Origin: Aquila chrysaetos chrysaetos
Taxonomy: Eukaryota > Chordata > Aves > Accipitriformes > Accipitridae
DNA length: 64,000 nt
Direction of reading: 5' to 3'
Assembly (NCBI RefSeq): GCF_900496995.4
Contig: NW_024470383.1
Span: 1 to 64,000, forward strand
Positions 1 to 64,000 of this stretch are shown here, piece after piece. Position 1 is the first letter of the stretch, and each line of letters begins with the position of its first letter. The position numbers and the translations under genes are program-made. Under the pieces are notes generated by a model. That model was not told the DNA's origin and did not search any database. It saw nothing but the letters and a program-made list of their open reading frames with translations.

Positions 1-580
1 TGGGTCTCCTTTGAGGGTGGGGAGCCCAGCGCGGGGGTCCCCTCTGAGGAGGGGGGGCATCCCGACGCCTGGGTGCCCTTTGAGGGAGGGGGCACCCAGA
101 CATTTGGGTCCCCTCTCAGGGTGGGGGTCACTTGGATGCCTGGGTCCCCTCTGGGGGGGGGGGTCACCCGGATGCTTGGGTGCCCTTTGAGGGTGGGGGG
201 CACCTGGACACTTGGGTCCCCTCTAGGGTGGGGGGCACCTGGATGCCTGGGTCTCCTTTGAGGGTGGGGGGCACCTAGACATTTGGGTCCCCTCCGGGGG
301 TGTGGGGGGGGTGGCGAACCACGGGAAGCCGTGTCCCCTCCGGGGTGGGGGGGTCACCCGGACTCCTGGGTCCCTCACAGGGGGGGCGGGTCACCCGGGG
401 AGCCGGGTCCCCTCCAGGGGGTGGAGGGGCATCTTCACCCGGGGAGCCGGGTCCCCTCCGGGGGTGGGGGGGTCACCCGGGGAGCCGTGTCCCCTCTCAG
501 GGTGGGGGGGTCACCCGGGGAGCCGGGTCCCCTCCGGGGTGGGGGGGTCACCCGGGGAGCCGTGCCCCCTCCCGCCCGAG
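1..580. repeat. G-rich minisatellite with 'GCCTGGGTCCC' units
   Basis: Tandem units of roughly 40 bp alternate a G-tract with a 'GGACGCCTGGGTCCC'-like core. Toward the 3' half the core drifts to 'CCGGGGAGCCGGGTCCCC'. The array is cut by the window start. Several frames are open only because the units have no stops; there are no conserved residues, so I call no gene. Confidence 0.8.
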
Positions 581-779
581 GATCGGGGTCAGGGCGTCTC
601 CCGCACCGGGGCGCGGCGGGCGCGGCGGGACGCCCGGGTCCCCTCGGGCCGCGCGGTCGGGACGGTCAGGGCGGGGCCCCCACGCCCGGGTCCCCCCCCG
701 GAAGGCGGCGATTAGGGTCGGGTGGTGCCCGCGGCCTCCCGTCCCTCCCCGGGACCCGGGGACCGAACCGACCCACTGC

Positions 780-1850
780 GTCCCAGGGATCGGGGGGGGG
801 ATCTGGGAAGGGGGTGGATCCCCGGGAGGGGGAGAATCCTGGGGATCGGGGCGGGGGGGGTGTCTCAGGAGAGGGGGGGGGGAAGCCCGGGGATGTGGGG
901 AGATCCTGGGGGTCCCCGGGGGGGGAATCCCGGGGGGGATTCCTGGGGATCCTGGGGGGGAGTCTGGGAAGTGGGGATCCTGTGGGGGAATCCTAGGGAT
1001 TGGGGGGGGGGGGTGTCCAGGGGGTCCCTAGGGGATCCTGGGGGGGATCCTGGGGATCAGGGGGGATCCAGGAGGATCTGAGGGGTCCCAGGCAGCAGGG
1101 ATCCTGGGGGAGAATGCTGGGGATTGGGGGGGGGGGTCCAGGGGGTCCCTAGGGGATCCTGGGGGGGATCCTGGGAATCGGGGAGGATCCAGGGGGTCCC
1201 AGGAGGGGGGGGAAATGCTGGGGATCCAGGCGGATCCAGGAGGATCTGAGGGGTCCCAGGCAGCAGGGATCCTGAGGGGAATCCTGGGAATTGGGGGGAT
1301 CCAGGGGGTCCCCAACAGGGGGAATACTGGGGGGGGCAGATCCCAGGGAGGGAAGGTCCTGGGGGATCCAGGGGTTCCCAGACAGAGGGGTCCTGGAGTG
1401 AAGCCTGGAGATCAGGGATACGGGAGGTCCTGAATGAGGGGAATCCTGGGGGAGAATCCTGGGGATTGGGGGGGATCCAGGGTCTAATCCTGGGAATTAA
1501 GGAAGGGGGGGATCTGGGGGGGGGATCCCAAAGATGTGAGCTGCCTTGGTGGGAAAGATCTGGGAGGATCCAGGGAGACCCTGGGGATCAAGGGAGACCC
1601 CCAAAACCAAGGCGGGGGGGATCCCCTGAGGATCACTGGGATCTGGGGAGATCTGGGAATCCCCCCCCGGGGGGGGGGGGCAGGATCTGGGGGGGATCCA
1701 GGGGAGACCCGGGGGGGGCGAGGATCAAGGGAGACCCCCAAAACCAAGGTGGGGGGGATCCCGGGGGGGGGTGACCTGAGGATCACTGGGATCTGGGGGG
1801 ATCTGGGGATCCCTCGGGGGGGGGGGGGACGGGATCCAGGTCGTCCGGGC
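780..1850. repeat. GGATCC/TGGGGATC-rich minisatellite
   Basis: Degenerate tandem repeats of 'GATCCTGGGGG' and 'GGGATCTGGGG' units, with a larger duplicated block (about 1020-1110 recurs at about 1140-1270; about 1580-1680 recurs at about 1700-1800). I see no gene signal in it. Confidence 0.75.
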
Positions 1851-1859
1851 TTCCCCCCC

Positions 1860-2750
1860 CCCCCCCCCCCCCCAGCCGGCGACCGCGCGGTGGCGCTGCT
1901 TGTGCGACCCTACAATAACACCCCGGCGGCCCCGCCCCCTCCTCCAAACAAGCCCCTCCCCTCCAATAGACCCCGCCCCTCCCTTCTCCCCTCCCCCCCC
2001 CCCTTCTGCACACAAAGACGACGCCCCCCCCCCATTGGGGGGGGGTCCTGGGGTCCCTCCCGGACCCCTGGGTGTCGTCCCCCCCGGGACGCCTGGGTGT
2101 CCCCCCCCTTCCCCCCGGACGCCTGGGTGTCCCCCCCCCCCCCGGACTCCTGGGTTCCGGGCAGATTTTTTCGGAGTTAACCCCGCCCCCCCCCCCCCCC
2201 CCCCCCCAGTTCGGACTCCTGGGTCCCTCCGAGCCCCCAGCGGGTGGATAACAAAGCTGGGGGGGGGGGGGAACCCGCCCGGACGTCTGGGTTCCTGCGA
2301 GTCATCCCCCCCCCCCCCCCCCGCGGGAAAAGCCGCTTTTCATCCCCCCCCCCCCCCCTCCTCCTCCTCCTCCTCCTCCTCCTCCCCCTCCCCCCCCCTC
2401 CTCGGACGCCTGGGTCCCTCCCGGACGCCTGGGTCCCGCTCCATCCCGGGGTGAGTATACTGGGATCCCCCCCCCCCCCCCCCCCCAGTTGGAGTCCTGG
2501 GTCCCTCCGGGTGCGGGGGGGGAGACACACACACTGGGATTTCCCTTCCAACCCCCCCCTTCCACCTCCGCCCTTCCCCGACAAAGGGAGCGCTCCCGGC
2601 CGAATAGCTGGGTCCCCCGGTCACCCCCCGCCCTGGGGTCGGGTGGGGGGGGTCCCAGATACCGGGGTCCCCCCCTTCAAGCCCCCCCCCCCAAGTATGG
2701 GCCCCCCCCCCCCCCCCGGACGCCTGGGTTTCCCCCCCCCCCCCCGCCTC
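1860..2750. promoter_or_regulatory. C-tract region, possible PPP1R18 promoter/5' exon
   Basis: Long C homopolymers are broken by a GC-box and CCAAT-bearing stretch (about 1880-2000, CCAAT near 1970), a CTC/CTT microsatellite (about 2355-2395) and a strong splice-donor-like site, GGG|GTGAGTAT, near 2450. PPP1R18 coding starts just after an acceptor at 3893, so a noncoding first exon must lie upstream; this is the best place for it. Inference only. Several copies of the 'GGACGCCTGGGT' motif also occur here. Confidence 0.25.
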
Positions 2751-2849
2751 GGCCATGTGCGGGGCTGTCAGGGGCCGGAAGCGTGACGGGGGTGACGACG
2801 TCCGTCCCGATGTCCCCAAGTGTCCCCTCTCTGTCCCACCAGCATCCAC

Positions 2850-3800
2850 CAGTGTGTCCCCATCTCTGGTGGCTTTGTCAGCCCCGTCCCGGTGGGTCCT
2901 GTCGCCATTCCTGGTGGTCCCCATCTCTGGTGGCCTCGGAGGCTCCCGTCCCAGTGGCTCCAACATCCCTGTCCCCATCCCTGGTGGCCCTGATGCCTCC
3001 CATCCTTGGTGGCCTTGTGTCCCCCACCCCAGTGGCTCCACCATCCCTGTCCCCATCCCTGATGGCTCTAGCATTCCCATAACACCATCCTCATCCCCAT
3101 TCTCAGTGGCTCCAGTGTCCCTATCCTTGGTGGTTCCCTCATCCCTGATGGCTCTGGTGTCCCTTGTCCCCCGTGGCTCCACCATCCCAGTCCCCATCCC
3201 TGGTTCTTCCACCAGCCCCATCCTTGGTGCTGCCACCATCCCCATCCCCATCCCCATCCCTTGTGGCTCCAGCATCCCCCTAACACCATCCCAGTCCCCA
3301 TCCCTGGTGGCCTCACCATCCCAGTCCCCATCCCTGGTGGCTCCAGCATCCCCCTAACACCATCCCAGGCCCCACCCCTGGTGGCCTCACCATCCCAGTC
3401 TGCATCCCTGGTGGCTCCAGTGTCTCCCTAACACCATCCTTGTCCCGATACCTGGTGGCTCCACCACCCAGTCCCCATCCCTGGTTCCTCCACCAGCCCC
3501 ATCCTTGGTGCTTCCACCATCCCTGGTGGCTCCAGTGTCTCCCTAACACCATCCCAGTCCCCATCCCTGGTGGCTCCACCAGCCCCAACTCCATCCCTGG
3601 TGCCTCCACCAGCCCCATCCTTGGTGCTTCCACCATCCCAGTCCCCATCCCTGGTGGCTCCAGTGTCTCCCTAACACCATCCCAGTCCCCATCCCTGGTG
3701 GCTCCACCAGCCCCAACTCCATCCCTGGTGCCTCCACCAGCTCCATCCCTGGTGCCTTCCCCAACCCCATCCTTGGTTCCTCAAGCCCCATCCTTGGTTC
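2850..3800. repeat. Minisatellite 'CCATCCCTGGTGGCTCC'
   Basis: About 30 tandem units of about 30 bp reading 'CCCCATCCCTGGTGGCTCCA', with a higher-order block carrying 'CTAACACCATCCCAGTCC'. The array ends about 90 bp before PPP1R18 coding begins. Both strands carry long open frames that are purely repeat-derived. Confidence 0.85.
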
Positions 3801-3896
3801 CTCCCCTACCCCCCGTAACTCCACCGTGCCCCCCCCCCCCGATCCCCTCCCGTTCCCCCACCCCGATCCCCGCATCGCCCCATCCCGCCGCAGGCG

Positions 3897-6800
3897 ATGG
3901 CCGTGCCGGGTTGGAAACTGCAGCTGCTGGAACGGCGCCGGCGGGAGGAGGAGGCGGCTCGACGGCGGGAGCGGGAGCAGCGGGACCGGGCGGCTCAGTT
4001 GCCCCCTTGGAAGCGGGAGCTGCTGGAACGGCGTCGAGCCAAAGCAGGAGCCGCCGGGGGGGGGGGTCCCTGATGGGGGGTCCTTGGCGTTGGCGCCGGG
4101 CCTGAGCCGGAGCGCCGAGGGGCTGGAACGCTGCGGGGAGAGCGAACCCACCCGGGGTCGGGTCAGCCGCCTGCTCAGTCGTTTTGCCCCGCGGCCCCCT
4201 GCCCGCTCGCTCAGCACCGAGGGTCTCCCCGAGAGCCCCCCCGGGACATCCCCCAACCGCCATTGTACCTCGGGGGATGAGGGGTGCGAGGGGCAAGGAG
4301 GGGCCGGGGGGCAGCAGGGGGCTGAGACCCACGGGGTGGTCAAGGGGCATGGGATGGCCACCAGTCCGGGGACAGTTGAGGGTCTGGGGACAACCAGGGG
4401 CGTGGGGACAGTCGAGACGCGGGGGGCGGTCAAGGGCATGGGGACAGTTGAGGGACAGCAGGTGGCTGAGAGCCATAGGACAGTCAAGGGCCATGGGTTG
4501 GCCACCAGTCCGGGGACAGTTGAGGGTCCGGGGACAACCAAGGGCGTGGGGACAGTCGAGACGCGGGGGGCGGTCAAGGGCATGGGGACAGCTGAGGGAC
4601 AAGGGACAGGTGAGGGACAGCAGGTAGCTGAGACCCATAGGACGGTCAAGGGCCATGGATTGGCCAGCAGCCCGGGGATGGTTGATGGTCTGGGGTCAAC
4701 CAAGGGCACGGGGACAGTTGAGGGACAGGGGACGGCTGAGGGACAGCAGATAGCCGAGACCCATAGGATGGTCAAGGGCCACGGGTTGGCCATCAGCCCA
4801 GGGACAGCTGAGGGTCTGGGGACAACGAAGGACCTGGGGACGGTCAAGACACGGGGTTCAGTCAAGGGTGTGGGGACGGTGGAGGGACAGGGGACGGCCG
4901 AGGGCTGTAGGACGGCTGAGGGCCACAGGTTGACTCTCAGCCCGGGGGCGGCGGAGGGACAGGGGACAACCAAGGACCTTGGGACAATTGAGACACGGGG
5001 GACAGTCAAGGGCCTTGGGTTGGTCAAGGGATGGGGCTTAGCCAAGGGTGTGGGGACAGCTGAGGGACAGGGGACGGTCGAGGGCTGTAGGACGGTCAAG
5101 GGCCACGGGTTGGCCGTCAGCCCGGGGACAGCTGAAGGTCTGGGGACAACCAAGGACCTGGAGATAGTTGAGGGACGGGGAACGACCAAGGGCTGGGGGA
5201 CGGTTGAGGGACAAGGGACTGTTGAGACCCATAGGACGGTCAAGGGCCACGGGTTGGCCACCAGCCCAGGGACAGCTGAGGGCCAGGGGACGACCAAGGA
5301 CCTGGGGACGGTTGAGACATGGGGGACAGTCAAGGGCATGGTGGGGACAGTTGAAGGACGGGGGCCAGCCGAAGGCTGTAGGACAGTCGAGACCCATAGG
5401 ACGGTCAAGGGCCACGGGTTGGCCACCAGCCCAGGGACGGCTGAGGGCCAGGGGACAGCCAAGGACCTGGGGACAGTTGAGGGACAGGGGATGGCTGAGG
5501 GACAGCAGATGGCTGAGACCCATAGGACGGTCAAGGGCCACGGGATGGCCACCAGCCCAGGGGCGGTTGAGGGCCAGGGGACAGCCAAGGACCTGGGGAC
5601 GGTTGAGGGACAGGGGACGGTCAAGGGGATGGTCAAGAGCTGGAAGATGGTCGAGGGACGGGGGCCACCAGGAGGACAAGGGACAGCCGATGGCCACGAG
5701 GGCACTGGGACGGCCGAGGGACAGGGCTCAGCCAAGGGCTCCGGGCCCACCGCGGCGGCCATGACGCCCGTGGTGGCCGTGACCCCCGTGGGGACCGCGA
5801 CGCCCGCGGCGGCCATGACGCCCGTGCAGGGGCGTGTCGAGGGCGGTGCTGGGGAGGGGCCGGGTGCCGGCAGCCCCGGGGTGGCCCCGGTTGGGGGGGG
5901 CGGGCAGCGGGCCGGCGGCCATGCGAGGGGTGCCCCGCCGAGAACCCGGGCCCCCCCTGGCCCACCCGGCCCTGCAACGCCGTAGCGGTAACACCATTAC
6001 GGTGCGACCCCGGCGGGGGGTGACCGCCAACGGCCCCGAAGGAGGGTCCCCCGCCCCTCCGGCGCCTCCCGCCCCCCCGGCTGCTCCCCCGGGGCCCCCC
6101 AAGAAGCGTTACCCCACGGCCGAGGAGATCCAGGTCATCGGCGGGTACCTGGCCCTGCCCCGCTCCTGCCTGGCCAAGAACGACCCCCACCGCAAGAAGG
6201 TAGGGACCCCCCCCGTGTCCTCCTCCATGTCCCCTTGTGTAGCCCCATGTCACCCCCCCGCGGTTCCTGTCGTGCCCTCCCCGCCTCCCCCGGTGGCCCC
6301 TCCATGTCCCCGGGGGTCCCGCCGTGCGTCCTCCAGCCCCTCAACGTCCTGCCACCCCGTCCCTTGTCCCCATCCTTGTCCCCCGTCCTCTTCTGGACCC
6401 CACGCTGTCCCCATCCTTGTCCCTTCCTGCAGCCTCCTCCCTGTCCCTGTCCCCTCATCCCCTCCTGGAGCCCCACCAGTGTCACTCTCCCCCATCCTTG
6501 TCCCCTCCTGGACCTCCTTGTCCCCGTCCCCCACCCTCATCCCCTCCTGGACCTTCTTATTCCCTGTCCTCATCCCCTGTCCCTTGCTAGACCCACCCCA
6601 TCGCTGTCCCCATCCTTCTCCCCTCCTGGAGCTCCATGTCCCCATCCCTGGTCCATGTCCCCTCCTGGACCTCCATGTCCCCATCCCTGGTCCATGTCCC
6701 CTCCTGGACCCCCTGTCCCCATCCTTGTCCCCTTCTGGACCTCTCTGTCCCCATCCCTGGTCCATGTCCCCTCCTGGACCTCCTGTCCCCATCCTTGTCC

Positions 6801-9648
6801 CCTCCTGGACCTCTCTGTCCCCATCCCTGGTCCATGTCCCCTCCTGGACCCTCTGTCCCCATTCTTGTCCCCTCCTGGACCCTCTGTCCCCATCCTTGTC
6901 CCCTCCTGGAGCTCCATGTCCCCATCCCTGGTCCATGTCCCCTCCTGGACCCCCTGTCCCCATCCTTGTCCCTTCTTGGACCTCTATGTCCCCATCCTTG
7001 TCCCCTCCTGGACCTCTCTGTCCCCATCCCTGGTCCATGTCCCCTCCTGGACCCTCTGTCCCCATCCTTGTCCCCTCCTGGACCTCTCTGTCCCCATCCC
7101 TGGTCCATGTCCCCTCCTGGACCCTCTGTCCCCATTCTTGTCCCCTCCTGGACCCTCTGTCCCCATCCTTGTCCCCTCCTGGACCTCCTTGTCCCCATCC
7201 CTGGTCCATGTCCCCTCCTGGACCCCCTGTCCCCATCCCTGGTCCATGTCCCCTCCTGGACCCCCTGTCCCCATCCTTGTCCTCCTCCTTGTCCCCTCCT
7301 GGACCCTCACTCCTGTCCCCTTCTTGACCCGTGTCCCCATCCCTGTCCCTTCCTGGGGTCCCCAACCCTCGTCCCGTTCCCCCCCCCCCAGTTGTGGGAA
7401 GGCAACGAGAGTGACCGGGGGGGTTGGGCACCCGGACGCCTGGGTCCTTGTCTCTTCCTCTCCCTGCCCGCACGTCCTGCCCGCACTTCACCCCCCCCGC
7501 GGAAGCAGCGGGCAGCCGGTGCGCACCCGGACGCCTGGGTCCCTCTTTTTTTTTTTTTTTTTTTTTGGGGGGGGGTGAAGACCCCGACATCTGGGTCCCC
7601 CTGTGATGGAGGAGCAGAGGGGTCCGGTGGTTAAACTGGGGGGTGGGGGTGTGTTTGTCACAAATACACCCCCCCCCCCCCCAGCATTACCCAGAATCCT
7701 CTGGGGCACCCCAAAAACAGGAACCCTGGCGGGGGCGGGTGGGGGGGGGGAGGAAGCGGTTCCCACAGGGTGAGGCTGTCCGGATGCCTGGGTCCCCTGC
7801 CCAACCCCCCCTTCCTCTGCCCCGCTCCCATCCCCCGCTCCCCGTGGGGCCGCGTGACCCCCCCCCCCGGGTCATTAATAACCTCCCGTTAATTACGATT
7901 AAGCCAGGAGGTGGATTAATTGCCATGGGAACCCCCATGGAGGGGGGGGACACGCGACACACGGACACACTCACGTCCCTGCTTGTCCCCGGAGCTGGGC
8001 ACGGCGTGGGGCCACGGGGTCCCCACGGGGTCCCCGAGTTGTCCCCATCCCCAGGGTGACCTTGTCCTCAGGGTGACCCCGTCCCCGAGGTGACCCCAGG
8101 GTGACGTCGTCCCCATGTTGTCCCCATCCCCGGGCCGTCCCCATGCCACCCCTGCACCGCTGTCACCATGATGTCCCATGTCCCCAGGGTGATCCCATCC
8201 CCAGAGTGACCCCAAGGTGTCCCCGTCCCCAAAGTGTCCCCGTCCCCGAAGTGTCCCCATCCCCAGGGTGTCTCCGGGGGTGTCCCCATGCCACCCCTTT
8301 CCCCAGGATGACCCTGGGGTGTCCCCATGCCACCCCTTTCCCACGGGTGTCCCCATCCCCAGGGTGACCCCTGGGGTGTCCCCAGGGTGTCCCCATCCCC
8401 AAAGTGTCCCCATCCCCAGGGTGACCCCACGGGTGTCCCCATGCCACCCCTCTCCCCAGGCTGTCCCCATCCCCAAAGTGTCCCCATCCCCAGGGTGACT
8501 CCACAGGTGTCCCCAGGGTGTCCCCATGCCACCCCTTTCCCCAGGATGACCCTGGGGTGTCCCCATGCCACCCCTCTCCCCAGGATGTCCCAATCCCCAG
8601 GGTGACCCCAAGGCTGTCCTCAGGATGTCCCCATGCCACCCCTTTCCCCATGGTGTCCCCATCCCCAAAGTGTCCCCATCCCCAGGGTGACCCCACGGGT
8701 GTCCCCAGGCTGTCCCCATCCCCAAAGTGTCCCCATCCCCAGGGTGACCCCAGGGGTGTCCCCATCCCCACAATGTCCCCATGTCCTGTGTTGTGTCCCC
8801 CCGTTCCCCCCCCCCCAGCTGAAGATCTGGTTCAGCGAGCGGGAGCTGGAGCGCACCTTCTGCTACCCCTCGGAGGGGGCAGCGCTGGCGGCCTGGGGCC
8901 CCCCCGAAGAGCCACCCCCCCCCCGGCCCCCCCTCGGCCCCTGATGAGGATGAGGATGAGGACGAGCCCCCTCCCGTGCGGGGGCTGCCGGGGGGGCTGC
9001 GAGCCCGCGCCCTGCTTGTGGGTGAGTGCCCTGGGGTGGCTTTTGCGGGGGGGGGACACACACGCACCAGATGCCTGGGTGCCCCGGGGAGGGGGGGGTG
9101 TTGAAGAGGGTAATGGGGGGATCCTGATGCCTGGGTCCCCTGGAGGGGGGGCTGAGGGGGGGTAATGGGGATACTTGGGCACCTGGGGGGTGTTAGGGGG
9201 GGTAATGGGGGGCCCTGGACACCGGGGGGGGGTTAGGGGGGGTAAAGGGGGGCCCTGGACACCTGGGGGGGGTTAAGGGGGTAATGGTGGGCCCTGGACA
9301 CCTGGGGGGGCTTGAGTGAGGGGGGTAATGGGGGCCACCCAGACACCTGGGGGGGTTAGGGGGGGTAATGGGGGGCCCTGGACACCTGGGGGGGGTTGGA
9401 GGGGGGTAATGGGGGGCCCTGGACACCTGGAGGGGTTAAGGGGGTAATGGTGGGCCCTGGACACCTGGGGGGGCTTGAGTGAGGGGGGTAATGGGGGCCA
9501 CCCAGACACCTGGGGGGGGTTAGGGGGGTAAAGGGGGGCCCTGGACACCTGAGTCCCCTGGGGGTGTTGGAGGGGCTAACGGGGGGCCCAGATGCTTTGG
9601 TCCTCACGCCCCATTCCCCCCCCCCCAGATGAGTCCTGCAGGCGGTAA
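3897..9648 (+). CDS. PPP1R18: Phostensin (PP1 regulatory subunit 18)
   Basis: Phostensin targets protein phosphatase 1 to actin filaments. Exons: 3897-6199, 8819-9021, 9629-9648, all with GT-AG junctions. Assignment rests on three conserved blocks I recall from the human protein: the N-terminus (MAVPGWKLQLLERRR, then PPWKRELLERRRAK), the KKRYPTAEEI...GGYL...SCLAK block at the end of exon 1, and the last exon encoding DESCRR then TAA. The PP1-binding RVxF-type motif is KIWF at the start of exon 2 (human KISF). An acidic DEDEDED stretch follows. The start ATG lies four bases after an acceptor (CCGCAG at 3893), so the 5'UTR is spliced. Three +1 phase slips are needed: at the 11-G run 4056-4066, somewhere before 5985 (probably the 8-G run 5893-5900), and in the C-runs at 8899-8932. 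With these, the length is about 840 aa against about 613 in human; the excess is a repeat array. Confidence 0.88.
4330..5740 (+). repeat. PPP1R18: Coding tandem repeat inside PPP1R18 exon 1
   Basis: Nine higher-order units of about 125-177 bp, each starting with a 'KGHGLATSPG'-like block (near 4341, 4485, 4647, 4772, 4919, 5096, 5241, 5405 and 5531), followed by short GTVEG/GTTKD/GTVKG repeats. The frame stays open throughout, so length changes have been multiples of three. Human phostensin also has a repeated SPGE-type region in this position, so the array is probably an ancient feature that expanded here. The antisense strand is open too, but only as a by-product of the repeat. Confidence 0.8.
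6590..7335. repeat. PPP1R18 intron 1 minisatellite A
   Basis: About 22 units built from 'CCCCATCCTTGTCCCCTCC' plus 'TGGACCTCTCTGT', in short and long versions (about 31 and 39 bp) that alternate. The array gives long open frames on both strands with no conserved content. Confidence 0.85.
7380..8000. other. PPP1R18 intron 1, unique-looking stretch
   Basis: Between two arrays. It contains four 'GGACGCCTGGGTCCC'-type motifs (about 7433, 7528, 7583, 7781), a T-tract (about 7549-7566) and an AT-rich island at about 7870-7920 with TTAATAA and TTAATTA strings. No exon is recognisable. Confidence 0.5.
8030..8800. repeat. PPP1R18 intron 1 minisatellite B
   Basis: About 35 units of 'GTGTCCCCATCCCCAGGGTG' with variants 'CCCCAAAGTGTCCCC' and 'CCATGCCACCCCTTTCCCC'. 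It ends about 20 bp before the exon 2 acceptor. Confidence 0.85.
9070..9600. repeat. PPP1R18 intron 2 minisatellite
   Basis: About 10 units of about 43 bp reading 'GGTAATGGGGGGCCCTGG' then 'ACACCTGGGGGGGTTAGG'. One block (about 9285-9360) recurs at about 9447-9530. It fills most of intron 2. Confidence 0.85.
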
Positions 9649-10612
9649 CCCCGGCCTCTGCCCCACGGCGGGGGGGTGGGGGGGAGCCATGCTGGGCCCC
9701 CCACCCCCCTGCCAGCGAAGGGGGGGACAGGGCCGGACCTGAGGGACCCCCCGGCGGGGCAGGACAGGGCCAGATGCACGGACAAGGACCACCCCCCCCG
9801 CCAAAAACTGCCCCAGGAGGGGGGGCACAAGGACACTGTCCCCACTGTGGGGACCCAGCGGCATTCTGCCCCCCCCCCCCCCCACTGGGGCACCATGGGG
9901 GGATTTTTGGGGGGGTATCCAGCTCTTCTCGCCCCATTTTGTAGCTTTTCTAGTTGGGGGGGGGGGGGGGGGGGGCACGGCAATTATCCTTAACGAGGTT
10001 TTTTTTTTTTTTTTAGCCTAATTAAGGACTTTTTTTAGCCAGGGGTGGGGCAACTTTGTCAGTATTGGGTCAACCAGAGCTGCCCCAGTTAGGAACTGGG
10101 CCAGGCTCAGTTACAACTGGGCTGGGGGGCGGAGGGTGGGGGGGCAAAGCCATGGCAGTATTAGCTGGGGGGGGCTATGCTGGGGGGGGGGGGGGAGATG
10201 GGGAGGGGACGTGATTTATTGCTGTGGTGGCTGATGGTGAGGGAGGGGATGGGTGAGGAGGAAGGCTCCAAAATGGCCGAGGGAGGCCAAACGGTGGACA
10301 GAGGCCAAACGGCGGAGGAGCAATGGCCGGGTGGGAGCATGAAGGATGGCGGCGGGTGGCCGGTGGATGGCGTGGGCGGGGGGAAACAGTCTGGAGTTGG
10401 GGGGGGGGCCCGGCTGCCATCGGCCGAAGGTGGGAGCGGTGGACGGGAGAGAAAATGGCGGAGGAGGCCGAAGCCTGAGGCCTGCTCCCGTAGCCATGGC
10501 AACGGAGCCTGAGGCCTACGCCCGTTGCCACGGCGACGAAGCCCTCGGCTCACCGTGGGGAGGGCCGCGCCGCCTCTTGGCTGCACTGTACCGCGACAAG
10601 CGACAATAAAAG
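9649..10612 (+). other. PPP1R18: Probable PPP1R18 3'UTR, AATAAA at 10605
   Basis: The stretch downstream of the PPP1R18 stop holds poly-G and poly-T tracts (about 9957-9975, 10000-10015), short purine-rich repeats, and the first AATAAA on this strand at 10605-10610. That would give a 3'UTR of about 0.96 kb. The distance to DHX16 then leaves about 320 bp for the DHX16 promoter. Assigning this poly(A) signal to PPP1R18 is inference. Confidence 0.45.
10490..10537. promoter_or_regulatory. Two RFX X-box-like palindromes
   Basis: GTAGCCATGGCAAC at 10490-10503 fits the RFX X-box pattern GTNRCC-N0-3-RGYAAC exactly. GTTGCCACGGCGAC at 10524-10537 fits with one mismatch. They lie 34 bp apart within a duplicated 'GCCTGAGGCCT' block, about 400 bp upstream of DHX16. 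Confidence 0.45.
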
Positions 10613-10935
10613 GTGATGGCGGCTGCTGTGAGCCTGGCTGGTGACACCGGGGGCGGGGGGAACTGGAGGCCGAAAGGCGGGTTTATATATATTTTTTTTT
10701 TTTTTAAGTTACGGTACAGCGGAATCGCGCATGCGCGGACGCGGGGGGCCGCGGCAGAGCGCGAGCGCGCCGCGAGGGCGGGGCGGGAGGACGATGCGGG
10801 CGGGGCGCATGCGTAGAGCGAGAGGGGCGGTGCTCTACAACGACGCATGCGCAGAGCGCTGCGAGCCGCGGTGGCGGATCGGCTGCAGGCGGCAGTACGG
10901 CGGCCGCGGAGGGAAGGCGGAAGTAGGGGACGATC
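10613..10935 (+). promoter_or_regulatory. DHX16: DHX16 CpG promoter with NRF1 sites
   Basis: CpG-dense, with no TATA box at a useful distance (the TATATAT/T-tract is at about 10683-10706). Three NRF1-type palindromes occur: GCGCATGCGC at 10727-10736, GCGCATGCGT at 10805-10814 and ACGCATGCGC at 10843-10852. The DHX16 ATG follows at 10936 after a GGACGATC context. Confidence 0.6.
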
Positions 10936-28035
<17,100 letters not shown>

Positions 28036-28236
28036 GGCGCCTTGGGGACACTTGGGGACATTTGGGGACAACCCCCCAATACAGCTGTTTTGGAAGACGA
28101 GTGGCTCTCGGCTCCCTCTGCCCCTCCCCGTTTGGGGACATGGCTGTCCTTTTTTGTCACCGCTGCGGCAGCTCCATTCGTTTGTTTTTATTCTGTACAT
28201 TAAGTTAAGGGGGGAAGGGGACAGGGATTTGGGGAC
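28036..28236. terminator. Tail-to-tail poly(A) region of DHX16 and C6orf136
   Basis: DHX16 (+) ends at 28035 and C6orf136 (-) at 28237. A variant poly(A) signal AATACA lies at 28078-28083 on the + strand. AATAAA on the - strand lies at 28187-28192 (TTTATT on +), 45-50 bp past the C6orf136 stop. Both 3'UTRs fit within about 200 bp. Confidence 0.6.
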
Positions 28237-31200
28237 TCAGGTGTCCCCCGAGGTGGCAGAGGGCTTCAGGGCGAGGCGTAAGGCCGGTCCCGGCTCGGCC
28301 AGTGCCACCGCCACCGCCGCTGCCACCAGCAGCTTCTTGGCCTCGGTCACGGCCGTGGGGGCTGGCATCAGCTGGGGGGGGCGCAAAATTAGGGGCGGGG
28401 GGAGGACATGAGGGACACTGCGGGGTCCCCCGGTGTCCCCCCGGCCTTACCTTGTCCACGCGGTGGCAGCGGATGAGCCCCTGCGAGTTGAGGAAGAAGG
28501 TGGAGAAGGCGTCGTAGGACCTGGGGGGGGGGGGGGACGGAGTCAGGGGCAGGTGTGGGGACACAGAGGACACAAGGGACACGGGTCTGGCATCCCACCC
28601 TGGGGAAGGACAGCGATGTGGGGACATGGGGGACACGGGGCTGGCATTCCTCCCCGGGGAGCGGCAGGGCCATGGGGACACGGGGACGTGGGGCTGGCAT
28701 CCCCCTACTCCAGAGAGTGGCAGAGATGTGGGGACGCGGGATGTGGGGGACACGGGGCTGGCGTCCCGCCCTGGGGATCGATAAGGACACGAGGGACGTA
28801 GGGGACATGGAGCTGGCATCCCACCCTGGGGGGGTGACAGGGATGTGGGGACATGGGGGACACCGGGACACGGGGCTGGCATTCCCCCCTCCCCAGGAGT
28901 AACAGGGACGGGGGGCTGGCATCCCACCCTGGGGAGGGACAGGGATGTGGGGACACGGGGTGACAGCGACAGAGGGGACACGGGTCTGTGGTGAGAAAGG
29001 GCCGTCGGGCCGTGGGGTGACAAGGACGCGGTGACAGAGGGGACAGTAACAGAGTGACAGAGTGGCAAGGACAGCGGACGGGGTGATCCAAGCTCCCGCT
29101 CCAGCGGGATGAGGAGGAACCTGGGGACGGTGGGGTGACAAAAGGGTGCCAGGAGGGTGCTGACCGCAGGAGGTGGCGTTTGTCCCGTCGGTAGAAGCGC
29201 AGGAGGCAGAGGTGGAGGGGCAGCCCCGTCAGGCGCCAACGCGCCCGGATGCTCCAGTCCTCGGGGTGCCGGGTGAGCGCCAGCACCTCCAGCCGCAGGC
29301 TGGCGAAGTAACCCCAGGCCACCGCCCGGCACAAGGCCACCGCCACCTGGTACATCGGCCGCCCGCTGGCGTTGGGGACAGGGAGGGGGGGGTGTGATAC
29401 GGTTGTCACCCCCCCCCTCCAACCTGTGGACTCCCCCCTGGGAAGGTTTTGGGGGGGGGGTGTCACTCACCGCGTGTGGAGGTGCAGGAGGTGGTTGATG
29501 AATTCGACGTCGTGGGAGTAGAGACCGTAGTCGGGGATTTTCAGGAAGAAATTGGGGAGCTGGAGGGGGGAAAAAGAGAAGGGGGGGGGTCACAGCCCAC
29601 CCCTGTGTGGGGACATGACCCCCCCCCCCCCCCCCCCAGGGATGGGTGGCAGTGCGATGGGGCTGGGTGTAGGGGTCGGAGCTGGGGGGGGGGGCTTAGG
29701 GGTTACCCCCCCACACCTTGTCACCCCCCCAGTCTTGTCACCTACCCCCTATCTTGTCATCCCCCCACCTTGTCACCCTCCTCCCCACCTTGCCACTCCC
29801 CCAATCTTGTCACCTACCCTCAACTTGTCATGCCCCCAGACCTTGTCACCCTGCCCCCCAATCTTGTCACCTACTCCCTATCTTGTCACCCCCCTCCCCA
29901 ATCTTGTCACCTACCCCCATCTTCTCACTCCCCCTTCACCTTGTCACTCTCTCCCCCCATCTTGTCACCTACTCCCTATCTTGTCACCCCCCCATCTTGT
30001 CACCCCACGTGCCCCACAGTGCCGTCAAGGCCACCCCATCACCACCTATAGGTGACACACCCCACAGTGGGGGACAGACCCCCCCCCACCCCCCAATGTC
30101 ACCCTAATGTCACCCTTCTGTCACCTCGTGCTGCAGCTTCTGGTGCATGACGGCCAAGTGCTCCTCCATGCTGGGTGGGGGGCTGCGGGGGGGCCCAGCG
30201 GGGGCCAGGAAGGGGGACGGGGGCCGCAGGAGGAGGAGGACGGCGGTGGCAGGGCCATCGCAGACGGCGATGTCATCTTCCCGATGACCGTCCACCGTGG
30301 TGATGTCACCTTCCATCCCCTCCGGTGGGGACAAGGCTCGAAGGCGGGGGCTGCCGGGGAGCCGGGCCGGGGGGGGCCATGACGGTGCCGGGGGGGGCAG
30401 GAGGGGCAGCGCCGAAACGTGGCCCCGGGTGGGCTCCAGGTCCTGGGGGGGGGACGGTGTGGGGTGTGAGGGTCCCCAAGGGGGGGATATGGAGCTGCCC
30501 CATGATGGGGGGGGATGCACCATGGGGAACCCCAAGGGGGGGATTTGAGGGGGGGGGTGTTGGGTCAGGGGGCACCTGGCAGGACCCCCAGGAATGGAGC
30601 TGCCCCATGGGGGGGTCATCTCCGCTATGGGGGGGTGGATCTGCCCCACGGAGCACCCAGCAGGACCCCCCCAGGGAGGGAACTGCCCCACACAGGGGAC
30701 CCTCAGCCACCCACGGCCCCGCCCCCAAGGCGCAGGCCCCGCCCCCGAGCTGCCTCCCCCAGCAGGATCCCATTCCGTTCTATTTGCATAGTCACGCCCC
30801 TTCGGCACAGTCGGCGCCGCCTCACCTGTACTTAGCGATGTCTATTTGCATAGTCACGCCCACGCGAAAACAGGAGGGGCCGCCCCACCTCACTTCTACT
30901 CTGCTGTCTCTTTGCATAGCCACGCCCCCCAAGCATCAGGCCACGCCCAACCTCACTTATATCCCGTTATGGCTCTTTGCATAGCCCCGCCCCAAACAAG
31001 CACCCCGCCCCACCTCACCTCTACTCCGCGGCTCCTCTTTGCATAGCCACGCCCCCGATCCACCCGACCCCGCTATGCCTAATAGCATAACCACGCCCTC
31101 AAGCAACAGGCCCCGCCCCCAGCCCCGCTTCTCCTCCGCTACGGCCATCGGCGTAGCCACGCCCCCGTGCCTCCCCTCTATTTGCATAGCACCGCCCCCT

Positions 31201-31407
31201 TCTTCCTCCTCCTCCTCCCCTCACCACAGACCCGGCCCCCCCCCCCCCCCCCCCCCCCCGTCCCCTCACCTGCGGCCGCGCTCGGTAACGGCGGCGCGGC
31301 GGGTCCGGGCCGAGCCCAGCGGCCTCGAGCGGCGGCCAGACGCGGAGAGGAGCGGCGGGACGGAGGCGGGAGGCGGCGGTAGCGGCGGCCCGGCCGTGCC
31401 GGTACAT
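28237..31407 (-). CDS. C6orf136: C6orf136-like protein (DUF2358 family)
   Basis: Function is unsettled; the human protein is reported as mitochondrial and carries a DUF2358 domain. Six exons in transcript order: 31407-31270, 30442-30125, 29559-29471, 29365-29165, 28520-28451, 28371-28237; total 951 nt, 316 aa (human 315), all GT-AG, no frame break. The Arg/Ala-rich, acid-free N-terminus (MYRHGRAAATAASRLRP) fits a mitochondrial presequence. Conserved blocks I recall from human are PSMEEHL.VM at the end of exon 2, DY.LYS.DVEFIN in exon 3, RLEVLALTRHPEDW then ARWRLTGLPLHL in exon 4, and YDAFSTFFLNSQGL in exon 5. The variable Pro-rich part is exon 2. It is tail-to-tail with DHX16 and in the same direction as ATAT1. 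Confidence 0.93.
28550..29010. repeat. C6orf136 intron 4 minisatellite
   Basis: Seven units of about 60 bp, 'GGCTGGCATCCCACCCTGGG' followed by 'GATGTGGGGACATGGGGGAC', between coding exons 4 and 5. Confidence 0.85.
29700..30010. repeat. C6orf136 intron 2 'CTTGTCACCTACCCCC' array
   Basis: About 14 units of about 20-24 bp, 'ATCTTGTCACCTACCCCC' alternating with 'CACCTTGTCACCCTCC'. Confidence 0.8.
30775..31195. repeat. Octamer plus CACCC-box tandem array, C6orf136 intron 1
   Basis: About seven units of about 62 bp with 'TTTGCATAGCCACGCCCC' then 'CCACCTCACTTCTACTC'. ATTTGCAT, the POU/octamer motif, is exact at 30782-30789, 30844-30851 and 31180-31187. CTTTGCAT occurs at 30910, 30975 and 31037. 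Degenerate units lie near 31083 and 31150. Nearly every octamer is followed within a few bases by a CACGCCC box. Confidence 0.8.
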
Positions 31408-32036
31408 GGCGGAACACCACCACCACGCACCCCCCCCCCACCGGGCTTCGCCTCGGCCGCGCCTCACCTCAAGCCGGCGCTTCTACTGCGCCTGCGCGTC
31501 CGCTGCCGGGTCGGGCTGACTCCGCCCACGCCTCGCCCCGAGGCGCAGGCGCGGTAGGCGGGAGATGAGCGACGCGCATGCGCGGGGAGAGGGAGCGGCG
31601 AGCGGGGCGGTGGGGAACGCGCCGGGGAAGGTGACCGGACGGGTGCGCAGGCGCAGTGGGCGGGAGAACGCTGCGCATGCGCCGGGCGGGAAGCCGGCGG
31701 GAAGAGCATGCGCAGTCGCTCCCCCCCACCGGGTGGCGAGGCCCATTCATTCTCCGTTGGCGCGGGGCGCGGCCGGGCGGGGCGGAGCCGGCTCGCCGGC
31801 AGCCAATAGGAGAGAGGGGTCTCCAGCGGGGGAGGAGGGGCGTAACCCACACGGGGCGTGGCTAAGAGACAAGTGGGCGCGGCTTAATAAAGGTAAGAGC
31901 CAGGTCAGCGGCTGTACAGCTCCGAGGGGGCGGCGCTGAGCGAGGCCACGCCCTCCCCGGTGGTGACATCACTCCCCCAGCGGTGACATCACCCCCCCCA
32001 GGACCCCACATCACCTGAGACCCAAAGCTGAGAGTC
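31408..32036. promoter_or_regulatory. C6orf136 CpG promoter and ATAT1 downstream spacer
   Basis: Upstream of the C6orf136 start, bases 31480-31720 hold about six NRF1-like sites (TGCGCCTGCGC, GCGCAGGCGC, GCGCATGCGC, TGCGCAGGCGCA, TGCGCATGCGC, CATGCGCA). ATTGG/CCAAT sequences lie near 31745 and 31803. From about 31880 to 32036 I see only spacer before the ATAT1 poly(A) signal. I find no gene on the + strand here. Confidence 0.5.
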
Positions 32037-32040
32037 ACCA

Positions 32041-32046
32041 TTTTTA
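32041..32046 (-). terminator. ATAT1: ATAT1 poly(A) signal AATAAA
   Basis: TTTATT on the + strand, read as AATAAA on the ATAT1 strand. It is the first canonical signal downstream of the ATAT1 stop at 33037 and implies a 3'UTR of about 1 kb made of minisatellite. Confidence 0.55.
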
Positions 32047-32089
32047 TTGAAATGTAACCAAAAAGTGGAGGGGAAGGGCACCCCCCCCC

Positions 32090-32985
32090 CCACCCCGCGG
32101 CCGTGGGGTGGGGAGGGACACCCACGGGGGCTGTGGGGGGGGGGACACGAGGACCCATGGGGCAGGGACATGCACCCACAGGGGCCGTGGGGGGGGGGAG
32201 GATGAGCACCTATGGGGGCTGTGGGGCAGGGATGAGCACTTGTGGGGTGGGGACGGGCACCCACTGGGGCTGGAGTGGGGGGGGGGGACGGACAGGCACC
32301 CATGGGGGCTATGGGGCAGGAACTGGGACCCCCCCCGTGGGGTTGTGGGGTTGGGACAGGCACCCCCGGGGTGAGGAGGGGCACCCATGGGGGCTATGGG
32401 GCAGGAACTAGCACCCACTGGGTCTGTGGGGCAGGGGCAGGCACCCATGGGGTAGGAACAGGCACCCATGGTGGCTATGGGGCAGGAATTGGGCCCCCCC
32501 CCCAGTGAGGCTGTGGGGCAGGGATGGGCACTCAGAGGGGCTGTGGAGTGGGGACAGGCACCTATGGGGCAGGGACAGGCACCCCCTGGGAGCTATGGGG
32601 CAGGAAGGGGGCACCCACGGGGCAGGGACAGGCACCCACGGGAGCTATGGGGCAGGAAGGGGGGCACCCACGGGGCAGGAACAGACACCCACGGGAGCTG
32701 TGGGGCAGGAAGGGGGCACCCGTGGGGCAGGGACAGGCACCCACGGGAGCTGTGGGGCAGGAAGGGGGCACCCGTGGGGCAGGGACAGGCACCCACGGGA
32801 GCTGTGGGGCAGGAACTAGCACCCACTGGGACTATGGGGCAGGGACGGGCACCCATAGGGGCTATGGGGCAGGAACTGGCACCCAGTGGGGCTGTGGGGA
32901 CAGGCACCCATAGGGGCTATGGGGCAGGAACTGGCACCCAGGGGGGCTGTGGGGCAGGAACTGGCACCCCACATCCCTACACCCA
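32090..32985. repeat. ATAT1 3'UTR minisatellite
   Basis: Units of about 35-51 bp, 'GGCACCCATGGGGGCTATGG' with 'GGCAGGAACTGG' or 'GGCAGGAAGGGGGCACC' joiners, more than 20 copies from the poly(A) signal to the stop codon. It produces long open frames on both strands without conserved content. Confidence 0.85.
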
Positions 32986-33036
32986 GCAGGCGCTGAGCCC
33001 CCCACGGCCCCGCCGCGGGGAGAGCTGCCGTGGGGC

Positions 33037-35433
<2,397 letters not shown>

Positions 35434-35895
35434 GGCCGTTCCTCGTTGCCCGCCGGGCCAGGCCCCGCCGTTGCCTTCGCCCGCCGGGCCCGGCCCGGCC
35501 CGGCCCCGCCGCCGCCACCGCCACTACTACTGCCGGGCCCGGTGGGTGTTAACCCCGCCCCCTAGCAACCGCTCAACCAATCGCTACCTCGTCTTCGCTC
35601 GCCCCAGCAACCAAGCTCCGCCCCCTCCGCATCAACCCTCCGCCCTTAGCAACCGGCATCCCGCTCCGCCGCGAAGCATGATGGGAAGCATCCCCCCCCC
35701 CCCGCCACCGCAGAGCATGCCGGGATATATCCCCCCCACCACACGCCCCACCCAGAAGGGCCGCCATTTTGAGGTCCCGGCGGCCATTTTGCGGACCCGG
35801 CGGCCATTTTGGCGGCACGACCGCCATCTTGTCAGCACCGTGCCTCAGTTTCCCCGAGTGGAAGAAGGCGAGTCTTTAGCGGGGACTGTAGACGC
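35434..35895 (-). promoter_or_regulatory. ATAT1: ATAT1 promoter with YY1-like sites at 20-bp period
   Basis: CpG-rich spacer between the ATAT1 start and the MRPS18B end. Four YY1-type sites (CAAGATGGCGG or CAAAATGGCCG on the ATAT1 strand) have their CCAT core at 35764, 35784, 35804 and 35824, exactly 20 bp apart. CpG boxes and CATGATGGGAAGCAT and GCATGCCGGGA motifs lie between these and the gene. Confidence 0.55.
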
Positions 35896-35896
35896 T

Positions 35897-35902
35897 TTTA
35901 TT
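35897..35902 (-). terminator. MRPS18B: MRPS18B poly(A) signal overlapping the stop codon
   Basis: On the - strand GAATAAAAGC: the TAA stop (35900-35898) is inside AATAAA (35902-35897). The 3'UTR should be only about 20-30 nt, unless another signal is used further on in the ATAT1 promoter. Confidence 0.6.
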
Positions 35903-37539
35903 CCCCTCTGTGCTCCACGGAGGGAGTGGAAGGGTTGTCTGGAGGCGTCCCCGCTGCCGGTGGGGCCGTTTCTTCCTTCAGGTAATCCTTGTAAAGGCGA
36001 CGCATGCGGGCGACGGCAGCGGCGGGGGGAGGCTGCCACTCGTACCAGGGGTACCAAGGGCGGCCGGGGGCCAGGACGGGTGCCGGCGGGGTCTTGCCGA
36101 CGGCTGGGTGTTGGTTGGAAAAGTCATCCCGGGGGACCGGCACGTAGGGCACTTGGAGCCATAGGAGACCTGCCGGGGTCGGGGAAGGGGGTGAGGAGGG
36201 GGAGCACCCATGGGTGCCGCTCCCCTCCTCGCGCCCACCCGCGGGGGCTCACCGTGGTCCTGTGCCTGCTCGATGGCCTTGGTTAGGAGCTTGTGCTGCT
36301 TCATGCAGACCCCTGAGGGGGAACGCGGTCAGCACCCATGGGTGCTTCCTCCCCCCCCCCCCAGCACCCATGGGTGCCCCCTCACCTGTGTGCGTGGGGT
36401 GGAAGACAACACCGGAGTGGGGGCAGATGAACTGGTTCAGGAGCTTCACGTTCTGGGGGAAGGAAGAGGAAAAAGGGGGGGAAGAGGAGGAAAAAGGGCT
36501 GCAGGGGGGAGGGGAGCTCCCCCCAAATCTTACCCCCCCCCCCAACTTACCCGAAAATCCACGTGGAGGTTGCGGTCACGGCAGATGGGGCAGGGGTTTC
36601 CCACTGGCTTGCCCTTGCGCTGGTGGGAAGGTGGGACAGAAACCACGATCAAGGGGTGCCCCCTCCCCACCACTCCCAGTCCCTCCCGGTGCCTCCCAGT
36701 TCCTCACCAAACAGGCCTTGCGGGTGCGCTGGGGCGGGATGGCGCCTTTGTGGTTGCGCCGGTAGCCCAGCCAGACGGGTTTGTTGCCATAGGTGACGCG
36801 GTACTCTGTGGAGGGGGGGGGAGGAGAAGGGTGGGGGTTTTTTGGGGGGGGCGGGGAGGGGTTGGGGACCCCCCCCAGCCCCCCAATCTCCCCCTCCCCC
36901 CTGTACCTTCGCTCTCCAGATACTCCCAGGGCCGATCCTGGTAGGGGGACGGGGGGGGCGGGGTGCCCTTGGGTGCTGCCTGGGTGCTGCAGAGCCGGGG
37001 GGCATCCTGGGTGGGGGGGTGTGTGTGACGTCATGGCCAGACCCACGGCATCATCGTCACAGGTTGCCCCCCCTCCCCTGCAGAACAGGCCACCCGCGGG
37101 ACAGTGACATCACGGGAACACAGGGCGCTAGGACGTCACACCGGGCCCCTTCCTCGAGGAAGGGGAGGTGCGGGGGGGGGGGGGGGGGGGGGGGGGCCGG
37201 CGCCAGTGACGTCAGCGCCGGCATCCCTTTGACGTCACGCGGCACCAGAGCCTCAGGCACGTGCCTGTGCCCCTCCCCCTTCCAACGCCCGGCCCTGCCG
37301 CCCCCGGCGGAGAACCGCCTTCCTGTGACGTCGCCCGCCGCTCAGTGACGTCACCCGCGCCGGGACCTCCCCGCCCGCACGTGGCAGCGCCCCGATCCCC
37401 CCTCCCCGGTTTCCCCGAGCGCCTCCCTCTTCTCCCCGGTTCCCCCCCCCCGCCTCACCCGAACCCACAGCGGCCGCCCCGATCCCCGGAGTCCGCCGCT
37501 CGCCGCCCGTAGCAGTGCCAACCCCCTGGCCAGCGCCAT
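35898..37539 (-). CDS. MRPS18B: Mitochondrial ribosomal protein bS18-like, MRPS18B
   Basis: Component of the mitochondrial small ribosomal subunit. Seven exons in transcript order: 37539-37459, 37006-36907, 36805-36708, 36619-36551, 36452-36386, 36312-36253, 36169-35898; total 747 nt, 248 aa (human 258), no frame break. The basic N-terminus [19 protein letters not shown] fits a mitochondrial targeting signal. Conserved blocks are [37 protein letters not shown] with the CxxC pair, [25 protein letters not shown], and the C-terminal RPWYPWYEW. It shares a head-to-head CpG promoter with PPP1R10. Confidence 0.96.
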
Positions 37540-37896
37540 CTTGCCCCCGGGCCGCGCCGGCGCAGACCCCGCCCCGCATACGGAGAGAGAGGGCGGGGCG
37601 CCGCCATCTTGCCGTACGGCTCCTCCCGTCCCTCCCCCCCGCGCATGCGCAGTCGTCGCCGCTTGAATAAAAACTGCGCCACACAGCCCGAGGAACAATA
37701 GCGGGCGGCGGCCGCGCATGCGCAGGGAGGGGGCGGGGGGGGCGGCCCGGAGGCTTCTGCGCAGGCGCAGTAGGTCCCCTCAGTGACGCTACCCAGGGCG
37801 GGGCCGGCGGAGGGAGGATCGAACGTGCGTCGAAGGGGTGGGGCGAGGCTGGTGGGCGTGGCCGACTATAAAAGAATCCGCCCGCTCTAACCGTCG
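37540..37896. promoter_or_regulatory. MRPS18B/PPP1R10 bidirectional promoter
   Basis: A CpG-dense spacer between divergent genes. NRF1-like sites are GCGCATGCGC (about 37641 and 37712) and TGCGCAGGCGCA (about 37757); a YY1-like GCCGCCATCTTG lies near 37600. A TATAAAA box at 37867-37873 sits about 30 bp before the likely PPP1R10 start, which is unusual beside a CpG island. Confidence 0.65.
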
Positions 37897-37918
37897 CCAT
37901 TCTGAGGGCTAGGTGGAG
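37897..37918 (+). other. PPP1R10: Likely noncoding exon 1 of PPP1R10
   Basis: The transcription start is inferred about 25-30 bp after the TATA box. The segment CTGAGGGCTAGGTGGAG ends at a strong donor, GTGAGTAG (37919). Coding starts only at 42855, after an acceptor at 42841-42842, giving a 4.9-kb first intron. Confidence 0.5.
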
Positions 37919-37979
37919 GTGAGTAGACAGCTCCGGCGGGGCGGCGGTTGGGGAGCGGGCGGGGGTGGGGGGTTCCCAC

Positions 37980-40830
37980 CCCTTTTTTGGGGGCGCTGGA
38001 AGGGGCCCTCTTGTAGGGCCAGCGTCCCTTCGCCTTGAGAAAACGGTGTGTGTCCCCCCCCGCCTTTTCCAACCCCGCCGGGGGGGGGGGGGACGGGGCC
38101 CTCAGCCCTCTCCTTTCTCCTCGGCTGAGGAGAAACCACCACCCCCCCCCCCCCCCCCCCCCCCGCCAAGGGCGATTTCCTTCGGTTTTTTTAGTCTCCC
38201 CCCCCCCCCTTAAAATTTTAAAACTCTCACCGGGGATAACGACTGCTAATCATTTCGTGTCTTTCTTCTTTGCTTCTAATTTTTTTTCATTATTTTTTTT
38301 TATTTATTGTGCCCCCCCCACCCCCCCTCTTTTTTTTTTTTTTTTTTCCTTTCCCCGCTCCAGGTTTGGTTGCTCTTGAGAGACGCCGTCGCCTTTACCA
38401 CGAGAAAAACAAACAAACAAAACAAAACAAACAAAAAAACAAACAAATACAAAAAAAACGGGGGAAGAAAAAGCTTTCTTCCCCCCTTCCCGCTCCCATC
38501 CCGGTGCCGTGGAAGAGCCGCCATCGCAGCCTCCGTCCTTTGGACCGTCCTTGGGAAGCCGTTTCAAACTCGAAGGAAACTGCCACTTAAAAACATATTC
38601 TCCCTCTTCTTCCCCCCCCCAAAACAAAGGCAAAATCCCTTTTTTTTTTAATCCAAGCAACTTTTTTTTTATTTTTTTTCCATCGTTTAGCTCGACAAAA
38701 CCACCCCTTTAGGGAAAAAAAAAACAACCAACAACCCCCCCCCAAAAAACCCATCAAGCTGAAAAAAAAAAAAGTTGCTGCATTTTTTTAAAGCCATGAC
38801 CAAAAACAAAGCAATTCTTTTTTTGCTCTGATAACACCACCAATGCCAAAATCCAAACCTTGAAGCGCTGTCGGCGAGAAAAATAATTGGATAGTAAGTG
38901 TTGAATTTTCAACGAGCTGAATTCCCCTCAAAAAAACCCCCCAAAATCCTTTATTTGTACCAAAGAGAAAAAATATGGGAGGAAGAGCCCCAACTGTGTG
39001 CTTGAGGAGGACGTAGGCTTTGCTAAAAGGTGGTTAAACCTTAAAATTTGGGGGTATTTTGTTCAAAAAGATGTGGGAGCCGGTGGCGGAGGGTTGATGA
39101 GCTCCCACGCAAAAACCAAAAGGGGAAAAAAGAAAATCATCAAAATACCCAAAATCGCTTGGTTTTTTGCGGGGGAGACAGAAATTGGGGACCCGAGCGA
39201 GCAATCTGTACATAAAGATTGCGGGGCGGCTGTTAGAACTCATCGAATCCGGGTTAATTTTGAAAAGTCAATGTTAAAAAGAATGATTTATTTTATATTT
39301 TTATTTTTTAGGTGCCATTTTAGGATTGTTTTGCGCAGAGAAATGGGTGGGGGGGAAGAAGGCTGGGGACGGATGCGGGTGGTTAAAGGTGGGGGGGTGC
39401 AATCTAGCAATAAAGATTGCTAGGCAGGCTTAGCTTTACCCAAAAACCTGCTTTTTTCAAGCAAAAAACCCAGGGTTGGCTTTAAAAAAAACCCAAGAAT
39501 ACCCCCCCCAAAAATAAACCCGACTTGGGGAGCTTTGGGGCCAAGATGGCGCGGCCGCTCGCCTGCTCTTTGTCTTTTTTTTTTAGAACTCATTTTCCTC
39601 CTTTTTCCCCCCCTTTTTTTTATAGATATTTATTTCGTTACAGGTTGGGCCCCCCCCCCCGGGGCGGGGGGGGGGGCTTCGAAGCCCCTTTGTCTTTAGG
39701 GGGGGTTCCCAAACCCCTAATCCACGCGGATTTAATCGTTCTATTTTAATTGGCGTAGGTGTTGCGCGGTGGCGGGGGGGGTCGTTATATTTATATTTGT
39801 GTGTGTTCCTTCCCCCCCCCCCCCAAAAAAAAACCCCAACCCCCCCAATTTGGTTTATTTTTTCGGCTTCTAAAATGGCGCCTGGGCCTCGCTGCCGGCC
39901 GTGGCTGATGCAACCGGCTCCGGGCAAACCCCTCCCACCGCGCTGCCGGCCAGGGGCCCCCTCATATCTTCCCCCCCCCCCTCTTTATTCCCCCCCCCCA
40001 ATTTATCCTGACACCCCCCCCAAATCCCGCTCTAACCGTACCCCCCCTCCGGCTTTCGTCTGCAGGATCCCGGTGCTGTACAGAGTAGGAACCTGCGGGC
40101 CGCTGCTTCTTTTGTAGGTTGTGCCAAAAATCCCCTTTTTCTTCCCCAAAAACAGGGTCTTTTTTTTTTTTTTTTTTTTTATTTTTACCTTCCCCCTCTT
40201 TTCCCTTTCCTCCCTTTTTTTTCGGGCCCCCCCCTCCCCGGTGGGTTTGGGTGGTGGTTTTGGGGGGGGGGGGGGGGGAACAGCGTCCTCAAGCAATTTA
40301 TAACCTTTAATTTATCGTGACAGGGAAATGCTATCACTGGGCTTCACCCCCCCAAAAAAATTTCAATTTTGGGGGGGGCGCACCCCCAAAATCCTGTATT
40401 TTTTCCCGATTTTCAATGAATTTGCCCCGTTTTGGCAGCGCGGAGGTGCTGTGTGCGGTACAGGCTTAGGAAGCGAAGGGAACTTGGTTTTACTTCAGCA
40501 AAAGGGAGGGGAACAACTGCAACCCGCCGGGTAAGCAAAAAAACCTTTCTGGTCTTAATTACATTTCACAACCTTTATTTTTATCTATTTTTTAATTAAA
40601 AAAAAAAACCCAAATCCCCCTTTTTTCTTTACCATCCGTCTCCCGGTGCATGCAGATGCTGTGCTGGGTCGGGAGCTATTTTATTTTTTTACCCCCCTCC
40701 CCGCTCTGGCCAAACACTCGACACCCAAATCTGAAAGATTTTGGTTAAAAGCAGAGAAATTTGAAAAGAATACTAAGTTTTGTTAATAAAATGATTAATT
40801 TTTTATTAATTTCCCTCCGAATTAAGCTTG
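37980..40830. other. PPP1R10 intron 1, AT-rich low-complexity part
   Basis: The only markedly AT-rich stretch in the window. It holds C and T tracts, a CAAA/CAAAA microsatellite (about 38403-38457), poly-A runs, and a pair of 22-bp stem-loops at 39201-39222 and 39399-39420 (GCAATCT...AGATTGC). No coding sequence, tRNA or recognisable transposon is seen. Confidence 0.5.
40439..40530 (+). other. PPP1R10: Candidate alternative 5'UTR exon of PPP1R10
   Basis: An acceptor (CCCCGTTTTGGCAG) is followed by 92 bp and a strong donor, CCGG|GTAAGC. A weaker exon-like block at 40066-40113 shares 'CGGTGCTGTACAG' with it. There is no long ORF, so it would be noncoding. Confidence 0.3.
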
Positions 40831-42000
40831 GCGTGTGTGGGGGGACAGCCCTTTTCTTCCCAGCGCTCTTTCCAGTGGTAGCATTTCCCCTTTTGGGGGG
40901 GGGGGGACAGGACAGTGGGTAGTCGTCCCCCCCCCAAATTCACCCGCGTTTTTGGGGTCTGTGTGACCCCCCCTTGTCGAAAATGGGCGTTCTGTCCCCA
41001 AAAAGCTGGTTTTCGGGGGAGAAATGAGCAAAAGCGGTGTAAAAACGTGGTGGTGGGCTGGGGGGGGGGGTTCAGGCCTTCCTCAGCCTCGTGGCTGGTT
41101 GCTGGCAGGGCTGGGCCAGGCCAAGCCAGCCCTGCCCTTACTTTGGGGGGGGTGGGATTTGCTCCCCACTCCCCCAAGAGGGTGATTTACCCCCTTGGGG
41201 GGGGGGGGGGCTCAGTTCTTTTTGGGGTCGCCTTGTACGTTTTTAACCCCCCCCAGTGGTATTTGAGTGGCTTCACCACAACGTGGGCGTGCTGGGGGCT
41301 GTTGGGTCGGTGTTTGGTTCTGTGTGACCCCCCCAAAATGGAGGGGTAACCCCAAAATGGGGGTAAAACCCCAAATTCTTTTAGGGGGTGGGCACAAAGG
41401 TCTGTCTCCCAAGCCAGGACAGGGCTCTGTCACCCGGGCAGTGGCCTCAGCACCCTTGGGGCCCTGAAGGGGGGGGATACCCAAACCATGAGTCACCAGA
41501 CTGGGTCTTGGCTCCTTTTCATGGGGGGGGGGTCAAAGGTTATGAAGGACTTCTGTGCTTAAAGAAACCAATTTTGGGTTAAAATAAGTTGCCTCCCCCT
41601 TTAATTGGTTTATTGGTGGAGGGGTGGGAATACTGGAGGGGGCTGTGCTGGAATTAATGTGCTCTTGTGTCTTTTCAGAGGGGCAGCTCGTGCCTGGCTC
41701 GCTGACCCCCCCCACCCAAAAAAATACCTCCCCAAGAAGGGGGAGGGGGCTCTGCTGCCTGTATCCTTTAATCAACCTTGGGTAGGGGGGGATTTAACGC
41801 AGTCCCAGCTCGTTAAGTCTTTGCTGTGAGAAGAAAATGGGGGCTGGGTGCCACCCCTCCCCCCCCCCAAAATACTGGTATTCTGGGGTGTTTTTCGACC
41901 CCCCCCAATTGGCAGTGTTTTGGGGCTGTTTTCACCCCCCCAACCCCCCCCCCCCCCCCCCCAAAAAAAAACCCAGCAGCCCAGTTTCTCACAGCTGCTG
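40830..42000. other. PPP1R10 intron 1, mixed unique sequence
   Basis: Moderately GC-rich sequence with G and C tracts and short 'CCCCAAAATGG' repeats (about 41330-41370). I find no gene; short open frames show no conserved composition. Confidence 0.4.
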
Positions 42001-42031
42001 CCTTTCTGCCTTTGTTAGCAAGGCTGGGGCA

Positions 42032-42515
42032 TAATTAAGCCGGAGAAGGTTCTAATTAGTGGTAATTAAGAAGTGGGTTGACGTCAGGAGGATAAAATCC
42101 CCCCTTGGCCGGTCAGGCCGGATTGGGGTCAGGGATCTGATGGGTGCCGGGTCATTAGCAGGGTGCTGGCCCTAATTATTAGCCTGCTAATTAATAGCTA
42201 ATTCGTTTGCTGTCGGATTTAATTGTGCCTTGGATTGGGGGGAGGACATGACACCCTTAAATCTTGCGCCGTCATCGCTGGCCCCCTCTCCCTTGCGCCG
42301 CCGTCCTTTTCGTCATCTTGGTCTTTGTGCCTTGTTAAGCACTGACTCGTTAATTAATTCTTGGGGTAAAACTGAGTGGGGAGGGGGATTGTGTAATTAA
42401 AAATGGGGGTGTTGTGCCCCCCCTGGATCCTTGCTCTCCTCCTGGGGGGGGGGCTCTGCCCCCCGGTGTGGCCCGGAACTGCCATCACTGTCCCCTGGGG
42501 TGGCAGCACTAATTA
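42032..42515. promoter_or_regulatory. TAATTA cluster in PPP1R10 intron 1
   Basis: Eight exact TAATTA homeodomain-core sites at 42032, 42053, 42063, 42173, 42188, 42351, 42394 and 42510, in non-repetitive sequence with balanced composition. It is a candidate enhancer or conserved noncoding element near the exon 2 acceptor. Confidence 0.35.
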
Positions 42516-42854
42516 AAAGCACGAGCAGGGGGCCACTCTGTCACTATGGTGTCACCTCGGCAGGGGGGTGACAGCCCCCCGGTGTCCCTTGGGGGTCCCT
42601 CGGACCTCCCTCTACCCTGGTTCTGACAGCTGCATTTTGGGGGCGATTTTCTCCTCTCTGGGGTCGAGAATGTTTCCAGGGATGGGTTTGTCATTGTCAC
42701 CCTCTTGAAGGGAATGACAACTGGGGGCTGGGGACAGGGCTTGGGGGGGGACGACACGGCTTATGGGGGGGGACGTGGAGTTGTCACCACTGTCCTAACC
42801 TCCTCCTCTCCTTTTCTTCCCCCCCCCCCCCCCCCCCCCCAGGGCTTTTCTGCC

Positions 42855-45800
42855 ATGGGCTCGGGCCCCATCGACCCCAAGGAGCTCCTCAAGGGCTTGG
42901 ACTGCTTCCTGGGCCGCGATGGCGAGGTCAAGAGCATGGAGGGCATCACCAAAATCTTCAAGTGAGTCCCCCAAAATGTCCCCACGTGTGTCCCCCCCCA
43001 GTGTCACCGTGACACGGGGCGGGGTGTGTCTGACACGTTATTTGTCATTAACTAGCTTAATGAAGGACTCGCAGAAGATGGTGAGTCGCTGCATCTACCT
43101 GAATATCTTGCTGCAGACGCGGGCGCAGGACATCCTGGCTAAGTAAGAGCAGTGAGGGGGGTCGGGGCATTCAGGGGGAGCAGGAATTGGGGGGGTTTAC
43201 CCCGTTCTGGCTGGATCCTGACAGTTTTTCCCTCTTTTTTCCCTAGATTTATCCGGATTGGGGGTTACAAGCTGCTCAATACGTGGCTCACCAGTTCCAA
43301 AGCCTCCAACAACGTACCCTTCCTGCAGCAGATCCTTCTCACACTGCAGCACCTGCCCCTCACCGTCGACCACCTCAAACAGGTCGGGGTGGCCTCCGGG
43401 TCATACCCCCCCCCCAGTGGCTTTTGTGTCCCTTGGTGGCTTTTGTCACCCCCCAGGGTGGCTTTAGTTGCTCTCAGGTGGCTTTTGTGTCCCCCAAGGT
43501 GAATTTTGTCTCCCTTGGGTGGCTTTAGTCTCTCCTGGGTGGCTTTTTGGTCCCCCCCAGGTGGCTTTTGGGTCCTCCAGTTGGCTTTTGTCCATCCCCC
43601 CCCCAAGATGGCTTTGTGTCCCTGGGGTGGTTTTTGTGTCATCCCGCACGCTGCCACTCACCTCATATCTCTATCTCTTCCAGAACAACACAGCCAAGCT
43701 GGTGAAGCAGCTCAGCAAGTCAAGCGACGATGAAGGTGAACGCTCTCCCGCATGCCCCCAAAATCCCCTGAATCCCCCCCCCAAATCCCTCCTTTAACCC
43801 TTTCTTGCCCCGCAGAGCTGCGCCGCCTCGCCTCCATCCTCGTCAGTGACTGGATGGGTGTCATCCGCTCCCAGAGCAGCGCCCAGCCGACTGGTGAGCC
43901 CCGCTCTGTGCCCCCTGTTCTTCCCCCCCCCTCAATCCAACACCGCTGTCTCACCGTTTTCCCATCTTTTTTCCCCCAGAACGGGATAAAAAGAAGCGGA
44001 AAGAGGAAAACAAAAGCAAGACACCTGTCCAAGAGAAAACCCAAGAAGTCAAAACTGAGATTAAAGCCGAGGAGATGCCAGAGAAGAAGCGGGAGAAACC
44101 CAAATCCCTGCGCACTACCGCTCCCAGCCACGCCAAATTCCGCTCCACCGGTAATTCCCTCTCCATCCCGTGGGGCAATGGCAGGTTTTGGGGCTGTTTG
44201 GGGGGAATTTGAGGGGCTGTGCTCAGTTGTGGGATGCCTCAAGGGGACGCACTAATGATGTTCCCCACTCTCTGCTCCGAACAGGGCTGGAAATGGAGAC
44301 ACCTTCGTTAGTGCCCGTGAAGAAAATGAACTCTTCTTCAACTACTGATAAATACAATCTGAAACCGATGCCCATAAAGAGGCAAAAGTGAGTGTGGGGC
44401 TGCTCTTGAGGGGCTCGGATTGCTTTTGGGGGGCTCGAGAGTGCTTTTGAGTGTCTTGGGGCTGATTTGGGGGGGCTGTTGGGCTGTTTTGGGGGTCCTT
44501 GCTGGCATCTGACCTGCTTTTCCCCCCTTTCCTGCAGCATCTCCTCCCTTCCTGGAGATGTTCCTCTTGCAGAGAAGAAATACAAACCCCTGAACACGGC
44601 GCCCAATGCCACCAAGGAGATCAAAGTCAAGATCATCCCACCCCAGCGTGAGTAGGAGGGGACACCTGGGGGTCTTTTTGGGGGACAATTTAGGTGCCAT
44701 TTGGGGGAGAGTTTAGGTGCCTCTTTGGGGACCCTTGGCTGCCTTTTTGGGGACAATTAGTGGGGTTTTGGGTGACACCTCTCCTCCTTCTTGCAGCAAT
44801 GGAAGGACTTGGCTTCCTCGACGCCCTCAACTCTGCTCCCATCCCCGGCATTAAGATTAAGAAGAAGAAGAAGGTGTTGTCCCCCACAGCGGCCAAGGTG
44901 AGGAGGAGTCTCCCTGGATATCGGCATGCCCTCCTCAGATATTGGGGTCCTCTCCTTGTCTAGAGACCCTCCCCGCAATGATAACCACCCTCTTCTTTCC
45001 CCCCCCAGCCCAGCCCCTTCGAGGGGAAGCCAGCTCCCGAAACGAGCTCCGCCAAACCTTCTTCCCCGGAGCCCACCGCCTCTTCGGAGCCAATGGAGAC
45101 GGATCGACCTGGCACGCCGGTACCGGCTGTGGAAGTGCCAGAACCGATGGAGACTTGTAAGTTGGGGTGACCAGGAGGGGGAAAAGCACAGGTGTGGGGG
45201 GGGTTAAGGTGGGTGCTGAGCCCCCTCCGGTTCCTCCCGCAGGCTCGGCGGAGGTGAGCGGTGACACCAAAGCCATGGAAAACGCATCGGAAAGCGGCCA
45301 GCTCACTAAAAAAGGTCGGAAAAAGAAAACGGTGAGTTGGCCAGAGGAAAGCAAACTCCGTGAATACTTCTACTTCGAACTGGACGAGACTGAACGAGGT
45401 GAGCCCTGTTCCTTCCCTGTGTGTCCCCCGTCCCCTCCTTGGTGTCCCCAAGCTTTTGGGGGTGACGCTGTTGTCCCCCTCCCTCCCGGCAGTCAATGTC
45501 AACAAGATCAAGGATTTTGGGGAAGCAGCCAAGCGGGAGATGCTGATGGATCGCCATGCCTTCGAGACGGCCCGGCGCCTCAGCCACGACGCCATGGAGG
45601 AGAAGGTGCCCTGGGTTTATCCCAAACTCCTCGATCTCCCCGCTCCCCTCGTGGTGCCAGGCAGCGGCAGCCGGGAACGCTTCACTCAGGCCGAGAGAGA
45701 GAAGGGGATCTTGCAGGAGATCTTTCTGTCCAAGGAGAGGTGAGTAGATCCCTTGGGATCCCCTATCCCTGCCTTTGATACCAGACTCAGAACTGTGGAT

Positions 45801-48800
45801 TCCCCCTCTCCTTGCAAGGGGGTGCCAAATCCCACCCCCCCTCCCCTTCAGATCTACCTGGGGAGCGGATCGCCCTGGGGATCCCTTGGATCAGGGCTGC
45901 AGGGGATCCCCAGTGCCCTGTGGGATCAAGGGGGGGGTTGATTTTCCCTGGTGTGAGGATCAGCAGAGACGTCCTGGATGGAGATGGCATGTGGGCTGTG
46001 GGAGGGTGATGGAGCTGGGATTATCCCGGAGAATCTGGAGCCTGGGGGGAGCCCAGATCCTCTCGATCCACCCGGTGGGCTCAGGGGATTCCTGGGGATC
46101 GGGCACATGCAAGGCATCTTCATGGTGCGGCCCCAGGGATCCTTGTGCTAGCGGCTGTGGGATGTGTCTGGAGCTCATATCCTTGGGATCCATCAGGATC
46201 CAGAGCCAGGCATCCCCAGGATCCCTGTGGATTTGTGGATCTCATGGAGGGGGTTGTGGGAGCCCTGGCCCCCCCAGGTCAACAGGGTTGGAAGCTCAAT
46301 CGTCTCTGCTGTGAGGATCTATAGAGATACAGGGCCTGGGCAGAGACTTTGCTGGAGTCTGGGTCCTCCTGGGATCTCTGTAGATCCAGAGCCTGGGGGG
46401 AGGTTGCTGGAGCCCAGATCCTCTGGGATCTTCAGGGATCTGAAAGGGGGAGCTGACCGCTGGGCCCCAAATTTTCCAGGATCACTGAGGATTTAGACCC
46501 TTGGTGGGAGGTCTTCAGGTTCCAGATCTGAGGATCCTGAGCCCAGGGGGAGGTTGTTGGAGCCCAGATCCCCAGGGATCCAGAGCTGGAGCGGGGGAGA
46601 GGTTTTTGGGTCCCAGATCCCCTGGGATCCCTGAGGATTCAGAGCCAAGGGAGAGGTTTCAAGGGCACAGCTCCCCACAGATCCAAATCCTGGTGAGGGG
46701 AGCAGATTGCTGTGAGCCTGAATCTCCCGGGATCCCCAAGGATCTAGTGCCTGGAGGAGCCTTTTGGAGCCTGGAGGATCCCTGAGGATCCCAAGTCTTT
46801 TTGGGGGGGACAGCAAGATCCCTGTGGATCCAAAGTCTTTGGTGTACACCCAGGATTTGAGGATCTAGAGTTGGGGGGGGGGGGGGGGGGGGAGACTGCT
46901 GGGCATCCTGATCCCCGAGGATCCCCCTGGGAGCGGGACGATGGCACCAGATCCCAGGGATCAACCAACCTCTGACCCCCCCTTCCCCTTTTCCTTCCCC
47001 TCCCTCACCAACAGCGTCCCCGACAGCCCTCACGAACCTGATCCGGAATCCTATGAACCGCTGCCGCCCAAACTGATCCCCTTGGACGAGGTAAGCGCCG
47101 CCGTAGCCCCCACCTCCCTGTACCCCCCCCTCCAACCCCTCGCCCCTCACCCCTCTCTCTCCCCTCGCCAGGACTGCTCCGCCGAGGAAGTCGTTTATCC
47201 TGAAGGATTGGAAGCCGGCGCCGCTTCACCTTCCCCGGATGCCGCCGGCGGTGGTGCCAAACTCCCGCCGGTGTTGGCCAACCTGATGGGGAGCGTGGGG
47301 GCCGGTAAAACCCCCCAGGGACCGGCGCCCGCCGCCCCCATCAACATGCAGGAGATCCTCACGTCCATCATGGTAACCCCCCCCCCCCATCCCCAGTACG
47401 GACTCCCCCCAGAATGGGGTGACACAAAAAAGGGGGTGGGGTGGGGTGGCATTGTGGGGGAGGGGAAGGGGGTACCCCCTTTTTTTCCCCATCCCCCACC
47501 GCTCACTTTTTGTCCCCCCCCTTCTTGTCCCCAGGGTGGGCCCAGCACCCACAAAGCAGAGGAACTGATGAAACAACCGGATTATTCAGATAAAATCAAA
47601 CATTTGTTGGGAAATCTGCAGGCTCAGCCGCCGGGACCGAGCGGAGGTGAGTGCGGGACATGGAGGGGACTTCGGGGTCACCGTTGGGGATGCACCCTGT
47701 CGCTGGTGGAAGTTTTGGGGGGAACGTCGTGGGGATGGGTGGCCTCGGGGTGGGGCTGCTGGGAGCCCGAGTTGTGCCCCTGACGCGGCGTAAAGGAAGA
47801 TCTTGGCTTGGGGACACTGTCCCCTGCCCCAGCGGGGACATACAGGGGTGTCCTTGGTTTGGGGACATGTTGGGGACACTGTACAGCACCCTGACAGGGA
47901 TGTGGAGGTGTTCTTGGCTTGGGGACATGTTCAGGAACACTGTCCCCTGCCTCAGCGGGGACATAGGGGTGTCTTTGGCTTGGGGACATGCTGGGGACAC
48001 AGTTGGGGACACGGGATAGTGACAGGGCTGCCCTTGGTTTGGGGACATGCTAGGGACATAGGGGTGTCCTTGGCTTGGGGACATGTTGGGGACACTGTCA
48101 GTGACCTGACAGGGATACGGGGGTGCTCTTGGCTTGGGGGCACGGCTGGGGACACTCTCCAGCACCCCAGTCAGGGACGTAGGGATGCCTTTGGCTTGGG
48201 GACATGCTCAGGGACATTGTCAGGGACGCTGTCCCCTGCCCTGGCAGGGATGTGGGGCTGCTCTTGGCTTGGGGACACACTCGGGGCACTCTTGGGGACA
48301 CTGCTCAGTGCTCTGGCAGGGACATGGGAGTATTTTGGGGCTTGGGGACACGCTTAGGGACACTGTCCCCTGCCCCGGCGGGGATATAGGGCTGCCCTTG
48401 GCTTGGGGACACAATCGGGACATGGTTGGGGACACTGTTCCGTGCCCTGACAGGGAATTAGGGGTGCTCTTGGCTTGGGGACACACTTGGTGACACTGTC
48501 CCCTGCTCTGGTGTGACATGGGGGTCCCCTCAGCTCGGGGACGTGCTCCAGGCAGTGTTGGGGACCCTGTCCCCCACCTCGGGGTGACGTGGGGTCCCCT
48601 GAGCTCGAGGAAGTGCCAGGGACCCTGTCCCCTACCTTGGGGGTCCCCTTGATTTGGGGACATGCTCTGGGCTGTGGCCTGGGGTGACGTTGGGGGGGTC
48701 CCTCAGCCTGGGGACCTGGGGTGACACTGGGGTCCTCTGGGCATCACCAAGGACCTGTCCCCATCCCCGGGGGGGGGCACACGGGGGCACTTGGGGGGGG

Positions 48801-51800
48801 GGTTCCCTGTGGGTTGGGGATGTGTGACATGTGTCCCCAACTGTCCCTGCAGGCTGGGGCACTGCCAGCGATGTGTCCCCTCTGCCAGGGGTCACATGGG
48901 GGGGGGGGGGGGGGGGGGCGATATTGGTGTCCCCTCAACTCGGGGACGTGCTTTAAGCACTGCTGGGGACCTGTCGTCCCTTTTCCCAGGGGTGACTCGG
49001 GTGTCCCCTGGGTTTGGGGACATGCTGGGGGAGACGCGGGGGGGACATTGGGGTCCCCTCAGCCTGGGGACCTGTCCCTTCTCTGGTTGGAGGTGACGTG
49101 GAGGGGGAGCTGCGTCCCCGCAGCCTGGGGACATGGCCTGGGTGCCACTGGAGACCCCGTGTCCCCCTCTGGGGTGACACTGGGGGGGTATTGGGTGTCC
49201 CTTTGTTTTGGAAACAAGATCTGGGGACAGTTGGGGACCCTGTGTCCCCCTCTGGGGTGACATGGGGGGTATGGGGGGCCCCCCTAATTTGGGGACAAGT
49301 TCTGGGTACTGTGGGGACGCTGTGTCCTATAGGGTGACACGTGGCAGGTGGTATCGAGGTCCCCTTAATTTGGGGACATTATCTGGGCACCGCTGGGGAC
49401 CCCGCGTCCTCTGGGGTGATACAGGGGACTTTTGGGGTCCCCTTAATTTGAGGACAAGCTCTGGGTGCTCCTGGGGACCCTGTGTCCTCCTCTGGGGTGA
49501 CACAGGCTTTTTGGGGGTCCCCTTGGTTTGGGGACACTTCCCGGGTGCTGCTGACGACCCCGTGTCCTCTGGGGTGGCACGGGGGGAGCAGGGGGCGGTA
49601 TTGGGGGTCCCCTTAATTTGGGGACAAGCTCTAGGTGCCCTTGGGGACCCAGTGTCTCCCTCGGGGGTGACACACAGGGGGTCCCTTTAAGTTGGGGGGG
49701 TCCCCTTAACTTGGGGGGACACGATATGCCCCTGGGGCGGGGCGGGGGGGGGCGGGTGTCCCTTTGAACTGGGGACACCCCCCTGCTTATGGCCACCCTT
49801 GGCGGGGGGGCACCAACCCCTCTCCTCTGCTTGGGCTGGGGGGGGAACGATGACTTGGGGGGGGGGCTCTGGGGGGGGCTGGAGGTCCCCCCCTTCACTA
49901 ACCTTCCCCCCCCCTTTTTCTTTGTCCCCCCCCAGTGCCCCACGGTTTGCTGGGCCCCGGCCCCATGGCCAACGGTTTCCCGCCCGGCCCCAAGGCCATG
50001 CAGCACTTCCCGCCGGGGGGGCCCATGCCAGGTAAGTGACACCGCGGGGGGGTCACGGGGACACCGGAGGTGACGCAGGGAAGGTGGGGGGGGGGGGGGG
50101 TTGTCGCCCGTATGCCCCCCCCTCGACTTCCTCACCCTCTTTCTTTCCCCCCACAGGACCCCACGGAGGAGGCGGGGGGGGACCCGGCCTCCCCCCAGGT
50201 CCGGGAATTCCAGGCGGCCCCCGACTTTTAGGGCCGCCCCCCCCTCAACGCGGCAACGCCGGCGGCGATTTTTGGGAAACGCCGGAAGGGGGGGGGGAAC
50301 CTCCGAGGCGGCCCCCACGGCGGCGGCGGCGGAGGCGGCGGCGGCGGCGGCATGCGCGGGGGGGGCCCCTTTCACCGCCCCCGAGGCCGTAGCGGCGCCG
50401 AACCCCCGTACCGATGCCGCGGCGGCGGCGGAGGCGGCGGCGGAGGGGGGGGGGCGCAACGGGGGCCCCCCAAATGGCGGCGGCGGCGGCGCAAGGGGGC
50501 CCCCCGGTAGCCACAGCGATCACGGCAGAGGCCACCCCGGCGACCACCCCCGGGGGCACGGCGGAGGCCACGGAGGAGGTAAATGCGGGGGGGGGAGGAG
50601 GGCCCCCCCCGGCGCCTCCCTCGCGAGGAGGGGGGGGCGGCGGGGCTTGCGGGGCGTGGCTGTGGGGCGGGCCCGGCCCCGGCTGGGAGGGGCCTGTGGG
50701 TGCCCCCTCCCCGCCCCCGCCCCCGCCCCCTTTTTTGCCCCGCTGGCGGGGGGGGGAGCCCCCCCCCCACCCCCTCCAACCCCTCGAGCCCCCCGGGCCC
50801 TGGGGCCGAGGCCCCGATTGGCGGCGGCCCCCCATGGGGCTCTAGGGACGGGGTGGGGGGGAGAGAGGACGGCCCTCCCCCGCGGCGGCCGCAGGGCGTG
50901 CTGGGAGCGAAGGGACACCCCCCCCCCCGGCCCCACGGCAGCTGTGGGGCAGGGGCACCGCGGCGTGCCGGGAGGCGGAGGGCGGCGCCGGGGGGGGGCG
51001 CCGGGGGGGGCTGGGAGAGAAGAGCGGCTCTAGGGCGACGGCGAGGCGTGCCGGGAGATAGAACTAGCGCTGGGGCGGGCGGCGAGGGCGTGCCGGGAGA
51101 GAAGAGCAGATCGAGGGCGACAGCGAGGCATGCTGGGAGTTAAGAGCAGCTCTAGGGTGACAGCGAGGCATGCTGGGAGTTAAGAGCAGCTCTAGGGCGA
51201 CAGCGAGGCATGCTGGGAGTTAAGAGCAGCTCTAGGGCGACAGCGAGGCATGCTGGGAGTTAAGAGCAGCTCTAGGGCGACAGCGAGGCATGCCGGGAGT
51301 TAAGAGCGGTTCTAGGGCGACAGCGAGGCATGCTGGGAGTTAAGAGCAGCTCTAGGGCGACAGCGAGGCATGCCGGGAGTTAAGAGCGGTTCTAGGGCGA
51401 CAGCGAGGCATGCTGGGAGTTAAGAGCAGCTCTAGGGCGACAGCGAGGCATGCTGGGAGTTAAGAGCAGCTCTAGGGCGACAGCGAGGCATGCTGGGAGT
51501 TAAGAGCAGCTCTAGGGCGACAGCGAGGCATGCCGGGAGTTAAGAGCGGTTCTAGGGCGACAGCGAGGCATGCCGGGAGTTAAGAGCGGTTCTAGGGCGA
51601 CAGCGAGGCATGCTGGGAGTTAAGAGCGGCTCTAGGGCGACAGCGAGGCATGCCGGGAGTTAAGAGCGGTTCTAGGGCGACAGCGAGGCATGCCGGGAGT
51701 TAAGAACGGCTCTAGGGCGACAGCGAGGCATGCTGGGAGTTAAGCTCTAGGAGCTCTAGGGCAGCAGCGAGGCATGCTGGGAGTTAAGAGCAGCTGTAGA

Positions 51801-52707
51801 GCAGGCAGCAAAGGGCATGCTGGGAGCTGCCTTGTCGCCCCACAGCTGCCCCACAGGACCCCACAGTGACAGGGCCAGGCCTGGGGTGTTCTGCCCCACG
51901 GCTGCCCCAGCTCCGGGGCAGGGCAAGGAAGAGCTCAGCAGCTGTGGGGCTGCCCCACGGCCGCGCACGGGGACCAGCCTAGCTCCTAAGGCAGGGCTCA
52001 GGTGCCGTGGGGGTCCGTCGCTGCCCCACGGCTGCGTAGAGGGACCAGCCCAGCCCCACGGCCAAGCGATAGGGCAGGGACTGGGGCGCTGTGGGGCTCA
52101 TAGCCGCCCCATAGATCGTCAGCCCCATAGCGGGGACAGCAGCACCAGCTATAGGGCAGGGAGCGGGGCACTGTGGGGCTCATCCCCATGGCCACAGCCA
52201 GCCCCGTAGATGCAGCTGAACGACAGCTATCACGGTGCCGTGGGGCTCCACCGCTGCCCCGTCGCAGGGGGGCCAGCCCCACAGCCCCACCCGCTCCCCA
52301 CCAGCTCTTAGGGCCAGACCAGTGGGGTTTGCCATGGGGCCCATAGCTGCCCCACAGCTGCCCCACTCACCCCCCCGTCCCCCAAACGCCCCCCCCCCCC
52401 CCCCCCGAGCGAGGCCGGGAGCTGACCCCACGTGTGTGCGTGTGTCCGTGTCCCCCCCCCCAACCTCCCCCTCCTCATTCCCCTTCCCGCCCTCCCTCCT
52501 TCCTTCTCCCAGAGCCGCCGCCGTGGGGCCGCCGTGGGGCCGGGGCGCCGGCGCCTGACGCGCCTTCCCCCCCCCCCCCCCCTTTTCTCTCACGCAGACA
52601 TGTCGAGCCGCGCCGTCTGTCGCCACTTCATGCTGAAGGGCAGCTGCAGGTACGAGAACAACTGTGCCTTCTACCACCCCGGCGTCAACGGGCCGCCCCT
52701 GCCGTAG
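42855..52707 (+). CDS. PPP1R10: PNUTS, PP1 nuclear targeting subunit (PPP1R10)
   Basis: PNUTS is the scaffold of the nuclear PP1-WDR82-TOX4 phosphatase that acts on RNA polymerase II and chromatin. Coding exons: 42855-42961, 43056-43142, 43247-43382, 43684-43735, 43816-43893, 43980-44150, 44285-44387, 44538-44647, 44797-44897, 45009-45156, 45243-45398, 45493-45739, 47015-47090, 47172-47372, 47535-47646, 49936-50031, 50157-50578, 52598-52707. The N-terminus [16 protein letters not shown] starts the TFIIS-N (LW) domain. The PP1 motif TVSW is followed by [15 protein letters not shown]. The Gly-rich RGG region is in the penultimate exon. The last exon encodes a CCCH finger (C-x8-C-x5-C-x3-H) ending GVNGPPLP. 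Two +1 slips, at G-runs 50288-50297 and 50445-50454, are needed to join the RGG frame to the finger; then about 836 aa (human 940). The histidine-rich repeats of mammalian PNUTS are shorter here. Confidence 0.94.
43385..43660. repeat. PPP1R10 intron 'GGTGGCTTTTGTGTCCCC' array
   Basis: About 10 units of about 24 bp after the exon ending 43382. Confidence 0.8.
45880..46910. repeat. PPP1R10 intron 'GGATCCAGAGCC' array
   Basis: Degenerate units of about 45-60 bp, 'GGAGCCCAGATCCTCTGGGA' and 'TCCAGAGCCTGGGGGGAGG', filling the intron after exon 45493-45739. Confidence 0.75.
47660..49720. repeat. PPP1R10 intron 'CTTGGCTTGGGGACA' array
   Basis: About 35 units of about 45-65 bp with 'CTTGGCTTGGGGACATGCT', 'GGGGACACTGTCCCCTGCC' and 'CAGGGATGTGGGG'. 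The composition shifts to 'CCCCTTAATTTGGGGACAAG' units after about 49220. Confidence 0.85.
51040..51835. repeat. 40-bp minisatellite of ZNF143/Staf-like sites
   Basis: Seventeen units, sixteen at an exact 40-bp period: GGCATG cores at 51128 and every 40 bp to 51728, then 51771. Each holds GGCATGCTGGGAGTTAAGAG (11 units) or GGCATGCCGGGAGTTAAGAG (6 units) and 'CTCTAGGGCGACAGCGA'. The reverse complement AACTCCCAGCATGCCTCG follows the ZNF143/Staf site. Two degenerate units precede the array and one follows (about 51817). It lies in the last intron of PPP1R10. Confidence 0.9.
51836..52590. other. Rest of PPP1R10 last intron
   Basis: Bases 51840-52350 are rich in 'CTGCCCCACGGCTGC' and 'CTGTGGGGCTCATAGCCGCC' repeats without a clean period. 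C-tracts and a CT-rich polypyrimidine stretch lead into the final acceptor. No gene is seen. Confidence 0.5.
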
Positions 52708-54250
52708 CGCCCGCCGCCGCCCTTCCTCCCGCGCCGCCGCCGCCTCCTCCTCCTCCTCCTGCCCTTCCTCCCTTCTCCCCCCTTCCTCCTCCTCTCCTCT
52801 CAGACTCGCGCTGCAGCCACCACTTTTATGGCTTCTGTGAGGCCTCCGTGATGCCCCCGGCGCTGAATTCAAATCTCTCCCCACCCCAGGGCGCAAATAC
52901 CCCCTGAGGGGTGTAAATACCCACCTGGGGGGCAGAAATACCCCCCTCAGGGTGTAAATACCCACCTATGGGGTCTAAATACCCACCTATGGGGCAGAAA
53001 TACCCACCTGTGAGGCTGAAATACCCACCTATGGGGTCTAAATACCCCCCTCAGGGTGTAAATACCCTACCTATGGGGCAGAAACACCCACGTATGAGGC
53101 TGAAATACCCACCTATGGGGTCTACAAACCCCCTTCAGGGTGTAAATACCCACTTCTGGGGTGTAAATCTCCCCCCACTCCGGCACACAAATACCCACCT
53201 ATGGGGCAGAAACCCCCTCCGAGGGGTGGAAATACCTTTCTGTCAGGTGTAAATACCCACCTATAGGGCGTAAATACCCACCTATAGGGCGTAAATACCC
53301 ACCTGTGGGGTGTAAACACCCCCCTTGGGGCATAAATACCCACCTATAGGGCATAATTACCCACCCAGGGGAGTAAATACCCACCCATGGGGTGTAAATC
53401 CCCCTCTGAAGGGGGGCTGGACCTCCCAAAGGGCGACAACCCCCCCCCCCCCCCCCCAGGCACTAATACCCCCCCCAGGGCACCAACCCCCCCCCCCCGG
53501 GGTAAATACCCCCCCCCCCGGGCATTAATACTCCTCACATGGGTGCAAATACCCCCGGAGGCGTAAATATCCCCTCAGAAGGGTGTAACTACCCCCCCAA
53601 CACACTAATTTCCTCCCCTCCGGGGGTTAAAATGCTGCCAGGTTCCAAATACCCCCCCACCAGGGTGTAAATACCCCCATGCAGGTGTAAATACCCCCCC
53701 CTCGGGGTATCGGTACCCCCCTCAGGGTGTAATTATTCCTGGTGTGGCCAAATTTACCCCTTTTGGGGGCTAAAATACCCCAGCGGGGCTTTAAGAGCCC
53801 CGCTGGGGTAAACCAGCCCTTATGGGGTGTAAATACCCCTTCCAGGGTGAAAATCTGCCTCAGGCAGGGGGTAATTACCCCCCCGGGGTCCCAATTGCCC
53901 CTTCCGGGGGCCAAACACCCCCCCACCCACCCCACCCTCTTAATTTGGGGGGGGGGGGTGTGTCCCAAAGCTCTTTCCCCACCCCCTCTTCCCCACCCCC
54001 ACCCCACCCCCCCTTGCGCCCGGGGCACTTGCACACACACGTGCGACACACGCCGCCGCCCGGGGCTGCGCCGCCGGGGGGGGGGGGGGGGTTGGGGGGG
54101 TGATGGGATTTTTTTGGGGTGGGGGGTGGGGTTGGGGAGCTGCGCCGGACGCTGTTTTCTGTGAAAACTTGGCTGGGGGAGGGGCCCCGCGCCCGCCCCT
54201 CCCCCTTTTGTATATTTTGTACATTAATAATAAACTGGTGGAAAAAAAAG
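52708..54250 (+). other. PPP1R10: PPP1R10 3'UTR with AATAAA at 54229
   Basis: After the stop, a GCC/TCC-rich stretch, then a minisatellite (52890-53900), a C/G-rich stretch, and an A/T-rich end TTTTGTATATTTTGTACATT followed by AATAATAAAC with AATAAA at 54229-54234. It is convergent with ABCF1. Confidence 0.75.
52885..53900 (+). repeat. PPP1R10: 'TAAATACCCACC' minisatellite with Pumilio elements
   Basis: About 30 units of about 20-40 bp, 'GTAAATACCCACCTATGGGG'. TGTAAATA, a perfect Pumilio element (UGUANAUA) on the mRNA strand, is at 52912, 52953, 53057, 53141, 53248, 53666, 53686 and 53828. Other units carry one-base variants (CGTAAATA, TCTAAATA, TGTAAATC). Confidence 0.8.
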
Positions 54251-54264
54251 CCGGAGCAGCTGAT

Positions 54265-54445
54265 CTCAGCGCTGGGTGTGGTGGTTGTTGTTACGCGTTC
54301 GCTCTGGGACCCGCTGATGGTGTTTACTTGGGAGCCCACCGATGGCATTCACTCTGGAACCTACTGATGGCGTTGACTCTGAAACCTACTGCCAGCAGCC
54401 CCAAATCAAGGCGCTTTCCAGTCATTGGTGCACCACTCCTCTTTA
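54265..54445. repeat. Short tandem repeat between PPP1R10 and ABCF1 ends
   Basis: Three to four units of about 27 bp, 'CTCTGGAACCTACTGATGGC' with 'GTTGA' or 'ATTCA' joiners, in the tail-to-tail spacer. The ABCF1 poly(A) signal is next to it. Confidence 0.65.
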
Positions 54446-54447
54446 TT
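54442..54447 (-). terminator. ABCF1: ABCF1 poly(A) signal AATAAA
   Basis: TTTATT on +, about 45 bp past the ABCF1 stop at 54491; the 3'UTR is very short. Confidence 0.65.
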
Positions 54448-54490
54448 ACTGGAGGGGGAGGGGGCACAGATGGTGCCCCCCGGCGTCCCC

Positions 54491-62183
<7,693 letters not shown>

Positions 62184-62630
62184 GGCCGGGCGCTTCTTAC
62201 TGCGCCTGCGCAGCCACAGACACTCGGCTAGAGCGTCGACCCGGTAGAGTCTCCGCTTCCGGTCCTCCACGGCACCGTCCCGAGTCGTTTCCGCTAGGGA
62301 TTGGTTCGCTGGCTCTCGGGTCCCGCCCACTGACTCCCTAATCGGGTCGGGAGGGTTCGTCCCTCCCCCTCAGGGGTGATTCTTCCTCCCATTGGCTCTC
62401 ACGGGTTCGTCCCGCCCCTTTCTGGCGTAACTTTTTCTCCCATTGGCTTCCGCTGGTTCGTCCTTCCCCGCGAGGTGATGTTTCCCGCCGTTGGCTCTCC
62501 CGCCGATTCGTCCCTCCCCCTTTCTGAGGCGCTCTTCCCTCCCATTGGCTCCTCCTCCTCCCCTCTCCCCCCGCCTTCCACCCTTCCTATTGGTCGCGGC
62601 CGGCCCCGCCCCGTCACGTGATCTCCCGTC
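62184..62630. promoter_or_regulatory. ABCF1/GNL1 bidirectional promoter with CCAAT repeats
   Basis: 447 bp between divergent start codons. ATTGG (CCAAT on -) lies at 62300, 62391, 62442, 62544 and 62589, and a decayed GTTGG at 62490. From 62345 to 62560 these sit in four tandem units of about 51 bp ('GGTTCGTCC...CCCATTGGCTC'). An E-box CACGTG lies at 62615-62620, just before GNL1, and an NRF1-like TGCGCCTGCGCA near 62202. No PRR3 gene is present. Confidence 0.7.
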
Positions 62631-64000
62631 ATGCCCCGCAAGCGGCCGTTCAGCGCGAAGCGGAAGAAGCAGCAGCTCCGCGACCGGCGCGAACGGAAGC
62701 GGGGCGGTGAGCGGGGACCGGGCCGAGGGAGAACCGCGGCGGCCGGCTGGCCCCTGACCCCCGTTTTCTTTGTCCGTAGATGCCCCGACAGGGCCGGACT
62801 CCGGCCCAGGCAGCCGTAGCGGGAGCCGGGAGCGGGGAAACGACGCGGTCCCAGTTGAAACGGGAGATCCGGTTCCCCCTCCCCGCCGCCATGATCCCGG
62901 CAGGTAACCGGGAAGGATGGAAGGGAGAGGGCGGGTTTGGTGTGCGGTTCGAGGGAACCCGGGTGGGTGAGTGAGGGGATCTGGGCGTCTATGTGAGGCT
63001 GCGGGTATCTGGCAGGTTCCGGCTGCAGCTGGGGGGGGCCGCGGGCCGAGGCCTTGGCGCGACGCCGGCGCCGGGCCCAGGAGGAGCTGCTGGAGCTGCT
63101 GCCCGAGACCGCCCTTGAGCTGGACACCGACACCATCTACGGCCCTGGTGAGGGGCAGATACCGCGGGGGAAGGGGGACAAATACACTGGGGGGGGGGGG
63201 GGGGGGGGGCAAGTAAGCAAAGAAGGGGGGGTAAGCAGCTTGGAGGGGGAGCAATTAAGTGCTGGGGGCTGTAACTAACAACTAGGGGAGGGGGAATTGC
63301 CCTGGGAGAGGGTGTAATTAATCATCTAGGGGTAAAATGGCTTGGGGTGGGGTTAATAATGGTCAAGGGGGGCCTGAGCGGGGGCAATTAGGTATGGGGG
63401 GTGGGGGATGTGGTGCCTGGGAGGGGTAAATGGCCTGGGGGGGGGCCAAATAACCCGCCGAGGGGGGTCCTGGGGCTGGTGGGATCCAGGCTGCTGGGTG
63501 CCAGGGCTGGATTTCCCACGTCGGCCGCCCTGGAGTTTCGCCATGAGCCCGGACGAGCTGCGGGTGAGGGAAGAAGCGGCTTTCGGCACCTTCCTCCGAG
63601 CTCTCCGGGAGGGCCAGCGCCCCGGGGGGGCCGAGGAGGGGGGCACCGACGGTGACGATGATGGTGGGGACGTGGCTCCCTTTGAGCACAATCTGGAGGT
63701 GAGAGGGGACGTGACCGGGCGGGGGTTGGGGGGGGTTTAGGGGACAAAGGGGGTCACTGTGTCCCTTCCCAGACATGGCGACAGCTCTGGCGGGTGCTGG
63801 AAATGTCTGACATCATCCTCCTCATCACCGATGCCAGGCACCCGGTGAGTGAAGGAGGGATCCAGGTGTCTGGGGTGGGATCCAGGCATTTGGGGTGCTG
63901 CTGAGCCCTCCCCCACCCCCTACTCTGTCATTGGTGTCGTCTGTCCCCCCCGCCAGGCGCTGAACGTGCCGCCGGCGTTGGCCACCCACGTGACGCGGGA
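62631..64000 (+). CDS. GNL1: GNL1 GTPase, 5' part, cut by window end
   Basis: GNL1 is a circularly permuted YlqF/YawG-family GTPase. Exons: 62631-62706, 62780-62903, 63016-63147, 63505-63698 (or from 63490), 63773-63844, 63957 to beyond 64000. The N-terminus MPRKRPFSAKRKKQQLRDRR is basic. Other recalled human blocks are SRSGSRERG, AQEELLELLP, LDFPRRPPWS, FEHNLETWRQLWRVLEMSDI and LLITDARHP, the start of the G domain; the G motifs themselves lie beyond the window. Exon 3 is 132 nt where splice phases demand 2 mod 3. One extra G in the 8-G run 63031-63038 explains it and restores the RAEALARRRRRAQEE frame. Confidence 0.93.

Follow-up and report, generated by a model that had tools for sequence, protein, structure and literature searches.

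A tandem array of Staf/ZNF143-like sites in the last intron of PPP1R10 in Aquila chrysaetos chrysaetos is most probably a GC-rich minisatellite that arose by local tandem duplication, much like the sequence stuttering described for dot chromosomes of birds. An earlier sequence-only reading had put forward, as one alternative, a minisatellite in which a site was captured; this was judged the best fit.

Structure and location of the array

The window analysed, 64,000 nucleotides (64 kb) long, belongs to a 459,769-bp contig of a genome of 1.23 Gb. TRF covered 31.7% of the window with 98 merged arrays, 24 of them >300 bp, and 43% of the PPP1R10 last intron; the array (51010-51826, 20.2 copies) had the top score among the 321 rows in the window. 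Its core pattern, GGC[AG]TGC[TC]GGGAG, occurred 22 times on the forward strand of the 64-kb window (50895-51814) and never on the reverse strand. Seventeen units carried GGCATGC(T/C)GGGAGTT, 11 with CTGGG and 6 with CCGGG, exactly as the sequence-only reading had counted. Its description of all 17 as near-identical 40-bp units held for the 15 that measure 40 bp, in which pairwise identity averaged 95.5% and was never below 90%, but not for the 16th and 17th. The co-variation of CTGGG/CCGGG with GCAGC/GCGGT that it reported was found in 13/15 regular units, the exceptions being intermediates at 51607 and 51687, and its span of 51040-51835, judged by the TRF span, omitted the diverged first unit.

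Edge units were in part more diverged than the 15 regular units, and homology to the unit ended after the core at 51814. On the 5′ side, the decayed cores at 50895 and 50962 are possibly remnants of additional units; local similarity to the unit was weak near both 50800-50919 (score 32, shuffle maximum 25) and 50900-51019 (score 33, shuffle maximum 33). CpG o/e was 0.78 in the array and 0.44 in the window, so that the array is not strongly CpG-depleted. No G4 pattern was present within 51127-51810.

The gene was named from the translation of window 43143-43499, residues 27-84 of which matched PPP1R10 chains (E 3.9e-21). Among nine window translations searched against Pfam, one gave a match above cut-off (the CCCH exon), one a Mec-17 match below cut-off (20.1 vs 27 bits) and seven no match. 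NCBIfam returned no match to the ATAT1 piece; PPP1R10 piece 45336-45740 gave one irrelevant PDB match only, and piece 45336-45413 none. The array (51010-51826) was confined to the last intron of the probable PPP1R10 gene (50579-52597, ends inferred), where the earlier reading had placed it.

Table 1. Features of the PPP1R10 region (window coordinates).
Feature	Position	Strand	Remarks
PPP1R10 exon sequence naming the gene	43221..43394	+	match to PPP1R10 chains
PPP1R10 last intron	50579..52597	+	GT 50579-50580, AG 52596-52597; inferred ends, based on reading frame and splice signals
Decayed isolated cores, n=2 (50895, 50962)	50887..51004	+	
5′ edge, three diverged units	51005..51126	+	two with CpG-rich GGCGTGCCGGGAG cores (51045, 51087), one with broken core (51005)
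Regular 40-bp tandem units, n=15	51127..51726	+	90-100% pairwise identity; Staf/SBS-like site read on - strand of each
3′ edge: 16th unit (44 bp), 17th unit (43 bp), final core at 51814	51727..51826	+	
PPP1R10 last coding exon, stop included	52598..52707	+	zf-CCCH, PF00642, E 1.8e-7

The unit matches the Staf/ZNF143 consensus beyond chance

Motifs were scored with IUPAC consensus strings rather than a measured position matrix. The Staf consensus YWCCCRNMATSCMYYRCR was taken as printed in the cited part of PMC5006282; ATTTCCCAGVAKSCY and RACTACAA were scored as well, as was a panel of further consensus strings beside SBS18 and M4. All 17 array units scored 17/18 against the 18-position consensus, the mismatch being the last position. 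Of the 25 sites that reached at least 17/18 in the 64 kb, the array held 17, a decayed 5′ unit one (50890), the 5′ end of ATAT1 six and the inferred GNL1 start codon one; the rest of the window had none. With the array left out of the window, the seven observed sites compared with a mean of 0.63 and a maximum of 3 in 100 block-wise shuffles. A shuffled 40-bp unit reached 17/18 in 3/20,000 trials, and 5/1000 column-permuted pseudo-motifs reached any of 38 arrays of at least 150 bp. The claim that the unit follows a Staf/SBS site is borne out as genuine and specific; the match beats chance, for one motif, and the 17 copies count as one event, not seventeen. Structure, location and motif match of the array are established. 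Twenty further consensus strings (CTCF, NRF1, YY1, p53 and others) had no full match in the unit; the p53 strings reached 9/10 for the half-site and 14/20 for the full site.

These matches raise the alternative of a functional homotypic ZNF143 cluster of the SBS2 type, in which ZNF143 would bind many units and drive a promoter, internal or antisense, or else an enhancer within the intron for PPP1R10 and its neighbours. We regard this reading as unlikely. It is favoured by the 17 sites at 17/18, by the lack of equally good sites elsewhere in the window, save those at the inferred start codon of GNL1 and the 5′ end of ATAT1, and by the wide sequence range beyond TGGGA that ZNF143 tolerates according to the cited part of PMC11118474. 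The same source gives TGGGA, contacted by zinc fingers 5-6, as the ZNF143 core. This core was present in 11/17 units but was replaced by CGGGA in 6/17, which counts against the reading; the altered form does occur elsewhere, as CCCGG in 5/19 other genomic copies of the 15-mer (see below). The single consensus mismatch falls in the 3′ GCG triplet, mutation of which to TAC weakens Staf action in the experiments cited from PMC5006282. Further against a functional cluster, the array lies in a last intron, >7 kb downstream of the exon naming PPP1R10, and its core is not significantly conserved (see below).

The THAP11 half is absent

The 15-mer GGCATGCYGGGAGTT had 19 further copies in the genome (reversed control, 0), of which 14 lay in CpG-rich DNA (CpG o/e at least 0.6). 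An ACTAC half accompanied 14/19 of these copies, including 5/5 of those with CCCGG, vs 0/17 array units. Directly 5′ of the SBS, where SBS1/M4 requires ACTACA (ACTAYRNNNCCCR), the array has CTCTTAACTCCC, and no position in the unit matched M4 at more than 9/13. The absence of ACTAC makes the array SBS2-like, speaks against a functional cluster and led us to reject a THAP11 site; the THAP11 part of the earlier reading is not supported. The 20-mer AACTCCCGGCATGCCTCGCT of six units (B units) was identical to an ACTAC-type site in CpG-rich locus L026, so that CCCGG and the last-base mismatch need not abolish binding. In sum, the array shares 17/18 positions with the Staf/ZNF143 SBS, and its 15-mer is shared with ACTAC-type sites that lie in CpG-rich parts of the genome; it differs from SBS and SBS1/M4 sites in lacking ACTACA, in being intronic, in its 17 copies about 40 bp apart and in missing TGGGA from 6/17 of them. 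ZNF143 may bind it weakly, as at SBS2-type sites, where chromatin is open.

No second copy of the array was found in the 1.23-Gb genome with a 120-base query, all matches (10/10) being the array itself in a search that passes over simple repeats and frequent words. The statement that such sites are normally single may be overstated here, since 9/46 places with exact ACTACANYTCCCAGCATGC held at least two within 100 bp, though 7/9 came from one multi-copy family. Elsewhere in the genome the full SBS1 site forms small tandem arrays, with as many as 5 units of 62 bp, indicating that tandem growth of such sites recurs; being in promoter-like DNA, they favour a functional cluster. In this multi-copy family (L027-L036), as in the array, tandem units (here of 61-62 bp) hold GGCATGCTGGGAG, but its 1 to 5 units have the full ACTACA half, which the array lacks. 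Several of its loci carry CGGCCATGTTG, which we take to be YY1-like, downstream. The genome search with array DNA, skipping simple repeats and common words, did not recover this family.

Probable origin as an intronic minisatellite

The array resembles the sequence stuttering described in the cited part of PMC12954441, namely imperfectly repeated tandem blocks in the introns of genes on chicken dot chromosomes, where length varied in 86% of assessable introns; tandem-repeat introns of GC-rich avian genes are also described in the cited part of PMC6792250. Like stuttering, the array consists of imperfect tandem blocks, each some tens of bases long and of local origin, expanded within one intron; the gene region around it is GC-rich and dense in repeats, and the contig is small. 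Its 15 regular units, 90-100% identical pairwise, fall within the edit distance of at most 20% from consensus exemplified in PMC12954441. It differs from stuttering in being unusually regular, in bearing a recognised factor-binding core and in that the window yielded no exon as its source. An exon origin was rejected after the main and 5′-edge units had been compared by BLAST with the remainder of the window, where the lowest E values were 0.069 (the ATAT1 5′ cluster, mainly the core) and 0.24 (62526-62543). Around the ATAT1 sites, the flanks were only modestly like those of the array (nine sites, lowest p 0.011 before any correction).

We infer the mechanism, the polarity and the absence of function of this minisatellite as follows. 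A founding segment bearing a Staf/ZNF143-like core of 13-18 bp would have grown by local tandem duplication, through replication slippage or meiotic conversion. Because the array starts and stops near Staf-like cores, these may have anchored the duplication. Judging from the 5′ edge, the present match probably arose in part when CpG decay turned an older GGCGTGCCGGGAG core into GGCATGCTGGGAG: of the six differences that separate the main unit from the 5′ edge unit, 4 were CpG transitions (binomial 0.0013 if changes are equally likely). Conversion or unequal exchange would then have spread a few variant units, which would explain why the CTGGG/GCAGC and CCGGG/GCGGT classes co-vary.

The minisatellite most likely has no selected function. 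In five edge units, changes numbered 2/65 in the core vs 15/135 in the spacer (p=0.06, not significant), in a test weakened by a reference edge unit drawn partly from the counted units, which lowers the spacer count; circular 13-bp windows with at most 2 changes were 11/40, the core among them. Core conservation was thus rejected as a mark of selection. Set against the minisatellite reading are the above-chance motif, the mostly CpG-rich setting of other GGCATGCYGGGAGTT copies, the identity of AACTCCCGGCATGCCTCGCT with the L026 site, the 17/18 kept by 17/17 main units and the CpG o/e of 0.78.

Other readings

It is highly improbable that the array is silenced, through repression of the MORC3/DAXX/H3.3 kind, or acts as a decoy, soaking up ZNF143 without regulating genes. 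In the cited part of PMC13373173, MORC3 restricts tandem repeats that hold as many as 61 homotypic motifs, its effect correlating with motif number, and the array likewise holds many copies of one factor motif. However, the motifs there are SPI/ETS, AP-1 and SP/KLF, ZNF143 is counted 0 times in that paper, and those clusters have functional proof in human cells. We give equally little credence to an action in RNA, whereby intron-transcript hairpins would affect last-exon splicing and the Staf match would be incidental: just 2.5% of 400 shuffled units, tripled in the same way, folded as well as the tripled + strand unit (z=-3.55 vs ordinary shuffles), but the - strand was unremarkable (9.5%) and no Rfam family matched the window at gathering threshold. 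The strong looping element suggested by the earlier reading is unlikely, and looping as a default was rejected on published grounds, since the cited part of PMC11687419 rules out ZNF143 as a general looping factor in mouse and human cells and blames antibody cross-reactivity with CTCF.

Significance

It is conceivable, though doubtful, that tandem-duplication instability repeatedly multiplies ZNF143/Staf sites in this genome (the 40-bp SBS2 array of PPP1R10, the ATAT1 5′ cluster, the 62-bp SBS1 arrays of the promoter-like multi-copy family on small contigs), so that single promoter sites would become dense homotypic clusters that ZNF143 would occupy, with new start sites or gene buffering. If unbound, the PPP1R10 array is a caution that tandem growth can make a single match, due to chance or decay, look like seventeen sites. 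If bound, it would offer a natural titration series, a homotypic ZNF143 cluster without THAP11 and with two core variants in one array, and would be a case of intron instability writing regulatory sequence.

A 40-bp Staf-like array in the last intron of PPP1R10

All 22 plus-strand matches to GGC[AG]TGC[TC]GGGAG in the whole window fell within 50895-51826, and the other strand gave none. Fifteen regular units follow in a row from 51127, each exactly 40 bp long and 90-100% identical in pairwise comparison, and array homology ends past the core at 51814. TRF called the array at 51010-51826 (period 40, 20.2 copies), the top score among 321 window rows. The sequence-only reading had counted 11 CTGGG (A) and six CCGGG (B) units, which was exact; the co-variation that it described between core form and following bases held in 13 of the 15 regular units, the other two being intermediates.

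Its placement of the array in PPP1R10 was confirmed by exon match (window 43143-43499 against PPP1R10 chains, E 3.9e-21), the putative last intron, 50579-52597, being set by GT/AG ends and by the frame joining G|AC before ATG. Neighbouring genes matched ABCF1 (E 3.7e-11), ATAT1 (E 2.6e-5) and, weakly, MRPS18B (E 0.0026); another, judged by its protein sequence, we take to be GNL1. Seven of nine window translations matched no Pfam domain.

Features of the array, its host gene and a site-bearing family elsewhere in the same genome (C, contig)
Feature	Location	Strand	Description
PPP1R10 last exon	52598-52707	+	codes for CCCH finger
Isolated cores, 5′ side of array	50895, 50962	+	
Diverged 5′ edge units	51005, 51045, 51087	+	
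3′ edge units	51727, 51771	+	44 bp, 43 bp
Family full-site unit, 61-62 bp	four C34 loci		2 copies each
Family full-site unit, 61-62 bp	start of C52		at least 3 copies
Family full-site unit, 61-62 bp	C90:692762		5 copies
Family full-site unit, 61-62 bp	end of C90		at least 4 copies
Family single exact site	both C2 loci examined, out of five listed around 6.5-6.8 Mb		
Family single exact site	C90:679853		then degraded further units

The array carries half of an ACTAC-type site

The 18-position Staf consensus, taken from PMC5006282, was matched at ≥17/18 by 25 sites: 18 in the array region, six at the ATAT1 5′ end, one at the presumed GNL1 start codon and none in the rest of the window. The seven sites outside the array compare with a mean of 0.63 in 100 shuffles. 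Column-permuted pseudo-motifs of the same make-up reached an array in 5 of 1000 trials, so the Staf match is unusual for one named motif; we estimate that it would be less so if a reader may pick among several hundred.

Across the assembly containing the window (1,233,704,830 bases in 144 contigs, of which the one holding the window has 459,769 bp), GGCATGCYGGGAGTT occurred 36 times, 17 in the array and 19 elsewhere, and its reversed control never. Since ACTAC precedes 14 of the 19 other copies, 14 lie in CpG-rich DNA (o/e ≥0.6 within ~400 bp; 12 have both) and the control gave nothing, GGCATGCYGGGAGTT is, for this genome, a true promoter-like word. These comparisons support the proposed likeness to a Staf/ZNF143 site. 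The THAP11 part of that proposal is not supported, as ACTAC is found in 0/17 array units: the array has the second half of an ACTAC-type site only.

Possible binding and function

The ZNF143 core given in PMC11118474, TGGGA, is present in 11/17 units. The other form, CCCGG, occurs in 5/19 non-array GGCATGCYGGGAGTT copies. Each of the five has ACTAC, and L026, one of them, has a 20-mer in common with the six B units; B units may thus bind ZNF143. The array's single consensus mismatch counts against binding, falling within the 3′ GCG triplet whose mutation weakened Staf action (PMC5006282). L026 carries the identical base there.

No significant trace of selection on the core was found in five edge units (changes: core 2/65, spacer 15/135, p = 0.06), a weak test since the reference was drawn partly from the units counted; units 50895, 50962 and 51814, located through their cores, are omitted from this count. 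The core is one of 11 of 40 circular windows with ≤2 changes in those edge units. The suggested looping role is disfavoured, because PMC11687419 finds no general looping role for ZNF143. PMC13373173 offers a precedent for a tandem-repeat enhancer or silenced cluster, with other factors. Titles and abstract openings of the matches listed among open-licence papers described no ZNF143-site minisatellite.

Other promoter words in the window

At the ATAT1 5′ end (35062-35726) lie six Staf-consensus sites at 17-18/18, with a seventh at 16/18, and a 27-bp repeat contains four of the seven (spacings 78, 72, 31); CpG o/e is 0.18 over 35040-35320 versus 0.91 over 35320-35760. Another tandem repeat with a promoter word, at 62353-62551 between ABCF1 and the presumed GNL1 start, comprises four diverged ~51-bp copies; an inverted CCAAT box, ATTGGC, is present in three of them. 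An 18/18 match to the Staf consensus at 62623-62640 overlaps the presumed GNL1 start codon and may therefore reflect coding constraint.

Tandem growth and origin

The exact pattern for SBS1 (ACTACA half plus Staf site), ACTACANYTCCCAGCATGC, gave at least 60 matches at at least 46 places genome-wide, and its reversed control none. Two or more sites ≤100 bp apart were found at 9 of the 46 places (all lower bounds), 7 of the 9 belonging to one multi-copy promoter-like family (L027-L036; C90, C34, C52, C2). Its 61-62-bp units, each with a complete ACTACAGCTCCCAGCATGC site, number 1 to 5 in tandem depending on the locus, and several loci have CGGCCATGTTG and, by eye, a possible splice donor downstream. 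Given these multi-unit loci, Staf-bearing segments have undergone tandem growth more than once in this genome.

At L038 (963-1033) and L037, ACTACA-type sites form inverted pairs, one site on each strand, with starts 66 and 64 bp apart (C3:78629255 and C7:4103334). Beside one single-unit SBS1 copy, L035 has retroviral-looking reading frames by eye (~2770-3690, minus strand).

Six positions separate the 5′ edge unit from the main unit, and four of these changes are CpG to TpG/CpA. If the CpG form is the older, decay would have lifted a 51045-type core from 16/18 to 17/18; as the decayed form is already present in 3′ edge units, this polarity is one that we infer. A 120-base array piece searched against the genome, with simple repeats and common words skipped, matched the array only, which points to local growth. 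Such growth agrees with the 31.7% TRF coverage of the window, and also with the "sequence stuttering" that PMC12954441 describes for tandem blocks in introns of chicken dot-chromosome genes.
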